From assembly GCA_019638355.1 (NCBI GenBank), contig JAHBTY010000002.1:1-64000 (forward strand): DNA of 64,000 nucleotides, in the 5' to 3' direction. The notes under the pieces were generated by a model. That model saw only the letters and a list, made by a program, of their open reading frames with translations, was not told the DNA's origin and made no database searches. The stretch comes from Cyclobacteriaceae bacterium. Lineage in GTDB: Bacteria; Bacteroidota; Bacteroidia; Cytophagales; Cyclobacteriaceae. The translations under genes and the position numbers were made by a program. Shown piece after piece: positions 1-64,000 of the stretch (position 1 is the first letter of the stretch; the number at the start of each line of letters is the position of its first letter).

Positions 1-45
1 CGACAGTTCGCAGACGATAGACAAATTAAAATAGTGGGTGGCTAA
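1..45 (+). CDS. 3' tail of an unidentified ORF (partial)
   Basis: Frame 1 is open from the window edge to a TAA at 43-45, giving 14 codons ending ...KIVGG. This is too short to identify. The reason to report it is position: its stop lies 10 nt before the CACAAC box of the palindromic repeat at 56. The Doc toxin stop at 2122 lies at the same distance from the CACAAC box of the second repeat. This suggests it is the last gene of a preceding cassette-like unit. It could also be chance. Confidence 0.3.
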   Translation, partial: RQFADDRQIKIVGG

Positions 46-55
46 AACACCAGCG

Positions 56-178
56 CACAACAAAAGCTATAACCAATGGCGGGGTTTAGTGTAAATTCGT
101 AGTTTAGTTTTCAAAATACGTTTGGTGTAGTGGGACAATGACGCGCTTCAAAATCCCGCCACTGGTTATAGCCAAACG
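56..178. repeat. Long attC-like palindromic repeat, copy 1 (3' end displaced by IS110)
   Basis: The arms GCTATAACCAATGGCGGG (66-83) and CCCGCCACTGGTTATAGC (155-172) are complementary except for one position, and flank about 70 nt. The outer 5' box is CACAAC (56-61). The 3' arm continues as CAAACG (173-178) and then stops matching, because the IS110 element starts here. The missing end, TTGTGG, is found at 1493. Joining 178 to 1493 gives GTTGTG, the perfect complement of CACAAC. The architecture matches the copy at 2133-2263, including the A/C mismatch position within AATGGCGG/CCGCCACT, while the outer stems differ and co-vary. Layout and position after an ORF stop resemble integron attC sites, but no integrase is in the window. 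Confidence 0.75.
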
Positions 179-202
179 ATATCTATGATTAAAACTAACG
201 TT

Positions 203-1228
203 TCATAAATTATTTTTCAGGTTCAATTCATAAGGTGTTCCGCGTTTTATAACAGCCACAATCCGGTGTAGTAACTTGTTTCTTACGGCATTAATAACAG
301 ACATTTTATTTTTGCCTTCTTCCACCTTTCGTTTGTAATAGTCGTGTAATTCGGGGTTGTGTTGTACACTGCTTACAGCAGCCATGTGCAAGACTCGTTT
401 AAGCTCTCCATTTGCAAATTGAGATACACCTGTCTTACCTCGTATGGATGTACCGCTTTCGTAGGTAAAGGGTGCTACGCCACTGTAACAAGCAAGTTTT
501 CGGCTATCGGCCAGGCGGTTGAAACCATGTGTGTAAACCAACAACATTGCAGCCAGTACCTTGCCTACGCCCTTTATTGACAACATCAGATCATACTTCT
601 GTTTTAAAGTTTCGTCTTCACCGATGAAAGTGAGGATTTGTTCATCTACTTTATCCAAACTCTTTTCCAACCCGCGAATAGCTTCCCGGTTTATCTTGTC
701 CATTAATTTTGCTGTTGAGGTATCAAATTGTTTTAACTCTTCGGAGCTTGTTCGAATGGTTTGTAATGATTTGAGCAGGCGTCTTCTGTTAGCCTGAAGA
801 TCTTTCAGTTTTTCCAGCGTTAATACACTTATTTGCATGATCTGGGCTTTATCCTAATACAAACGTGCATATCGGGCGATACGCTGGGCATCAATTTTAT
901 CTGACTTTCCTCTTACCAGCCCCTGGCTGCGTTTGATCTGCAGGGAGCTTTCCAGCCAAACGTGTACATCACGGCTGAGCAGGTAGTGTACCAGCAGGCG
1001 TGTATACAAGCCAGTGTGTTCCATACAACAAAGAGTGTGATGGTCGCATTCACATTCCATTTGTTTACACCAGGCTTTGAGGTGTTTGAATCCCGATACG
1101 TTGTTGTGAAACTTGTTCTCCAACAGCTGCCCATCTTGTTGACGGATTAGACAGGCATCTATACTTTCTTTGGATACATCAATACCGAGTATCCAACAGT
1201 ACGGTTGATTTTGGTGATGGTTTTCCAT
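203..1228 (-). pseudogene. IS110-family transposase with in-frame amber codon
   Basis: The 5' part (1228 to 857) encodes the RuvC-like DEDD domain: ILGIDVSKES with the first Asp, CMEHTGLY with the Glu, and KSDKIDAQRIARYA with the last Asp pair. The 3' part (from 838) encodes the Transposase_20/Tnp domain with GVGKVLAAML, YSGVAPFTYESGTS (likely catalytic Ser) and RGKTGVSQFANGELKR. Both parts are in the same reading frame, separated only by TAG at 854-856 in ...ARLY-stop-DKAQIMQI. A single CAG-to-TAG change would explain this. With the stop removed the protein has about 341 residues, typical for the family. It is therefore either a recently inactivated gene or one needing stop readthrough. An internal ATG at 838 could restart only the C-terminal domain. 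Confidence 0.9.
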
Positions 1229-1261
1229 AACTTTTGGTTTAGGTAATTAAACTAAAGTGAG

Positions 1262-1447
1262 CATCGGATCGAAACCTTTATAATAGGCCCGCAGCCTTGA
1301 ATATCTATTTGATCCCCTCTCACAACTTAAATTAGCAGCCGGACTGAATCGTTTGATAAGCCTTCAACCTGGTTGGCGGCATAGTGCTCCGGCTGCTTTT
1401 TTTGTGGATAAGCTGGATAACCGAAGCGGTTACCCACTTACCCACAA
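1262..1447 (-). ncRNA. Predicted IS110 bridge RNA with target and donor loops
   Basis: Read on the minus strand from about 1447. First comes a 5' hairpin (1446-1437 with 1412-1403, inner stem 1435-1428 with 1422-1415), which closes with G-U pairs only on this strand. A second domain is closed by a perfect 10-bp stem (1397-1388 with 1343-1334). Its loop carries TATGCCGCCAAC (1383-1372) and CAAACGAT (1355-1348, identical to plus 173-180), so it is the target-binding loop. A third domain is closed by GGATC/GATCC (1315-1311 with 1270-1266) with an inner AGGC/GCCT stem. Its two strands carry ATAGATAT (1308-1301, complementary to 179-186) and TAAAGGTT (1280-1273, identical to 1487-1494), so it is the donor-binding loop. 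Size, order and location match known IS110/IS621 bridge RNAs. Exact transcript ends are inferred. Confidence 0.8.
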
Positions 1448-1492
1448 AAGTTACGATTACTACGATAAATTATGTTGAAGTAAATCTAAAGG

Positions 1493-1510
1493 TTGTGGCC
1501 CATTGCCCGA
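1493..1510. repeat. Displaced 3' end of attC-like repeat copy 1
   Basis: TTGTGGCCCATTGCC directly follows the IS110 right end. Joined to CAAACG at 173-178 it reads CAAACGTTGTGGCCCATTG, which parallels AAAACGTTAGCGGGCATTG at the end of copy 2 (2248-2266). It also restores pairing with CACAAC at 56-61. About 55 nt of apparently noncoding DNA lies between it and the antitoxin start at 1566. Confidence 0.6.
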
Positions 1511-1565
1511 CCGAAAATGAAAGAGTAAATTTTAGTAACTTAGGACTGAAATAACGCAGTTAAAA

Positions 1566-1754
1566 ATGACAACCAAAGATATAAAATCTGAGATACAGAA
1601 ATCACTTGACAAAGTGCCTGAAAGTGTGCTTCAAGACGTTCTTGACTATTTAAAACAAGTTGAAAATCAACCAATAGAGAAAGTGAACCTCACAAGGAAT
1701 CTAAGGGACATCTTAACTGAAGACAAAGAACTCCTAGAAAGACTTGCTAAATGA
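1566..1754 (+). CDS. Antitoxin-like protein paired with Doc toxin
   Basis: This 62-residue, mostly helical acidic protein starts MTTKDIKSEIQKSLDKVPES and resembles short DUF2281-type antitoxins in length and in its leading helix. Its last codons overlap the following toxin gene by 4 bp (ATGA), the usual arrangement for a translationally coupled antitoxin and toxin. The C-terminal part (NLTRNLRDILTEDKELLERL) would be the toxin-binding segment by analogy. No DNA-binding motif is recognisable with certainty, so the antitoxin call rests on size, overlap and partner. The pair lies between two palindromic repeats, as in cassette-borne toxin-antitoxin modules. Confidence 0.7.
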   Translation: MTTKDIKSEIQKSLDKVPESVLQDVLDYLKQVENQPIEKVNLTRNLRDILTEDKELLERLAK

Positions 1755-2122
1755 TTGACATTAACGAAGTCGAAAAAATACACGACATTCTTATAGACAA
1801 GTTTGGTGGAGCAAAGGGCATTCGAGACAAAGGACTTCTTGAATCATCCATAAATAGACCTTTTCAAACTTTTGACGGACAAGAATTATATCCTAACCCG
1901 GTAGACAAAGCTGCAGCGATTTTTGAAAGCATAATAACAAATCATCCATTCATAGACGGTAACAAGCGGACAGCTTACGTACTCATGAGACTGATGCTTA
2001 AAAATCATAACATCGAAATTAACTTAGGCCAAGACGATAAGTATGACTTTGTTATAAAAGCAGCTAGCGGACAATTAACATTTGACCAAATTAAGACCTG
2101 GATTAATAAGAATTTAAAGTAA
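1751..2122 (+). CDS. doc: Doc-type (Fic family) toxin, death-on-curing protein
   Basis: This 123-residue Fic/Doc protein has the diagnostic motif HPFIDGNKRTA at about residues 65-75 (consensus HxFx[D/N][A/G]NKR), with catalytic His and phosphate-binding Asn-Lys-Arg intact. Doc of phage P1 phosphorylates elongation factor Tu and blocks translation. The short length and the N-terminal INEVEKIHDILIDKFGG helix favour Doc over longer AMPylating Fic proteins. It overlaps the antitoxin gene by 4 bp, and its stop codon is 10 nt from the CACAAC box of the second palindromic repeat. It appears intact and presumably active. Confidence 0.88.
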   Translation: MIDINEVEKIHDILIDKFGGAKGIRDKGLLESSINRPFQTFDGQELYPNPVDKAAAIFESIITNHPFIDGNKRTAYVLMRLMLKNHNIEINLGQDDKYDFVIKAASGQLTFDQIKTWINKNLK

Positions 2123-2132
2123 GGCAACGTGC

Positions 2133-2263
2133 CACAACACCGGGTTTGTTTAATGGCGGGCGACACAGTCGCCCGTAGTGTCAACAAGTTTATTATATTC
2201 GTGTAGGCGGACAAACCCTCCGGATTTATCCGCCACTAAACAAACCCAAAACGTTAGCGGGCA
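2133..2263. repeat. Long attC-like palindromic repeat, copy 2 (intact)
   Basis: The outer arms GGGTTTGTTTAATGGCGG (2142-2159) and CCGCCACTAAACAAACCC (2230-2247) are complementary apart from one A/C position. Nested inside are a perfect hairpin GGGCGAC-ACA-GTCGCCC (2158-2174) and a GGCGGA/TCCGCC pair. The 5' box is CACAAC (2133-2138) and the 3' end is AAAACGTTAGCGGGCA (2248-2263). Compared with copy 1, the outer stem sequence is completely different yet still self-complementary, while the boxes CACAACA, AATGGCGGG, CCGCCACT and AAACGTT are shared. That pattern indicates selection on folded structure. An attC-like recombination site is the best analogy, but a Bacteroidota-specific dispersed repeat is the alternative. 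Confidence 0.75.
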
Positions 2264-2333
2264 TTGTAGAAAGACACATTGCAATCTTTCCTTGAAACTT
2301 TTACCTACCACCGCACCAACCTTTTAACCAACT

Positions 2334-2813
2334 GACATTGATTTTGTTCATGATGGGCTTTTCCAAGGTAAATCCTTCCGTTGTTTTAATGTGCTGGATG
2401 ATTTTAACCGGGAGGTGCTTACCATTAGTATTGATACAAGCCTGACCAGTTTACGGGTAATCCGCGAATTGAATCGATTGCTGGAATGGCGAGGTAAACC
2501 TATGCAGCTTCGGGTAGATAATGGCCCGGAGTTTATTGCACAAGCCATGGAAGATTGGTGTAAGCAACATGGTATTGAACTGGTATTCATTCAAAAAGGC
2601 AAGCCCCATCAGAATGGATATATCGAACGCTTCAACCGTACATTCCGCGATGAAGTATTGGATGTGTTTGTTTTTGAAAACCTAAATCAGGCGAGATTAT
2701 ATGCCAGGGCATGGATGTGGGTCTATAACAATGAACGACCGCACAGTTCGCTTGGCTACTTAACACCTATGCAGTTCCTGTTGAAATATGGAAAACTCCA
2801 CCACCCGCAGTGA
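2334..2813 (+). pseudogene. 5'-truncated IS3-family transposase (OrfB) fragment
   Basis: The reading frame carries the C-terminal two-thirds of an rve integrase core: DIDFVHDGLF (first Asp), LDDFNREVLTISID, LRVDNGPEFIAQAMEDW (second Asp), KGKPHQNGYIERFNRTFRDE (Glu) and NNERPHSSLGYLTP at the end. The N-terminal part and OrfA are missing. An in-frame stop occurs at 2325, and homology begins at about 2334. No start codon or terminal repeats were found. It is a different IS from the intact element at 31808-33154, since the shared motifs are family-level only. A remnant of a dehydrogenase gene follows immediately, suggesting an old insertion that has decayed. Confidence 0.85.
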
Positions 2814-2817
2814 CTAA

Positions 2818-2973
2818 CTGAGGGAAGCTTTCAGTTTAACCGTTCAAATCGCAAGACAATTAAAGAGCGATAATATATTGGTCAACGCTGTTAATCCCAG
2901 ATTTGTGGCAACTGCCGAAGGTATGACAGCAATGGGTGCCAGGCGAGACACCATGTTTGATTTACCTTGCTAA
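2818..2973 (+). pseudogene. C-terminal remnant of a short-chain dehydrogenase (SDR)
   Basis: One frame from 2818 to a TAA at 2971-2973 reads FSLTVQIARQLKSDNILVNA followed by VNPRFVATAEGM. This is the typical region after the SDR active site (…LTVxLAxEL…ILVNAVNPGxVxT), with NPRF in place of the usual NPGF. Upstream, where the YxxxK site and Rossmann fold should be, there is instead the IS3 fragment. It has no start codon and is about 51 codons long. It most likely marks the gene that an ancestral IS disrupted. Confidence 0.65.
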
Positions 2974-2993
2974 ATAACCCGTATTTTTGTTGC

Positions 2994-3461
2994 ATGATTC
3001 AAATTTATACTGATGGCGCGGCACAAGGAAATCCCGGCCCTGGTGGGTATGGTATTATCCTGAAGTTTAACGGCCATGTAAAAGAACTTAGTCAGGGGTA
3101 TCGGCTTACCACCAATAATCGCATGGAATTATTAGCTGTTATTGTGGCATTGGAGGCTATTAAAAAATTTGGCATAAACATTATAGTTTATTCAGATTCA
3201 AAATATGTAATTGATGCTGTTGGAAAAGGTTGGTTGTGGGGTTGGCAAAAAAAGAACTTCGTTAAAAAGGCCAATGCCGATTTATGGCAACGTTACATTC
3301 CGTTACACCATCGCTTCCAGCCCAAATTCACTTGGGTAAAAGGTCATGCCGGACATCCTGAAAATGAGCGTTGCGATCAATTAGCCGTATCAGCCGCCTT
3401 GGGAAGCGACTTACTTATCGATAGCTGGTATGAAGAAAACCGCACAAAAGAAACAGATTGA
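2994..3461 (+). CDS. rnhA: Ribonuclease HI
   Basis: This 155-residue RNase HI cleaves the RNA strand of RNA-DNA hybrids. All four carboxylates are visible: Asp in QIYTDGAAQGNPGPGGYG, Glu in NNRMELLAVIVALEA, Asp in VYSDSKYVIDAV and Asp in HPENERCDQLAVSAA. A catalytic-loop His is present in GHAGHPE. The basic handle region follows DAVGKGWLWGWQ. The ATG at 2994 was chosen because the protein then begins at the first beta-strand. An upstream TTG at 2967 would overlap the dead SDR fragment and adds a non-conserved tail. It stands alone, downstream of transposon debris, and is intact. Confidence 0.95.
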   Translation: MIQIYTDGAAQGNPGPGGYGIILKFNGHVKELSQGYRLTTNNRMELLAVIVALEAIKKFGINIIVYSDSKYVIDAVGKGWLWGWQKKNFVKKANADLWQRYIPLHHRFQPKFTWVKGHAGHPENERCDQLAVSAALGSDLLIDSWYEENRTKETD

Positions 3462-3555
3462 TTGCGAGTTATCAACCATACTAAATTCTAATTACTACCT
3501 TATAAGTCCTTCCATTTCTTAACTTTAAGAATCAGTTTTTGATTGATCCCTATAT

Positions 3556-4461
3556 ATGCCCGAAACCGCCATTCAATTTTCGGAAAGCAGTCTTACAGTG
3601 TTAAACATATGCTTGGGGATAATCATGTTTGGTGTTGCATTAGATGTACGCTGGACACACTTTACTAAATTGGCTTACCAAAAGAAGGCAATTGCTACCG
3701 GTTTAATTTCGCAAATTATTTTACTGCCAATTATTACTATACTTTTGATTTCAGTGTTACCTATTTCACCGGGCATAGCGTTAGGAATGTTGCTGGTGGC
3801 TTGCTGCCCAGGAGGCAATGTGTCGAACTTTTTCACACAACTTACTCGTGGAAATGTGGCTTTGTCCGTAACGCTTACAGCGTTTTCATCGTTGGGTGCA
3901 TTCTTTATCACACCAATTACATTTTTTTTGTGGGGATCAGTCATCCCATCTGTATCAACAGAAATAAAGCTATTAGAACTCGATCTTGCCTCGTTGTTCT
4001 TAAATATGATGGCAATTCTTTTGCTTCCACTCATTTTGGGAATAGGTGTAGCCACCCATTTGCCTTACTTGGCACAAAAAATTGCACAGCCGGTGCGTAT
4101 TGCTTCCATGTTTATGTTAATCGGGTTTATTATAGCGGCTGTGCTAAATAATCAGGATGCATTTGCCGTGCACCTTGGCAAGGTGTTCTGGATTGTATTG
4201 CTTCACAATAGCTTAGCGTTGATTCTCGCCTATTACTTTAGCAAGGTCTTAAAAAATGATGAAGCAGTTAACCGAACGATAGCAATTGAAACCGGCATCC
4301 AAAATTCTGGCCTCGCGTTGGTTTTGATTTTTACATACTTTGAAGGCAACCTACCGATGGCAGTGGTGGCAGCATGGTGGGGCGTGTGGCATCTTATTTC
4401 GGGGTTGGTATTTTCATCCATCATGCGTAAGCGACAAGCAACCCCTGTTATAAAGCTGTGA
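3556..4461 (+). CDS. Bile acid:sodium symporter (SBF/BASS) family transporter
   Basis: This 301-residue polytopic protein has nine to ten hydrophobic segments. Its conserved motifs are MFGVALDVRWTHF near the N-terminus, VACCPGGNVSNFFTQLTRGN in the middle (the Na+-site crossover region) and the late AIETGIQNSGLALVL motif. Bacterial members carry out sodium-coupled uptake of organic anions such as pantoate, bile salts or 2-keto acids. The substrate cannot be read from sequence. The stop overlaps the start of the next gene (GTGA), implying translational coupling with the acyltransferase. Confidence 0.88.
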   Translation: MPETAIQFSESSLTVLNICLGIIMFGVALDVRWTHFTKLAYQKKAIATGLISQIILLPIITILLISVLPISPGIALGMLLVACCPGGNVSNFFTQLTRGNVALSVTLTAFSSLGAFFITPITFFLWGSVIPSVSTEIKLLELDLASLFLNMMAILLLPLILGIGVATHLPYLAQKIAQPVRIASMFMLIGFIIAAVLNNQDAFAVHLGKVFWIVLLHNSLALILAYYFSKVLKNDEAVNRTIAIETGIQNSGLALVLIFTYFEGNLPMAVVAAWWGVWHLISGLVFSSIMRKRQATPVIKL

Positions 4462-5570
4462 TTCAAAAAATATTTTATCATGCACTTAAGTTTTATTGCC
4501 GGGTGGTACTGCGCTTTTACTTCCGCGAATGGCAAGTACAAAAACAAACAATTATTGCCGATGGCCCTGTAATTTTTGTGGCGAACCATCAAAATGCGTT
4601 TCTGGATGCGGTGCTGATAATTTGTAGCTCACATCGCAACCCGTGGGCATTGGCGCGCGCCAATGTGTTTAAAAAAAAATGGGCACGTACACTGTTAACT
4701 TTTATCCAGATGATGCCGGTGTATCGCTTCCGCGATGGTTTTGATACGCTGCGAAAAAACGAAGCCATTATGGAGCAGTGCGCAGTTCTGTTAAAAACAG
4801 GAAACTCCATTTTAATTTTTGGCGAGGGCAATCACAACGAACATTATAATTTACGACACCTGCAAAAGGGTTTTGTGCGAATCGCGCAAGCTGCGTTGCA
4901 GCATTTACCAGCTATAAAGATTGTGCCGGTAGGTTTACATTATGAAAATCACACTGCATTTCGGTCGCGCGTGCTGGTTAGTTTTGGCAAACCAATCACC
5001 ATCACTAAAAATTATTTTGATTTGAACATAGTGCAGCAAACCGACTTGTTGTTAAAAACCGTATCGGATGAAATTACACCTTTAATTCTTTCCATACCGG
5101 AATCCACTTATGAAGCCTCGCTGCAATATCTGCAAACAAATCGGAAACAGCAGGCCGACATAATTAAGCAGTTACAGCATGAACAGCAGTTGGTGAAATC
5201 GCTTGCTGTTATTTCAGCCAAAGAAACTGAAACATGTTTTAATAACACGGCAGGTTTGCACAAGGCACCAGAAGGATTATCTGAAAAAGTTTTTCAAAAA
5301 ATAATCCGTGCTTATTACACACTTAACCATTGGCCCGCGCGGTTAATTGTGCGCAGCGTTACTGGCAAACCAAACCTTGATCCCCAATTTATCGCTTCCT
5401 TAAAATTTGCGTTGGGTATGGTAACGGTGCCATTGTTTTACTTTTTACAGATTGGTTTAGTGGCTATGATCGGTAACCTTTGGCTTACCATCGGTTATGC
5501 CATAAGCCTGCCTTTAAGTGTGATTTTATTGGGTGAAGGAATAACATACTTTAAGCCAAAACAATCATGA
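4458..5570 (+). CDS. PlsC-like 1-acylglycerol-phosphate acyltransferase
   Basis: This 370-residue protein has an N-terminal PlsC domain. The catalytic HX4D motif lies in VANHQNAFLDAV, followed by the FGEGNHNE block (equivalent of the EGTR/substrate block) and KIVPVGLHYENH. The C-terminal 100 residues contain two membrane segments (around FALGMVTVPLFYFLQIG and LTIGYAISLPLSVILL). It probably acylates lysophosphatidate or a similar lipid at the inner membrane. It starts with GTG inside the stop of the upstream transporter, a 4-bp overlap. It is longer than a minimal PlsC (about 240 residues) because of the C-terminal membrane extension common in Bacteroidota homologues. Confidence 0.85.
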   Translation: MIQKIFYHALKFYCRVVLRFYFREWQVQKQTIIADGPVIFVANHQNAFLDAVLIICSSHRNPWALARANVFKKKWARTLLTFIQMMPVYRFRDGFDTLRKNEAIMEQCAVLLKTGNSILIFGEGNHNEHYNLRHLQKGFVRIAQAALQHLPAIKIVPVGLHYENHTAFRSRVLVSFGKPITITKNYFDLNIVQQTDLLLKTVSDEITPLILSIPESTYEASLQYLQTNRKQQADIIKQLQHEQQLVKSLAVISAKETETCFNNTAGLHKAPEGLSEKVFQKIIRAYYTLNHWPARLIVRSVTGKPNLDPQFIASLKFALGMVTVPLFYFLQIGLVAMIGNLWLTIGYAISLPLSVILLGEGITYFKPKQS

Positions 5571-5586
5571 AATAACCGAGCGCCCG

Positions 5587-6933
5587 CTACAAATTTAAAT
5601 TCGCTACTTCGCGCTCATGCAAAGCAATACCGTACGCATTCAGTTCTTCCAGAATGGGTGAATAGAATTCGAATGTAACAGGTATAGTTACACCTACTGC
5701 CAGAAATTTATTCTGTAATAAGAGTTTAGCGGCAATTCCGAGTGGCAAGCCAACCGTTTTGGCCATTGCGGTTTGCACTTCATCAGTACCGGTAGCGGTA
5801 AGGTATGCCTCTACACATTTTTGCACGCCTTGCAATGTATAATGAAACCGATGCCACATGACAACAAAATCTTTATCGCCTGGTTGTAATTTCCATCGCT
5901 TATTCAGAATGTGTTCCAGTATTTTTGCCGGACTACCCTCGGTTAATCCAATTGTTTCATTCGAAAACAAACCACTCCAGGCAAGTCGTTTTAATTCTTC
6001 ACCATCAACATTCAGATTAAAAAGTTCGGCCACAACTTTTTCGGTTGGCTCGCTGGCCGATAGGAATGATTGCAGAAACTCCCGATGCGTCATCGAAGCA
6101 ATATCTTCCATTACATAACTATCATCGCAACAACCCAATTGCACCAAAACATTCCACGCGCTGCAAAAACCCTGGTTGCGCAGTGTACCCCGCACCATTG
6201 TTTGAATATTCTGAAGCCGATACGTTTCCAAATACTTCAACGAATCGCGATTGGCATAACCTTCGTATGCACCCAAACCCGGTACTACTACCGGTGTTGT
6301 TCGTAAAAACAATTGCTGATACGGAATGTACCGGTACTTACCGGCCTGTAAAAATTTTGCTGTGCCCTGCCCTGCCATTACAACGTTACGTGGGTTCCAT
6401 GTAAACTTATACCGCCACGGATTTTCCGGATCGGTTTCGGGTGCAATTAACCCACCGGTAAACGATTCGAATGAATTTATTTCAGCACCGGTTGCTTTTA
6501 TACGATCCACCAGTTGCATAGCACTCATGTGATCTATACCCGGATCAAGGCCGCACTCGTTCAAAAACAACAAACCCAATTGCTTTGCCTCGGCATCAAA
6601 TTGTTTCATTTCGTCCGAAACATAACTGGCCGTAATCAAATGCTTACGCTGCCGAATACACAAGGCGGCCGCTTTAGTATGCAGGTGTGCAGGCATTAAC
6701 GAGATTACCACATCGGCCAAAGCGATAGTTGTTTGACTGGCTTCGGTATCATCAATCGAAAACAAAATGGCTTCACCATGCGGATGATTGCCTACATGTG
6801 TTTGTGCATGTTTCAAAATTGCATCGCCCACCGTAATTTTCCATCCATACTGCGAGGCTTGTTGCAACAAGTAAGTAATTAAAGCTGCTGACGAACGCCC
6901 GGCACCCAACACCAGAATAGTTTTACTGAACAT
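5587..6933 (-). CDS. Saccharopine dehydrogenase-like oxidoreductase
   Basis: This 448-residue protein has an N-terminal NAD(P) Rossmann fold (KTILVLGAGRSSAALITYLL) and a saccharopine dehydrogenase C-terminal domain containing FLNECGLDPGIDHMSAM and the SFTGGLIAPETDPENPWRYK block. Family members act in lysine degradation or synthesis (saccharopine to 2-aminoadipate semialdehyde plus glutamate), or on carboxyspermidine-type substrates. The CGLDPGIDHM motif is typical of the lysine pathway type. No partner lysine gene lies adjacent, so the exact substrate is uncertain. It converges with the acyltransferase gene, with 16 bp between their stops. Confidence 0.85.
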   Translation of the reverse strand: MFSKTILVLGAGRSSAALITYLLQQASQYGWKITVGDAILKHAQTHVGNHPHGEAILFSIDDTEASQTTIALADVVISLMPAHLHTKAAALCIRQRKHLITASYVSDEMKQFDAEAKQLGLLFLNECGLDPGIDHMSAMQLVDRIKATGAEINSFESFTGGLIAPETDPENPWRYKFTWNPRNVVMAGQGTAKFLQAGKYRYIPYQQLFLRTTPVVVPGLGAYEGYANRDSLKYLETYRLQNIQTMVRGTLRNQGFCSAWNVLVQLGCCDDSYVMEDIASMTHREFLQSFLSASEPTEKVVAELFNLNVDGEELKRLAWSGLFSNETIGLTEGSPAKILEHILNKRWKLQPGDKDFVVMWHRFHYTLQGVQKCVEAYLTATGTDEVQTAMAKTVGLPLGIAAKLLLQNKFLAVGVTIPVTFEFYSPILEELNAYGIALHEREVANLNL

Positions 6934-7036
6934 TATTTCGAATTTGTATGAAGTGCCAATTTAGTAGAAATTGCAGGTATATTTCGTTTGCAGGGTCGGG
7001 TTTACTATCTTACTACTTGTTTAAACCGAAAACGAT

Positions 7037-7507
7037 ATGAAGGGCTTTGAAACTTTTAAAAACCTGGAAGAACTAGACAACGAATCGAAATACCTGGTAC
7101 ATAAAGCCAAAGAAGCTGCCCATCATGCCTATGCACCTTACTCCAAATTTCATGTAGGCGCTGCTCTTATGCTGGAGGATGGCACAGTGGTTACAGCTTC
7201 TAATCAGGAAAATGCATCGTACCCGTTGTGTATGTGTGCCGAACGTGTAGCACTTTATGTAGCAGCCACACAGCATGGAGGCAAACGTATTACAAAAATG
7301 GCGGTGGTAGCACATAAGAAAAACCATAAAGAACTCGCACCTGCCACTTCGTGTGGAGCATGCCGGCAGGTGATGGCCGAGTTTGAAGAACGTCAGCACA
7401 AACCCTTTGAAGTAATTATGCACCATACCGACAGCCAGTGGATTAAGTGTGCCTCGGCCAACGTGTTATTACCATTTGTATTTACCAGCGAAAGTCTGAT
7501 CGATTAA
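7037..7507 (+). CDS. cdd: Cytidine deaminase
   Basis: This 156-residue zinc hydrolase converts cytidine and deoxycytidine to uridine forms in pyrimidine salvage. Zinc-site motifs are intact: MCAERVALYVA (Cys plus the proton-shuttling Glu) and TSCGACRQVMAEF (two more Cys). The substrate motif YAPYSKFHVGAAL is present near residue 35. Three Cys ligands and about 150 residues point to the tetrameric class. It is followed after 16 bp by the SiaC-like gene and then the ABC fusion gene on the same strand, which may be one transcript. Confidence 0.95.
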   Translation: MKGFETFKNLEELDNESKYLVHKAKEAAHHAYAPYSKFHVGAALMLEDGTVVTASNQENASYPLCMCAERVALYVAATQHGGKRITKMAVVAHKKNHKELAPATSCGACRQVMAEFEERQHKPFEVIMHHTDSQWIKCASANVLLPFVFTSESLID

Positions 7508-7523
7508 TTTAATTCTTCTACCA

Positions 7524-7886
7524 GTGCAAAAACTTAGTATTGACGCAACTGATTTAACTCCAGCTGTAATTTTGGATGCAGCCACACGTACCTTCAAATT
7601 TGAAGGACGATCGTTAACCGATAATCCGGGAGAATTTTTTAAACCCATAAAAGCCTGGTTTAAAGAGTACGTTAAGAAGCCAAATCCAGTAACTGTACTA
7701 GTTACCCGGTTTGAATATATCAACACGGCCACACAACGCGAACTGCTGGATATCATTAAAACACTTGAACCTGTTGCAGGATCAAAAATAGTGTGGCAAT
7801 TTCTGGAAGATGATGAAGACCTGGAAGAATGCGGACAAGAGTTGGCTCAATTGACTTTCTTGCCCTTTGAATTTCAACCATATTAA
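7524..7886 (+). CDS. SiaC-like regulatory phosphoprotein (DUF1987)
   Basis: This 120-residue protein begins with GTG at 7524. It resembles the DUF1987/SiaC family in the opening beta-strand region TPAVILDAATRTFKFEGRS and in LTDNPGEFFKPIKAWFKEY, NPVTVLVTRFEYINTATQRE (phosphorylatable Thr/Ser position) and the acidic WQFLEDDEDLEECGQEL. In Pseudomonas, SiaC is phosphorylated by SiaB, dephosphorylated by SiaA, and regulates a diguanylate cyclase. No SiaA, SiaB or GGDEF gene is nearby; the neighbours are cdd and a TerB-ABC transporter fusion. The partner in this organism is therefore unknown. Confidence 0.75.
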   Translation: MQKLSIDATDLTPAVILDAATRTFKFEGRSLTDNPGEFFKPIKAWFKEYVKKPNPVTVLVTRFEYINTATQRELLDIIKTLEPVAGSKIVWQFLEDDEDLEECGQELAQLTFLPFEFQPY

Positions 7887-7920
7887 TTTAATTAGCAGGT
7901 AAACCCGGAGTTTCCGTTTT

Positions 7921-10900
7921 ATGAGTGAAGAAATCCTCAAAGCCCTCACCCAGCTATTTGCCATTATAACCAAACAAGATGGCGGAGTATCAGAGAATGA
8001 ACGCCAGTTTGTAATCGATTTCTTTCAGCAGGAACTTGAAAAGTCGGCCATTGAAGGCTACTTACAGCTGTACGATACCATGTCGGGTTACAGCGAACAG
8101 AAAACCCCACACGTTGACGACAAAAATCAGAATTTAACATCCGTTAAAGACTCCATCAAAACGCTTGCGATCTGTAAAAAGATTAACAAAACACTCACCC
8201 AAAAACAAAAGGTGATTGTACTCAATAAAATTCTGGAGCTGGTCGGATCGGATAAGCATTTTACACCACAGCGTATGGAAATTGTAAACACGGTTTCAAC
8301 TGTGTTTAATATTGTGCAGGACGAGTACAAGTTGATTGAAACTTTTGTTATCTCAGAAGATGCGGCCAGACTCAACTTCAAGGATATTCTGGTTGCTGAT
8401 GAAGGTACCCAAAAACTCGCACCCCTTCAAAAGCATATTCATACGCATGTACACGGACACTTGATCTTTCTGCGTGTAAGTAGTGTGGGCATGTACTTTG
8501 TAAAATACCTGGGCACCGATGCGAATGTACTAAACGGTTTCGCTATGAAAGCCGGCCGAATTTACCTGTTTTCGCAAGGAAGCACTATTAAAACACCCGA
8601 TGGAAGTGCGCTTTATTACAGCGATTTAGTTGCCGCTTTTAATGAAGAATACCAGGCTATTAAACTTTCATTTACGGCCCGTATTGATGAGTATAAATTC
8701 AACAATGGCACCGTTGGTATTCGCGATGTACAACTTGCGGAAGGGCCTGGCAAATTAATTGGCATCATGGGAGCCAGTGGTGCAGGCAAAACTACGTTAC
8801 TCAATATTCTGGCAGGCCTCGAAAAACCCACCAATGGCGAAATTAAAATCAATGGTTTTAATATACACACAGAAAAGCGAAACATAGAAGGTGTTATTGG
8901 TTATGTTTCGCAGGATGATTTGTTGATTGAAGAGTTAACCGTTTACCAAAATTTGTATTACAATGCTCAACTGTGTTTCGCCAACCTGAGCGAAACCGAG
9001 ATTGATTTTCGGGTAATGAAAGTTTTGGAAGACCTGGGTCTTGATCAGCGAAAAGATTTAAAAGTAGGAAGCGTATTAGATAAAAAAATAAGTGGCGGCC
9101 AGCGTAAGCGATTAAACATTGCGTTGGAATTAGTACGCCAACCGGCTATTCTATTTTTAGATGAACCAACCTCAGGTCTTTCTTCGCGCGACTCAGAAAA
9201 CGTAGTTGATTTACTGAAAGAACTTTCGTTAAAAGGCAAATTGATTTTTGTCGTCATCCATCAACCCTCTTCCGATATTTACAAGATGTTCGATAAGATG
9301 TTGATTATGGATACCGGTGGTTATCCTGCATTTTACGGAAACCCGGTTGAAGCCATTACTTACTTTAAAAAAGCCACCCATCAGGTAGATAGCAACCGTG
9401 GCCAATGCGAGGTTTGTGGAAACGTAAACCCTGAGCAGATTTTTAATATAATGGAAGCCAAGGTTGTAGATGAATACGGACAACCTACTTTCAAACGAAA
9501 AATTACCCCGGCTCAATGGCATGAAATGTATAGCCAAATTCCACGGCCAGCCAAGGCCGAAGAAGTAAGAGAAATTCCCCCTCGCAGTTTACACATTCCA
9601 TCTCGCGTCAGGCAGGCAATCATTTTTGCTACGCGCGATTTTCTGGCGAAGCTCAGCAACCGGCAATACCTCCTCATCAATTTGTTGGAAGCCCCGGTGT
9701 TGGCGCTGTTATTGGCATTCGTAATTCGTTATCGCAGCGCCCCCGATGGTTCGGAATATCTGTTCCGCTACAATGAAAACTTCCCAGCCTTTATGCTCAT
9801 GGCCATTATTGTAGCTCTGTTTATGGGTTTAACGGTAAGTGCCGAAGAAATTATCCGCGATCGAAAAATTTTAAAACGCGAGTCGTTTCTAAACCTGAGT
9901 TGGAGCAGCTACCTCTACTCAAAACTCGGAATTTTATTTTTACTCTCTGCTGTTCAAACATTAACCTTTATCGTAATTGGAAATCTGATTTTGGAAATTC
10001 ATGGAATGACATGGGCCTTTTGGTTAATTCTTTTTACCACTTCGTGTTTTGCAAATGTTATCGGATTAAATATATCCTCTGCATTTAATTCGGCTGTAAC
10101 AGTTTATGTTCTTATTCCGCTGCTGCTTATTCCGCAAATGATTTTAAGTGGTTTACTTTTCGATTTTGACAAACTGAATAATCTGCTCAGCACAAAAGGC
10201 AAGGTACCCCTGGTAGCCGATTTAATGACTTCGCGATGGGCATACGAAGCAATGGCTGTGCACCAGTTTAAAACCAATGAATTTGAACAACATTACTTTG
10301 AGTACGAACGTGCCGAGGCTATGGCCGACTACAAAGCTGCCTACCTGGCCGATGAATTGCATACCCGCAATCAATACCTGTTGGAATTTATTAAAACCCC
10401 CAGCGATACCGCTAAAGCAAATGTGAACAAGCGCATTCTATTTACCGAATTGCGAAATGAACCATATCGTGAAGGCATTGAAACACTAGACCTTAAAGAA
10501 GTTTTTTTAAAAGACGGATATTCGGCCTCTACCGGACTGCTGCTAGACCGTTATTTAGATAAGTATAAAAATCATTACCAACAAGAATACAACCGCAATG
10601 CAAACCTGATTGAGAAACGAATGGCCTTTGAAGAACAACAAGGTTTTAGCGTGCAGCACGAAAAGAACAAATATTACAATGAAAGCCTGGCCGATTTGGT
10701 ACGAAATGTTACAGCCAAGGAACGAATTATAGAATACAAAGGAGGCCTAATACAAAACATTAATCCCATCTTTCAACATCCCAATCCGCACCACCGGTTT
10801 GATTACCGCGCCCCATTCTTTATAGCCGAAAAAAATCTGGCCGGCTGGACGGTAAGCACCTACTTTTTTAACCTGCTTGTAATTTGGTCAATGACTGCCT

Positions 10901-10983
10901 TCTTCGTTATAACACTTTATTTTGAATGGTTAAGAAGGTTTATTGGCATGTTTAGTAAATTTAAACTTACATGGAAAAAATAA
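7921..10983 (+). CDS. TerB-ABCG fusion: ABC transporter ATPase/permease with N-terminal TerB-like domain
   Basis: This is a 1020-residue multidomain protein. Residues 1-150 are helical and resemble TerB (QLFAIITKQDGGVSENERQF is the TerB acidic motif). Residues 150-240 form a predicted beta region (FHA-like position, uncertain). Next is an ABC ATPase with Walker A GASGAGKTTLL, signature ISGGQRKRLN, Walker B AILFLDEPTSGLS and H-loop VVIHQPSSD. An ABC2/ABCG-type permease follows with six or so membrane segments (ALLLAFVIRY, FMLMAIIVALFMGLTVSAEE) and a long soluble insert, ending with a last membrane helix near residue 985. The order ATPase-then-permease matches the ABCG/White type. A CEVCGNVNPEQ motif lies between ATPase and permease. 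The substrate is unknown. The ATG at 7921 is 34 bp after the SiaC gene. Confidence 0.88.
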   Translation: MSEEILKALTQLFAIITKQDGGVSENERQFVIDFFQQELEKSAIEGYLQLYDTMSGYSEQKTPHVDDKNQNLTSVKDSIKTLAICKKINKTLTQKQKVIVLNKILELVGSDKHFTPQRMEIVNTVSTVFNIVQDEYKLIETFVISEDAARLNFKDILVADEGTQKLAPLQKHIHTHVHGHLIFLRVSSVGMYFVKYLGTDANVLNGFAMKAGRIYLFSQGSTIKTPDGSALYYSDLVAAFNEEYQAIKLSFTARIDEYKFNNGTVGIRDVQLAEGPGKLIGIMGASGAGKTTLLNILAGLEKPTNGEIKINGFNIHTEKRNIEGVIGYVSQDDLLIEELTVYQNLYYNAQLCFANLSETEIDFRVMKVLEDLGLDQRKDLKVGSVLDKKISGGQRKRLNIALELVRQPAILFLDEPTSGLSSRDSENVVDLLKELSLKGKLIFVVIHQPSSDIYKMFDKMLIMDTGGYPAFYGNPVEAITYFKKATHQVDSNRGQCEVCGNVNPEQIFNIMEAKVVDEYGQPTFKRKITPAQWHEMYSQIPRPAKAEEVREIPPRSLHIPSRVRQAIIFATRDFLAKLSNRQYLLINLLEAPVLALLLAFVIRYRSAPDGSEYLFRYNENFPAFMLMAIIVALFMGLTVSAEEIIRDRKILKRESFLNLSWSSYLYSKLGILFLLSAVQTLTFIVIGNLILEIHGMTWAFWLILFTTSCFANVIGLNISSAFNSAVTVYVLIPLLLIPQMILSGLLFDFDKLNNLLSTKGKVPLVADLMTSRWAYEAMAVHQFKTNEFEQHYFEYERAEAMADYKAAYLADELHTRNQYLLEFIKTPSDTAKANVNKRILFTELRNEPYREGIETLDLKEVFLKDGYSASTGLLLDRYLDKYKNHYQQEYNRNANLIEKRMAFEEQQGFSVQHEKNKYYNESLADLVRNVTAKERIIEYKGGLIQNINPIFQHPNPHHRFDYRAPFFIAEKNLAGWTVSTYFFNLLVIWSMTAFFVITLYFEWLRRFIGMFSKFKLTWKK

Positions 10984-10997
10984 CACCATTTACTGCA

Positions 10998-11028
10998 TTT
11001 GCCCGGCCCGGTCTAATGCTTATTTTTG
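10998..11028 (+). promoter_or_regulatory. Bacteroidota-type promoter (TTTG / TAnnTTTG)
   Basis: TTTG at 10998-11001 and TATTTTTG at 11021-11028 are separated by 19 bp, matching the consensus -33/-7 boxes used by the Bacteroidota primary sigma factor. The predicted transcription start is about 11035, giving a short leader before the ATG at 11048. It would serve the two secreted-protein genes that follow. Confidence 0.6.
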
Positions 11029-11047
11029 TAAACAACCCCTTATAGTT

Positions 11048-11944
11048 ATGAGACTCTTGGTTATAGGATTGGTGGCCTGCCTGGTGGCCAGTTGTTCATC
11101 AGGAAAAAAACCGGATGACGAAGCTTTTCTGAAAAGCCTTGAGAATGAAAACTCTGCCGGCCCCGGTGTGGACGAAGATGTTATCAATGCGATACTGGAA
11201 CAGATCCCCAGTCCATTAGAAATATCTGTGCTGTTGAAAGAATCGGGTACTAAGTACACACCTGAAATGCTTAATTCGGCCAATAACCTTCCCAAGTACA
11301 ACAGCAACTACAAGAAAGCACTTAACCTGGGGGTTTACGGAACTGATCTTGGTTACACTAATATATTTGGTCGCAACCAGGATGGTATTAAATATATTTC
11401 ATCCATTAAATCGCTTGCCGATGAGTTGAACATCGGGCAATTTTTTGATATGGTTACCATTGGGCGGCTGGCAGCTAACAGCAAAAATTTAGATTCGCTC
11501 CTGCTGATTACCACCATGAATTTTAACCACATCAATCATTACCTGCAAACACAAAAACGCGATAACCTAAGTGTATTGTTACTTACCGGGGGTTGGATAG
11601 AAGCTATGCAGATTACCTGCCAAACGGCTGTAAAAAATCCTAAAAACAAAGAGCTACAGGAAAAAGTAGGCGAGCAAAAAATTATTCTGGAACAAATCCT
11701 GCTTTTGTTCTCGTTCTATCAGGATGATGCTAACATGGCTGCTTTGATGGCCGACCTTGAAAAATTAAAGGTTGCTTTTGAAAAGGTTGATATCAGTTAT
11801 ACGTACCAGGCATCAACCATGGAAATTGTTAACGGGGTTGCGGTAATTAAAGACAACAGCACAACATCCATTAACATTACTCCTGAAAACGTTGAAGAAA
11901 TTAAAAACATTACCAATTCCATTCGCGAAAAAATAATCAGTTAA
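11048..11944 (+). CDS. Lipoprotein of unknown function
   Basis: This 298-residue protein has a lipoprotein signal peptide (MRLLVIGLVACLVASCSSGK, lipobox VASC, Cys17). The mature part is helical and includes ILEQIPSPLEISVLLKESGT and the DLGYTNIFGRNQDGIKYISS segment, typical of an uncharacterised Bacteroidota lipoprotein family. No enzymatic motif was seen. The ATG at 11048 was chosen because it starts the signal peptide; an upstream in-frame ATG at 10943 lies inside the ABC gene. A promoter of the Bacteroidota type lies directly upstream. The next secreted-protein gene begins 18 bp after its stop. Confidence 0.75.
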   Translation: MRLLVIGLVACLVASCSSGKKPDDEAFLKSLENENSAGPGVDEDVINAILEQIPSPLEISVLLKESGTKYTPEMLNSANNLPKYNSNYKKALNLGVYGTDLGYTNIFGRNQDGIKYISSIKSLADELNIGQFFDMVTIGRLAANSKNLDSLLLITTMNFNHINHYLQTQKRDNLSVLLLTGGWIEAMQITCQTAVKNPKNKELQEKVGEQKIILEQILLLFSFYQDDANMAALMADLEKLKVAFEKVDISYTYQASTMEIVNGVAVIKDNSTTSINITPENVEEIKNITNSIREKIIS

Positions 11945-11962
11945 CATCCATACGCCCTCGTT

Positions 11963-12385
11963 ATGAAAAAGTTTGTATTTATTGTTTTAGGTCTGGCCTC
12001 ATTCGGCATGAGTCCCATCCCCGATCAAAAATGCGATGCAGAAAGTTTTGCAACTTCCTGCATTCCTAAATTGGCAAACGGGTTTAACTTTTTAAAGAGT
12101 TATAAAGTAGATGGTGTTTCAAAAGACAAAGTAGAATACAGCTATGTATTTACAAAAGGCACACAGTATATGATAAACCTGTGTGCGAACGGAAATGCTA
12201 CTGACGGTATTGTGGTGAGTATTTTTGATAAAGAAAGAAACAAAGTAGCAACCAGTAAAGTAAACGGCCAATTTATATCAGCTATAGCTTACCCCTGTAA
12301 TGCCACCGGCATTTATTACATACAATACACATTCGATGATCCGTCTGGCCATTGTGGCGGAAGCGCTTTGGGCTTTAAACGGTAA
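11963..12385 (+). CDS. Small secreted protein of unknown function
   Basis: This 140-residue protein has a cleavable signal peptide (MKKFVFIVLGLASFGMSPIP). The mature domain has four or so cysteines (CDAESFATSC, NLCANG, YPCNATG, GHCGG) and is beta-rich (SYVFTKGTQYMINLCANG), suggesting a small disulfide-stabilised beta-sandwich in the periplasm. It is not recognised as a named family. It is probably co-transcribed with the preceding lipoprotein and ends just before a strong terminator. Confidence 0.65.
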   Translation: MKKFVFIVLGLASFGMSPIPDQKCDAESFATSCIPKLANGFNFLKSYKVDGVSKDKVEYSYVFTKGTQYMINLCANGNATDGIVVSIFDKERNKVATSKVNGQFISAIAYPCNATGIYYIQYTFDDPSGHCGGSALGFKR

Positions 12386-12407
12386 TTCAATTTGAATAAT
12401 ATCATTT

Positions 12408-12446
12408 CAGAGCGGCTATTGGTAAAACCAATAGCCGCTCTGCTTT
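12408..12446 (+). terminator. Intrinsic terminator hairpin
   Basis: CAGAGCGGCTATTGGT (12408-12423) pairs perfectly with ACCAATAGCCGCTCTG (12427-12442) around an AAA loop and is followed by a CTTT stretch. The stem is long (about 16 bp) with a weak T run. It separates the secreted-protein genes from the hydrolase gene. Confidence 0.75.
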
Positions 12447-12458
12447 AAAAAGTCAACC

Positions 12459-12878
12459 ATGCAAAAAGAACTTACAATTAAGTTTAAAGCCCGGTACTTT
12501 TCTTCAGGTGCGGTAACAACTACTACAAAGCATATTTGGTTCGTATTCCATGGCTACGGGCAACTGGCCGCGCTTGGATTTTCACAAGGCGCTGCCACTG
12601 CTTCCAGGTGGGCTGCCGATAATCGAATCCGGTTCGATCGATTAATTCTTTGGGCTGGTGTTTTTCCTGCCGATATGGATTTTAATAAACTTGGAAATTT
12701 ACTTCAGCATAAAGAAGTACTGGAAGTATATGGTACCCATGATCCGTTTCTTACCGAAATACGCATCAAAGAAATGGCTCAGTTAAATCAAAAGCTTGGC
12801 TTAAACCCAACCGTAATTTCATTTGATGGCAAGCATGAACTAAATGCAGCCGTTCTTAAAAAACTTTCTGATGGGTAA
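12459..12878 (+). CDS. Alpha/beta hydrolase with internal in-frame deletion
   Basis: This 139-residue protein is related to carboxylesterase/phospholipase-type hydrolases of about 210 residues. Visible elements are the early HGYGQLA motif, the nucleophile elbow GFSQGAATASRW, LILWAGVFPADMDF, the Asp segment VYGTHDPFL and the His segment FDGKHEL. In normal members about 60-70 residues separate the HGYGQ strand from the GFSQG elbow. Here they are directly joined (HGYGQLAALGFSQG). The frame is kept, so a clean deletion is inferred. Ser, Asp and His are retained, but the beta-sheet strands and helix between them are gone, so activity is doubtful. Confidence 0.75.
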   Translation: MQKELTIKFKARYFSSGAVTTTTKHIWFVFHGYGQLAALGFSQGAATASRWAADNRIRFDRLILWAGVFPADMDFNKLGNLLQHKEVLEVYGTHDPFLTEIRIKEMAQLNQKLGLNPTVISFDGKHELNAAVLKKLSDG

Positions 12879-12890
12879 GTGTAAATTTTT

Positions 12891-13742
12891 TTACACACCC
12901 AAATCGCCCCCATCTGAAATTTCGATCAGCAAAAGTTTTACTTCTTCTGCCTTGGCATGCTCGCCCATTTTTTCGAACGACATAATTAGGTTGCGCAAGG
13001 CTCTGCGCACAATTTCAACAGCATTGCAAGGTTCAAAAAACGATTGCTGCGGCACCAGGTGCAATTCGTGAATGTAGTTTTCAATATCTTGTTTGGAAAA
13101 GATTAACCCCCTGTTAAAGGCATTGATATAAAACTGGTGATTATCGTCTTTATAAGTTAGGATAAACAAATTGGGAAGGTTTACTCCATATACCGGCAAT
13201 TTTAACTTTTGTGCTACCAGCATGTAAATAACGCAAAGTGTAATGGGGTTACCTTTGCGACTTTCCAACACTACATTAATCATGGAGTTACCAGGCGAAT
13301 GAAAATTCTTGGTATTGGCGCCAAACTTCAGTTTATTAAAAATTACACTATTAACTATTTTAACCTGATCGAGTGGGTATAACTCCGGCCTGAATTCGAG
13401 CCACGTTTCGTAATAAATCTGTTCCAGTTCTTGCTTGAGTTTTTCCAATTCAATATCCGGGTATTGATAGGTTGCCACTATCCACATGCCGGTTAGCAAA
13501 TCTGGTTCGGGCGATTTATACCAGTGTACTAATCGCTCTTTTACCAAATCGTACTGCAAGGTATGAATCAACTCCTCAATGCGGCTTTGCACTTCAGGAT
13601 TCAGGTTACTCTCCCACTCCTTTTCCAGAAATGGAATTGCCTCGGTACCTAACGATAATATTTTTGACTGTACGTGATCGGCTATTTGCTTATCGTCATC
13701 ATCCAGCAGGGAAACAAGCGCCTTTAATTCATTTTCCGACAT
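12891..13742 (-). CDS. SirB1-type transglutaminase-like protein
   Basis: This 283-residue protein resembles the UPF0162/SirB1 family (Transglut_core2): an N-terminal helical region (MSENELKALVSLLDDDDKQI), then SVIFNKLKFGANTKNFHSPG and the Cys motif GNPITLCVIYMLVAQKL. The usual next motif holds the putative catalytic His (P-x-H-F). Here it reads GVNLPNLFILTY, with Leu in its place, so a classical Cys-His pair is not obvious. The ATG at 13742 was preferred over one at 13769 because conserved sequence starts there. It lies 56 bp downstream of the carboxylase gene on the same strand and may be co-transcribed. A role in peptidase-like or scaffold function is unknown. Confidence 0.8.
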   Translation of the reverse strand: MSENELKALVSLLDDDDKQIADHVQSKILSLGTEAIPFLEKEWESNLNPEVQSRIEELIHTLQYDLVKERLVHWYKSPEPDLLTGMWIVATYQYPDIELEKLKQELEQIYYETWLEFRPELYPLDQVKIVNSVIFNKLKFGANTKNFHSPGNSMINVVLESRKGNPITLCVIYMLVAQKLKLPVYGVNLPNLFILTYKDDNHQFYINAFNRGLIFSKQDIENYIHELHLVPQQSFFEPCNAVEIVRRALRNLIMSFEKMGEHAKAEEVKLLLIEISDGGDLGV

Positions 13743-13798
13743 CGGCACAAGATTATTAAAAAAAACCAATTGCGGCCATAGGGGCCGCCACTTAAAAA

Positions 13799-15424
13799 TC
13801 AGGTCTGGATTACACCTACATTAAATTTTTCTACAGGTGCATGATTGGCCGCAGCTATACCGGTTGAAATTACCTGGCGTGTATGGAGCGGGTCAATTAC
13901 ACCATCTACCCATAACCGCGCAGCAGCATAGTAAGGACTCAGTTGTTCGTTATAGCGTGCGGTAATTTCTTTTAATAACTGATCCTCTTCTTCCTTTGAA
14001 ATTGCTTTACCTTGAGCTTTCAAGGCACTTACCCGAATCTGCAACAAGGTTTTAGCCGCTGAGTTGCCACTCATCACAGCCAGTTGTGCCGTGGGCCATG
14101 CATAAATTAAACGTGGATCGTATGCCTTACCGCACATGGCATAATTACCCGCTCCGTAAGAATTACCCAGCAGGAATGTGAATTTAGGAACAGTAGAATT
14201 AGCCATGGCATTCACCATCTTGGCACCGTCTTTTATAATTCCTCCGTGTTCTGCTTTACTCCCTACCATAAAGCCACTTACATCCTGCAAAAAAATTAAC
14301 GGTACTTTGCGTTGGTTGCAGTTCATAATAAACCGTGCGGCTTTATCGGCTGAGTCGGAGTAGATAACACCGCCCATCTGCATCTCGCCTTTTTTTGTTT
14401 TTACCACTTTGCGTTGATTGGCTACAATACCAACAGCCCAACCATCTATTCGCGCAAAGCCGCATAACAAGGTTTTTCCGTAAAGGCTCTTGTATTCTTC
14501 AAACTCTGAATTATCCACCAACCGCTTGATAATCTCCAGCATATCGTACGGCTTCACGCGATCGGCCGGCATTAATCCATAAATTTCTTCCGGTTTTTCT
14601 TTTGGCGGTTGTGGTTTAATCCGATCAAAACCGGCCACTTCTCGAGCTCCTATTTTATTAAACAACTTCCGAATGTAATCCAGGCAAGCCTGGTCGTTTG
14701 GAAATTTATTATCGGTTACTCCTGAAATTTCGCAGTGCGTGGTGGCACCACCCAGTGTTTCGTTATCAATGTCTTCGCCAATGGCAGCTTTTACTAAATA
14801 CGATCCGGCCAGAAAGATTGAACCGGTCTTATCAACAATCATGGCCTCATCGCTCATAATGGGCAGGTAGGCACCACCGGCTACACAACTTCCCATAATG
14901 GCCGCTATTTGCACAATACCCATTGCGGACATTTTTGCATTGTTGCGAAACTGGCGTCCAAAGTGTTCTTTGTCGGGAAAAATTTCATCCTGCATGGGCA
15001 AAAACACTCCGGCACTATCCACCAGGTAAACAATGGGCAACCGGTTTTCCATGGCTACTTCCTGTGCGCGTAAATTCTTTTTGGCAGTAATCGGAAACCA
15101 TGCACCTGCTTTTACAGTAGCATCGTTGGCAACAATTACGCATGGGCGACCTTCAATGTATCCAATGCCGGTAACAACGCCACCCGAAGGGCAACCACCT
15201 TGATCGGTGTACATGCCCTCGCCTGCAAATAATCCAATTTCAAGAAAGCCAGTTGATTTATCAATCAGGTAGTCGATGCGCTCGCGTGCCGTTAGTTTCC
15301 CTTTTTGATGTTGTTCGGATATTTTTTTTTCGCCACCACCCAGTTGTGTTTTGGCAGCTTTCGCTTTGAGTTGACTGCAAAGCTGTTTTAACTGGTCTTC
15401 ATTTTTATTGAACTCCAGATCCAT
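13799..15424 (-). CDS. Acyl-CoA carboxylase beta subunit (methylcrotonyl-CoA type)
   Basis: This 541-residue biotin-dependent carboxyltransferase has two crotonase-like halves. In the first are GGCPSGGVVTGIGYI, NDATVKAGAWFPITAKK, YLVDSAGVFLPMQDEIFPD and GSCVAGGAYLPIMSDEA. In the second are GFMVGSKAEHGGIIKDGAKM and FLLGNSYGAGNYAMCGKAYD. The sequence fits methylcrotonyl-CoA carboxylase beta better than propionyl-CoA carboxylase (LGGATTHCEISGVTDNKFPN). That would place it in leucine/isovalerate breakdown. The biotin-carrying alpha subunit is not in the window. The stop of the MlaD gene is 15 bp upstream on the same strand, so amidase, MlaD, carboxylase and the SirB1-like gene could form one operon. 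Confidence 0.9.
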   Translation of the reverse strand: MDLEFNKNEDQLKQLCSQLKAKAAKTQLGGGEKKISEQHQKGKLTARERIDYLIDKSTGFLEIGLFAGEGMYTDQGGCPSGGVVTGIGYIEGRPCVIVANDATVKAGAWFPITAKKNLRAQEVAMENRLPIVYLVDSAGVFLPMQDEIFPDKEHFGRQFRNNAKMSAMGIVQIAAIMGSCVAGGAYLPIMSDEAMIVDKTGSIFLAGSYLVKAAIGEDIDNETLGGATTHCEISGVTDNKFPNDQACLDYIRKLFNKIGAREVAGFDRIKPQPPKEKPEEIYGLMPADRVKPYDMLEIIKRLVDNSEFEEYKSLYGKTLLCGFARIDGWAVGIVANQRKVVKTKKGEMQMGGVIYSDSADKAARFIMNCNQRKVPLIFLQDVSGFMVGSKAEHGGIIKDGAKMVNAMANSTVPKFTFLLGNSYGAGNYAMCGKAYDPRLIYAWPTAQLAVMSGNSAAKTLLQIRVSALKAQGKAISKEEEDQLLKEITARYNEQLSPYYAAARLWVDGVIDPLHTRQVISTGIAAANHAPVEKFNVGVIQT

Positions 15425-15439
15425 TGCAATGGGGTTAGC

Positions 15440-16411
15440 TTACTTTTTTAATTTTGCCTTCTCTTCTTCTTCCTTGCGCCTGTCGCGCTCTATTTTGCGT
15501 TTGCTTTTACCTAGTGGGGCCAAAAAATGTTTGGGGTTATCATCAAAATGAACAGCCAGTGAGTCGAGGTTACGAAGCAAGGTATTCAGGTTTACGTAAA
15601 GCGAATCTTCGGTAATTAACTTATTGAGCGTTCCATTTCCGGAACTGATTTTATCAAAAGTCTCGCTAAGTTTCGTAACCGCTTTTTTTGCTTCGGTAAC
15701 AGTTTGATTTAACTCCAGTCGCTTAAGCGAATCAGAAAATGTTTTGAAATTGGCCAAGGTAGGTTTTAGTTCATTTAAACTTCCATTCAGGTTTTCGGCT
15801 ACCGATTTAAAACTTACCGATAAGTCCTCCACTTTTCCATTAGCAGTAATCAAGGTTTTATTCACCAGGTCGGGTGTAGTTTGAAGCTTCGCAAAAATGG
15901 CATCTAATTGTTGTGAACTTTTAGTAAGGTTATCTAATAACACATTAAACTTGCGCAACGTGGTTTGAAGGTTATCAGCCACGGGGGTGGCTGTTTCCGA
16001 CAATAAATCCAACATGCCCTTTGCAACTTCTGCCTGTAGTGTATCTTTTGCAAGTAAGGTTCGGGTTCCTTTTCCGATTGAAAGCAGGATGGATTTACCG
16101 CCTAAAAAATCGCTATTTAAAATCGCTTTGGTTGAATCGCTCAAAGCAATTTCAGAATCAATCATTAATTCTACTAATACCTTGTTCTGCTTGTTTTGTA
16201 ATATGGCTATGCGACTTACCCGGCCAACGGCAAAACCATTTATCAATACCGGATTGGATACAGCTAACTGGTCGATGTTATCATACACCACATAATATTT
16301 ATTGGTGGTGGAAAAGAAGTCGATTCCTTTTAAGAAATTGAATCCGAAATACAGGAGTACCAACGCCACGGTGGCAAAAAGCCCCACTTTAAACTCTTTA
16401 TTCTTAACCAT
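15440..16411 (-). CDS. MlaD/MCE-domain lipid transport protein
   Basis: This 323-residue protein has one N-terminal membrane anchor (LFATVALVLLYFGFNFLKG) followed by an MCE domain (YYVVYDNIDQLAVSNPVLINGFAVGRVSRI, ILNSDFLGGKSILLSIGKG). It ends in a long helical tail with repeated L-spaced heptads and a very basic terminus. MCE proteins form periplasmic hexamers that carry phospholipids between membranes. The MlaE/MlaF components are not in the window. Its ATG overlaps the stop of the amidase gene by 1 nt (TGATG), indicating translational coupling. Confidence 0.85.
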   Translation of the reverse strand: MVKNKEFKVGLFATVALVLLYFGFNFLKGIDFFSTTNKYYVVYDNIDQLAVSNPVLINGFAVGRVSRIAILQNKQNKVLVELMIDSEIALSDSTKAILNSDFLGGKSILLSIGKGTRTLLAKDTLQAEVAKGMLDLLSETATPVADNLQTTLRKFNVLLDNLTKSSQQLDAIFAKLQTTPDLVNKTLITANGKVEDLSVSFKSVAENLNGSLNELKPTLANFKTFSDSLKRLELNQTVTEAKKAVTKLSETFDKISSGNGTLNKLITEDSLYVNLNTLLRNLDSLAVHFDDNPKHFLAPLGKSKRKIERDRRKEEEEKAKLKK

Positions 16412-17196
16412 CAGTTTATCGATTCAATATCTGTTTTATAATCTTTAAAGGCGCGGTAAATGCCGGAAGCAATCAAGTCTTGTCCATTATCGCTGGCCAA
16501 AAATTCTTCTTCTTTTTTGTGCGAAAGAAATCCTGTTTCAATCAGCACACTGGGTGTTGTAGTCATCCATAAAACCAAAAAGCCGGCTTGTTTAACTCCG
16601 CGGCTATACCGGCCTACGCGGTTCTTAAACTGGTCTTCAACTTTTTGCGCAAATCGCAAACTGTTTTCCTGGTAAGCACTTTGGTTAAGTGAGAATAATA
16701 TATAAGACTCCGGACTGTTGGGGTCAAAACCTTCGTATTTCTCTTTATAGTTTTCATCCATCAGAATAACGGAGTTTTCGCGTTTGGCTACTTCAAAATT
16801 ACTATTGTCTTTATGCAGGCCCATTACAAAGGTTTCGGTACCATAAGCATTGGCACCCACAATTGAATTGGCGTGGATGCTCATAAAAAGGTCGGCCTTA
16901 TTTTTATTGGCTACATCGGCCCGGTTCTGAAAATCTACGTACTTATCGGTTTTACGGGTATAAAGTACGTTTACACCGGGTATATTTTCTTCGATGTACT
17001 TACCCGTTTTAAGTGCAATTTTAAGCACCACGTCTTTCTCTTGCGCAAATTTACCAATGGTGCCCGGGTCTTTGCCGCCATGGCCGGCATCAATTACCAC
17101 GGTGCGCACTTTAAATTTTTTCTGATTGTTCTGGAACGAGAACAATGGCAGCGAAGCCAATGCGGAAGACTTCAGGATAAACTCTCTTCTTTTCAT
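16411..17196 (-). CDS. N-acetylmuramoyl-L-alanine amidase (Amidase_3)
   Basis: This 261-residue zinc amidase cleaves peptidoglycan stem peptides from MurNAc during cell separation or turnover. The signal peptide carries a twin Arg (MKRREFILKSSALASLPLFS), so Tat export is possible. The catalytic domain shows VVIDAGHGGKDPGTIG (His ligand), AQEKDVVLKIA (Glu ligand), LFMSIHANS (His ligand) and VLIETGFLSHKKEE (catalytic Glu). All are intact. It is the first gene of a minus-strand run and is divergent from the LptD-like gene, with about 185 bp between start codons. Confidence 0.9.
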   Translation of the reverse strand: MKRREFILKSSALASLPLFSFQNNQKKFKVRTVVIDAGHGGKDPGTIGKFAQEKDVVLKIALKTGKYIEENIPGVNVLYTRKTDKYVDFQNRADVANKNKADLFMSIHANSIVGANAYGTETFVMGLHKDNSNFEVAKRENSVILMDENYKEKYEGFDPNSPESYILFSLNQSAYQENSLRFAQKVEDQFKNRVGRYSRGVKQAGFLVLWMTTTPSVLIETGFLSHKKEEEFLASDNGQDLIASGIYRAFKDYKTDIESIN

Positions 17197-17382
17197 ACCG
17201 GTTGGGTTATTAACAGGCCAGAAATTAAGTTTAGCAAGGTTATTGCTCTTAGCACGGACTTGATTCTGATATTATTCACTGGCTTTCCTATGTCTGGAGT
17301 ATTTGCAATAACTTTACGCAAAGTTGTGAATTTTTCACTAAAAGCTAAACCCCTGGGTTTCAAGCAGGGATCAAAGGATGTT

Positions 17383-20130
17383 GTGATACGCATAGTTTTC
17401 TGTTCTTTATTTCTATTAGCAGTTAGTAGCAGCTTTAGCCAGGAGCGCCCCATACGCACCCCGGCAGCTTTGCCTGTGCGGCAAGATTCGATCCAAAAAC
17501 CTTCGAGCCGATTTCCAGCCGATACTACCCGCAACAAAGCCGACTCCCTAAACCGCCCGCAACCCAAAAGCGATATTGAAACAACTATTACCTATTCGGC
17601 CCGCGACTCAATAAATTCTAACCTTCAAAATAAAATTATAAAACTGTATGGCGATGCCCATGTAAAATACGGAGACATAGAACTGCAAGCCGAAGAAATT
17701 GTTATTGACTACGAAAAATCTACCATTACTGCACATAGCCGGGCCGACTCTACCGGGCGCCACATCGGGTATCCTATATTTACAAACGGAGGCGAAAAAT
17801 ATGAAACCAAAGACATGCTGTATAATTTTAAAACCCGCAAAGCGAAAATTACCGAAGTGGTAACCAAGCAAGGCGATGGGTTTTTACATGGTGAGGTAGT
17901 TTATAAAAATGAAAAGAATGAATTATTTACTATTGGCAATGCTTACACCACGTGCGATCTGGCCCATCCGCACTTTCGCATCATCTCCAAAAAGGTAAAA
18001 GCTATTCCGGGCGATAAAATGGTATCGGGTCCATTCTATATGGAGTTCAATGATGTACCTACTCCATTGGGTTTTGCATTCGGTATTTTTCCGGCTCCCA
18101 AAAAAAGTGCCTCCGGAATTCTGGTACCCAGCTATGGTGAGGAACGCAGGCGTGGTTTCTTTTTGCGACAAGGCGGATATTTTTTTGATGTAAGTGAATA
18201 TATGAAAGTTGCCCTTACGGGCGATGTGTATTCAAAAGGTGGCAGTGCCATAACATTAAACAGCAACTATAATAAACGTTACTATCATACCGGCTCTTTT
18301 AATTTTACATTTACCAATAACGTTAACAACGATCGGATTGAATCGCCCACCAAATCGAAAGACTTCAGGCTAAGTTGGAGCCATAGCCCACAAACAAAAG
18401 GCACCGGAAGATTTTCAGCATCGGTAAATGCTGCCAGTTCAAGTTACAATACGAATAACTTTTTGGGTGTTAACTCCAACTTTCAGTCCACACGCATCGA
18501 TCAAACAACCCAAAACCTAAGCTCCAACATCAACTATAACAAAACGTTTCCGGGTACACCATTTAGCCTGGGGCTTAACTTGCGCCACAATCAAAACCTG
18601 GGCACCAGGCAAGTTGATTTACCCTTGCCCGATATGAGTTTTAACGTAAACAACATTTATCCCTTTAAAAAGCTGGAGAGTCTGTTTTTGCAAAACCTGA
18701 ATGTGCGGTATTCCATGAATGGTACCAATCAACTTACTAACAACCTGGGGCGCATTCGGATTGATCAAAATGCAATTTTGCAAGACAGCATTGCACCGTT
18801 TACATTTGAAAATCTGCCGTTGTTTCTGCGGAACTCCAAAAAAGGTATTCGGCACAATGTTCCGATCAGCACATCCTTTCGGGCTTTCAAATTTTTTACC
18901 ATCAGCCCAAATTTAAGTTATGATGAACGCTGGTATTTCGACAAGTTAGACTGGACCTACATCGACTCAACCCGCACGTTTGTATCTTCTAAAGTGCAAG
19001 GATTTAATCGCGTTTACAATTATAGTGGTGGTGTAAGCATGACAACCCGGATTTATGGTACCTATGTATCAAAAAATCCAAACAGCAGCATCCGGGCGTT
19101 TCGCCACGTTATCAATCCATCAGTTGGATATTCGTTTCAGCCCGACTTCGCTACCGCAAAATATGATTACTACCAACGCTTTGTAACTACCGATGGTGCA
19201 GGCAACCAAACGGTGCAATACAAGGCCCGGCATGAAGGCTACTTGTATGGAACAGCCGGGCAAGGCCGAAGTAGTTCCATGAGTTTTAGCATTAATAACA
19301 ATGTAGAAATGAAAGTGCGGAATGCCAAAGATACAGTAGATCGGAAGATTGCCTTGTTCAATACACTATCGTTAGGATCGTCTTATAATTTTTTAGCCGA
19401 ATCGTTTCGGTTGGCACCCATTGGTTTGGCAGCCAATACGAATATCCTTCAAGATAAAATTAACCTCAACTTTAGCGCAACACTGGATCCCTATCAATAC
19501 CGCATGGTAATTACCGACTATACAGTGGAGGGGTGCGTAGGCTGTATAATAGACCGCAATGCTTATGAAGGCGATCCGGCTTTACTCATTCCGGTTTATT
19601 CCGAAAAAAGAATAGATGCCTATGCCTGGAATGCCGGCAAAATTGGCCGCATAACCCGGGCTAACTTTGCGTTTAGTACCAACCTGAATCCGAAAGGCCA
19701 AAAAAGCGATAACTCCACCCGTGATAAAATTGGAAAATCAGAAATGAGTGAAAGCGATAAAAAATTTCTGATGCAAAATCCCGATGCCTATGTTGATTTT
19801 TCAGTACCCTGGAACCTGCGCATTAGCTACAACGTGGATTATACCCACAACGAAAATCAATCGCCTACCATAACACAGGCCGCCCGGTTTAATGGCGATA
19901 TATCGTTAACCGATAAATGGAAGATCACCTACAACTCAGGCTACGATTTCCAAAACAAGGAGTTTACACAAACTCAAATTGGTATTAACCGCGATTTGCA
20001 TTGCTGGCAAATGAGCTTGGGCTGGACCCCATTTGGGAGATTCCAATCCTACAATTTTTCGATTGGTGTGAAGTCTGCGCTATTGCGCGATCTGAAGTTG
20101 GACAGGCAACGGAACTTCTTTGATAATTAG
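17383..20130 (+). CDS. LptD-like outer-membrane LPS assembly protein
   Basis: This protein of about 915 residues has a signal peptide (IRIVFCSLFLLAVSSSFSQ), an OstA/LptA-like domain (LQNKIIKLYGDAHVKYGDIE, LQAEEIVIDYEKSTITAHSR) and a large beta-barrel with alternating aromatic strands. Bacteroidota LptD homologues insert lipopolysaccharide into the outer leaflet. The GTG at 17383 was chosen because it directly precedes the signal peptide and has AAGGA 4 nt before it. An ATG at 17290 would add 31 poorly hydrophobic residues, and any start further upstream would lie antisense to the amidase gene. The missing canonical LptD cysteine pattern keeps the symbol uncertain. Confidence 0.8.
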   Translation: MIRIVFCSLFLLAVSSSFSQERPIRTPAALPVRQDSIQKPSSRFPADTTRNKADSLNRPQPKSDIETTITYSARDSINSNLQNKIIKLYGDAHVKYGDIELQAEEIVIDYEKSTITAHSRADSTGRHIGYPIFTNGGEKYETKDMLYNFKTRKAKITEVVTKQGDGFLHGEVVYKNEKNELFTIGNAYTTCDLAHPHFRIISKKVKAIPGDKMVSGPFYMEFNDVPTPLGFAFGIFPAPKKSASGILVPSYGEERRRGFFLRQGGYFFDVSEYMKVALTGDVYSKGGSAITLNSNYNKRYYHTGSFNFTFTNNVNNDRIESPTKSKDFRLSWSHSPQTKGTGRFSASVNAASSSYNTNNFLGVNSNFQSTRIDQTTQNLSSNINYNKTFPGTPFSLGLNLRHNQNLGTRQVDLPLPDMSFNVNNIYPFKKLESLFLQNLNVRYSMNGTNQLTNNLGRIRIDQNAILQDSIAPFTFENLPLFLRNSKKGIRHNVPISTSFRAFKFFTISPNLSYDERWYFDKLDWTYIDSTRTFVSSKVQGFNRVYNYSGGVSMTTRIYGTYVSKNPNSSIRAFRHVINPSVGYSFQPDFATAKYDYYQRFVTTDGAGNQTVQYKARHEGYLYGTAGQGRSSSMSFSINNNVEMKVRNAKDTVDRKIALFNTLSLGSSYNFLAESFRLAPIGLAANTNILQDKINLNFSATLDPYQYRMVITDYTVEGCVGCIIDRNAYEGDPALLIPVYSEKRIDAYAWNAGKIGRITRANFAFSTNLNPKGQKSDNSTRDKIGKSEMSESDKKFLMQNPDAYVDFSVPWNLRISYNVDYTHNENQSPTITQAARFNGDISLTDKWKITYNSGYDFQNKEFTQTQIGINRDLHCWQMSLGWTPFGRFQSYNFSIGVKSALLRDLKLDRQRNFFDN

Positions 20131-20212
20131 AAACTTATTGGATAGATTTTAATATTCACGATTTTATCTTCATGGCATTGTTATTGTGTATGAGAACAAT
20201 AAACCAAAAGCT

Positions 20213-20864
20213 ATGAAAACAAAATTTACAATCCTCCTTAGTCTTGTAACCATCATTAGTTACTGTCAGGATTTACCTGATCTAAAAAATTACAAAACAG
20301 ATATTGGCTTCAATACCAGTTTCATTTTCGATGGGTTTTTTTTCTTCAGGCCCCACACCCTTTGAATTAATGTTGAAAAAGCAAAAAACTTCAAATACAG
20401 CCCTTAGGTTTGGTGGTAACGTTTACATTTATTCATCCACTTCAACAGGAGCTTACCTTCCCGGTTATACAAGTGGTTCTAACTACACGATTAGAGCATT
20501 TGCCGGCAAAGAGAAACAAGAACAAATTACTAAGCATTGGATTTTTTATTATGGTGGTGATGTAGGTGCCTCCTATCTCTACACCTACAATGGATATGCT
20601 AACAATCTGGTGATAAGCAATGAATCAACGAATTCTGAAATCGGTGGTTTCTTAACTCCGTTTTTAGGAGTTCGTTTTCAAATTAATGAACGCATTTATG
20701 TTTCTACGGAAGCATCGCTGCAAGCCACCTATGCAAAAAGGATTGCAACCTGGAAAACTTATGATAGCAATGGCTTTCTGGATACCGAAGCGGAAAACAA
20801 GTTTAATAACTTTAGTTTCAATCTAAGACCAGCAGCTGGCCTCTTTTTCTTCTACAGATTTTAA
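20213..20864 (+). pseudogene. Outer-membrane beta-barrel-like protein, frameshifted in poly-T run
   Basis: From ATG 20213 one frame gives a signal peptide (MKTKFTILLSLVTIISYCQ) and TDIGFNTSFIFDGF, then ends a few codons after a run of eight T at about 20335-20342. The rest of the protein continues in the next frame (SSGPTPFELMLKK...RPAAGLFFFYRF). Removing one T joins them into a 216-residue protein with a typical secreted barrel ending in an aromatic residue. A seven-T run would read Gly-Phe-Phe-Ser-Ser without a break. The frameshift may be a real slipped-strand change or an assembly error in the homopolymer. Downstream barrel strands look intact. Confidence 0.7.
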
Positions 20865-20865
20865 T

Positions 20866-22596
20866 CTACTTCAACCAACCCTCAATCTCTTGCAAAGTTG
20901 GATTCTGCACAGCATCCAACTTTAATTTTTTTCGCATACCCGGTATGTCGTTAAAGAGCTTGGTTGCTTTCATTCCTTTTAGTTGTTCCACGGTATGCAC
21001 GCCCAACTTTTGAAGAATGGGCAACAATTCGGCACGCACGCCAAGTGTTATAAAATCAGCTTCGGTACTGGCTTCGGCTTTCTTCTCGGGCTTCATCTGT
21101 GGAAAGAAGATTACATCCTGAATAGAAGGTGAATTTGTCATTACCATTGAAAGGCGGTCGATACCAATTCCCAAACCGGCTGTTGGTGGCATACCATATT
21201 CCAGTGCTCGTAAAAAATCTTCATCCAGGGTCATGGCTTCCTCATCGCCACGTTTGCCCAATTCTAATTGCTCTTCAAACCGTTCGCGCTGATCGAGCGG
21301 ATCGTTCAACTCCGAAAATGAATTACAGATTTCTTTGCGGTTACAAATCGCCTCAAAGCGTTCAACCAATCCGGGCTTACTGCGATGTTTCTTCGCCAGA
21401 GGTGACATCTCCAACGGATAATCCGTAATGAAAGTGGGTTGAATCAAATTCGGCTCGCACTTCTCACCAAAAATCTGGTCAATCAATTTTCCTTTACCCA
21501 TGGTGTTGTCCATCGGCACCTGAAGTTTTTTGCACGTTTCGCGCAAAGCAGCTTCATCCATTTCTGAAATATCAATACCTGTAAAATGTAGAATAGCCTC
21601 GTACATGGTAAAGCGTTTCCAGGGACGTTTAAAGTCAATCAGGTTCTCACCCACTTTTACTTCGGTAGTGCCATGCAGATCAAGCGCAACTTTCTCAATC
21701 ATTTCCTCCACCAGGTTCATCATCCAGTAGTAATCTTTATAGGCAACGTATAATTCTACCTGCGTAAACTCCGGGTTGTGAAAGCGCGACATACCTTCGT
21801 TGCGGAAATCTTTCGAAAATTCATACACACCATTAAAGCCACCCACAATCAAACGCTTTAGGTATAACTCATTTGCGATGCGCAAATACAAAGTCATATC
21901 CAGTGTATTGTGATGTGTTTTAAAAGGCTTGGCCGCAGCACCGCCATACAAAGGTTGCAAAATAGGTGTTTCTACCTCCAGATAACCTTTGTTGTTCAGG
22001 TACTCGCGCATGGAGTTAACCAGTTTGGTGCGCTTAATGAATGCATCGCGTACATGCGGATTTACTACAAGATCGACATACCGCTGCCGATACCGTTGTT
22101 CAGGATCGGTAAAGGCATCGTGCAACGTAACATTTCCTTGCTCGTCTTTGGTTTCTTTTACAACAGGCAATGGCTTCAACGACTTGGATAAAATGGTGAA
22201 GCTGGTAACGTGAATGGAAATTTCACCGGTTTGGGTAGTGAACACATAACCTTTCACACCAATAATATCACCTATGTCTAATAACTTTTTGAAAACAGTA
22301 TTGTACAAGGTTTTGTCTTCACCGGGGCAAAGATCATCTCTGCGGAAATACACCTGAATGCGACCGCTCTCATCCTGCAGTTCGGCAAACGAAGCATTGC
22401 CCATAACCCTGCGCGACATAATACGCCCTGCAATGGATACATCCTTAAACTCAATTTTCTGATTCGGATAATGGGTATGAATATCCTGTGCGGAAGTGTT
22501 TACTTCAAATAATTCGGCCGGGTATGGATTGATTCCCAATTTGATCAATTCCTGAAGGCTTTGTCTGCGGATAAGTTCTTGTTCGCTCAATTGCAT
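20866..22596 (-). CDS. lysS: Lysyl-tRNA synthetase, class II
   Basis: This 576-residue enzyme charges tRNA-Lys. It has an OB-fold anticodon-binding domain (about residues 50-160; [20 protein letters not shown]), class II motif 2 ([20 protein letters not shown]) and motif 3 ([11 protein letters not shown]). The [12 protein letters not shown] motif contacts lysine. The roughly 70-residue C-terminal extension after the catalytic domain ([20 protein letters not shown]), beyond the usual 500 residues, is helix-hairpin-like and recurs in Bacteroidota enzymes. Its promoter -7 box is just upstream. It converges with the frameshifted barrel gene, 1 bp apart. Confidence 0.96.
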
Positions 22597-22619
22597 GGTT
22601 CTGAAACTAAAATGAAGGG

Positions 22620-22627
22620 CAAAGTTA
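22620..22627 (-). promoter_or_regulatory. -7 box upstream of lysS
   Basis: The minus strand reads TAACTTTG here, matching TAnnTTTG, 23 nt before the lysS ATG. No clear TTTG -33 box is visible at the expected distance, so the promoter is only half supported. Confidence 0.4.
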
Positions 22628-22644
22628 ATAGAACCTGTTAGAGT

Positions 22645-22731
22645 TCCCAGTTACCGGTTACCAGTTTCAGGTTGCCCGTTTCCTGGAATCAGAAAAAATA
22701 CTCGCTGAAAACTTTGCCTACCGCGTACTGC
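22645..22731. repeat. Degenerate short palindromic repeats (CCAGTTACCGGTTACCAG type)
   Basis: The stretch begins CCAGTTACCGGTTACCAG, continues as a run of CAGG/TTGCC/CCTGG variants and ends GCCTACCGCGTACTGCCTAC just before the proline dehydrogenase stop. The same vocabulary recurs upstream of that gene at 23945-24118. It does not code. It looks like a decayed dispersed intergenic repeat. Confidence 0.5.
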
Positions 22732-23919
22732 CTACTGCTTACTTGTGTTTCTGCGTGCTATCTCTTTCCTGATCAGCGTAAGCTCGCGGCTGCTTTGCCC
22801 GGCAACGGAAGTATTCTCTTCGGCTCTGCGGATTAAATAGGGCATCACTAATTCCACTGGGCCGTAGGGTACATACTTGGCAACATTGTAGCCCGCTTTG
22901 GCAAGATTAAACGAAATATTATCGCTCATGCCCAGCAGTTGCGCAAACCAAATTCGGTTGTCGTTATTTTTAACTCCATGTTTTTCCATCAGCACGGTTA
23001 AGTACTGATTGCTGTATTCGTTGTGCGAACCGCACACCAGGCTTATGCGTTGTTTGTTATCCAAACAAAAAGCTAATGACTTATTGAATGCATCATCGGT
23101 GGCTTGCTTGGTGGGCCAGATCGGGTTTTCATAGCCCATTTTTTCAGCCCGGGCAGCTTCTTTTTCCATGTAAGCACCGCGCACCATTTTTACCCCGAGG
23201 TAGTAATTGTGCATGGCTGCATCGTGGAATGCGTTTCGCAAATTATCGGGCATATCTTTTCGATACATCTGAAACGTATTGAAAACAATTGCCTGCTTCT
23301 GGTTGTACTTGCGCATCATTTCGCGCGCTATATCATCAATCGGGTTTTGAATCCAACTGTCTTCGGCATCAATCATTACCGGCACGTTGTATTCAAAGGC
23401 CCTTGCACAAATACGCTCCACACGATCATGAAAATGCTGAAAGGCTTCTTGCTCTTGTACGTCTAAAGTTTGTTTGCTTTGTACCTTTTCCAATAGCGGC
23501 ATGGTAGCCAGCCCCGTACATTTAAAAACCGTAAACGGAATAGCGGGATTATTTTTAGCCTTTTCAACAGTTTTAAGAATCTCTTCGGTGGTGTGATCAA
23601 ATCCATCCTCATCGTGCGCACCTTCGGCCGAAAAATCGAGGATAGCACCTACATGAAAGCGATTCAAGGTTTGGATGGTACGATCACTTTCATCGATGGT
23701 TTCGCCTCCGCAAAAATGTTCGAAAACCGTGGTGCGAATCAATCCCTTTATCGGAAGCTTAAGTGCCAATCCAGCTTTAGCCAATCCAGTAGCAATACTG
23801 GAAATCCACGGGTGATTAACCAACGAGAAAATAAAATGCGCCTTCTTTAATTCCTTGTCGGACTTATACGAAAATGCTACTGCGGTATCGTCAAAATGAA
23901 TTTGGGGTCGAATGTCCAT
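22732..23919 (-). CDS. Proline dehydrogenase (monofunctional)
   Basis: This 395-residue FAD enzyme oxidises proline to pyrroline-5-carboxylate. It shows the TIM-barrel signature motifs FTVFKCTGLATMPLLEKV, VMIDAEDSWIQNPIDD (substrate-binding Asp), NTFQMYRKDMPDNLR, GVKMVRGAYMEKE (key Arg) and SHNEYSNQYL. Length fits the short PutA-type enzyme found in Bacteroidota rather than the bifunctional PutA. The ATG at 23919 is the first conserved residue position; an ATG 60 nt upstream adds translated repeat DNA. Upstream lies a TATATTTG -7 box. It is divergent from aroB, separated by about 240 bp. Confidence 0.9.
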   Translation of the reverse strand: MDIRPQIHFDDTAVAFSYKSDKELKKAHFIFSLVNHPWISSIATGLAKAGLALKLPIKGLIRTTVFEHFCGGETIDESDRTIQTLNRFHVGAILDFSAEGAHDEDGFDHTTEEILKTVEKAKNNPAIPFTVFKCTGLATMPLLEKVQSKQTLDVQEQEAFQHFHDRVERICARAFEYNVPVMIDAEDSWIQNPIDDIAREMMRKYNQKQAIVFNTFQMYRKDMPDNLRNAFHDAAMHNYYLGVKMVRGAYMEKEAARAEKMGYENPIWPTKQATDDAFNKSLAFCLDNKQRISLVCGSHNEYSNQYLTVLMEKHGVKNNDNRIWFAQLLGMSDNISFNLAKAGYNVAKYVPYGPVELVMPYLIRRAEENTSVAGQSSRELTLIRKEIARRNTSKQ

Positions 23920-23936
23920 AGTGTGTAAATCGGCTG

Positions 23937-23944
23937 CAAATATA
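23937..23944 (-). promoter_or_regulatory. -7 box upstream of proline dehydrogenase
   Basis: TATATTTG on the minus strand matches TAnnTTTG. The expected -33 TTTG lies within degenerate CAGTTACCGG repeat DNA and reads CTGG rather than TTTG, so this is a partial match. The transcription start would be about 23930, ten nucleotides before the start codon. Confidence 0.45.
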
Positions 23945-24118
23945 CCAGTTACCGGATACCAGAAGCCAGTAACCCGCAACGATATGCTTTAATTTCAAAA
24001 CTCAGTAAAAACTCCGGTAAGAACATAATGTTTTGTATCTACGGCATTTTTTAACAGTATCTGTAGTCAGAAATCAATCTGGCCAGAAACAAGAAACCAG
24101 CAACCAGCACCATAACTA
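23945..24118. repeat. Degenerate intergenic repeat tract
   Basis: The sequence contains CCAGTTACCGGATACCAG, AGCCAGTAACCCGC and, after a gap, CCAGAAACAAGAAACCAGC. It shares its word set with 22645-22731. The segment between (about 23980-24080) shows nothing recognisable. No small ORF with a convincing start is present. Confidence 0.45.
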
Positions 24119-24162
24119 AAACTTCTGCATTTAATTGCCGTATTTTGGTGCGAAGATTTGAT

Positions 24163-25197
24163 ATGCCACAGATTGTTATCCGGCAGCAACCAACAGAACT
24201 GATTGCCGAATTTTTTGCTCGTATTACCTATTCGCAGGTTGTTGTACTTGCCGATGAAAATACAGCGCAGTTTTGTTACCCCCTTATTCAGGCAGCTATT
24301 CCTGAACACCAGCGTATAACTATTAAAGCAGGTGAAGAACAAAAGACACTGGAAACCTGCCAGCAGGTATGGGAACAATTGACCAACCTGAAACTGGACA
24401 GGCACAGCCTTATAATAATTCTGGGTGGCGGTGTTTTAGGCGATATGGGTGGATTTTGTGCGGCTACCTACAAACGCGGAATCGATTTTGTACTAATGCC
24501 TACCACCTTGCTGGCTCAGGCCGATGCCAGCGTGGGCGGTAAGTTGGGCATCGACTTTATGGGGTATAAAAATCACATCGGAGTTTTTTGCGAACCACAA
24601 GCTACGCTTATCAGCCCCGCATTTCTTAAGACTTTACCTGAGCGGGAATTACGATCAGGCTTTGCCGAAGTGATTAAACATTGCATTATATCAGATAAAG
24701 TTACGTGGGATACCCTGCGTAAAAAAAATGTTGCCGATCAAGATTGGGAAACGCTACTGGCACATTCGGTTGACTTTAAGCGCGGGGTTGTGGCCACCGA
24801 TCCGAAAGAAAAAGGACTGCGTAAAATTCTGAACTTCGGCCACACCATTGGCCATGCTGTAGAGAGCTATTACCTGCAAAGTGGCAATCGCATTTTTCAT
24901 GGAGAAGCCATTGCCATTGGCATGGTTGCCGAAGCCGCTATAGCAACTTCTAAAAATCTGCTAAAAAACTCTGAGCGCGATGAAATTACTGCCTATCTAA
25001 AAATCACTTACCCACATATAACCATACCGGCTAATAGAAAAATTATTTTCGACTTTATGCTACAGGACAAAAAAAATAAAGGCAATAAAATTTTAATGGC
25101 CCTGCCGGAAGGAATAGGCAAAGCCCGCTGGGATGTAGAAGTTACCCGCGAGGAAATAAACTCCGCGCTCGATTTTTATCAATCGGTTTATACATAG
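24163..25197 (+). CDS. aroB: 3-dehydroquinate synthase
   Basis: This 344-residue enzyme is the second step of the shikimate pathway (DAHP to 3-dehydroquinate), requiring NAD and a metal. The NAD site is GGGVLGDMGGFCAATYKRG. Metal and substrate residues are in LRSGFAEVIKH (Glu), LNFGHTIGHAVE (His) and FHGEAIAIGM (His); the DASVGGKLGIDF motif is present. The ATG at 24163 begins the conserved region; 18 nt upstream is an alternative start. The gene is followed by a small YtxH gene in the opposite orientation and then aroA, so two shikimate genes lie within 2.6 kb. Confidence 0.96.
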   Translation: MPQIVIRQQPTELIAEFFARITYSQVVVLADENTAQFCYPLIQAAIPEHQRITIKAGEEQKTLETCQQVWEQLTNLKLDRHSLIIILGGGVLGDMGGFCAATYKRGIDFVLMPTTLLAQADASVGGKLGIDFMGYKNHIGVFCEPQATLISPAFLKTLPERELRSGFAEVIKHCIISDKVTWDTLRKKNVADQDWETLLAHSVDFKRGVVATDPKEKGLRKILNFGHTIGHAVESYYLQSGNRIFHGEAIAIGMVAEAAIATSKNLLKNSERDEITAYLKITYPHITIPANRKIIFDFMLQDKKNKGNKILMALPEGIGKARWDVEVTREEINSALDFYQSVYT

Positions 25198-25376
25198 TGC
25201 ACGTCAGATTCTTCAGCCGGTGCCTTCTTCTTGTTAATTGCTTGCTTCAGGTCTTCAGCTTTTTTAGAAACAAATTCCTTGGTCTTTTTTCCCCGATCGC
25301 CCGTTAGCAGCCAGGCAGCCAGCAGTGCTCCACCGGCTACCCCTAATCCGATCATTACTTTTTTAGTCGTTGTCAT
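25188..25376 (-). CDS. YtxH-like small membrane protein
   Basis: This 62-residue protein has one N-terminal membrane helix (VMIGLGVAGGALLAAWLLTG) followed by a charged helical tail (KTKEFVSKKAEDLKQAINKK). That is the YtxH/general-stress layout: a Gly-rich helix, an SDRGKKTKE-type junction and amphipathic repeats. Its last codons overlap the aroB 3' end by 10 bp on the opposite strand. Function in this group is unknown; Bacillus YtxH is a stress protein. Confidence 0.75.
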   Translation of the reverse strand: MTTTKKVMIGLGVAGGALLAAWLLTGDRGKKTKEFVSKKAEDLKQAINKKKAPAEESDVHYV

Positions 25377-25472
25377 ACTATTACAAACTCTGTTTCAAAT
25401 TAAAATGTTTCAACGGCTCATAAAAATCTAACATTAAAATTATTTTTAACACTCATTTAACGTTCAACGGTT

Positions 25473-26705
25473 TTGACTCCTTACCTCAGTCTTAAAAAAA
25501 CTCCGCACCTCAGCGGCACCACGCATAAACTGTCTTCGTCCAAAAGCATTAGTAACCGGGCTTTAATTTTAAAAGCTCTGAGTGGACACCAATCAACCGT
25601 TAGCAATCTATCGGATGCACGTGATACTGTTTTAATGACTAACCTGGTGGGCAGCCTTGATAAAATTATTGATGTGATGGATGCCGGTACCACCATGCGT
25701 TTTTTAACGGCCTACTTTGCCATTACTAACCAAAACAAAATCCTTACAGGAACCGCCCGTATGAAAGAGCGTCCTATCGGCATTCTGGCAGATGCCTTAC
25801 GCATGTTGGGTGCTCAGATCGATTATCTGGAGAAAGAAGGCTTTCCTCCAATCGAAATCAAAGGCTTTACAACACAAAAATCTTCGGTACTCACTATTCC
25901 GGGCAACATCAGCAGCCAATACATTTCGGCTTTAATGATGGTGGCCCCCACTTTGCCACAAGGTCTTACACTTTCCCTTACGGGGAAAATTGGCAGTGTG
26001 CCATACATTGAAATGACGGCCGCACTAATGGAACAGTTTGGTATAAAACCCGAAATTGATTTTGCTACTCAAACCATTCGCATTACTTCCGCTACCTACA
26101 AAACCAGCCACGTAGTGGTAGAAGCAGATTGGTCGGCCATTAGTTATTGGTATGGATTTACCGCTTTGGCGGAAAAAGCAGAAATAGTATTGCCAAATGT
26201 TTCCCCAAAATCAATGCAAGGCGATCGGGTAATTGCAACGATCATGGAAAAATTAGGAGTACACTCGGAGTTTAAAAACAACCAACTGCATCTTACCAAA
26301 CAAACGGCAACCGATAAGTTGGTATGGGATTTTAAAGATTGCCCCGACCTTGCACAGACGGTTGTTCCGGTGTGTGCTGTAAAAGGAATATCGGCACAAT
26401 TTACCGGACTTGAGAGTTTACGCATAAAAGAGACCGATCGCATTGCAGCACTTCAAAATGAAATTGCGAAAGTAGGTGCTACGCTAACAGAACCTATAAC
26501 CGGCAACTGGGTTTTGACACCTGGAAAAATTCCAACTTCAGAAATTACTATTGATACTTACCACGATCACCGCATGGCGATGGGCTTTGCACCTTGGGCT
26601 ACACTCACCGATTTAAAAATTAACGATCCCAGTGTGGTGAATAAATCGTATCCGGGTTTTTGGGAGGATGTGAAGGCAGTGGGGATTAAAATACTTCACG
26701 ATTGA
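25473..26705 (+). CDS. aroA: 3-phosphoshikimate 1-carboxyvinyltransferase (EPSP synthase)
   Basis: This 410-residue enzyme transfers the enolpyruvyl group from PEP to shikimate-3-phosphate. Motifs visible are LSSSKSISNRALIL (S3P site), DAGTTMRFLTAYFA, ARMKERPIGILADALRMLGA, SSQYISALMM, and DCPDLAQTVVPVCAV plus the C-terminal YHDHRMAMGF and YPGFWEDV. No ATG precedes the conserved N-terminus in frame, so the TTG at 25473 is the likely start. The Gly-Thr-Thr reading of the PEP-site block (usually GNAGTT/DAGTAMR) is within family range. It is followed by a bidirectional terminator. Confidence 0.95.
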   Translation: MTPYLSLKKTPHLSGTTHKLSSSKSISNRALILKALSGHQSTVSNLSDARDTVLMTNLVGSLDKIIDVMDAGTTMRFLTAYFAITNQNKILTGTARMKERPIGILADALRMLGAQIDYLEKEGFPPIEIKGFTTQKSSVLTIPGNISSQYISALMMVAPTLPQGLTLSLTGKIGSVPYIEMTAALMEQFGIKPEIDFATQTIRITSATYKTSHVVVEADWSAISYWYGFTALAEKAEIVLPNVSPKSMQGDRVIATIMEKLGVHSEFKNNQLHLTKQTATDKLVWDFKDCPDLAQTVVPVCAVKGISAQFTGLESLRIKETDRIAALQNEIAKVGATLTEPITGNWVLTPGKIPTSEITIDTYHDHRMAMGFAPWATLTDLKINDPSVVNKSYPGFWEDVKAVGIKILHD

Positions 26706-26714
26706 TTTTAAAAA

Positions 26715-26750
26715 GAAAACTCCTATACGAATCTTCGTATAGGAGTTTTC
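26715..26750 (+). terminator. Intrinsic terminator hairpin after aroA
   Basis: GAAAACTCCTATACGAA (26715-26731) pairs perfectly with TTCGTATAGGAGTTTTC (26734-26750) around a 2-nt loop. A and T runs on both sides let it work for aroA and for the convergent barrel gene at 26775-27680. Confidence 0.8.
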
Positions 26751-26774
26751 AGTATGCTATACTGCTTCTAATTT

Positions 26775-27680
26775 TTAGAAATAGAATAGCAGGTTAATAG
26801 TACCATTCAGGTTATCTAAACTAGTGCCCATAAAAGTAAAATAACCGTTGTTGTTTACATCAATTTTGGTTTCCAATACAGAATTGGTTAGTGGGTTCCA
26901 CCGTTCGGCTGTTACCAAACCACGGGTAGCAGTTCTGAACAGCAAGGAATATCCAAACTCGGCACCCAACGAAACTTTAGGGCCAATGAAATATTCTACA
27001 CCAATGAAACCACGAACCCCTGCGGTAAATACATTCCCAAATTTTTCTTCAGTTTTACGCTGTACAGTGGCAGCCGCAGAACCTAGTAAAATATTACCCC
27101 CAAAGTTATTGGTTGTTACGGTATTGAAGTCGGCCGAAATCTGGTTGCCGTACTCATACTTTTGAGTATTACCCGTTAAAGCAAATACTGCTTCACCACC
27201 ATAAATACCTTGCACGCGGCTTTTTCCTCTCCGCTTCTCATACCCAGCGGCAAGTACAATTGTTTTTGAATTGGTTGTTCGCCAATCTTCTGTAAATGCA
27301 GGAAAGAAAGCATCAGGATTCAGTTCGTTTTGTACAACTACAGCTTTATCGATTGTACTATTTATAGAGGCATTGAACCGAGCGCGGTAAGCAGTATTGG
27401 CATTTACCATGTACTTTCCAAAAACGGCAACCAGGTTGCTGGGGTTATTGGTAAACTGAAACGATGGCGCTGTATTGGCGGTATTTCCATTTAACATGTT
27501 GCCCGCATAACTTAAAAAAGGAGAAGCACTAACACCCAAAGCCCACTCACCGGTTTCGGGCAAAATGTTAATACCTCGTTTCGATTTCAGTTCTACTGAT
27601 TCCGAGACCGTATCTTGTGCCATTGCCACAAACGCAAAGCAGGCCAAAATAACAGAAAGAAGATTTTTTTTCATCATCAT
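26775..27680 (-). CDS. Outer-membrane beta-barrel-like protein
   Basis: This 301-residue protein has a signal peptide (MKKNLLSVILACFAFVAMAQ; the third of three tandem Met is the likely start). The mature chain is made of alternating polar and hydrophobic strands, such as WALGVSASPFLSYAGNML, FTAGVRGFIGVEYFIGPKV and SLGAEFGYSLLFRT. It ends in aromatic LNGTINLLFYF, the typical last strand recognised by the BAM machinery. It is not recognised as a named family. It lies 20 bp downstream of the lipoprotein gene on the same strand. Confidence 0.7.
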   Translation of the reverse strand: MMMKKNLLSVILACFAFVAMAQDTVSESVELKSKRGINILPETGEWALGVSASPFLSYAGNMLNGNTANTAPSFQFTNNPSNLVAVFGKYMVNANTAYRARFNASINSTIDKAVVVQNELNPDAFFPAFTEDWRTTNSKTIVLAAGYEKRRGKSRVQGIYGGEAVFALTGNTQKYEYGNQISADFNTVTTNNFGGNILLGSAAATVQRKTEEKFGNVFTAGVRGFIGVEYFIGPKVSLGAEFGYSLLFRTATRGLVTAERWNPLTNSVLETKIDVNNNGYFTFMGTSLDNLNGTINLLFYF

Positions 27681-27700
27681 AAAGTTTATAACTACCCGGA

Positions 27701-28159
27701 TTAATAATTGAAATCAACAATAGAAGAAACTCCCTTTACCACAAAATCAGTTCGGGTGGCACCTGAAAACAAAGTAGAAACAGGTGTTGAGGCAGTTTGT
27801 ACATCAGCCCGAAAATCAGGAAAATAAAGTCTTACGGTCGAGCCAAAAGGACCAGCTTCAACATTGATGGAGTATTGACCATTGCTAAGGGTTGTCTCGT
27901 AATATTTGTTTGGATAGGTGATTGAACTGCTAGGATTCTGAGCTAAGTCCCGGGTAGAAATTTCAGCTACAATCTTTAATCCATCGGGCGCATTTTCAAG
28001 TACAGCATTGGTAGTAACCAATTCTGCACGTACGCGTCCTGAAATGGTTACAGTGCTTACAATCTCTTCGGTAGGGCGGGGGTTAACACTGTTTTCGTTT
28101 TGACAACCTGTTAAAAAAATAGTTGTTACAACAGTTAATAGGTAAATGGTTTTTTTCAT
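27701..28159 (-). CDS. Lipoprotein of unknown function
   Basis: This 152-residue protein starts MKKTIYLLTVVTTIFLTGCQ with a clear lipobox (LTGC). An upstream ATG at 28204 only adds non-conserved residues. The mature domain looks like a beta-sandwich carboxypeptidase-regulatory/CNA-B-like fold (VTISGRVRAELVTTNAVLEN, YETTLSNGQYSINVEAGPFG), a common module in secreted Bacteroidota proteins. The stop is 20 bp from the next gene, which encodes a barrel-like protein, so the two are probably co-transcribed and may act together at the outer membrane. Confidence 0.7.
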   Translation of the reverse strand: MKKTIYLLTVVTTIFLTGCQNENSVNPRPTEEIVSTVTISGRVRAELVTTNAVLENAPDGLKIVAEISTRDLAQNPSSSITYPNKYYETTLSNGQYSINVEAGPFGSTVRLYFPDFRADVQTASTPVSTLFSGATRTDFVVKGVSSIVDFNY

Positions 28160-28340
28160 AAAAAATTGGTCTTTTAAAATTTTGTTCGCGAAGAAACAAA
28201 GCAATGCGGAGATTCAAAAATCATATTTTTGAACCACGGGCAAATAAACGATAAGCCAAACTAACGCGCAGTTATTATGTATTAAGTATCGATGAGTTGC
28301 CAAAAGCAGATATTTGGCTATGCTCCAGCATGACCAAACT

Positions 28341-29141
28341 TTATAACTGTTGGTTACTATTTTTCATTTTTTTAATAGTAAAATATAATGTTTTAAAGTA
28401 ATCAGCTGCCAGCAATAAACGACTGCCATACCACGAAAACATTTCACCATCTACCGGCACTACTCGTGTCAGGGGTAAAAGTTTTTTTAGTCTGGCCTCG
28501 TGTATTTTGCTGAACGGAAATGGTTCAGAGGATAAAAAAATTATCTCTGGATTTAATTTCTGAATGCCTTCATCTGTTAGTTCGGGATAGCGACTATGTT
28601 CCACAACATTCATAAGTCCCAATTGCGAAAGCATGTTATGAATAAACGTATTGGTTCCGGCAGCCATCCACGGATACCAGATCAGGTATAGAACTCTTTT
28701 GGTGGGGAAAACCGGTAATGCATCAAATGCCTTCCGGATTTTAGCAACCAATTGATCTCCTACCGTTTCGGTTCGAGTAATAATTGCTATTTGCTGAAGC
28801 ATCTGCAACGCACCGGTGAGATCAGTTACGTCACTCATCCAAACCGGGTATTGGGTTTCTAATTGACGAATACCGGCTTCATAGTTCTCTTCCTTGTTAC
28901 CTATAATCAAATCTGGTTTCAAGCGTTCGATTACATCAAACCAAAAGTTCTTTGTTCCGCCTACAACGGATTTTGTCTTTAATGCTTCTGCCGGATGAAC
29001 GCAAAATTTCGTAACCCCTACTATTCTGCTGCCTAAGCCAAGGTAATAGAGTAATTCGGTTTGAGAAGGCACCAGGGAAATGATGCGTTGCGGAGGAGCC
29101 GGAAGGTTAACTGTTCGGTTTAACTGATCGGTAAACTCCAT
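28341..29141 (-). CDS. Helical-backbone metal receptor / cobalamin-type periplasmic-binding-fold protein
   Basis: This 266-residue protein of the BtuF/FhuD-like helical-backbone class has RIISLVPSQTELLYYLGLGS and VVGGTKNFWFDVIERLKPDLIIGN at the N-lobe, a long connecting helix, and the C-lobe with YPELTDEGIQKLNPEIIFLSS. These proteins bind B12 or iron chelates and deliver them to BtuCD-type importers. There is no signal peptide or lipobox and no BtuC or BtuD gene nearby. It may therefore be a cytoplasmic or non-transport form, as seen in some Bacteroidota. The substrate is not determinable. Confidence 0.75.
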   Translation of the reverse strand: MEFTDQLNRTVNLPAPPQRIISLVPSQTELLYYLGLGSRIVGVTKFCVHPAEALKTKSVVGGTKNFWFDVIERLKPDLIIGNKEENYEAGIRQLETQYPVWMSDVTDLTGALQMLQQIAIITRTETVGDQLVAKIRKAFDALPVFPTKRVLYLIWYPWMAAGTNTFIHNMLSQLGLMNVVEHSRYPELTDEGIQKLNPEIIFLSSEPFPFSKIHEARLKKLLPLTRVVPVDGEMFSWYGSRLLLAADYFKTLYFTIKKMKNSNQQL

Positions 29142-29159
29142 GCAAAACTAACAGATGGT

Positions 29160-29240
29160 ATGGTGTAAGTAGTCCTTAGTAAATAGTTAAGCACAACTAT
29201 TTACTAGGGACTCAAGACTCTGTACTAAAGACCAAAGACT
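29160..29240. repeat. Intergenic repeat of AGTA/CTAAAG words with a 28-nt palindrome
   Basis: AGTAAATAGTT (29178-29188) and AACTATTTACT (29195-29205) pair perfectly around AAGCAC. It is followed by GACTCAAGACTCTGTACTAAAGACCAAAGACT, a chain of near-repeats. This is of a different type from the CAGTTACCGG tracts. The hairpin could serve as a transcript end for the M42 peptidase, but it lacks a T run on either strand. Confidence 0.45.
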
Positions 29241-30309
29241 ATTTTAAGTATCTGAAATCCTGCCCCGGCTTAACCTGCAGTAACGTTTCGTAAATCAGGT
29301 TGATTACATTTTCTACATCTTCTTTGTGCACTGTTTCCACAGTAGTATGCATATACTTGAGCGGGAGCGAGATCAGCGCAGAGGCTACGCCTTCGGCTGA
29401 GTAAGCAAATGAATCGGTATCGGTTCCGGTAGAGCGCGATACTGCCTGGCGCTGGAATGGAATCTTTTTCTTTTGCGCTACATCAATAATCATTTTCAAC
29501 ACATTATTTTGAACTGCTGGACCGTAACACAACACCGGACCGAGTCCGCATTTTAAATTGCCACTCTCCTTTTTGTTATACATAGGCGATTGCGTATCGT
29601 GAGTTACATCGGTACAGATGGCGAGGTCTGGCTTTAGCCTGCGCGAAATCATTTCGGCACCGCGTAAACCAATTTCTTCTTGCACGGCATTTACTACATA
29701 CAAACAGAACGGCAGTTTCTTTTTGTTTTCACTCAGCCTGCGGGCTACTTCGGCAATCATAAAACCACCCATGCGGTTATCCAACGCACGACCCGTTAAA
29801 TAATTTTTGTTTAGTTCAATCAACTCGTCTTCAAACACGGCTACAGAACCCACATGCACACCCATTGCTTCCACTTCTTTTTTCGATTCAGCGCCAATAT
29901 CAATGAAGATATTTTTTAATGTAGGTGTTTCTTCTTTGCCTGCATCGCGTACGTGAATGGCCGGCCAACCAAACACACCTTTTACAATTCCTTTATCGCC
30001 ATAAATATTCACGCGCATACTTGGTGCAATCTGATGATCGGAGCCACCGTTTCTGCGCACGTAGATGTAACCATCATCAGTAATGTAATTTACAAACCAC
30101 GAAATCTCATCGGCATGGGCTTCAATCACCACTTTGTATTGGCCTTTCGGATTGATAACCCCCACAGCGGTGCCGTACACATCCACCATGTAATCGTTGG
30201 TATAGGGCTTAATGTAATCGAGCCAGATTTGCTGCCCGGCTTGTTCAAAGCCAGTAGGCGAAGCATTGTTTAAATAATCGAACAGGAATTTTTTGCTTTG
30301 TTTGTCCAT
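29239..30309 (-). CDS. M42 family metallopeptidase
   Basis: This 356-residue aminopeptidase of the M42 (TET/glutamyl aminopeptidase, formerly endoglucanase-annotated) family uses two zinc ions. Metal ligands and catalytic residues fall in VVIEAHADEISWFVNYI (His, Asp), GRALDNRMGGFMIAEVA (Asp), VNAVQEEIGLRGAEM (catalytic Glu pair), LAICTDVTHDTQSP (Asp) and SLPLKYMHTTVETVHKEDVE (His). No signal peptide, so cytoplasmic. Members form dodecameric tetrahedra that cut short peptides. It appears monocistronic. Confidence 0.9.
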   Translation of the reverse strand: MDKQSKKFLFDYLNNASPTGFEQAGQQIWLDYIKPYTNDYMVDVYGTAVGVINPKGQYKVVIEAHADEISWFVNYITDDGYIYVRRNGGSDHQIAPSMRVNIYGDKGIVKGVFGWPAIHVRDAGKEETPTLKNIFIDIGAESKKEVEAMGVHVGSVAVFEDELIELNKNYLTGRALDNRMGGFMIAEVARRLSENKKKLPFCLYVVNAVQEEIGLRGAEMISRRLKPDLAICTDVTHDTQSPMYNKKESGNLKCGLGPVLCYGPAVQNNVLKMIIDVAQKKKIPFQRQAVSRSTGTDTDSFAYSAEGVASALISLPLKYMHTTVETVHKEDVENVINLIYETLLQVKPGQDFRYLK

Positions 30310-32008
30310 AAATCCTTTAAATTAAAAACGTAATTTACAAGTAAGTTAGATCATAAAAAACATATTATCCTCATGGCAATGAAAGAAATGGCAATGAGTG
30401 TTTTCATTCAAAAGTACAACCAATTCACTACTTCATTTAACGATGTGACTGTTAATGGTGATGTCATAATAAATCAAAGCAATAGGGCTGACTATCAATT
30501 TCAAAATTGCACTTTTCATAAACTCTCATTTGAGAATGTTGGTGTAGGTTCGCTTAAATTCATTGAGTGCATCGTTGAACAGTTAACATTGACAGACGTA
30601 GAAATTAATGATCTCACTTTTGTTCACTCTAATGTGCAAAGGATAGAATTAATTAAGTGTCAAAGGGGTAATCTCATTATAAACACAGGGTCAAAAATCA
30701 ACTCGATTGAAATTAACGATGGCGCATTAACGAGTTTGTCTTTGAAGAATTCTACTTTTAAGGAATTAACCATTAACAATTGCTCCAGTACTAAAAAAAT
30801 TGAATTAGTTAATTCCCCAAGTCCTGTGGTAGAAAGAATGGAAGATCGACCTATATTAACAATAACAAACGTGAAGGATGCGAGATTGACTTTAGACTAC
30901 TGTGGCATTAAAGAAGCAAAAATCAATAACTCAAACCTCGAGGCATTCCAAATACAAAATTGTGAAATAATCGATATCCCCATTGAAAAAACTAATATTG
31001 TTTCAGTGGGAATCTCTAATTCAAAGATTAAAAATCTTAAATCAAATGGATCCACTATAACCAATTTTGTTACTAACAAAAGTGATTTTGAAAAAATCGA
31101 AATTCACGCATCCCAAATTTTCCAATATGGAATAAACGGATCTATAGATCAAACGAAGTCAAAAGTAAGTGTTCTTGACTTTTGTGAATCAAGTATTTCT
31201 TCAAAGGGAGCACTTAAAATTAGCGATCTTCAAATTGACAATTTGATAATTAACCACCTAAAAGCATTAGGTCCCGTTGAGATATCTAATTCTAAAATCA
31301 ATAACATATTCAGTTTTGAGTACAGTCAACTCGGAGAGTCATCCTTCAACAGTTTAAACCTTCGCGACTGCCAAGAAATTAAAACCTTAAACTCATCTTT
31401 CACTAGTTGCAAATTTTTCAATGTACAGTGGCCAAGCAACTATAGAATTTATGAGTATCAAAAAGAAATTGATCATTCTACAAATGCGGAAACTAAAATA
31501 ACCAAGTACTATAATCCCTTAAGGGAATCCTACAGACAATTAGTTTCTGTTTCAAACAGAGAACTTAATAAAATAGATTCACTATTCTTCCAAAAGCAAG
31601 AATTGAGAATTTACTTTAAAATTATCAAGTTCCATAAGTGGAAGTCGTGGGGAAACTTTCAAGACTTTTTAGTCTTAGGATCAAACAAACTATTCAGTGA
31701 TTTTGGTCAAAACATTTGGAAGCCACTCGTATGGTGGTTACCCATTCATGGATTACTGTTTTCACTCATTATCATGAACTTCGATTTGGGAATTGAATTT
31801 GTGAATCGGTAAATGGCTGAGAATTTTGACAGGTTGTAAATATAGATTACTGATTTGAATTTTGCATTGTTGAACTGAAACGGAAACAGGCTCTGCTGAG
31901 GAGCAACCTGTCAGGGTTAGGTTCAACCGACTGGAATGGTCAAGCCCTGCCTTTTGTGCGGGGCTTTTCTTTTGGATCATTCCAAGAGTCTTATGCCTTA
32001 AAAAAACC

Positions 32009-32791
32009 TTACGCTGCATAAGCCATCGGGGTCTGATAGTTGAGCGATTGATGTGGCCTTTTGTGATTGTAGTCATCTACCCACCTTTCCGTCACGTCAT
32101 TTGCTTGTTCAATGGTGTGAAACAAATTGGCATCCAGCACATCTTCGCGATACGTTTTGTTGAAGCGTTCGATGATGGCATTCTGTTGCGGCTTACCTTT
32201 CTGTATGCGGCTCCATTCTATGTGGTTATCCTTCATCCACAATTGAAATCGTTTGGAGCGGAACTCAGGACCGTTGTCGGTACGGATTTTAAGCGGTTTA
32301 CCATAGCGTTCAATTGCTCGCTCCAATATTTCTATTACCCTTCGAGCTGGTAGGTTGAAATCCACTTCAATGCCTTTGCACTGCCGATTGAAATGATCGA
32401 CAATGTTAAGTACTCGGATTCTTCGGCCATTATCCAAGGCATCACTCATGAAGTCCATCGCCCATTCCTGGTTGGCTCTTAACGGAATAGAGATAGGATT
32501 GGCAGGGTTGTCCTTGATACGCCTACATAATCTTTTACTCAACGAGAATCCTTCGTTCTCATACACTCTTCTGATTTTACTATCACCCAGTTCTGGATGT
32601 TTTTTCTGTACGAGCTTAATCACTTTCATTCTTCCTTTACGGCTACTGCCAATAACTTCTTCAATCGCTTTTTTTACTACGGCATCTTTGGCTGGCATTC
32701 GCTTTTGATAATACTTCTTCGTTCGCGAACACCCCACCAGCTTACACGCCTGAGCATGGCTCATCTGGTAGTGTTCTCCCAGATACTCCAA
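32009..32791 (-). CDS. IS3-family transposase OrfB (rve integrase core)
   Basis: This frame encodes the DDE domain: QEWAMDFMSDALDNGRRIRV (first Asp), LKIRTDNGPEFRSKRFQLWM (second Asp), GKPQQNAIIERFNKTYREDV (Glu), and the terminal DYNHKRPHQSLNYQTPMAY. The N-terminal helical part (SHAQACKLVGCSRTKKYYQK) is the HTH_21-like segment. It is normally made as an OrfAB fusion by -1 slippage at A AAA AAG (minus 32827-32821), after which reading continues VLTPDQKEHGLEYLGEHY into this frame. The TTG at 32791 is only the first possible start codon, so true independent initiation is unlikely. Confidence 0.92.
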   Translation of the reverse strand: MEYLGEHYQMSHAQACKLVGCSRTKKYYQKRMPAKDAVVKKAIEEVIGSSRKGRMKVIKLVQKKHPELGDSKIRRVYENEGFSLSKRLCRRIKDNPANPISIPLRANQEWAMDFMSDALDNGRRIRVLNIVDHFNRQCKGIEVDFNLPARRVIEILERAIERYGKPLKIRTDNGPEFRSKRFQLWMKDNHIEWSRIQKGKPQQNAIIERFNKTYREDVLDANLFHTIEQANDVTERWVDDYNHKRPHQSLNYQTPMAYAA

Positions 32792-32814
32792 GCCGTGTTC
32801 TTTCTGATCAGGCG

Positions 32815-33084
32815 TTAAAACTTTTTTGTAAGTAAATCCTTAATGGCATCGATCTCCAGACTCTGGTTTGCTACAATTTTCTTTAGCCTTGCGTTCTCGT
32901 ATTCCAGTTCCTTAAGCCGCTTAAGCTCATCTACTTTCATGCCTGCATATTTACTACGCCAATTGTAAAACGTAGCTTCGCTTATGCCATGTTTGCGGCA
33001 TACTTCTGAAACCTTTTGATCCTGTTGTGACTGTTCGTTGAGTATCCCAATAATCTGGGCCTCGGTAAAACGCATCTTTTTCAT
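32815..33084 (-). CDS. IS3-family transposase OrfA (HTH protein)
   Basis: This 89-residue protein has an HTH_Tnp_1 domain (RFTEAQIIGILNEQSQQDQK, EVCRKHGISEATFYNWRSKY) followed by a leucine-zipper-like helix (LKRLKELEYENARLKKIVAN). It binds the terminal repeats and provides the N-terminus of the OrfAB transposase. The last codons ACA AAA AAG TTT TAA contain the slippery heptamer A AAA AAG for -1 frameshifting into orfB. Confidence 0.93.
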   Translation of the reverse strand: MKKMRFTEAQIIGILNEQSQQDQKVSEVCRKHGISEATFYNWRSKYAGMKVDELKRLKELEYENARLKKIVANQSLEIDAIKDLLTKKF

Positions 33085-33377
33085 TTGACTGTTTGGTTAG
33101 GTTAAAATTAAAAAACTCTACTTTTAACCTGTTCAAAAAAATCAGCCTAGTACCAATCCCAAAGAACACTCTTGGGAAGTATTTTGGAAGGGAGCGGGAA
33201 TCTACCTTAATTTTCTAAATCCAGTCCATGGGGCTCTGGTAGAAAATACAATTAATGGGAGAATGGTTAGCATTTACGGGATCACAGATTTCGCAATGCG
33301 CATTGTTTCGGGTTACTTTTTATATTACTTCATTAGTGCTACCCGGAAATTTCACTTAAAGTAAGAATGCTATTAAT

Positions 33378-34046
33378 CTAATCATTTTCCAGCTCCTCAA
33401 AATCAATATCCAGCACCGCAAACTTCTGCCAGCCTACAAAATCAAAATGCCACCATTCCGAACTGTTTACTTTAAAGCCGTACTGCTGCATTGTATCAAT
33501 CAGCAACTTGCGGTTGGCACGGATGGTTGGATCGGCCACGGGTGTACCGGGCCAGGCTTCTTTTTTAAATGAATCCCACTCGGTAGGCATGGACAATTCC
33601 TTTCCGGTTTTTAAATCAATCAGCGTTAGATCAAGCGCACAGCCGCGGTTATGGCGCGAGCCTTTGTACGGTGAAGCCACATACGTAGTGTCGCCATATA
33701 CTTCGTAAAATTTAACCGTGGCCGAGTATGGCCGGTAACCATCAAAGATTTTTAATCCCAGTCCTTTAGTTTTTAGATGGGCCTGGATTTTTTTTAAAGC
33801 CTCTGCCACCGGTTTGCGGGCATAGGCGCGCGGAAGATTATAAATTTTTTCACCTGTAAAATTGTTGGTGGTGGCATAGCGAATGTCGAGTACAACGCCT
33901 GGAATATGAGTAGCCAGGTTCACAAGCTCGTTATCGGGGTTAGACTTCACACTTTGTTTGTATTCACTCAGTTTGACGGGTGTAAGGCCGTACTTGTTTT
34001 GAGCAAGAAGGGCAATTGGAAAAAGTAGAAGGATTAAACATTTCAT
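33378..34046 (-). CDS. D-alanyl-D-alanine dipeptidase (VanX/DdpX family, M15D)
   Basis: This 222-residue protein has a signal peptide (MKCLILLLFPIALLAQN), so it is exported. The zinc peptidase core shows FDGYRPYSATVKFYE, the SRHNRGCALDLTLID motif (His and Asp ligands) and SEWWHFDFVGW (Glu and His). In its relatives it hydrolyses D-Ala-D-Ala released from peptidoglycan; an intracellular VanX would confer vancomycin resistance, but this one is secreted, favouring cell-wall recycling. The ATG at 34046 is preferred over a start at 34160 that would translate repeat-like DNA. Confidence 0.88.
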   Translation of the reverse strand: MKCLILLLFPIALLAQNKYGLTPVKLSEYKQSVKSNPDNELVNLATHIPGVVLDIRYATTNNFTGEKIYNLPRAYARKPVAEALKKIQAHLKTKGLGLKIFDGYRPYSATVKFYEVYGDTTYVASPYKGSRHNRGCALDLTLIDLKTGKELSMPTEWDSFKKEAWPGTPVADPTIRANRKLLIDTMQQYGFKVNSSEWWHFDFVGWQKFAVLDIDFEELEND

Positions 34047-34065
34047 AAGTCTAAAGATAGTTGTA

Positions 34066-34146
34066 AAATTTCGCTCTGTATAAATCTCCGTGAACTCTGT
34101 TGTAAAAATTTCTAACCCAGAGGCGCAGAGAAGGCACAGAGAATAG
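34066..34146. repeat. Intergenic CTCTGTGCC/CACAGAG-type repeat
   Basis: This tract reads (minus strand) as runs of TCTCTGTGCCTTCTCTGCGC and TACAACAGAGTTCACGGAG words, the CAGAG/CTCTG alphabet often seen in bacterial intergenic DNA. It sits between the divergent dipeptidase and penicillin acylase genes. An overlapping ATG-initiated extension of the dipeptidase runs through it and was rejected. Confidence 0.4.
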
Positions 34147-34172
34147 CTAACTTTCAACATTCTATCTACCGT

Positions 34173-36560
34173 ATGAAAATCATCAAGCGCATTTTTATTG
34201 GCCTGCTTATTTTAATACTCGTTGTAGTTGCCGGCCTCTACCTTTATCTCCAAACTACCAAACCAACTTATTCGGGCGAACTTATGCTTGCCGGATTACA
34301 AGAACCCGTAATCGTGTATTATGATGACTACGGTATTCCGCACATCTACGCACAAAATGAAACCGATGCTTACTTCGCGCTTGGCTATGTGCATGCACAA
34401 GATCGCTTGTTCCAAATGGAGATGATCAGGCGTGCAGCCAGCGGTCGACTCTCGGAAGTGTTAGGAAAAGATTTATTAAAAGTAGATAAACTCTTCCGTG
34501 CGCTGGGCATTAACGAATTCGCGGAAGCACATGCACAAAAATTTCTGCAAGCCGACACCGCTACCTTTCAGCTAGCAGCACTCGCTTATCAAAAAGGAAT
34601 CAATGAGTTTGTACGCACCGGCCAAACACCACTTGAGTTCTCCATCATCGGAATACCAAAAACAGAATTTGAACCTAAAGATATTTACTTGGCTGTTGGC
34701 TTTATGTCGTTCGGCTTTGCCGAAGGCTTGCGGGCCGATCCGGTTTTGGAAAAAATAAAAAATGAATTGGGTAGTGAATACCTGAAAGACCTTGCTGTAC
34801 AAACACCGGCCAACGCAGTGCGTATTCAAAATTTTGATGGCGATGGAAAAGTAAAAGCCACCGATTCTTTGATTGCATTTTTTGATGAAGCATTAACTAA
34901 AATTCCCGTTCCGCTTTGGCAAGGCAGTAACGGTTGGGCAATTGCCGGAGATCGCACTGCTTCAGGATTACCTATCCTTTCCAACGATACACACATTGGT
35001 TTTGCGCAGCCCGCTGTTTGGTACGAAGCCCACCTGGAGTATCCGGGTTATAAATTTTACGGTCACCACATAGCAGGCATTCCGTTTGGGTTGTTAGGTC
35101 AAAATCATTTTGCTGGTTGGGGATTAACCATGTTTGAAAATGATGATACCGATTTCTTTTATGAAGAAATCAACGACAACAATCAGGTGAAATATAAAGG
35201 CGAATGGGTTGACCTGCAGTGGCGCAAAGAAATAATCAAAGTTAAAGACGATGTAGCTGTTGAACTTACTATTCCCGTTTCACCGCATGGACGCGTGATT
35301 AGTGGCATTCTGGATTTTATAGATGACACCCAACCGGTTTCGTTGTGGTGGCTGCTCAACCACGAAACGAACTACGCGTTGCAAGCTGCTTATCAACTGA
35401 ATCATTCTCAAAATTTTAACGATGTAGAAAAAGCAGCCTCACTCTTTTCTGCACCGGGTTTAAACCTGATGTATGCCGATGCACACGGCAATATTGCATG
35501 GTGGGCTGTTGCTAAACTTCCGATCCGTCCCGCACATGTAGTCTCAAAATTTTTCCTGGATGGCGCCAGTGGCAATGATGAGTACCAAGGGTTTTATGAT
35601 TTTTCTAAAAACCCACATTCTGTAAATCCACCGTGGGGTTATGTGTATTCGGCCAACAATCAACCCGACAGTGTGGACGGAGTACTTTATCCAGGCTATT
35701 ATTATCCACGCAGTCGCGCAGGGCGCATTGAAGAGTTGGTTAAAGAAAATAAAAAATGGACTGTAGAAGAAGTGAAGACAACCATACTGGATGTTACGTC
35801 ACACATGCATGCCGACATCGCACATCAGTTTGCTGCTATCTTAAAAGAACTGAATCAAGCAGAGTTCAATGAACTTACAACCCAGTTGGAAAACTGGAAT
35901 GGACAACACGAAACTAATCTGACAGCTCCGGCCATTTATTACAACCTGCTTGCGCAAACCATGCGACTGGCAATGGCCGATGAAATTTCGCATGAAGCTT
36001 TCGAAGCTATTGCCGCTACTTCAGTTTTAAAGAATAGCTACGAACATTTTATTGCCAATGAAAATTCACCGTGGTGGGATATAAAAGGTACCGAAGCAAA
36101 AGAAACCCGCGCTGAAATTATTGGTAGAGCTGCCACTAAAACACTTGCACTACTTAAAGCTACATGTGGCGAAAATCCAGCTTACTGGAAATGGGGAAAG
36201 ATTCATACGCTTACACATAAGCACGCCTTTGATGCGGTGAAGCCTTTACAAAGTTTTTTTAATGTTGGTCCGTATGAAGTGCCGGGCGGAAGTGAAGTAA
36301 TTAACAACCTGCATTTTAGTTTGGATACTACCGGTTATTTTCATGTAGATGGTGGCCCGGCCTTGCGCAAGATTACCGACTTTGCCGATGCGGAGAATGG
36401 AATTACAGTTTCGCCATCCGGGCAATCGGGTAATGTAATGAGCGCATACTATGGCGACCAAGCCGAAATGTTTGCTACCGGCAAATTCAGAAAGATGTTG
36501 ATGAACAAAACAGAGATTGAAGCCGGTGAAAGAAAATTGATACTTAAGCCTATTAACTGA
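34173..36560 (+). CDS. Penicillin acylase family protein (Ntn hydrolase)
   Basis: This 795-residue protein has an N-terminal hydrophobic anchor/signal (IFIGLLILILVVVAGLYLYL) and a penicillin amidase fold. The alpha part has VYYDDYGIPHIYAQNETDAYFALGY. The self-cleavage site and N-terminal nucleophile are in LWQGSNGWAIAG (Ser252). The beta part shows LSNDTHIGFAQPAVWYEAHL (Asn/Asp oxyanion region), FGLLGQNHFAGWGLTMFEND and YSANNQPDSVDGVLYPGYYY. Family substrates include beta-lactam side chains and acyl-homoserine lactones; a quorum-quenching or peptidoglycan-fragment role is possible but unproven. It ends 278 bp before the next gene. Confidence 0.9.
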   Translation: MKIIKRIFIGLLILILVVVAGLYLYLQTTKPTYSGELMLAGLQEPVIVYYDDYGIPHIYAQNETDAYFALGYVHAQDRLFQMEMIRRAASGRLSEVLGKDLLKVDKLFRALGINEFAEAHAQKFLQADTATFQLAALAYQKGINEFVRTGQTPLEFSIIGIPKTEFEPKDIYLAVGFMSFGFAEGLRADPVLEKIKNELGSEYLKDLAVQTPANAVRIQNFDGDGKVKATDSLIAFFDEALTKIPVPLWQGSNGWAIAGDRTASGLPILSNDTHIGFAQPAVWYEAHLEYPGYKFYGHHIAGIPFGLLGQNHFAGWGLTMFENDDTDFFYEEINDNNQVKYKGEWVDLQWRKEIIKVKDDVAVELTIPVSPHGRVISGILDFIDDTQPVSLWWLLNHETNYALQAAYQLNHSQNFNDVEKAASLFSAPGLNLMYADAHGNIAWWAVAKLPIRPAHVVSKFFLDGASGNDEYQGFYDFSKNPHSVNPPWGYVYSANNQPDSVDGVLYPGYYYPRSRAGRIEELVKENKKWTVEEVKTTILDVTSHMHADIAHQFAAILKELNQAEFNELTTQLENWNGQHETNLTAPAIYYNLLAQTMRLAMADEISHEAFEAIAATSVLKNSYEHFIANENSPWWDIKGTEAKETRAEIIGRAATKTLALLKATCGENPAYWKWGKIHTLTHKHAFDAVKPLQSFFNVGPYEVPGGSEVINNLHFSLDTTGYFHVDGGPALRKITDFADAENGITVSPSGQSGNVMSAYYGDQAEMFATGKFRKMLMNKTEIEAGERKLILKPIN

Positions 36561-36713
36561 TATTAACTGCAAAGCTCCTAACCCTAAGCTACATCGTTTC
36601 CTGACAAGTAGCCGAACGAAATCTTATAAGTTACCATGAAAACTTATTTAGAAACTCAAGTGCGCTGGCCCGACAAAAAGGCGGGGGTGTGATGGCAAGT
36701 GGGGGGAAGCATC

Positions 36714-36764
36714 TTTTTGTCTTGACCTTTTTTGTACTTTTTTGTGTCAAGACAAAAAAGTACA
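36714..36764. promoter_or_regulatory. Two mutually exclusive hairpins in one 51-nt segment
   Basis: Stem A: TTTTTGTCTTGAC (36714-36726) with GTCAAGACAAAAA (36746-36758). Stem B: TGTACTTTTTTG (36733-36744) with CAAAAAAGTACA (36753-36764). They share bases 36753-36758 and cannot form together. The remaining part of the 278-bp gap (36561-36713, 36765-36838) shows a G-rich stretch at 36680-36708 and nothing else recognisable. It may be an attenuator for the downstream aminotransferase or a common Bacteroidota dispersed repeat. Confidence 0.45.
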
Positions 36765-36838
36765 GTTAAAAATTATGATTAATGCAAATTCCCTCTTTCA
36801 AGTGCTAACCATAACTGACACCGCATAGCAACATCAAT

Positions 36839-38017
36839 ATGAACATTGAAACTCTCCGCCAGCAAACTCCGGGCTGCAACCATAAAATTCATTTCAACAA
36901 TGCCGGAGCATCATTACCATCACAACAGGTAGTAGATGCAATAACCCAACATTTGCAATTAGAAGCCATGACCGGAGGTTATGAAGCGGCAGATTTAAAA
37001 GTTAACGAAGTAAATGGTTTCTATGAATCAACCGCCCAACTTCTCAATTGCAAAGCCACCAATATTGCCTTTACATCCAGCGCCACCAATTCATTTGCAC
37101 GGGCGCTATCATGCATTCCCTTTCATGCAGACGATTCTATTTTGTTGGCCAATGAAGACTACATCTCCAACCAACTCGCATTCTTATCGCTGCAAAAAAG
37201 ATTCGGTATAAAAATTATTCGCGCTGCCAGTTTGCCTGAAGGCGGTGTGGATGTGGATGATATGAAACGTTTGATGGATCAACATCATCCCAAACTTGTT
37301 TCGCTTACGCATGTGCCCAGCAATACCGGATTGATTCAACCCGTTGAGCTTGTAGGCGAGCTTTGCGCGGCACGCAATATTTATTACTTAGTAGATGGTT
37401 GCCAATCGGCCGGACAAATTCCGGTTGATGTAGAAAAAATAAAGTGCGACTTCTTTACTGCAACCCTGCGTAAATTTTTGCGTGGACCGCGAGGTGCCGG
37501 GTTTTTATTTGTATCCGATAAAGTGATTGAACGGAAACTCGAACCGTTGTTTATTGACTTGCGTGGTGCCGAATGGATAAAGCCTGATGAATATTTACCA
37601 CGCATGGATGCGCGTAGGTTTGAGGATTGGGAGCTACCCTATCCGTTGGTCTTGGGAAGCAAGGCAGCAATCGAATTGGCCGTTTCACTAGGGTTAGATG
37701 AAATTGAAAAAAGAAATTTATTCTTATGCACAAAAATCCGGAACGGACTTGCGGAAATACCGGGTGTTAATCTGCTCGATAAAGGCACAAACCTGAGCAG
37801 TATTATTACGGCTTCAATCCGTAATCACAATGCTCCTGACATATTAAATGGATTGCGGGCACTGAACATCAATACTTCCATCGGCTACCGCAACTTTGCG
37901 TTGATTGATTTTGATGCCAAGCAAGTAGAGTGGGCCTTGCGCATTTCGCCTCATTATTACAACACCGAAGCAGAAGTGAACACATTGTTACAAGCCATTC
38001 GTAAATTAGTAGCATGA
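36839..38017 (+). CDS. Class V aminotransferase / cysteine desulfurase-like PLP enzyme
   Basis: This 392-residue PLP enzyme has the class V fold: HFNNAGASLPSQQVVDAITQ, AFTSSATNSFARALS, SLTHVPSNTGLIQPV, YLVDGCQSAGQIPVDV (PLP-binding Asp) and FFTATLRKFLRGPRGAGFLF (Schiff-base Lys in RK). It resembles the isopenicillin-N-epimerase-like/SufS-like branch; there is no nifS-type Cys loop that I can identify with certainty. The substrate is therefore open. Its stop overlaps the start of the following small membrane protein gene by 4 bp (ATGA). Confidence 0.85.
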   Translation: MNIETLRQQTPGCNHKIHFNNAGASLPSQQVVDAITQHLQLEAMTGGYEAADLKVNEVNGFYESTAQLLNCKATNIAFTSSATNSFARALSCIPFHADDSILLANEDYISNQLAFLSLQKRFGIKIIRAASLPEGGVDVDDMKRLMDQHHPKLVSLTHVPSNTGLIQPVELVGELCAARNIYYLVDGCQSAGQIPVDVEKIKCDFFTATLRKFLRGPRGAGFLFVSDKVIERKLEPLFIDLRGAEWIKPDEYLPRMDARRFEDWELPYPLVLGSKAAIELAVSLGLDEIEKRNLFLCTKIRNGLAEIPGVNLLDKGTNLSSIITASIRNHNAPDILNGLRALNINTSIGYRNFALIDFDAKQVEWALRISPHYYNTEAEVNTLLQAIRKLVA

Positions 38018-38586
38018 ATTTTAAAAATGCTTTACTGAGTACGTTAATTATTGAAGTAGGCATCGCCTTGCTGGCTGTTATCAATTACGGTACTTCCTTG
38101 GAAGCCTTGCAAGCTGTTACCCGGTTTTCTGGTCGCGCATCGCTGGCAATCTTTAGTCTTATCTTCTTGTTTCATAATCACCGGCATGTAAAAATAAATG
38201 CAATCCTGTCCGACAAGTACTTGCTGGTATTCGCTATTGCCCATGCCATTCACCTGGCTGAATTGCTTTCCTACATTTTACTTTCAGGGAATGATCTTAT
38301 TCCAATCCGGTTAGCCGGTGGCTTCGTTGCTTACGCGATTATTTTTCTGATGCCCTGGTTTCAATACAGGGTTGATACCGATAGGTTATCGGAAAAGAAG
38401 TTTAAAACCATCAAGATTGTTTTCATGTACTACGTGTGGTTTATCTTCTTTATGACGTATCTGCCTCGCGTGCGCGGAGAACTACCACATGTGGGTGGCT
38501 CGTACAAAGAGTTTGTAATTCTGCTGGCCTGGGTATCGACTATGATGGGGATAAAGATTACGAGTATGTTGAATTCGAGAAGGTAG
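38014..38586 (+). CDS. Polytopic membrane protein of unknown function
   Basis: This 190-residue protein has about five or six hydrophobic segments (TLIIEVGIALLAVINYGTSL, ASLAIFSLIFLFHNH, YLLVFAIAHAIHLAELLSYI, FVAYAIIFLMPWFQY, FMYYVWFIFFMTYLPRV, FVILLAWVSTMMGIKITSML). HLAELLSYI-type His residues inside helices recall haem-binding or ferric-reductase-like folds, but no family is recognised. It is translationally coupled to the aminotransferase gene by a 4-bp overlap and is not followed by another gene on this strand. Confidence 0.65.
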   Translation: MNFKNALLSTLIIEVGIALLAVINYGTSLEALQAVTRFSGRASLAIFSLIFLFHNHRHVKINAILSDKYLLVFAIAHAIHLAELLSYILLSGNDLIPIRLAGGFVAYAIIFLMPWFQYRVDTDRLSEKKFKTIKIVFMYYVWFIFFMTYLPRVRGELPHVGGSYKEFVILLAWVSTMMGIKITSMLNSRR

Positions 38587-38646
38587 AGTCTGCGTGTGTA
38601 GAGTTGATAGAATATGAACAATTAAGCAAAGTATCCTGCATATGCA

Positions 38647-39000
38647 TCAATGCAGGTTTTTTGAATCTAATGATGAAGAAAGCAAATACATTAACCACAG
38701 CACCGTTATTGGTATAACAATAATTCCGATGAATTGGAAAAAATTCGGAAGTAAATAGTATGCATCTAATGAAATCGAACTCAACTTACTAACTACTTCT
38801 AAAGAGAAATTATAAAGCGATATTAATATTATAAGACCTATTGTGTATCTTAAAATTCTACTTGACCAATAAGTCTTTTGACTTAAAATACAAATACCAA
38901 AAACTGAACATAGCAAATACAGCTTAATTGAAAGAACTGGAATGATAAAAGCTAATGCCATCAAACCAACCGTTAAATAAAATAACGAAACTAATTTCAT
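38647..39000 (-). CDS. Small hydrophobic membrane protein of unknown function
   Basis: This 117-residue protein has three to four membrane segments (FYLTVGLMALAFIIPVLSIK, LYLLCSVFGICIL, YTIGLIILISLYNFSLEVV, FQFIGIIVIPITVLWLMYLL). The local DNA is more AT-rich than neighbouring genes. No strong ribosome-binding site precedes the ATG, though Bacteroidota often lack one. It sits downstream of paaN on the same strand. I rate it as probable on hydrophobic pattern and length, without family support. Confidence 0.5.
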   Translation of the reverse strand: MKLVSLFYLTVGLMALAFIIPVLSIKLYLLCSVFGICILSQKTYWSSRILRYTIGLIILISLYNFSLEVVSKLSSISLDAYYLLPNFFQFIGIIVIPITVLWLMYLLSSSLDSKNLH

Positions 39001-39049
39001 TTCTTTTCATTAAAATCCTACCTCCACCACCTCACAACTACTCAAAACC

Positions 39050-40708
39050 TTACACCTTCACCGGCTCCCGATGCCCCACCCATGTAAACCGTTTGGTTAC
39101 ATACTCCGGGTTTGTGAATGATGCATTACCCGATGGATTACCTCCGGTAACATGAAAGTCGGAGAACGCTGCATTCTGATTCATGTAGATGCCACCCGTA
39201 AGATTAAACGAAACAGGCGTAGCCGCTAAAGCCATCTCATCGGCTATCTTTTCGCGCACCACTGAATCGGTTGTATAGGCTCCGCACGAAATAGCACCGT
39301 GTGTGCTGGCCAGTTCTTGCGCCAACGCAATGGATTCGTCTGTGTTTTTTGTTTTAATCAATAAAGCGATCGGGCCAAAAAGTTCTTTGCTGAAAACTTC
39401 TTTTTTGGACGAATCTACTTCCACCACAACCGGTGTAGCTACCCGTGCTTGCTTAAACATCGGGTTTTCGAACGTGCGCGACTTCAACCAAACTTTGCCC
39501 GGAAGATTTACGGCTGCCTCTACCCGCTCGCAAGTCTTTTTATTTTGAACCGCGCCCAATACAAATGGTCCGGCCTTTGGGTTATCAACCAAACTATTGA
39601 TGTTGGCCACAAACTTTTCAGCAAACTGATCGAAGGTTACTACTCCTGATGGAGTTTTAATTCCACCTTCGGGAATAAAAAAGTTCTGCGGTGCCGTACA
39701 CATCTGGCCACTGTAAAGATTAACCGAGAACGCAAGGTTAGCTGCTACTTTATCAATGTCTTCTGCTGAATCAAGGATCACAGAATTTACACCAGTCTTT
39801 TCCGTGAATACAGTTTTACCCGGCAATGCTTCTAGGTAACTACCAAACGCGGAGTTACCAGTAAAGTCAATCAGTTTTACATCGGTATGCTCGGCCAATT
39901 CTTTGGTAATCATTTTATCATACGTATCCACAGCAAGCTGGCAGATATGTGGGTCGAGTTTATGTTCGGCCAATACATTTTGTATTTCAGCTACGAATAT
40001 GGCAATGGGAAGAATAGCACCCGGATGTGGTTTTACAATCACCGTATTTCCAGTAATCAAACTTCCGTAAATCCCGGTAACGGAATTCCAAGTAGGAAAA
40101 GTAGAGCAACCAATCACCACCGAAATCCCTTTAGGTACTGCACGCCATTCTTTACTTAACTGAATATTGAACTTACCCATCGGTTTATCCCAAAGTGCTG
40201 CACCGGGCACACGTGAAAGTTCTTCGTAGCCAGCGGCAATGGCTTCCAGTGCGCGATCGGCCGCATGTGGGCCCGATGCTTGGAAGGCCATCATATATCC
40301 TTGGCCCGTAGTATGCATGGTGGCATACGCTATTTCAAAAAATCTTTTTTTGATTCGTTCCAATGATTCAACCAGAATCGAAGCACGATCATCTTTCGAG
40401 ACTTTTCGCCACTCATGAAAAGCAGTTTTTGATTTTGAAATCAAAACATCGGTTGTAAAAACCGGATATGAAACATTTAACGGTTGTTGCAGGTAAGGCG
40501 ATTCTTCCTGTCCGGCCCAACTGCTTTCACCGGTTTGTTTTAATTCTGTAAACCGTTTGCCTAATGTTTCTTTAAACTTGGCTTGTCCATCTGCATCGGC
40601 TGTTTCGCCATAAATGGCAGGTGCGGGATGTTCCGGATAGGCCGCATAAAACGTGCGCGCATGCAGCGCTTCAATTGCTTTGGTAAGTAGTGCGTGGTGT
40701 GAAGTCAT
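39050..40708 (-). CDS. paaN: Aldehyde dehydrogenase PaaN (phenylacetate degradation)
   Basis: This 552-residue ALDH-superfamily protein of the PaaN type has KISVVIGCSTFPTWNSV-like Rossmann motifs, GNTVIVKPHPGAILPIAIF, IDFTGNSAFGSYLEALPGK, FTEKTGVNSVILDSAED and the catalytic Cys in LYSGQMCTAPQNFFIP. It lacks the C-terminal MaoC hydratase domain found in PaaZ. PaaN acts in phenylacetate catabolism after ring cleavage. No other paa gene lies within the window. The start overlaps the stop of the upstream PIN-domain gene by 4 bp (ATGA), an unusual linkage. Confidence 0.88.
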   Translation of the reverse strand: MTSHHALLTKAIEALHARTFYAAYPEHPAPAIYGETADADGQAKFKETLGKRFTELKQTGESSWAGQEESPYLQQPLNVSYPVFTTDVLISKSKTAFHEWRKVSKDDRASILVESLERIKKRFFEIAYATMHTTGQGYMMAFQASGPHAADRALEAIAAGYEELSRVPGAALWDKPMGKFNIQLSKEWRAVPKGISVVIGCSTFPTWNSVTGIYGSLITGNTVIVKPHPGAILPIAIFVAEIQNVLAEHKLDPHICQLAVDTYDKMITKELAEHTDVKLIDFTGNSAFGSYLEALPGKTVFTEKTGVNSVILDSAEDIDKVAANLAFSVNLYSGQMCTAPQNFFIPEGGIKTPSGVVTFDQFAEKFVANINSLVDNPKAGPFVLGAVQNKKTCERVEAAVNLPGKVWLKSRTFENPMFKQARVATPVVVEVDSSKKEVFSKELFGPIALLIKTKNTDESIALAQELASTHGAISCGAYTTDSVVREKIADEMALAATPVSFNLTGGIYMNQNAAFSDFHVTGGNPSGNASFTNPEYVTKRFTWVGHREPVKV

Positions 40709-41133
40709 AATTTTCTAAATAATTCAAGTGCTGTTAGTGGCGATAGTGGCATTAAATCAGTTCGATTAAAGTCACTATCAAAAGTTACAAACTCTAAACT
40801 GTTTCTTTTCGTCAATTGGTACTGGTAGGAATCATCAAAATCAAGATTATAACGAGAACTTACATCTAACAAAGTAACATGTTCATTAACTGATAAGCGA
40901 TAGAGCATAACATTGCCTTCGGAGAAGAGATCGGTTATGAATCGGTTAAACAACTCAGCCCGCTTTAGCTTAAACAATATTACTCCTATCGAATGAAGTG
41001 AAAAATCAGAAATCCCGAGTTGGTGGGCTGGTACAGTTGCAAGTAATTGTCCTACCTCTTCAGATTTTTCTTGCTCCAATAACCGTTCAAGCCAGATATT
41101 AGAATCCAACAAAAAGTTTATTGGTTTCGCCAT
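40705..41133 (-). CDS. PIN-domain protein (VapC-like toxin)
   Basis: This 142-residue PIN-domain protein has the expected acidic pattern: INFLLDSNIWLERLLE (first Asp), the middle acidic YNLDFDDSYQYQLTK (DDxxQY) and FVTFDSDFNRTD (last Asp). VapC toxins of this fold are Mg-dependent RNases that cut tRNA or rRNA. The upstream antitoxin-like gene overlaps it by 16 bp. Its own stop overlaps the paaN start, placing all three genes in one coupled transcript. Sequence is fairly divergent, so a non-toxin PIN nuclease is possible. Confidence 0.72.
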   Translation of the reverse strand: MAKPINFLLDSNIWLERLLEQEKSEEVGQLLATVPAHQLGISDFSLHSIGVILFKLKRAELFNRFITDLFSEGNVMLYRLSVNEHVTLLDVSSRYNLDFDDSYQYQLTKRNSLEFVTFDSDFNRTDLMPLSPLTALELFRKL

Positions 41134-41324
41134 TCTGAGGCCTTCTTTTGTAAGTCTAACGCGGAGTATTGACTTTTAAAATCTTTTAGTCCGCCAGCCC
41201 AATCCTGACTCAATTTTTTTTGAGTGTTGGTATCAATTTGCCTTAGAAGTTTATCAATAAAATCCTCAAGTTCCCGTAGAGCTTTGGGCGAAAGTTTTGA
41301 AATTTTATCGTCTATCGATTTCAT
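41118..41324 (-). CDS. Antitoxin-like protein (DUF2281 type) paired with PIN gene
   Basis: This 68-residue helical protein begins MKSIDDKISKLSPKALRELE, with a first helix of the I-x-x-L-P-x-x-L pattern seen in DUF2281 antitoxins, followed by a Trp-containing DWAGGLKDF segment. The gene overlaps the PIN gene by 16 bp. It shares the general plan of the antitoxin at 1566-1754 (short acidic helix-rich protein), though that one is paired with a Doc toxin. DNA-binding residues are not identifiable. Confidence 0.65.
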   Translation of the reverse strand: MKSIDDKISKLSPKALRELEDFIDKLLRQIDTNTQKKLSQDWAGGLKDFKSQYSALDLQKKASEWRNQ

Positions 41325-41346
41325 GCGCTTCGAAGTTACAAAAATT

Positions 41347-42063
41347 TTATTTCTGCGATCCGAATACCCGTTTCAATAAATCGGTAGTGCGGGCAACTGG
41401 ATCTTGTCTGATGTTTTTTTCTTCTTTGGCAATCATCGTAAACAATCCTTGAATGGCCATGTCGGTGGCATAGTCATTCAAATCGGGATTTACTTTTTGT
41501 ACCATCGGTATGCTGTTGTAGCGGGTAACAAGATCACCGTAATATTTAGTGGCGTTTACCTTGTTAAGTGCACTTTGTACCACCGGGGCAAATTTTTCTT
41601 TTAATTGCGTAGTGGTGGTTCGTTGCAGGTATTGAGTAGCTGCATTCTCCTCGCCTTTTAAAATTCCCCACGCATCTTCAATTGTCATTTGTTTAATGGC
41701 CGAAATAAAAATAGGCTTTGCTTCTTTAGCTGCTTCTTCGGCACCACGGTTAAGTGTCATTACAAATTTATCTACTTCGCCACCGAGGCCCAGTTGCCGC
41801 AACCGGTCTTCCACTTTTTTTACATCGGGTGGAAAGGGGATTTTTATCTCTGGATTTTTGAAATAGCCATCCAACTGCGATACAATATCCGATCCGTTCG
41901 AGATGCCTTTTATTAAAGCCTCTTTCAATCCATCGCCTACCTCGGCTGTGGTCAGTGGCTTTTCGCCCGTCATCATTTTGTTGGCATCTGAAAGCGCCTG
42001 ATTAATTTGAACAGTTGTACAGGCCATCATCAAAAATGATAAAACAATAATTACTGATTTCAT
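41347..42063 (-). CDS. DUF4197 domain lipoprotein-like protein
   Basis: This 238-residue protein has an N-terminal signal with a Cys at position 15 (SVIIVLSFLMMACTTVQ; the lipobox is weak, with Met at -3 and Ala at -1). It then has ALSDANKMMTGEKPLTTAEV, SNGSDIVSQLDGYFKNPEIKI and TDMAIQGLFTMIAKEEKNIR. These resemble the DUF4197 family of helical periplasmic proteins, function unknown. The ATG at 42063 begins the signal; the earlier start at 42138 is not conserved. It stands alone and diverges from cinA. Confidence 0.8.
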   Translation of the reverse strand: MKSVIIVLSFLMMACTTVQINQALSDANKMMTGEKPLTTAEVGDGLKEALIKGISNGSDIVSQLDGYFKNPEIKIPFPPDVKKVEDRLRQLGLGGEVDKFVMTLNRGAEEAAKEAKPIFISAIKQMTIEDAWGILKGEENAATQYLQRTTTTQLKEKFAPVVQSALNKVNATKYYGDLVTRYNSIPMVQKVNPDLNDYATDMAIQGLFTMIAKEEKNIRQDPVARTTDLLKRVFGSQK

Positions 42064-42190
42064 GTTTATGTATTTTCGGAAACGAAGGTATAAAAAAGAA
42101 TGTGTGATTAGATGACTTATTTTGATTGTGGTAATCACCCGAGTAATATGAAAAGGTTAATTTGCAATCTAATTTAAAAGTGTAGTTACT

Positions 42191-43438
42191 GTGAAAAAAA
42201 TACAAGCCGAGTTATTAACCATAGGCGATGAAATATTATATGGCCAAATTGTGGATACCAATTCGCAATGGATGAGTGTGGAGTTGGATAAAATCGGGAT
42301 TAAGGTTGTTCGCAAAACTACCGTGGGCGATCTTGATAGCGAAATTCTTACCGCTTTCGCGGAAGCAGAAAAGCGTGCCGATGTAATTCTGATTACCGGT
42401 GGCCTGGGCCCTACCAGCGATGATCTTACCAAGCCCTGTCTCGCAAAATATTTCAACTGCGAACTTAAAATGCACGATGAGGCTTTGGCTGAAGTAACTG
42501 AGTTTTTTAAAAGTCGTGGGCGCGAACTAACGGAGCTCAATCGCCAGCAGGCAGCATTACCAACGGCCTGCATAAAAATCACCAATGCAATAGGCACTGC
42601 ACCCGGCATGTGGTTCGATAAAGATGACAAAGTTTTTATGTCGATGCCAGGCGTACCGCACGAAATGAAAAAGATGATGACTGAGTTGGTGCTTCCACGT
42701 CTTGCAAAAAAATATCAGTTACCGGTTATCCATCATAAAGTAATTCGCACCATTGGTATTGGCGAATCATTTCTGGCCGAAAAAATTGCAGCGTGGGAAA
42801 ATGCCCTACCTTCACACATTAAACTGGCATACTTACCCAGCCTGGGCGAAGTTAAATTGCGCCTTACGGGATTCGGAGACTCTCTATCACAACTTGAAAG
42901 CGAAACCAATCAATTGATTGATCAACTAAAAGAGTATGTAGGCCCGTTTATTTATGGCTATGGTGATGATCCGATTGAAGTAGTGCTGGGTCGCACGTTA
43001 CGCGAGCGCAAACTCACACTGAGTATTGCTGAAAGTTGTACCGGTGGTTATTTATCGCACTTGATTACCAGCGTACCCGGCAGTTCAGAATATTTTTTGG
43101 GAACGATGATTCCCTATGCCTACGAAATTAAAATGCGGCAACTTGGGGTTAAACCCGAAACCCTTGAAAAGTTCGGAGCAGTAAGTGAGCCTACCATTAT
43201 TGAAATGGCCAACATTGTGCGCGCAAAATTCAGTACCGACATTGGCGTGGCCACCAGTGGCATTGCCGGGCCGGGCGGTGCTACACCCGATAAACCAGTA
43301 GGTACCGTTTGGATTGCCTACAGCGATAAACATCAAACCGTAACTAAAAAATTACAGCTAACAAAAGACAGGATGTTGAATATTAAATTGGCAAGTGCGG
43401 CCGTATTAAACCTGATCCGGCAGAGTTTGCCGCAATAA
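42191..43438 (+). CDS. cinA: CinA: competence/damage-inducible protein, nicotinamide-nucleotide amidohydrolase
   Basis: This 415-residue protein starts with GTG at 42191. The N-terminal MoCF_biosynth-like domain carries LLTIGDEILYGQIVDTNSQW, ITGGLGPTSDDLTK and KVFMSMPGVPHEMKKMM. The C-terminal PncC domain has SIAESCTGGYLSHLITSVPG and TSGIAGPGGATPDKPVGTVW. CinA hydrolyses ADP-ribose and deamidates NMN in pyridine-nucleotide salvage. Both catalytic segments look intact, and the length is normal for full-length CinA. Confidence 0.95.
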   Translation: MKKIQAELLTIGDEILYGQIVDTNSQWMSVELDKIGIKVVRKTTVGDLDSEILTAFAEAEKRADVILITGGLGPTSDDLTKPCLAKYFNCELKMHDEALAEVTEFFKSRGRELTELNRQQAALPTACIKITNAIGTAPGMWFDKDDKVFMSMPGVPHEMKKMMTELVLPRLAKKYQLPVIHHKVIRTIGIGESFLAEKIAAWENALPSHIKLAYLPSLGEVKLRLTGFGDSLSQLESETNQLIDQLKEYVGPFIYGYGDDPIEVVLGRTLRERKLTLSIAESCTGGYLSHLITSVPGSSEYFLGTMIPYAYEIKMRQLGVKPETLEKFGAVSEPTIIEMANIVRAKFSTDIGVATSGIAGPGGATPDKPVGTVWIAYSDKHQTVTKKLQLTKDRMLNIKLASAAVLNLIRQSLPQ

Positions 43439-43552
43439 TTCAGAATTAGCCATTAGAATTGCTTACCTTTGGCACCGAACATAAGCGAACTGATGGCGCG
43501 CCATCTCGACCTGAATAACAGGATTAAATAATTGTAAGACTAAACCAACCAC

Positions 43553-44008
43553 ATGGCCCGACCACAAGAAACATTCAACAAAAAAGAACTAGAGAAAAAA
43601 AGACTTCAAAAAAGGCAAGAAAAAGAGCAACGCAAGGAAGAGCGGAAAGCAAACTCAAGCGGAAAGTCGTTCGAAGATATGCTTGCCTATGTAGATGAGA
43701 ACGGGAACATCACCTCCACTCCGCCCGATTTAACACGCAAAAAAACAGTAATTAAGGCCGAAGATATTGTAATTGGCTCGCGCAATACCGGTAGTGCAAA
43801 TCCCATTGGCGATGGACGCACAGGCACGGTAGCTTTTTTTAATACATCCAAAGGTTTCGGTTTTATTAAAGATTCTCAATCGGGCGAAAGCGTTTTTGTT
43901 CATCTAAATGCACTTTCATCGCCCATCAAAGAAAACGATAAGGTTCAGTTTGAAGTTGAACGCAGCCCAAAAGGCCTGAGTGCAACCAAGGTAACTGTAA
44001 TCAAGTAA
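43553..44008 (+). CDS. Cold-shock-domain RNA-binding protein with charged N-terminus
   Basis: This 151-residue protein has a long, very basic and acidic N-terminal segment (residues 1-35; KELEKKRLQKRQEKEQRKEE). The C-terminal cold-shock domain of about 65 residues shows the RNP1-like NTSKGFGFIKDSQSGE and RNP2-like SVFVHLNAL motifs. The CSD is at the C-terminus, unlike single-domain CspA (about 70 residues), a layout often seen in Bacteroidota CSD proteins. It probably binds mRNA or acts as an RNA chaperone. A 206-bp gap follows, with nothing recognisable. Confidence 0.88.
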   Translation: MARPQETFNKKELEKKRLQKRQEKEQRKEERKANSSGKSFEDMLAYVDENGNITSTPPDLTRKKTVIKAEDIVIGSRNTGSANPIGDGRTGTVAFFNTSKGFGFIKDSQSGESVFVHLNALSSPIKENDKVQFEVERSPKGLSATKVTVIK

Positions 44009-44214
44009 CAGCCACTTATAAATCGGATAACGCAACACGTTTACGGTAACGCGTAAACAATATTGTATTAATCCATTTGCCAACATTTTATTCTTGAATT
44101 GTTCGCTTCTGCCTAAAGTAGTAAGGTTATGGTCAGCAATTTCCAAATCAGCTACGGCCTGTTTCTTTCCTGCTAAAAATGTTAACTTGCGCAGCTAAAA
44201 CAACCGATTGAATT

Positions 44215-45486
44215 ATGGCGCAGGTGCAACTTATCATGCCCAAAATGGGTGAAAGCATTATGGAAGCCACCATACTTTCATGGCTTAAAAAACCAGGCGA
44301 TAAAATAGAGCAAGACGAGTCGGTATTGGAAGTTGCTACTGATAAAGTAGATACAGAAGTTCCCTCCACACATGCCGGGGTGTTAAAAGAAATCCTAGCT
44401 GAGAAAGGAGCTGTGGTGCAAGTAGGTAAACCAATTGCTGTTATTGAAATTGAAGCAGAAGCAGAAGTGACTGAAGTAACAGCACCAGTGCCCGTTACAA
44501 AATCGGAAGTGAAAGTTGCGGCATCAGCATCTACTAATGGCAATGGTGTACATCTCACCACCAATTTTAAATCAGCCACTCGTTTCTATTCACCGTTGGT
44601 GAAAAATATCGCAAAAGAAGAGAAGATTGCGTTGGCTGAACTTGAAACTATACCCGGCACCGGAAGCGAAGGTCGTGTAACAAAGAAAGATTTATTGGGT
44701 TACCTGCAAAATCGAAAACTCGGTCAATCCATTTCGTTTGCATCCAGTGCTCCACTTGTACCGGCATCAGTAGCAGCCGGTGATGAAATAATACAGATGG
44801 ACCGCATGCGCAAGATGATTGCCGAGCGCATGGTTGACTCCAAACGTATTTCGCCACACGTTACTTCGTTTGTAGAAGCCGACATGACTAACATCGTATT
44901 CTGGCGCAACAAAATGAAACATGAGTTTCAAAAACGCGAGGGTGATTCGTTAACCTTTACACCGGTGTTTATTGAAGCCATCGTTCAGGCCATCAAAGAT
45001 TTTCCGATGATTAACATTCAGGTGGATGGCGATAAGATCATTAAAAAGAAAGACATTAACATTGGTATGGCCGTAGCCTTACCATCGGGTAACCTGATTG
45101 TACCCGTAATAAAAAATGCCGATCAGTTTAACATTACCGGCTTGGCTAAAGCGGTAAATGATCTTGCTAAGCGTGCCCGCGAAAACAAACTGAAACCCGA
45201 TGAATTAAGTGGCGGTACATACACCATTACCAACGTAGGATCTTTTGGCAATGTGATGGGCACCCCTATTATCATGCAACCGCAGGTGGGTATTATGGCT
45301 GTGGGTGCCATTCAAAAGAAACCAGCCGTGGTTGAAACACCTTACGGAGATGCGATTGCCATTCGTCACAAGGTATTTTTATCACACTCGTATGATCACC
45401 GTGTGGTAGATGGTTCGTTAGGCGGAAGTTTTGTAAGGCGCGTAGCCGATTACCTGGAGAAGTTCGATATTAATCGGGTTATTTAA
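44215..45486 (+). CDS. 2-oxo acid dehydrogenase E2 (dihydrolipoamide acyltransferase)
   Basis: This 423-residue E2 subunit has one lipoyl domain (LPMKMGESIMEAT-type start; lipoylated Lys in LEVATDKVDTEVPS), a peripheral-subunit-binding domain (FYSPLVKNIAKEEKIALAEL, GTGSEGRVTKKDLLGYL) and the acyltransferase domain with active-site HSYDHRVVDGSLGGSF. It could serve pyruvate, branched-chain or 2-oxoglutarate dehydrogenase; the single lipoyl domain and YSPLVKNIA-type binding domain suggest a branched-chain-type complex. E1 and E3 genes are not in the window. Its end overlaps the T9SS gene on the other strand by 8 bp. Confidence 0.92.
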   Translation: MAQVQLIMPKMGESIMEATILSWLKKPGDKIEQDESVLEVATDKVDTEVPSTHAGVLKEILAEKGAVVQVGKPIAVIEIEAEAEVTEVTAPVPVTKSEVKVAASASTNGNGVHLTTNFKSATRFYSPLVKNIAKEEKIALAELETIPGTGSEGRVTKKDLLGYLQNRKLGQSISFASSAPLVPASVAAGDEIIQMDRMRKMIAERMVDSKRISPHVTSFVEADMTNIVFWRNKMKHEFQKREGDSLTFTPVFIEAIVQAIKDFPMINIQVDGDKIIKKKDINIGMAVALPSGNLIVPVIKNADQFNITGLAKAVNDLAKRARENKLKPDELSGGTYTITNVGSFGNVMGTPIIMQPQVGIMAVGAIQKKPAVVETPYGDAIAIRHKVFLSHSYDHRVVDGSLGGSFVRRVADYLEKFDINRVI

Positions 45487-46621
45487 GATGCAGGTATCCG
45501 GTTTTGGTGTCGGAACCATCACCGAGGCTAATTGAATAGAAATAGGTTCCAGATGGCAACACATTACCTGCGTCTGACAATCCGTTGAAACGCTTTTCGC
45601 GAACGGTATTAGTATAACCCTTCATCTGAAACACCCGGTCGCCCCAACGGTTAAAAATAGTTACCGCATTATTGGGATACTTATCAATGTTCAGAATTTG
45701 GAAATAATCGTTTTTACCATCTTCTAATATAGATACGGCATTGAATACATTAATGGTGTTGTCGGTATTAGCTACCGCCAATGTATAGAACGAAACAGTA
45801 GGCGCCAGATTACTGAGTACAGAACCTGAAGCGGGTGTGCCTGTAAAACCTGAATTTCCAAGACTTGCATACGGGCCTAATGCAGCAGCACTACCAGCAA
45901 CTACAACTCCATCCAGATTAGAGAAACCTTCACCATTAGCAGGAAGTTTAATTTTACTTTGAGCAAGGCTTCCTCCTTGCAAAGTGAGTTCCCAATACCG
46001 TTGATCAGAAATGGATGCTAACGAATTATCTCGGGTCAGTACTTCATTAGTAATTTCATGCAAGGTAAAAGAGGCATTGGTTCCTGCACCGGCATTTATC
46101 AACTCAACAGGCAAGTAGTTTGTACCATTGCCAACAGGAAAAATTAAATCACCTTGTCCTGCTCGTTGCACTGTGCCTTTTATGTGTGATGCATCCGATC
46201 CTCCACTAAAACCTGCAGATGAACTAAAATTTATTTTAGCATTGTTGGATGACTCCAGAATTCCACTTGTTAAAATCAGTTCATCGTTAATTATAATGTC
46301 AGCAAGGAATTGCTTCACCCCACCACCCGAAATAGTGAGTGTATTAAAAGCTTGCGCATTGTGATTGATTACCTGCACGGGTGCGGTGCTGTTAAAAGTG
46401 ATAGCACCTGTACCAGGTGTGTAGGTTCCATTGTTAATCCATTGTCCACCAATTAAGATGGAGCCATTGTTAACAAGCGTGCCATCATTGGTAAGAGCGT
46501 TACCAACTGTAAAGGTGGTGCCCGTAGTGATGGTTACGGTAGTTCCGGGTATAATGGTTACGTCCTGGGCATAGGCAGCTATCCCTATTATCAGATTTAG
46601 CAACAGCAGGCTGTTCTTCAT
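45479..46621 (-). CDS. Secreted protein with T9SS type B sorting (gliding-motility-associated) domain
   Basis: This 380-residue protein has a signal peptide (MKNSLLLLNLIIGIAAYAQD), a filament-like beta-rich region (VTITTGTTFTVGNALTNDGT, LVNNGSILIGGQWINNGTYT) and the C-terminal type B sorting domain (FNAVSILEDGKNDYFQILNI, NAVTIFNRWGDRVFQMKGY, LPSGTYFYSISLGDGSDTKT). Such domains direct export through the type IX secretion system of Bacteroidota. It is the last gene of a minus-strand block with the two tail-fibre-like genes; only 4 bp separate it from the upstream one. It may be a surface filament partner of these proteins. Confidence 0.85.
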   Translation of the reverse strand: MKNSLLLLNLIIGIAAYAQDVTIIPGTTVTITTGTTFTVGNALTNDGTLVNNGSILIGGQWINNGTYTPGTGAITFNSTAPVQVINHNAQAFNTLTISGGGVKQFLADIIINDELILTSGILESSNNAKINFSSSAGFSGGSDASHIKGTVQRAGQGDLIFPVGNGTNYLPVELINAGAGTNASFTLHEITNEVLTRDNSLASISDQRYWELTLQGGSLAQSKIKLPANGEGFSNLDGVVVAGSAAALGPYASLGNSGFTGTPASGSVLSNLAPTVSFYTLAVANTDNTINVFNAVSILEDGKNDYFQILNIDKYPNNAVTIFNRWGDRVFQMKGYTNTVREKRFNGLSDAGNVLPSGTYFYSISLGDGSDTKTGYLHLK

Positions 46622-46625
46622 ATAA

Positions 46626-48947
46626 TTACTTTTGCATTTTAAATATTTTATCAAGTTCGGGCGATAATTTAATTGCATTTACACCCATCGACTCCGGTGC
46701 ACCATAAGCAGATGGGTACAAGTATTTCCCGCGCTCATCTCCGGTTTTATCTACTTCAACTTGTACCCGGTTCTTTTCTGCATAAGGGTCTTTTCTTATA
46801 CCCGTTACTTGCCACGAAACTTTTAATCCTGGCTTTCCGCCAGCAATGCGAAATCGGTTGTTTGAAATTTCATTGGCAATGTAAACTTGGGCATACCCAC
46901 CCACACAAGTTAATTGGTATCTAAAGTCCTTATTTAAAGCTTCAAAATATGACGGAAGCTCAATGGTTGCCTCACCTGAAGCATCTAATAAAACCACACC
47001 GTCATAAATATTTTTCATATCTGGAGATTCTACAAAAGAGTGATACAAAAATTTATTAGTAGGGTCAAGCGGATGATCAATCTTGAATGTACCACCACCT
47101 TTAGTTACGGTGCCAGACACATTCAGCGTTCCAGTTATAGTTGTTGCTCCTGAAATATTCACTCTTCCAGAAAAAAGTCCTGCATAGCCTTCGGCAGTTG
47201 AAGTTCCGAAAATTCCAACACCTATTCCGGAACCCAAATACTGCCCAACTGTACCATAACCCACGCCATTTGCACCAGCTAAACCACCTCTTCCCCATAC
47301 ACCAATTCCAGTTGGTCCTGTACCTCTTATTGCAGCATTAACTGCATTTGATTCGGCCTCAATGGTTGGCAGGTTAGTTCCAGTATTATTGGACACCGCA
47401 TAAATTGTTGGGCCAAGCCCCAGATTAGTAGCTTGAATTGCAACTCCAGTACCAGTAGCATTTGAGTACGCAAATAACCCGGCCCCTCCCGGATTTCCAT
47501 CTGAAATTGCTGTAACTGCATAATCCTTGCTGCTCGCATTATTAATCACAAAATGACCGCCATAACCACCACCAGTATTTGTTAATGAAAGCAAAGGACC
47601 ACCAGAGGCGACTGTAGCAATATATGGAAGGGCAAATACGGTGTTATCATCAATCCCGGGTGCCCAGGCTGTTCCATTCCATTTTAAAACCTGCCCTGTT
47701 AATGGAGCTGTATTTAAAACTGCTCTGTTTTGAATACGGGCTACTGTTGGATTGGGAAATGTTCCGCCAAGATCACCCCCGGCTGCTCCACCTGGTACTA
47801 CACCGGTAATGGTTGTATTTGCGGCTGTTGTTAATCTACCTTGGGCATCAACCGTAAATGTAGGAACCTGAGTGGGCGAACCATACGCCCCAGCCGTTAC
47901 TGTAGTGTTGGCAAGGGCTATGGTACCTGTGGTTGTAATTGGACCTCCGGTTAAACCAGTGCCCGTAGCTATATTCGTAACAGAGCCCAATGCAAGTGTA
48001 CTCCAGGTGGGTATGCCTAATGCGGTTGTTAATATCTGCCCATTGGCACCTGCTGCCAATTTAGAAACTCCTATGGCAGCAGTGGCTCCTATATCGGCAT
48101 TTACAATTGTACCATCGGCAATTTTTGCGCTGGTAATCGCACTGTTTACTACCGTTGGGTTAGGATAGAGTCCTGTTAAATCACCCCCGGCTGCTCCACC
48201 TGGCACTACCCCGGTTATGTTCGTATTTCCGGCTGCTGTTAGCCTGCCTTGGGCATCTACTGTAAATGTTGCAACCTGGGTGGGCGAGCCATACGCTCCG
48301 GGTGTTACCGCAGTATTTGCTAACCCGATTGTACCAGTTGTAGTAATGGTTCCGCCTGATAAACCCGTTCCGGCTGTCAGGCTGGTTAAAGTTCCGATGG
48401 CTATTGTACTCCATTGGGGTGTAGTGCCAACTGTAGTTAATATCTGCCCGTTGGTGCCGCCAGCCAACTTGGAAACTCCAATAGCAGCCGTTGCATTTAC
48501 ATCGGCATTCGTAATGGCTCCGTCTATAATTTTTAAACTATTTACCGAGTTGTCGGCAAGTTTAACCGTTGTAACTCCACCATCGGCCAACGAAATTGTG
48601 CCCGATGTTGAAATAGGCCCTCCGGTTAATCCTGCTCCTGTTGCAACACTGGTTACAGTACCGCTTCCTGAAGCTACATCTTCTATGGCTACCCACGTGG
48701 TACCATTACTAAAGAAAAATCGATTAGCATCTGTATCAAATACCAACAACCCTTTATCGGCAGTTGTAAGCGTTATGGCTGTACGTTGAGTGGTTGAAAG
48801 CCGGGGTACCAAAAAGCCCTGGTTATTGTTGGGCGAATTTAATTCCAATACCGCTTTTGGGTTGGGGTTGCCGGTGCCAATACCTACCTGGCCAAAAGCT
48901 ACACGGCCCGCCAGTAACAGAAAGATGGATAGCGTAAACTTGCTCAT
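46626..48947 (-). CDS. Repetitive tail-fibre-like surface protein
   Basis: This 773-residue protein has a signal peptide (MSKFTLSIFLLLAGRVAFGQ), then GIGTGNPNPKAVLELNSPNN. It carries several imperfect copies of a unit built around GTGLTGGPITTTGTIALANT, TVDAQGRLTAA and VVPGGAAGGDLTGLYPNPTV, ending in ASVKLAAGTNGQILTT-type linkers. The C-terminal portion (TFKIDHPLDPTNKFLYHSFV, PDMKNIYDGVV, YQLTCVGGYAQVYIANEISN) is a domain common in bacterial tail-fibre-like and cell-surface proteins. It lacks the S74 endosialidase chaperone that its neighbour has. The earlier start at 48992 was rejected because the signal peptide starts at 48947. Confidence 0.8.
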   Translation of the reverse strand: MSKFTLSIFLLLAGRVAFGQVGIGTGNPNPKAVLELNSPNNNQGFLVPRLSTTQRTAITLTTADKGLLVFDTDANRFFFSNGTTWVAIEDVASGSGTVTSVATGAGLTGGPISTSGTISLADGGVTTVKLADNSVNSLKIIDGAITNADVNATAAIGVSKLAGGTNGQILTTVGTTPQWSTIAIGTLTSLTAGTGLSGGTITTTGTIGLANTAVTPGAYGSPTQVATFTVDAQGRLTAAGNTNITGVVPGGAAGGDLTGLYPNPTVVNSAITSAKIADGTIVNADIGATAAIGVSKLAAGANGQILTTALGIPTWSTLALGSVTNIATGTGLTGGPITTTGTIALANTTVTAGAYGSPTQVPTFTVDAQGRLTTAANTTITGVVPGGAAGGDLGGTFPNPTVARIQNRAVLNTAPLTGQVLKWNGTAWAPGIDDNTVFALPYIATVASGGPLLSLTNTGGGYGGHFVINNASSKDYAVTAISDGNPGGAGLFAYSNATGTGVAIQATNLGLGPTIYAVSNNTGTNLPTIEAESNAVNAAIRGTGPTGIGVWGRGGLAGANGVGYGTVGQYLGSGIGVGIFGTSTAEGYAGLFSGRVNISGATTITGTLNVSGTVTKGGGTFKIDHPLDPTNKFLYHSFVESPDMKNIYDGVVLLDASGEATIELPSYFEALNKDFRYQLTCVGGYAQVYIANEISNNRFRIAGGKPGLKVSWQVTGIRKDPYAEKNRVQVEVDKTGDERGKYLYPSAYGAPESMGVNAIKLSPELDKIFKMQK

Positions 48948-49034
48948 AATCTTGCTTTTTGAAAGTCTGATATTCAAGGTAACAGTATTCATAGCAATAG
49001 CCTACAGCAGGTAATCGGTTTGGTACAAAATCCC

Positions 49035-51755
49035 CTATTTTGGGGAGGTTGCAGCCAATATTTTTGCCTCGCGGTTGGCTCTTCGCACATGTTTGTTATC
49101 AACCTGCCTAACCGCTTTTTTGGACGCCTGTATTTTAAGTGCTTCCAATTCGACCCGGTATTCATACAACATCGCCTTTAATTCTTCAATCTCTGTTTGT
49201 TGTTCCTGAACAGCCTTAACCAATGGTGCCACAAAATCAGTGTAGCGTAAGCCTAAGGTCCGGTCTGCATCTCCACCTACAGTTACAATCGCATTAGAAT
49301 CTCCAACAATTGCTTCAATATCCTGTGCTATAAATCCCCAGTTTGTTCGCTTATCTGCAAAGTCTTTCATCTGATAACTAACTGGTTTCAGTTTTGAAAT
49401 AAAGTCGAGCCCCGCTGTTAGGCTTGTTATATTTTCTTTCAAACGTTTATCGGATGCAGCCGTGAAACCAACCTGGCCTTCAATAACGGTAACTGCCGTA
49501 TTGCCGATGCGTACTTTATTGGTCGCATTAACAATAGTATTGTAACCGATAGCAGTAGCATTTTGTAAATTATTAGAACTAACATCGGCAAAGTACCCCA
49601 AAATGGTATGCTGCCCTCCGGTTGTGTTGGTTATGCCAGCACGATTGCCTACAAAAACACTTTGCGTTCCGGACGTATTGTTTTGGCCCGATTTTTCACC
49701 CAGAAAAGTATTGGGCCCGCCCGTTGAATTTTGACCTGCCTGTGCACCAATAAAGGTATTGCCATTAAAAGTTGCATCATGCCCTACTGCCCTGCCGGCA
49801 AGCCAACCGATCAGCGTATTTAAATCGCCCGATGTTTTGTTTTGCCCGGCCTGGGTACCCATAATTACGTTATAATTTCCGGTGGTATTGGCACTACCGG
49901 CAAATGAGCCATAAAATGCATTGTCGGTACCGGACGTGATTGTTCCGATAGGTGAGCCCGCCATCAGGTTTCTTGTTCCGTTAGCCTGAATTAATACCGT
50001 TCCACCCGGTGCTGACCATTGCGCAATACCGCCACCCGAAGTGGTAAGTACTTGTCCTACCGTACCCACCGAAAGTTTAGAAACATCAATTGCTGCAGTT
50101 GTACTGATATCAGCGTCTGCAATTGTTCCGTCAGCAATTTTTGCTGACGTAATCGCATTATTGTTTATAAGTGGGTTGGGATAGGTGCCACTTAAATCGC
50201 CACCGGCCGTACCGCTGGGCGCCACTGCAATGGCTGTATTGGTAACTCCGCTTATCCTGCCTTGCAAATCAACTGTAAACACGGGTACTTGTGTTGCCGA
50301 GCCGTATGTGTTAGCTGTTACGCCTGTATTAGTTAAACCCAGCGTTCCTGCGGTAGTAATAGTACCTCCGGTTAATCCGGTTCCGGCCGTTATACTTGTT
50401 ACTGTTCCGAAGGCAGGCGTTGTCCAGGCGGTAGCACCTGCTGTGGTGGTTAATATTTGGCCATTAATACCAGGCGCAATTTTGGAGGGTGTAACAGATC
50501 CGTTATTAATTATTAATCCCGATGCAAAGGTTCCGGAAATATCGCCTCCTACCGGAGTTTCAGTTTCCAATACGACTGCCGGGGCTAAACGATTACTATT
50601 AATTGTTCCTGTTGTAGCTGCATTGTTAATAGAACTTACCAAGCTGTTTCCAGCACCGGTGGCCAAGGTTGGGTTAGGATAGAATCCTGTTAAATCACCA
50701 CCGGCTGCACCTCCGGGGGCTACGCCCGCTATGGTGGTGGGGGTAACTGCTGTAATTCTTCCGGTGGCATCCACCGCAAAGGCGGGTACTTGAGTAGCGG
50801 AACCATAGGTATTTGCTGTAACTCCCGAGTTTGCCAAACTAATAGTTCCTGTAGTTGTAATAGGCCCACCCGTTAAGCCCGTGCCGGTAGCAATATTTGT
50901 AACTGTTCCGCCCGATGCCGGGGTAGTCCATACGGGGGTGCCACCAGCATTGGTAGTTAAAACCTGGCCGCTCGTACCCGCTGCAAGTTTTGATACTGCA
51001 ATTGCGGCAGTGGCATTAAGATCGGCATTGGTTATAGTTCCATCTAAAATTTTAGTTGTTGTTATGGCGCCATCCGCAACATCGGCAGTCATAATGGAGC
51101 CATCCAGAATTTTAACTGAGTTAACAGAACCGTCAGCCAAATCTGCGGTAACAATCGTGCCGTCCAAAACTTTTGCACTTGTAATAGCATTGTTTGCTAT
51201 AGTGGGATTAGGATAGATTCCGGTTAAATCACCACCGGCAGCACCTCCCGGCAAGGTGCCGGTAATTGCCTCCAGGGTAACTCCTGTAATCCTTCCCTGA
51301 GCGTCCACCACAATGCGGGGCACTTGCGTGGCTGCGCCATACGTGCCTGGGGTTACAGTGGTATTAGCAAGGCTTATGGTTCCAGTGGTTGTAATAGGGC
51401 CACCTGTTAAACCAGTTCCAGTAGAAATGGTAGTTACAGTTCCGGTTCCGGTGGTTCCATCCTCCAGCGCAGTCCAGACTGTACCGCTCCAATAGTAAAA
51501 CTTATTTACATCGCTATCGAACACCAACAATCCTTTATCGGTAGCTGTAAGCCCGCCTGTAAAGGTGGCATCCGTGCGTTGTAGCGTAGTAAGCCTGGGT
51601 ACCAAAAGCCCCTGGTTGTTGGATGGTGATGCCAATTCCAGCACTGCATTTTTGTTGGGGTTGGTAACACCAATTCCAACTGAGTTTTGGCCCTTTGTAT
51701 AGAAAAATACAAGGCATAAAATGCCTAAGGTCAGCCATGATTTGTGGGGAATCAT
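49035..51755 (-). CDS. Repetitive tail-fibre-like protein with C-terminal S74 peptidase/chaperone domain
   Basis: This 906-residue protein has a signal peptide (SWLTLGILCLVFFYTKGQNS) and at least four repeats of the GTGLTGGPITTTGTISLANT / VDAQGRITGVT / LPGGAAGGDLTGIYPNPT unit, like the adjacent gene. A run of collagen-like short turns follows (NAFYGSFAGSANTTGNYNVI, GTQAGQNKTSGDLNTLIGW). It ends with SDKRLKENITSLTAGLDFIS, the Peptidase_S74 intramolecular chaperone motif, and a coiled-coil tail. S74 domains self-cleave and help fold trimeric fibres. It is the first gene of the block and is 87 bp upstream of its paralogue. It probably forms a trimeric surface fibre. Confidence 0.85.
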   Translation of the reverse strand: MIPHKSWLTLGILCLVFFYTKGQNSVGIGVTNPNKNAVLELASPSNNQGLLVPRLTTLQRTDATFTGGLTATDKGLLVFDSDVNKFYYWSGTVWTALEDGTTGTGTVTTISTGTGLTGGPITTTGTISLANTTVTPGTYGAATQVPRIVVDAQGRITGVTLEAITGTLPGGAAGGDLTGIYPNPTIANNAITSAKVLDGTIVTADLADGSVNSVKILDGSIMTADVADGAITTTKILDGTITNADLNATAAIAVSKLAAGTSGQVLTTNAGGTPVWTTPASGGTVTNIATGTGLTGGPITTTGTISLANSGVTANTYGSATQVPAFAVDATGRITAVTPTTIAGVAPGGAAGGDLTGFYPNPTLATGAGNSLVSSINNAATTGTINSNRLAPAVVLETETPVGGDISGTFASGLIINNGSVTPSKIAPGINGQILTTTAGATAWTTPAFGTVTSITAGTGLTGGTITTAGTLGLTNTGVTANTYGSATQVPVFTVDLQGRISGVTNTAIAVAPSGTAGGDLSGTYPNPLINNNAITSAKIADGTIADADISTTAAIDVSKLSVGTVGQVLTTSGGGIAQWSAPGGTVLIQANGTRNLMAGSPIGTITSGTDNAFYGSFAGSANTTGNYNVIMGTQAGQNKTSGDLNTLIGWLAGRAVGHDATFNGNTFIGAQAGQNSTGGPNTFLGEKSGQNNTSGTQSVFVGNRAGITNTTGGQHTILGYFADVSSNNLQNATAIGYNTIVNATNKVRIGNTAVTVIEGQVGFTAASDKRLKENITSLTAGLDFISKLKPVSYQMKDFADKRTNWGFIAQDIEAIVGDSNAIVTVGGDADRTLGLRYTDFVAPLVKAVQEQQTEIEELKAMLYEYRVELEALKIQASKKAVRQVDNKHVRRANREAKILAATSPK

Positions 51756-51901
51756 AAACGGTTTAGGGGTTAGATTTAAAGCTACGTATCAGACAGAGAG
51801 ATACAAGCTACAAGATTTTATGACACTTTAAAATAAGAATTACACCACTACTGGTTTATGAATTAATAGCAAGGGTTGTATAATTGCAAAAACATGAAAA
51901 A

Positions 51902-53047
51902 ATGAAATTCGGAACCAAAGCCGTGCATGCAGGTGTAGAGCCAGACCCTACTACAGGGGCTATTATGACCCCAATCTACCAAACCTCTACCTATGTACAG
52001 GAATCGCCAGCCAAACACAAGGGCTATGCATATGCACGGGGAGCCAACCCAACCCGTAATGCGCTACAAAAAAGTATTGCCGCGCTGGAAAATGGTAAAC
52101 ATGGTATCTGCTTTTCATCGGGCATGGGCGCCACCGATGCGGTAATTAAATTATTGGCCCCGGGCGATGAAGTAATTACCAGCAATGATCTATATGGTGG
52201 ATCGTACCGAATGTTTAAACGGGTGTACGAAAAATTCGGAATCAAATTTCATTTTATCGACCTGACCAAAAGCGAAAACCTGATTCCCTACCTTAACTCC
52301 AAAACCAAACTGCTTTGGCTGGAAACACCATCCAATCCGCTTATGCGGATTATTGATATTGAAGCTTGTGCCGCATTGGCTAAAAAAAACAATGTATGGG
52401 TAGCTGTTGATAATACGTTTGCATCGCCTTATTTACAAAACCCGCTTGCCTTGGGTGCCGATATTGTAATGCACTCCGTAACTAAATACCTGGGTGGCCA
52501 CAGCGATGTAATTATGGGAGCATTGGTAGTTAATGATGATCAGTTGTATCAAGAACTGTCATTTATTGCCAACTCATGTGGGGCAGTACCCGGCCCACAA
52601 GATAGCTTTTTGGTTTTGCGCGGCATTAAAACCTTGCACTTGCGCATGGAGCGCCACTGTACCAATGGACAAATAATTGCAAATTTTTTAAAGCAGCACC
52701 CCAAAATAGCACAGGTTTACTGGCCCGGGTTTACTGATCATCCCAACCACGCAACAGCAAAAAAACAAATGCGCGATTTCGGTGGCATGTTGTCGTTCAC
52801 TTTAAAAAACGACAGCCTTGAAAAAGCGAAAGCATTAATGGAACTTGTTCAATTGTTTTCATTGGCCGAATCGTTGGGAGGCGTGGAGTCGCTCATTAAT
52901 CACCCGGCCTCCATGACCCACGCCAGCATTCCGAAAGAAGAGCGTGAAAAAAACGGATTGAGTGATTCCTTAATCCGGCTGAGTATTGGGGTTGAAGATA
53001 GTGACGATTTAATTCAGGATTTGACTCAGGCTTTAGATTCCATTTAG
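51902..53047 (+). CDS. Trans-sulfuration PLP enzyme (cystathionine gamma-synthase/lyase or methionine gamma-lyase family)
   Basis: This 381-residue Cys/Met metabolism PLP enzyme has [85 protein letters not shown] and the PLP-binding Lys in [19 protein letters not shown]. It carries the late [20 protein letters not shown] motif. The exact reaction (gamma-synthase, gamma-lyase or methionine gamma-lyase) cannot be separated by these motifs alone. The ATG at 51902 is chosen over a TTG at 51884. It is followed by a strong terminator. Confidence 0.9.
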
Positions 53048-53060
53048 TTAGTTGCCACCT

Positions 53061-53099
53061 AAAAAAAGAGAGCCAGTTTTGACCAGCTCTCTTTTTTTT
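53061..53099. terminator. Bidirectional intrinsic terminator
   Basis: GAGAGC (53068-53073) pairs with GCTCTC (53086-53091), flanked by a run of A on the left (53061-53067) and a run of eight T on the right (53092-53099). It can end both the plus-strand PLP-enzyme gene and the convergent small gene at 53106-53426. Confidence 0.8.
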
Positions 53100-53105
53100 A
53101 TTTGA

Positions 53106-53426
53106 TTAATTAGCAGGTGTTATCGAATTATGCTTCGCCCTGCGAATATTGCGACTGGCGCGGTTCTGCTTTCTGTTAATCTTTCTTTTTTCTGCAACGG
53201 TAACAGTGCCATCTGCTTTTGCTCTTCGTTCAGTTCTTCTGATATGCCGTTGTTGCCGGTTTAGGGCAGCCGCTTCAGTAGCAGTTAAATCACCATCAAC
53301 TCTTCCTTCTGCAATGCGTGCGCGTTGTGCTTTTTGTCGCGCATTAACACGCGGGGTAGCATCTTGTGCATAAAGGGCCATGCTTACCAAACTCAGTATT
53401 GAAAAAATAAAAATGTGCTTGTTCAT
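53106..53426 (-). CDS. Small basic secreted protein of unknown function
   Basis: This 106-residue protein has a signal peptide (IFIFSILSLVSMALYAQD). The mature part is very rich in Arg, Lys and Ala (RQKAQRARIAEGRVDGDLTA, QQRHIRRTERRAKADGTVTV) and has two copies of an ADGTVT/VDGDLT-like turn preceded by RI-type basic helix segments. These ~30-residue units could be a two-fold repeat. The strongly basic charge suggests binding to nucleic acid or polyanion at the cell surface. No family is recognised. Confidence 0.65.
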   Translation of the reverse strand: MNKHIFIFSILSLVSMALYAQDATPRVNARQKAQRARIAEGRVDGDLTATEAAALNRQQRHIRRTERRAKADGTVTVAEKRKINRKQNRASRNIRRAKHNSITPAN

Positions 53427-53489
53427 ACGTTTATCATTTTTTGAGCTTAGACACCCACAGTATGCTTGAGTTTAAGCCATGTGTAAAAA

Positions 53490-55502
53490 TTATTTTGGCA
53501 ATGCCGGAATAGTAACTGTAAATGATGCACCGTGCCCAGGTTTGCTTTCCAACTTAATGTTACCGTTTAATCGGTCAACCAGGGTTTTCACAATAGCCAA
53601 TCCTAATCCGTTAGAACTCTCACCTCCCGTAGGTCGGGCCGATAATTTTTTGAATTTCTGAAACATCAACTGTTTATCGTTTTCAGAAAATCCGGGACCT
53701 TCATCGCTAATCCCCAACTTTAACTGGTTATGCTCGGCAAACACCACTACGCGAATGGTTTTACCTACGGGCGAAAATTTGATGGCATTTGAAAGCAGGT
53801 TGTCAAAAATTCTACTCAGAAAATCGGCATTGGTTATAAATGATTGTGGAGCGCGGTTGTCTGCTTCTAATTTTAGTTGTTTGGCATCTGTAGCCAATTG
53901 AAATGTTTTAATCCGTTCATCAAACCAATCTTTTAGATTAATACTGGCGCCTACCGGTGCACTTCCCTTTTCTTCAATGGCATTAACATCCAGCAAGTCG
54001 ATAATCAGATTAGTACCAGATCGCGTTGAATTTTTTATCATTTGGAGATATTCTTTCTGCTTAGGCGATAACTCACCCTCCAGTTCCAACACTTGTGTTA
54101 AACCCAAAATTCGGTTTAACGGGGCTTTTAAATCGTGGGCTACAATATTCATAAGTGAATTTTTTTCATTGTTCAATTCACTTAGCTGATGGTTTTGAAC
54201 CTTCAATTGCTGGTTAATAAGTTTTCGCTTGCGGCTAAAACTCCAGAAAAAAAACATGGCTGCTGTAACTGAAATAATCAGCCCGATTAACAGCCGGTTT
54301 TGAAATCGTTGGGCCGAAAGTAAAGTTTCGTTTTTTACCTGCACTGATTTAAGCAGCGCATTCTCGCGTTCCTTCTTTTCAATTTGCAATTGAAATTGCA
54401 ACCGCTCAATCTGCTGTTGCAAATCTGTATTCTTAACTTTTTCTTCCAGAATTTCAGATCTGTCATTCAATTCATGTGCTTTACCATGATTACCCAATTG
54501 TACATGGCAGGCAGCAGCACCCTGGGTAGCTTCAATCTGATACACAAGGTTACCCGAGCTTTCTGCTTTTGATATGATCTCTTCAAAGATCGCTAACGCT
54601 TCGGCATACTTTTTCTTTGAGGCCAGGTACCGCGCCTTAATAAGTGAAGACCTGATGAATAATTTTTGGTTTGACAGGTCGGTAATTATGGTTAGCACTT
54701 CTGTTGCTTTTGCGTATGCTTCATCCAGTTGGTTTTCATCGAACAGAATCTCGGCCATACCCAAGTCCAATTCGGCAAGCGTTACACGATCGTTTACCTG
54801 GCGGGCAATGGAATCGGCTAACCGCATTTTTTGCAACGCCATTTCTGTATTATCCATCGATTCATAAATCAAACCTAACTCCAGCAAAGAAGAAACAATA
54901 CTTCGCTTGTCGCCCAATTGCTTTCGCAATTCATAGGCGCGGGTTGACATTTCAACGGCTTGATCAAATTGATTTTGTGATTTATAAAGATTAGCCAAAC
55001 TTCGATACACATAGGCTAACCCCAGTTTTTCCTGAAGTACCTCAAAAATATCGCGTGAGCGCACCAGGTTATCGGAAGCGCGCACCAGGTCTCCACCATC
55101 AAAATACATGCGGCCCAGGTTGTTGTAACCAAAACCCAACTGTACCGAATCTTGTTGATCAATTGCTACTTGTATTGCCCGTTCGTGGTATTCGGCCGAC
55201 TTACTATACACGCCCTTGTTGGCATACGCCAACCCTATAAAACTTAAAGGCTTGGAAAGATTCTTTTCAACACGAATGCGTTTGCCTAATTCATAAGCCC
55301 TTGAACAATAAAAAATGGTACTGTCAGGATAAGAATAACGGTATTCGAAACCGATTGCATTTAACAAATCAAATTGCGCTACGGTAGATTCGTTTGTACG
55401 GCTTCTGTGCAGGCTATCAATAGTGCCCAGGTTTTGACCAACAGCCGAAAAGACTATTCCTAAAAATATGCCCGGTAACCCCAATCTATAAAGCAACACC
55501 AT
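53490..55502 (-). CDS. TPR-containing sensor histidine kinase
   Basis: This 670-residue protein begins with a signal-like segment (LGLPGIFLGIVFSAVGQN) and TPR helices from about residue 40 to 370 (ERAIQVAIDQQDSVQLGFGY, LANLYKSQNQFDQAVEMSTR). A membrane helix follows (LLIGLIISVTAAMFFFWSF), and then a kinase core. HisKA has MNIVAHDLKAPLNRILGLTQ with the phospho-accepting His. The HATPase has FDNLLSNAIKFSPVGK (N box), GISDEGPGFSENDK (G1) and SNGLGLAIVKTLVDRL (G2). The TPR part would sense in the periplasm. No response regulator gene is adjacent. This orphan TPR-kinase plan is common in Bacteroidota. Confidence 0.92.
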   Translation of the reverse strand: MVLLYRLGLPGIFLGIVFSAVGQNLGTIDSLHRSRTNESTVAQFDLLNAIGFEYRYSYPDSTIFYCSRAYELGKRIRVEKNLSKPLSFIGLAYANKGVYSKSAEYHERAIQVAIDQQDSVQLGFGYNNLGRMYFDGGDLVRASDNLVRSRDIFEVLQEKLGLAYVYRSLANLYKSQNQFDQAVEMSTRAYELRKQLGDKRSIVSSLLELGLIYESMDNTEMALQKMRLADSIARQVNDRVTLAELDLGMAEILFDENQLDEAYAKATEVLTIITDLSNQKLFIRSSLIKARYLASKKKYAEALAIFEEIISKAESSGNLVYQIEATQGAAACHVQLGNHGKAHELNDRSEILEEKVKNTDLQQQIERLQFQLQIEKKERENALLKSVQVKNETLLSAQRFQNRLLIGLIISVTAAMFFFWSFSRKRKLINQQLKVQNHQLSELNNEKNSLMNIVAHDLKAPLNRILGLTQVLELEGELSPKQKEYLQMIKNSTRSGTNLIIDLLDVNAIEEKGSAPVGASINLKDWFDERIKTFQLATDAKQLKLEADNRAPQSFITNADFLSRIFDNLLSNAIKFSPVGKTIRVVVFAEHNQLKLGISDEGPGFSENDKQLMFQKFKKLSARPTGGESSNGLGLAIVKTLVDRLNGNIKLESKPGHGASFTVTIPALPK

Positions 55503-55689
55503 TGTTATTCTATCTATTAGCCATTTTTGGCAAAACCGAAACGCAATTTACCAATACGGTTACCATTAATTTTCCTTCATGTAAGAAGTTATTTGAAAGG
55601 ATAAATATTGACTTATAATTACCCGAAACACAGCGCAGCCTTGCACTATCAATACTTGGATAGATAATTTTGAGTTGGTGCGACTTTAC

Positions 55690-56916
55690 CTAATCTTCTT
55701 CCAAAAAATTCAAATCCCGGCCAAAAGTTTCATCTATCAGGCGCAATGCCCAAAATGCTATGGCAATGGTAATAACCCCTACAATCAGGGCCCCTGTTAA
55801 TATTCCGAAATCAGTACGGAAAAACTGAAATAATAATGTGAGCGGTATAACAGTACCTCTGATAAAATTCGGCACCGTGGTAGCCACGGTTGACCGCAGG
55901 TTAGTACCAAATTGCTCAGCTGCAATGGTTACAAACAAAGCCCAATAACCAATACCAAAACCCAATAGAAAGCAAACGATATAAAACTGGGTAGAACTTG
56001 TAATGGGTGCATAGAGATAAACTAAAATAAATACCAGCGTTAGCAGTATAAACAAGAAAACAGTTTTTCTGCGCGAGCGAATAATCTGACTTAACAAACC
56101 ACTGCTCATATCGCCAGCAGCAAGACCAATGTAACTGAACATAACGGCATCGCCTGCCACAATACCGGTTATGTTCATGGCACCGGCAAACTCAGGCGAG
56201 AAGGTGATGAGAATGCCGATCACATACCAGATGGGTAACCCGATTAAAATACAACCTAAGAACTTAATAAACCGTTGCTGCTGATTAAACAACTGAAAAA
56301 AGTTACCGCGTTCTACTTGTTGTTCTTTCACTTTCAAAAATATACCCGACTCAAAAACACTTACACGGGCTATTAATAAAATTAAACCTAAACCACCTCC
56401 AATAAAATAAGCTACTTGCCAATCAAAAGCTTTGGCAACATAGTTGGCTAGTACGGCACCCATCAAACCAACTGAAGCAACCAGGGTAGTTCCATAACCA
56501 CGCAGTTTTGTTGGAAGTGTTTCCGATACCAATGTAATACCCGCACCCAATTCACCCGCCAAACCAATACCGGCAATAAATCGCAACACCGCATACTGGG
56601 TTACTGTCTCAGCAAATCCATTTGCAATGTTGGCAAGCGAGTAAAGTAATATTGATCCGAACAGCACTGACAATCGTCCGCGCTTATCGCCCATAACTCC
56701 CCAGATAATTCCACCCACCAGCAAGCCTGCCATTTGCACCCGAATCAAAAACTCACCCGTGGCCATCATCTCCAAATCGGAAACCCCCATCGACTTTAAA
56801 CTGGAGATTCGTACAATACTGAAAAGCAACAGGTCGTAGATATCTACAAAGTAGCCTAAAGCCGCTACTATTACCGGTACACTAAATAGTTGCGTCAGGT
56901 TGTTCTTTGAATGCAT
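55690..56916 (-). CDS. Major facilitator superfamily transporter
   Basis: This 408-residue MFS protein has twelve membrane segments. The loop 2-3 motif GVMGDKRGRLSVLFGSILLY (G-x3-D-x-x-G-R-x) is present, with IAGIGLAGELGAGITLVSET in helix 4 of the sugar/proline-betaine-type branch. The ATG at 56916 was chosen because the membrane segments begin soon after. The substrate is unknown; the ELGAGITLVSE region resembles metabolite:H+ symporters. It diverges from the sortilin-like gene; the 187 bp before the kinase gene at 55502 show nothing recognisable. Confidence 0.88.
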   Translation of the reverse strand: MHSKNNLTQLFSVPVIVAALGYFVDIYDLLLFSIVRISSLKSMGVSDLEMMATGEFLIRVQMAGLLVGGIIWGVMGDKRGRLSVLFGSILLYSLANIANGFAETVTQYAVLRFIAGIGLAGELGAGITLVSETLPTKLRGYGTTLVASVGLMGAVLANYVAKAFDWQVAYFIGGGLGLILLIARVSVFESGIFLKVKEQQVERGNFFQLFNQQQRFIKFLGCILIGLPIWYVIGILITFSPEFAGAMNITGIVAGDAVMFSYIGLAAGDMSSGLLSQIIRSRRKTVFLFILLTLVFILVYLYAPITSSTQFYIVCFLLGFGIGYWALFVTIAAEQFGTNLRSTVATTVPNFIRGTVIPLTLLFQFFRTDFGILTGALIVGVITIAIAFWALRLIDETFGRDLNFLEED

Positions 56917-57071
56917 TATTTTCGATTTTGGCTCAAAATAGTGAGTTTTATTAAAATCCAATCTTGCTGATGGTTACACCTATCGCCACTTGTAAAAAAA
57001 GAATCTAACCATTTCAAAAATCAACTTATAATCGCCTCTTATCTATCCTAAAGAAATCTAAATCCTTACCT

Positions 57072-60000
57072 ATGAAGAAAATTCTGTTACTACCCCTGCT
57101 GCTTTTGTGTTGGGGGGTACAAGCCCAGAAAAAGGGTGCGCTGCCCAAAGCAGCAACCCTTACCTACGATGAAAAACTTTACAACGCCTTGGAGTGGCGC
57201 AGTATCGGGCCGTTCAGAGGCGGGCGATCCGCAGCTGTTACCGGGGTACCCGGTAAACCCAACCTGTTTTACTTTGGAGCAACCGGTGGTGGTGTTTGGC
57301 GTACCACCGATGCCGGCAACAGTTGGGAAAATATTTCGGATGGTTTTTTTGGTGGCTCGATTGGGGCGGTAGCCGTTAGCGAGTGGGATAACAACGTGAT
57401 CTACGTAGGCGGTGGCGAAAAAACTGTTCGTGGAAATGTGTCGTACGGTTACGGCATGTGGAAGTCGGTTGATGCCGGTAAAACCTGGACGGGCATTGGC
57501 CTGAAAGAATCACGACACATTTCGCGCGTGCGCATTCATCCTAAAAATCCGGATGTAGTATATGCTGCGGTGTTGGGCGATCTTTTTAAATCATCAGAAG
57601 AACGGGGTGTTTACAAATCAGTTGATGGTGGTAAAACCTGGAAGCGCACACTATTCGCCAATGCCGATGCAGGCGCTGTTGATCTCTGCTTCGACCCAAA
57701 CAACCCGCGCATTCTATATGCAAGTACCTGGCGCATTCGCAGAACACCCTATAGTTTAGAAAGTGGTGGCGATGGCTCCGCTATGTGGAAAAGTACCGAT
57801 GGAGGCGATACCTGGACAAACATTACAACCAATAGTGGTTTGCCAAAAGGCACCTGGGGAATTGTGGGTATTTCTGTTTCACCTGTAAATTCAAATCGTG
57901 TGTACGCCATTATCGAAAATGAAAATGGCGGTGTGTATAGTTCGAATGATGCCGGCCAGACCTGGCGCAAAGTAAATGACGATCGCAACCTGCGCCAACG
58001 CGCCTGGTATTATTCCCGCATTTATGCCGACACAAAAGATGAGGATATTGTGTATGTCGTGAATGTATCGTATCACCGTTCCAAAGATGGTGGCAAAACA
58101 TTTCAGGCCTATAATGCACCCCATGGCGACCATCACGATTTATGGATAGCACCGGAAGACAACCAACGAATGATTATTGCCGATGATGGTGGCGCCCAGA
58201 TAAGTTTTGATGCCGGTGAAAATTGGAGTACGTACGAGAATCAACCTACCGGCCAATTTTATCGGGTAGTTACTGATAACTCATTTCCTTACCGGATTTA
58301 CGGTGCGCAGCAAGACAACACTACCGTACGCATTTATCACCGTGTGGATGGTGGAGCTATTACCGCCAGCGATTGGGAAGTAACGGCCGGAAGTGAAAGC
58401 GGACATCTTGCACCCGATCCATCAGACAATGAAATTGTATATGGCGGTAACTATGGCGGCTTACTGGAAATGGAAAACCATCGCACACACGAAAGCCGTT
58501 CGGTAAACGTGTGGCCCGATAACCCCATGGGGCACGGAGCAGAAGGTATGAAGTATCGCTTTCAATGGAACTTCCCGATCTTCTTTTCGCCACACAATCC
58601 CAAAAAATTATACACTACGTCTAATCACGTGCATGTTTCATACAATGGCGGGCAATCGTGGGAAACCATCAGTCCGGATTTAACACGAAACGATAAATCA
58701 AAACTTGGGCCTTCCGGTGGGCCGATTACGAAAGACAACACAAGCGTAGAATATTATTGTACCATTTTCGCTGCTGCGGAATCTCCTTACGAAAAAGATT
58801 TTATCGTTACCGGATCGGATGATGGTTTGGTTTATGCTACTACCGATGGCGGTAAAGAATGGAAACCAATTACTCCTACTGGCATGCCCGAGTGGATGAT
58901 GATTAATAGCGTAGAGTTTGATCCACACAGCAAGGGTGGAATTTACATCGCGGGCACGCGATACAAATCAGGCGATTATAAGCCTTATCTTTTCAAATCA
59001 AAAGATTATGGTAAAACCTGGACAAAAATTACAGATGGTATTGATGCCGGACATTTTACACGTGTGTTGCGAGCTGATCCAAAACGAAAAGGTTTGTTGT
59101 ATGCAGGTACAGAAACCGGTATGTATGTATCGTTTGATGATGGTGCAAGTTGGAAAGCATTTCAGTTAAACCTGCCGATTGTTCCAATTACTGATCTTAC
59201 CATTAAAAACGATAACCTGATTGCCGCAACACAAGGTCGGGGTTTCTGGTTAATTGATGACCTTACACCGTTGCATCAACTCAACGATCAGGTAACTACT
59301 TCGGATGCTTACTTGTTTAAGCCGTTAGCAAGTTATCGTATGGGGCCAGCATTTAGTTTTGGCAGAGCATCGCGAACCGCTGGCCAAAACCATCCGGGTG
59401 GAGTTACCGTGCATTATTACGTAAAAGATACAGCCAAAGCCCAGGTAAGCCTGGAGTTTTTGCAAACAGATGGTAAATTGATTAAAAAGTTTTCTACAAA
59501 GCCCGATACCAAAGCCAAAGAAGAAAAACTTACTCTGAAACAACCTGGCATGAATAAGTTTAACTGGAACATGCGCTATGCCGATGCTGAACGATTTGAT
59601 GGCATGATTCTTTGGGCAGCTTCCTTGAATGGCCCGCGCGCTTTACCGGGCTCTTACAAGGTAAAGCTTACGGTAAACGGAAAAACGCTTGAGTCAGATT
59701 TTGAAATCTTAAAAGACCCACGGGCCACTTCTACTGATGCCGACATGAAAGCTCAGTTTGATTTCTTACAGGAAGTTATCACCAAAGTGAGCGAAACGAA
59801 TTTGGCAATTAAAAAAATTCGAACCGTTCGCGAACAGATTAACCGGGCTATTGATCCAATTAAAGATCAGAAAGATGCCATGAAAGATGTGTTGGATAAA
59901 GCCAAGTCCATTCAGGATGGGATGAAGAAAATTGAGGAGTCTCTTTACCAGACCAAGAACCGCAGTGGTCAGGATCCACTCAACTTCCCTATCCGGTTGA

Positions 60001-60203
60001 ATAACAAACTTGCGCACCTCAATTCATTGGCAAGTGCTGGTAACTTTAAACCTACCGATCAGATGGTGGCATTTAAAAAAGAAATCACCACCGAGATTGA
60101 TGGACACCTGGCTACGCTTGATAAAATTCTGAAAGAAGAAGTTCCGGCTTTTAATGCGCTGGTAAAACAGAAGAATATTGATGCAGTGGTGCTGAAGGAT
60201 TAA
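57072..60203 (+). CDS. Sortilin/VPS10-type Asp-box beta-propeller protein
   Basis: This 1043-residue secreted protein has a signal peptide (ILLLPLLLLCWGVQAQ). Residues 30-750 carry a long beta-propeller with about eleven Asp-box motifs of the SxDxGxTW type (RTTDAGNSWEN, KSVDAGKTWTG, KSVDGGKTWKR, KSTDGGDTWTN, SNDAGQTWRK, SKDYGKTWTK, SFDDGASWKA). Related proteins are annotated as glycosyl hydrolases or VPS10-domain proteins but catalytic residues are not established. The C-terminal 250 residues hold a beta-sandwich (GGVTVHYYVKDTAKAQVSLE) and a helical bundle with coiled-coil (LDKAKSIQDGMKKIEESLYQ). A hairpin terminator follows. Confidence 0.85.
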   Translation: MKKILLLPLLLLCWGVQAQKKGALPKAATLTYDEKLYNALEWRSIGPFRGGRSAAVTGVPGKPNLFYFGATGGGVWRTTDAGNSWENISDGFFGGSIGAVAVSEWDNNVIYVGGGEKTVRGNVSYGYGMWKSVDAGKTWTGIGLKESRHISRVRIHPKNPDVVYAAVLGDLFKSSEERGVYKSVDGGKTWKRTLFANADAGAVDLCFDPNNPRILYASTWRIRRTPYSLESGGDGSAMWKSTDGGDTWTNITTNSGLPKGTWGIVGISVSPVNSNRVYAIIENENGGVYSSNDAGQTWRKVNDDRNLRQRAWYYSRIYADTKDEDIVYVVNVSYHRSKDGGKTFQAYNAPHGDHHDLWIAPEDNQRMIIADDGGAQISFDAGENWSTYENQPTGQFYRVVTDNSFPYRIYGAQQDNTTVRIYHRVDGGAITASDWEVTAGSESGHLAPDPSDNEIVYGGNYGGLLEMENHRTHESRSVNVWPDNPMGHGAEGMKYRFQWNFPIFFSPHNPKKLYTTSNHVHVSYNGGQSWETISPDLTRNDKSKLGPSGGPITKDNTSVEYYCTIFAAAESPYEKDFIVTGSDDGLVYATTDGGKEWKPITPTGMPEWMMINSVEFDPHSKGGIYIAGTRYKSGDYKPYLFKSKDYGKTWTKITDGIDAGHFTRVLRADPKRKGLLYAGTETGMYVSFDDGASWKAFQLNLPIVPITDLTIKNDNLIAATQGRGFWLIDDLTPLHQLNDQVTTSDAYLFKPLASYRMGPAFSFGRASRTAGQNHPGGVTVHYYVKDTAKAQVSLEFLQTDGKLIKKFSTKPDTKAKEEKLTLKQPGMNKFNWNMRYADAERFDGMILWAASLNGPRALPGSYKVKLTVNGKTLESDFEILKDPRATSTDADMKAQFDFLQEVITKVSETNLAIKKIRTVREQINRAIDPIKDQKDAMKDVLDKAKSIQDGMKKIEESLYQTKNRSGQDPLNFPIRLNNKLAHLNSLASAGNFKPTDQMVAFKKEITTEIDGHLATLDKILKEEVPAFNALVKQKNIDAVVLKD

Positions 60204-60225
60204 TTCAACAACTACCATAAAAACA

Positions 60226-60257
60226 AAATGCCTCAGAAAACCTGAGGCATTTTTTTA
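60226..60257 (+). terminator. Intrinsic terminator
   Basis: ATGCCTCAG (60228-60236) pairs with CTGAGGCAT (60242-60250) around AAAAC, followed by a run of T (60250-60257). It ends the Asp-box protein gene; the preceding A run would also suit the convergent PLDc_N gene. Confidence 0.85.
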
Positions 60258-60260
60258 TTT

Positions 60261-60437
60261 CTATAAGTTAATAATCCTGCGGCTAATCAGATACCATGCG
60301 ATGGGCCCGGCCAATGGCAGTAGCAAGATCACAACTGTCCATAATAATCGCTTCTCTAAATTTGATTCCTTCCGCCATACATCAATTATGGCGAGTACAT
60401 CAACAATTATAACCAGAACACCTATTAATCTTATCAT
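60261..60437 (-). CDS. PLDc_N domain small membrane protein
   Basis: This 58-residue protein starts MIRLIGVLVIIVDVLAIIDV and continues WRKESNLEKRLLWTVVILLL and PLAGPIAWYLISRR. Two membrane helices flank a charged loop with the PL.GP..W.L motif typical of the PLDc_N (phospholipase D-nuclease N-terminal) domain. It is a stand-alone version of the N-terminal anchor of cardiolipin-synthase-like proteins. The gene lies 12 bp downstream of the OmpA-like gene on the same strand and is probably co-transcribed. It is short enough to be missed by usual cut-offs. Confidence 0.75.
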   Translation of the reverse strand: MIRLIGVLVIIVDVLAIIDVWRKESNLEKRLLWTVVILLLPLAGPIAWYLISRRIINL

Positions 60438-60449
60438 AACAATATTGAT

Positions 60450-61397
60450 TTAATTGGTTCCAAGTATTTTAAACAGCTCATCAAGATTCGGAGTAATAAT
60501 AATCTCTGTTCTACGATTTTTTTGTTTATTCTGCGCATTGTCGTTGGCCGCCAACGGAGAAAACTCTCCTTTACCGGCCGCTGTAATTTGTTTTGCGCTA
60601 ACACCAGCCGCAGTTAGTATCTTGGTTATTGAGGTTGCGCGCATCACACTCAAATCCCAATTGTCCTGCATGTATTGCGATTTCTTGGAAATCGGAACGT
60701 TATCAGTATGCCCCTCAATCATAATCTGAATATCGTGTTGATCCTTGATTGCCCGGGCCAACTGTTGCAACGCCATTACCCCCTTACTATCAACTTCAAT
60801 ACTTCCCGATCCAAATAACAGTTGTTCCGCCAAAGAAACATACACCTTTCCATTTTTCACCTTTACAGTAAGGTCGTTCTCTTTAAAATTAAGCAGCGCA
60901 TTGGTAATTCGATCTTTCAAATCCTTCACAGCCTTGTCCTTATTGGCTAAAATCTGTTCCAGCTCTTTTACTTTTCGTTCGCGCTCTACCAGGCTGGTAC
61001 TAAGCGAATCGTTAAGCTTGCGGGTGCTCTCCAGATTTTGTTGAATAGCCAGCAACTGATCTTTCTGCTGAGCCAAATCGCGGTTTAATTTGCCACTGTT
61101 ATTGAGTAGATTTTTGTAATAAGAATTTAATTGATCGTAGTCGGAATTAAGGGCGGCCAGTTTCTTTGCGGTTGCCCGATAAGATTCATTTAAAGCAGTG
61201 GTATCCGTTTTCAATTTATCCAAAACTTCGTTCAACTCTTTTATGGAAGCGTTGGCTTTATCCAACTGGGCAACTTTATCAGTCAATTCGCCTTCGGTTT
61301 TAACTTTTTGTGCCAGCACATCGTCAAATTTCTTCTTGCTTACAATGCACGATGAAAGAAACACGAGCGGAATAAAAAATATAATTCTGAAATTCAT
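60450..61397 (-). CDS. OmpA-family lipoprotein with coiled-coil
   Basis: This 315-residue protein has a lipoprotein signal (RIIFFIPLVFLSSCIVSKKK, lipobox LSSC). A long coiled-coil follows (residues about 30-170; DKLKTDTTALNESYRATAKK, LNRDLAQQKDQLLAIQQNLE). The C-terminal OmpA peptidoglycan-binding domain shows QIMIEGHTDNVPISKKSQYM, NWDLSVMRATSITKILTAAG, ITAAGKGEFSPLAANDN and KNRRTEIIITPN. It tethers the outer membrane to peptidoglycan. It is divergent from the SDR gene with a 67-bp AT-rich gap. Confidence 0.92.
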   Translation of the reverse strand: MNFRIIFFIPLVFLSSCIVSKKKFDDVLAQKVKTEGELTDKVAQLDKANASIKELNEVLDKLKTDTTALNESYRATAKKLAALNSDYDQLNSYYKNLLNNSGKLNRDLAQQKDQLLAIQQNLESTRKLNDSLSTSLVERERKVKELEQILANKDKAVKDLKDRITNALLNFKENDLTVKVKNGKVYVSLAEQLLFGSGSIEVDSKGVMALQQLARAIKDQHDIQIMIEGHTDNVPISKKSQYMQDNWDLSVMRATSITKILTAAGVSAKQITAAGKGEFSPLAANDNAQNKQKNRRTEIIITPNLDELFKILGTN

Positions 61398-61464
61398 AGT
61401 TTAAAAAATTTAATGTGGTAAATATCTAAAATAAAATTCAATTCTTACTTTCGACTAAAACAAC

Positions 61465-62334
61465 ATGGCTATGGAAGGAATGCTGAAACCCGGATCGTTG
61501 AAAGGGAAAACAATTATTATAACGGGAGGCGGAACCGGCCTCGGCAAATCCATGGGCAAATACATGTTGCAACTTGGCGCCAACCTGGTTATAACCAGTC
61601 GCAAAAAAGATGTATTGGAAAAAACAGCTGCCGAACTTGAATCAGAAACAGGAGGCCCGGTGCTGGCCGTTAGCTGCGATGTTCGCAAGTATGAAGAGAT
61701 TATGAATGTACTTACGGAAACTGAAAAACGATTTGGTCAGATACACGGTGTATTGAATAATGCTGCCGGTAATTTTATTAGCCCAACCGAAAGGTTATCG
61801 CATCGGGCTTTCGATATTGTGGTGGATATTGTTTTGAAAGGTACCTATTATATGACATTGGCCATCGGTAAACATTGGATTGCCAATAAACAACCCGGAA
61901 CATTTTTAAACATCGTTACAACATATGCATGGACGGGGTCTGGGTATGTAGTTCCTTCTGCCTGTAGTAAGGCCGGTGTTTTGGCGCTTACACGTTCACT
62001 TGCTGTGGAATGGGCAAAGTATAAAATCAGAAGTAATGCGATTGCCCCCGGACCATTTCCAACTGAAGGTGCCTGGAGCAGGTTATTGCCGGGCGATCTG
62101 GTTCATAAATTTAACCCGGCAGAGCGTATTCCATTAAAACGCGTAGGCGAACATCAGGAGCTTGCTAATCTTGCAGCGTATTTAATTTCCGATTACTCCG
62201 CCTACATTAATGGAGAAGTTATAACTATTGATGGTGGCGAGTGGTTGCGCAATGGCGGGGAGTTTAGTCACCTGGAAGCTATCCCTGATCACCTGTGGGA
62301 TCATTTAGAGAAATCGCGCGGCAAATCTAGTTGA
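61465..62334 (+). CDS. SDR oxidoreductase, 2,4-dienoyl-CoA reductase type
   Basis: This 289-residue Rossmann-fold protein has TIIITGGGTGLGKSMGKYML (NADPH site), SRKKDVLEKTAAE, NNAAGNFISPTERLS, and the GSGYVVPSACSKAGVLALTR region. The last lacks the usual Tyr-x-x-x-Lys and has Ser-Ala-x-x-Lys instead, as in mitochondrial-type 2,4-dienoyl-CoA reductase (DECR), so this is not a defect. PGPFPTEGAWSRL and ELANLAAYLISDYSAYINGE follow. DECR enzymes reduce conjugated double bonds during unsaturated fatty-acid beta-oxidation. Three Met codons lie at the start; the first (61465) is annotated. The stop overlaps the convergent gene by 8 bp. Confidence 0.9.
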   Translation: MAMEGMLKPGSLKGKTIIITGGGTGLGKSMGKYMLQLGANLVITSRKKDVLEKTAAELESETGGPVLAVSCDVRKYEEIMNVLTETEKRFGQIHGVLNNAAGNFISPTERLSHRAFDIVVDIVLKGTYYMTLAIGKHWIANKQPGTFLNIVTTYAWTGSGYVVPSACSKAGVLALTRSLAVEWAKYKIRSNAIAPGPFPTEGAWSRLLPGDLVHKFNPAERIPLKRVGEHQELANLAAYLISDYSAYINGEVITIDGGEWLRNGGEFSHLEAIPDHLWDHLEKSRGKSS

Positions 62335-64000
62335 GCGGAGTAGCCGTAATGGTATTTTGATAAATGCTGTACACCATAACCTGTTTGGTTTTTTGATTTA
62401 CTTCAAACAAGGGAGGTAGCGTAGTTTCTATCGGTCTATTGATAATCCCATCGCCCGTTGTATTAAAAAAATAGCTCAAGTTCTGTTCTTCATCAAACAA
62501 ACTAAAATAAGTCATCCCTTCACTGGTTTTAACTACACAAGGTTTTAATCGTTGCGATCCGGGGTTTTGCCGTTCAAATACAAGCTCACCGTTCTTATTG
62601 AATACGGCTACCTTATCGATATCAATTCTAAAAAAAAATGCATCTGACTTACCCGCCACTGAATTAGCCAAGATAAACTTTGATTTATTGCCCCGCACCA
62701 GGTTATCCGTTGTGATTTTTCCATCCATACCAACCTTTTGAACTTTACCATCGGCAGAAACAAAATAGAGAGCGCTTGCCAAAAGAGAATTTCCTGGTTC
62801 AAAAAAATAATCGCCCGATATGTTTTTGTCTATCTTTATTGGAAAGCCTTTCTCATAATCACCTCTGCGATTAAACACATGCACCATTCCATCTGCACTT
62901 AATATTAAAAAATAATCCTTGCCACCAATTCGATAATGTTTGGGTGAAGTTCGGATTTGTGCATTTAATTTTTTGGGCGACCAGCCTTCCAATTCTTTCA
63001 TGGACTTATCCAAAATAAAAACATCATTGTCACCACTTGTTACAAGCACTCTGTAATTTTTGCTTTTATCGTAGTCCACTATTTCCGAAAACCTGTAATT
63101 GAGGTCTTTCTTTTTTGGAAATCCGTCCACATCGCGTCCCAATCGGTCAATTAAATAAATGTAAGAAGCTGTTGTTATGATGTACTGAAGTTTGCCATTT
63201 TTAAAATAATCAAGCTGTTGAATTTGTTCGGCTTTTTCGGTCATGGAATAAACCCACTGCACTCCTGCCGTTTTTGAAAATAAATAAAGTTTATAGGTAG
63301 AATCTTGTGCCAAGATCTCATTTTCAATTCCGGTTTGATTTTTTACCAGGTAAGCTAGGGCCAGGCTGTTGGGCAATTCAAATTGCTTCCTTTCAGGTTT
63401 AATTCGCTGTGGTTGTTTACGTGTTTCCAGATTGAAGTTTGCGCTGGTAAAAAAATGATTGTCCAACGAATTAAATTGAATACTACCCCAGGTTAGTGAT
63501 TTCAGGTTCAACGAATCAATTAATGGTTCCCATCCGTTAGCAATTCCATCAGTTAACAAAGCCTCGCGGGTGTAAAACATTGAAACATTTCCTTCCTGCA
63601 AACACGTATTAAAAAACTGTTGAAAACTAACTGACCTTCCCCATGTTTCGTCCGCTTCAATTGCATCAATAAGCTGCTTAATGGTACTTGTGTTTTCGGC
63701 AAAAAATAAATAGTCATCTTTAAATGTGAAAAACGAAAAGTCTTTTTCGGGCAAGAGCGACTTAATTGATTTTGTTAAATTTTCGGCATTCACACGGATA
63801 TCATAGCCCGAATAAGATTCAACAAAATCAAATTTATCAACAGGATATCCTTCCTTTACCCTTAAAAAAATCACCACATTACTGTCATCCAACACACACA
63901 CACCAATCTCATCCCGTATATCCGATTTCAGCAATTCATCCGGGTCTCCGGTAAGAAAAGCATCAACGTTTGAAAGTCCGTAATGAATTAAAATTTTTGT
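62327..64000 (-). CDS. Beta-rich protein of unknown function, 5' end beyond the window
   Basis: The frame is open to the right window edge, with residues TKILIHYGLSNVDAFL just upstream of what could be taken as a TTG start at 63934; the gene therefore continues outside. At least 557 residues are present. The N-terminal part resembles the DUF3352-like pattern (LFFAENTSTIKQLIDAIEAD, FNTCLQEGNVSMFYTREALL), followed by a beta-propeller-like repetitive C-terminal half (DYFKNGKLQYIITTASYIYL, YFLILSADGMVHVFNRRGDY). It is probably periplasmic or outer-membrane-associated. Function unknown. Confidence 0.75.
   Translation of the reverse strand, partial: TKILIHYGLSNVDAFLTGDPDELLKSDIRDEIGVCVLDDSNVVIFLRVKEGYPVDKFDFVESYSGYDIRVNAENLTKSIKSLLPEKDFSFFTFKDDYLFFAENTSTIKQLIDAIEADETWGRSVSFQQFFNTCLQEGNVSMFYTREALLTDGIANGWEPLIDSLNLKSLTWGSIQFNSLDNHFFTSANFNLETRKQPQRIKPERKQFELPNSLALAYLVKNQTGIENEILAQDSTYKLYLFSKTAGVQWVYSMTEKAEQIQQLDYFKNGKLQYIITTASYIYLIDRLGRDVDGFPKKKDLNYRFSEIVDYDKSKNYRVLVTSGDNDVFILDKSMKELEGWSPKKLNAQIRTSPKHYRIGGKDYFLILSADGMVHVFNRRGDYEKGFPIKIDKNISGDYFFEPGNSLLASALYFVSADGKVQKVGMDGKITTDNLVRGNKSKFILANSVAGKSDAFFFRIDIDKVAVFNKNGELVFERQNPGSQRLKPCVVKTSEGMTYFSLFDEEQNLSYFFNTTGDGIINRPIETTLPPLFEVNQKTKQVMVYSIYQNTITATPLN

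What the first reader, a model, noticed from the sequence alone, without database searches (positions are those of the whole stretch)
173..1494. IS110 bridge RNA readable from sequence: both donor guides and one target guide match the element's own ends and flank
Seen: on the minus strand at 1447-1262 three stem domains follow each other. The donor loop carries ATAGATAT (1308-1301, complement of 179-186) and TAAAGGTT (1280-1273, identical to 1487-1494). The target loop carries CAAACGAT (1355-1348, identical to 173-180) and TATGCCGCCAAC (1383-1372). The left donor and target matches overlap by exactly two bases (179-180), which would be the core dinucleotide. Known: IS110/IS621 elements use such a two-loop RNA to choose donor and target. 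Inference: this element's RNA and both junctions can be assigned from one copy. The right-hand target guide matches its flank only over GTTG (1492-1495).
Basis: partly seen in the sequence, partly recalled or inferred. Interest (0 to 1): 0.9.

Follow-up and report, generated by a model that had tools for sequence, protein, structure and literature searches.

The report
Guide-RNA jumping gene hits integron sites
A bacterial jumping gene appears to carry an RNA that guides it into the gene-swapping sites (attC) of integron arrays, at the bond that integron enzymes cut; the enzyme found beside such arrays lacks a part thought essential.

Summary
Window 179-1492 (minus strand) is an IS110-type element: DEDD/Tnp20 transposase with one in-frame stop, and an upstream two-loop bridge RNA. 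Relatives support the RNA: covarying stems, and target guides tracking each copy's own flanks (0 of 20,000 permutations).

The target is an attC-type site. The element sits at the G^TT crossover of a site in an integron-like cassette array (in 19 of 21 neighbouring site pairs the cassette's end box matches its own start); 10 of 12 right ends abut an attC-model hit. attC-targeting was known for IS1111-type elements; this is the IS110 type, in Bacteroidota.

Beyond the finding: a tyrosine recombinase family found at the head of such arrays in several genomes lacks the IntI-specific I2 insertion held necessary for cassette capture. That it works on these sites is inferred from position. Nothing here is bench-tested.

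The parts
179..1492 (-). IS110-type element (1314 bp), exchange points 1493|1492 (left end) and 179|178 (right end)
   Evidence: relatives share these ends with different flanks; single copy in own genome
1262..1447 (-). predicted bridge RNA: 5' stem-loop 1447-1402, target loop about 1397-1334, donor loop about 1315-1266
   Evidence: fold; covariation in wider relatives; no Rfam match over it (one hit only, E 0.66, another family at 1590-1742)
1373..1381 (-). left target guide TGCCGCCAA
   Evidence: 9/9 to flank of L033, 5/9 to this copy's own flank
1348..1355 (-). right target guide CAAACG plus handshake AT
   Evidence: pairs with CG+TTTG at 178-173
1301..1308 (-). left donor guide ATAGATAT
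   Evidence: identical to right end 186-179 minus
1273..1280 (-). right donor guide TAAAGG plus handshake TT
   Evidence: pairs with AACCTTTA at 1494-1487 minus; handshake tracks the flank over 24 guide sets, 27/48 vs 14.1 expected, 0 of 20,000
854..1228 (-). transposase, N-terminal DEDD part, ending at an in-frame stop
   Evidence: PF01548 E 6.5e-19; frame open in L032, L033
203..838 (-). transposase, C-terminal part in the same frame, with YESG serine motif
   Evidence: PF02371 E 3.6e-21; motif in the translation
53..178 (+). attC-type site of the upstream cassette, interrupted at its G^TT crossover (distal R' box begins at 1493)
   Evidence: inverted repeat 66-87/151-172; attC model hit 53-186, E 5.3e-21 (this site was not used to build the model)
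1493..2253 (+). gene cassette: begins TTGTGGCC; unassigned small ORF 1566-1754 and Doc/Fic family gene 1751-2122
   Evidence: own R'' box TGCCACAAC matches its start 5 of 6; PF02661, TIGR01550
2130..2262 (+). second, uninterrupted attC-type site; crossover G2253^T2254
   Evidence: inverted repeat 2142-2159/2230-2247; model hit E 2.9e-14 (this site was among the 16 used to build the model)

Best explanation
An IS110-type insertion sequence whose bridge RNA is tuned to integron attC-type sites. The RNA (5' of the transposase gene) binds the transposase; [quoted passage not shown] The exchange happens between A7 and C8, the same phosphodiester that integron integrases cut in the attC bottom strand; the product joins target AA to donor CCTTTAG and donor AT to target CGTTTG, and the RNA carries handshake bases for both products. 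The inserted element separates L' from R' and so should disable that attC for the integrase. Shown: anatomy, ends, guide-flank correspondence, attC context. Inferred: circular intermediate, RNA expression, strand order, loss of attC function. In this copy the transposase has an in-frame stop, so it is probably immobile unless helped in trans.
For: Guides track own flanks in 25 guide sets, 0 of 20,000 permutations. RNA stems covary. Transposase of the intact relative L033: NF033542 'IS110 family RNA-guided transposase' 179.7 bits (cut-off 140), IS621 (8wt6) E 6.7e-30 with its acidic residues and serine motif aligned. Of 12 right ends, 10 overlap an attC-model hit, all in the same register to the junction. 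Cassette rule met by 19 of 21 neighbouring site pairs; shuffles at most 10 of 21. Guide retuning: the Chryseotalea copy (L036) has RTG CCAGCG and 5 of 6 attCs beside its genome's recombinase (L155) end CCCAGCG; the window, L032, L033, L043 copies have CAAACG and sit in sites ending CAAACG. [quoted passage not shown]
Against: This copy's own left flank fits the LTG only 5 of 9; so does that of L137. L034 has RTG CAAACG but its flank reads CGGTTTG, and L035 CGTTTATG, so the right guide is not perfect in every close relative. LTG fits 5 or fewer of 9 in 8 of 25 guide sets (L001, L038, L041, L044, L055, L057, L081, L130). Only 3 of 24 uninterrupted R boxes fit the textbook GTTRRRY (recalled). Other attC spacers occur in the Chryseotalea genome too (L036, L095: AAACG, AGACG). 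No RNA, circle or movement has been observed.
Confidence: 0.88

Rival explanations
1. The target repeats are not attC but a dispersed REP-like palindrome family; the element is just another REP-targeting IS110.
For: At least one wider relative sits in another palindrome (L062 flanks make an inverted repeat around CG, read); the R box is mostly not GTTRRRY; the adjoining recombinase is not a canonical IntI.
Against: Sites lie in tandem (L161, L155), facing one way, between ORFs of which 12 of 14 of at least 100 codons in L161 read in the same direction (one of the two others is the element's transposase); each cassette's R'' matches its own start; R''/R' and L''/L' pair in the model; hits lie downstream of one recombinase family.
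Confidence: 0.08
2. The element is a member of the IS1111-attC group already described.
For: Same target class (passages of PMC11187229).
Against: Long non-coding region is upstream of tnp, bottom-strand guide comes before top-strand guide (IS110 order as stated in PMC11187229); the longest exact inverted match between the first and last 40 bases is 5.
Confidence: 0.03
3. One reading: AT (179-180) is the core dinucleotide.
For: LDG and RTG both include AT.
Against: The left end has AA at that place in 11 of 11 left flanks of the clade and other bases in wider relatives; LTG and RDG carry AA, LDG and RTG carry AT. A core should be common to both ends; only the following C is.
Confidence: 0.03

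Closest known systems
IS621 / IS110 bridge RNA system (PMC11208160, PMC11208158: passages read)
   Same: DEDD + Tnp20 serine recombinase, 5' bridge RNA, two loops, LTG-RTG-LDG-RDG order, handshake bases beside RTG and RDG
   Different: target is an attC-type site rather than REP; donor and target share one core base (C) rather than a CT dinucleotide: left end CC in 26 of 29, right side CG in 28 of 29 parsed copies (the copies were chosen by end motifs that allow some other bases, see Tried and rejected)
IS1111-attC elements ISKpn4, ISPst6, ISPa25 (PMC11187229 passages; Tetu and Holmes 2008, Post and Hall 2009 not read, seen as references only)
   Same: RNA-guided insertion at one end of attC sites
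   Different: those are IS1111 type, with the RNA downstream of tnp and the reverse guide order
Integrons / CALIN arrays (PMC9024848, PMC9668308, PMC2727003: passages read)
   Same: cassettes, attC with R''-L''..L'-R', attI-like site after the recombinase gene in the two genomes where I describe it
   Different: adjoining recombinase lacks the IntI-specific domain; R box mostly not GTTRRRY

Membership tests
IS110 (IS110 type) | DEDD_Tnp_IS110 + Transposase_20 transposase | tested here: met
   both halves in the window; whole protein in L033, NF033542 above cut-off
IS110 (IS110 type) | long non-coding region upstream of tnp with bottom-strand guide first | tested here: met
IS110 (IS110 type) | covarying two-loop bridge RNA whose guides match donor ends and target | tested here: met
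   (covariation counted on wider relatives, not on the window's clade)
IS110 (IS110 type) | core dinucleotide identical at both ends | tested here: not met
   only C8 shared; position 9 mostly C at left, G at right. Described for IS621 and related orthologues, so taken as a variant trait, not an exclusion
IS110 (IS110 type) | circular intermediate and RNA made in the cell | not testable with these tools
   sequence only
IS1111 (attC group) | subterminal inverted repeats of 11-13 bp | tested here: not met
   longest exact inverted match between first and last 40 bases is 5; best 12-mer 9 of 12
IS1111 (attC group) | non-coding RNA region downstream of tnp | tested here: not met
   RNA is upstream
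Integron attC/cassette array (the target) | R''/R' and L''/L' pairing, cassette start complementary to its own R'' | tested here: met
Integron attC/cassette array (the target) | R box GTTRRRY (recalled consensus) | tested here: not met
   3 of 24 uninterrupted sites; GTTR itself was required by the scan
Integron attC/cassette array (the target) | integrase with IntI-specific (I2) domain | tested here: not met
   TIGR02249 186 bits of 265; Arg-to-Arg spacing 92-97 aa in the 23 of 25 proteins that could be measured, against 135 in IntI4
Integron attC/cassette array (the target) | recombinase acts on the attC sites | not testable with these tools
   position only; no association of presence over 78 genomes

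The most novel reading that the evidence does not exclude
Cytophagales-related Bacteroidota carry a large, overlooked class of integrons whose integrase captures attC cassettes without the I2 helix, and IS110 elements have evolved bridge RNAs that parasitise these arrays by hitting the very bond the integrase uses, retuning the right guide to each host's attC spacer.
Probability: 0.5. Interest if true: 0.87.

Novelty: new variant of a known kind. Interest (0 to 1): 0.65.

Why it matters
It gives a naturally reprogrammed bridge-RNA family with its targets readable, shows the handshake pattern in a distant Bacteroidota branch, and shows attC-targeting in IS110-type elements as well as the IS1111 type. 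Following the target led to cassette arrays next to a recombinase without the I2 domain, which PMC7790495 (passages) calls necessary for cassette capture and found in no other protein; if these recombinases work on attC, that view and the detection of integrons by an IntI profile both need revision, and the ancestral-integrase question becomes testable with natural proteins.

Tried and rejected
Rejected: core = AT; IS1111 type (see rivals). Tried: Rfam, nothing relevant. Tried: a short target pattern in the own genome: 41 matches against 81 for the reversed control, so the bare pattern is uninformative; in the window likewise (24 matches, 26.4 expected). A covariance model replaced it. Tried: RNAalifold on 21 bridge RNAs: the two clades misalign in the target stem and only 4 pairs were found; therefore uses 16 of the 21, the five Cytophagales rows (window's clade among them) left out, with a structure that I drew from L050. 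Tried: presence of a P0001-like recombinase against attC hits over 78 family genomes: no association (28 of 43 with, 21 of 35 without; p 0.81), a result against a simple one-to-one link. Follow-up of 12 attC-bearing places in 11 genomes: recombinase found in 4 (G041, G056, G060, G077; in G056 truncated at a contig end); none in 8. In G031, G030 C5 and G024 the contig ends within about 1 kb of the array head, so nothing can be said; in G057 it ends within 5 kb; in G030 C16, G033, G081 and G071 none lies in the 9-18 kb taken upstream, so integrase-free sites exist. Tried: the element in plasmids: no match.

Rows dropped: of 61 end-pairs found by fuzzy pattern 33 were kept by a hand-made list of loci and an end motif ([CT]CT[TC]TAG on the left, except L057; TC[GAT] on the right); a left end beginning CG would have passed the first search but not this motif; none of the 61 begins CG. 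Eight Weeksellaceae pairs with CC on the right were left out. Of the 33, 4 were dropped before the permutation test (L034 no left flank, L066 and L070 loop pattern not found, one duplicate call of L081): 29 rows, 25 distinct guide sets. Before two reverse-strand artefact sites (L155, L161) and one duplicate site were removed; of the two failing pairs, the L161 one (1545 to 4292) skips two sites that the model finds between them (G001:C2:2133 and 2861), the L095 one stays unexplained. The 11 flanks were scored with the clade's LTG; for the partial copies (L087, L135, L136, L137, L139) the copy's own guide is not visible.

Full report
What is there. On the minus strand of window 179-1492 lies an IS110-type element. 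Its transposase gene reads 1228-854 (DEDD_Tnp_IS110, E 6.5e-19), meets an in-frame stop, and continues in the same frame 838-203 (Transposase_20, E 3.6e-21). The frame is open in close relatives (347 codons in L032 and L033), so this copy is broken. It is the only copy found in its genome. Upstream of the gene, 1447-1262 folds into three domains, z -5.34.

Is it a bridge RNA? From relatives of the transposase (80 loci; 7 genomes) I located ends by their shared motifs, left CCTTTAGATT, right CATAGAWATCG. In the 25 distinct guide sets that could be parsed, the left target guide matches the copy's own left flank and the right target guide its own right flank far better than those of other copies (0 of 20,000 permutations); single copies vary, 8 of 25 with a left-guide score of 5 or less of 9. 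Stems covary in 16 wider relatives. The intact relative's transposase matches IS621 over most of its length (E 6.7e-30) with the D, E, D-x-x-D and YESG motifs aligned. The order LTG, RTG, LDG, RDG and the upstream position are those of the IS110 type as described in PMC11187229 (passages).

Where strands exchange. The 11 left flanks of the window's clade that I listed have AA before CCTTTAG, and the right ends AT before CG. In the RNA, LTG and RDG specify AA, LDG and RTG specify AT. PMC11208158 (passages) names such bases beside RTG and RDG handshake guides: they pair with the partner brought in by top-strand exchange. In 24 guide sets the RDG-side pair tracks the left flank (27 of 48, permutation mean 14.1, maximum 25). 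So the exchange lies after AA/AT, before a C common to both ends. The next base differs, C at the left end (26 of 29 copies begin CC) and mostly G on the right (28 of 29 CG, one CT, on copies chosen by end motifs). The uninterrupted attC at 2130-2262 reads AACGTT, and L062's flanks form an inverted repeat only with one CG between them (read by eye), so the target core is CG and the donor has CC. With a two-base stagger one would expect both outcomes at the second base; none of the 61 fuzzy end-pairs begins CG, which suggests a one-base stagger or biased repair. This is inference.

What the target is. The flanks on the plus strand are a hairpin site cut at CAAACG|TTGTGG. A second such site ends the next cassette. 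In relatives they form arrays: of 21 neighbouring site pairs, 19 have the cassette's start repeated in complement in the R'' box at its end with at least 5 of 6 variable bases, against at most 10 of 21 in 10,000 shuffles. A model of 16 sites has the R''/R' and L''/L' stems of attC. At E 0.01 it finds 19 sites in the own genome, 44, 9, 20, 39 and 35 in G001-G005, and 1 each in G006 and G007 (at most 150 candidates scored per genome). Of 12 right ends of the element in six genomes, 10 overlap a listed model hit, each ending eight bases past the junction; one of the others (L095) was found by a looser scan, the last (G004:C6) was not checked, and the hit list was cut. [quoted passage not shown] After insertion the site reads CAAACG-ATATC in place of G^TT, so I expect that attC to be dead for an integrase; this is inferred.

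Guide retuning. The window, L032, L033 and L043 copies have RTG CAAACG and sit in sites ending CAAACG; L035 (flank CGTTTATG) and L034 (CGGTTTG) have the same guide with one or more mismatches. The Chryseotalea copy L036 has CCAGCG, and 5 of the 6 attCs beside that genome's recombinase end CCCAGCG, though other contigs of it have other ends. The LTG TGCCGCCAA must fit the R box of whichever cassette follows: 5 to 9 of 9 in 11 left flanks, invariant only at AA.

The recombinase. In the own genome the best match to the integron-integrase model lies at the end of contig C6 (409980-411092, contig length 411910), with GCTTATAGCCAAACG^TTATC just after its stop codon; the window is the start of contig C2, with its attCs facing the fitting way, so C6 to C2 may be one array (inference). 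In the Chryseotalea genome a relative is followed by an attI-like CACAAACG^TTGG, five uninterrupted attC sites and a sixth holding the element's right end. The own protein scores 186 bits on TIGR02249 (cut-off 265) and 211 on an archaeal XerA model named 'site-specific tyrosine recombinase/integron integrase' (cut-off 220). Between the two catalytic arginines it has 92 residues; IntI4 has 135, XerD 99 (counted on the alignments); the 23 of 25 proteins that could be measured have 92-97. Twenty regions around relatives (20 of the 52 hits listed, the best ones, own genome and Chryseotalea left out) give 24 attC hits: 22 downstream on the recombinase's strand, in 7 regions, 2 upstream, in one region, though more upstream sequence was held (143 kb against 81 kb); 10 of 20 genes end within 1 kb of a contig end on the downstream side, 0 of 20 on the upstream side. 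Over 78 genomes of the family, 49 have attC hits at 1e-5, 43 a P0001-like gene at 1e-60, and 1 an integron integrase over the TIGR02249 cut-off. Against: presence of gene and sites is not associated over those genomes (p 0.81), and 4 of 12 followed-up places have sites with no recombinase in the 9-18 kb upstream. That the recombinase acts on these sites is therefore an inference from position.

What is in print. Ten searches of the held library listed no paper that I could recognise, from titles, abstract starts or the passages read, as describing an IS110-type element in attC or an integron integrase without I2; most subscription papers, including the two on IS1111-attC, are not held. Integrons in Bacteroidota as such are known: PMC9668308 (passages) lists the phylum among those with integrons, and PMC9024848 (passages) names a complete one in Salinibacter ruber M1. 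[quoted passage not shown]

Verdict. The element is a member of the IS110 family with a target class that I did not find reported for the IS110 type, and a one-base core variant. The larger surprise is its habitat.

Noticed in passing
G000:C6:409980-411092 (L112 1228-2340), L155, L192-L211, L224-L226: A XerA-like tyrosine recombinase family without the IntI-specific domain lies upstream of attC-type arrays in several genomes of the family; possible I2-less integrons.
   Followed up: partly
window 1493-2253: The cassette after the element carries a Doc/Fic family gene (TIGR01550) preceded by a small ORF with no family match, perhaps its antitoxin: a possible toxin-antitoxin cassette.
   Followed up: no
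window 2391-2813: Integrase-core (rve) fragment, probably the remnant of another IS, next to the end of the cassette array.
   Followed up: no
L053, L057, L058, L062, L064, L065, L082 (mostly Mucilaginibacter and relatives): Wider relatives of the element carry other guides, such as TTGTCATT with ..CGA or AACTTA with CGAAGT; L062 sits in a palindrome. A ready set of naturally reprogrammed bridge RNAs.
   Followed up: partly
L073-L080: Eight copies in one Weeksellaceae chromosome with right flanks sharing CTGCCGC after AATCC and then diverging; the second core base on the right is C, not G. Their left end was not located.
   Followed up: no
L037, L038, L041, L130: Rhodocytophaga-type copies have left guides with GCGCTAA in three of four, which would fit a GTTAGCGC R box; they may target attC of their hosts, but the attC model found only one hit each in G006 and G007.
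   Followed up: no
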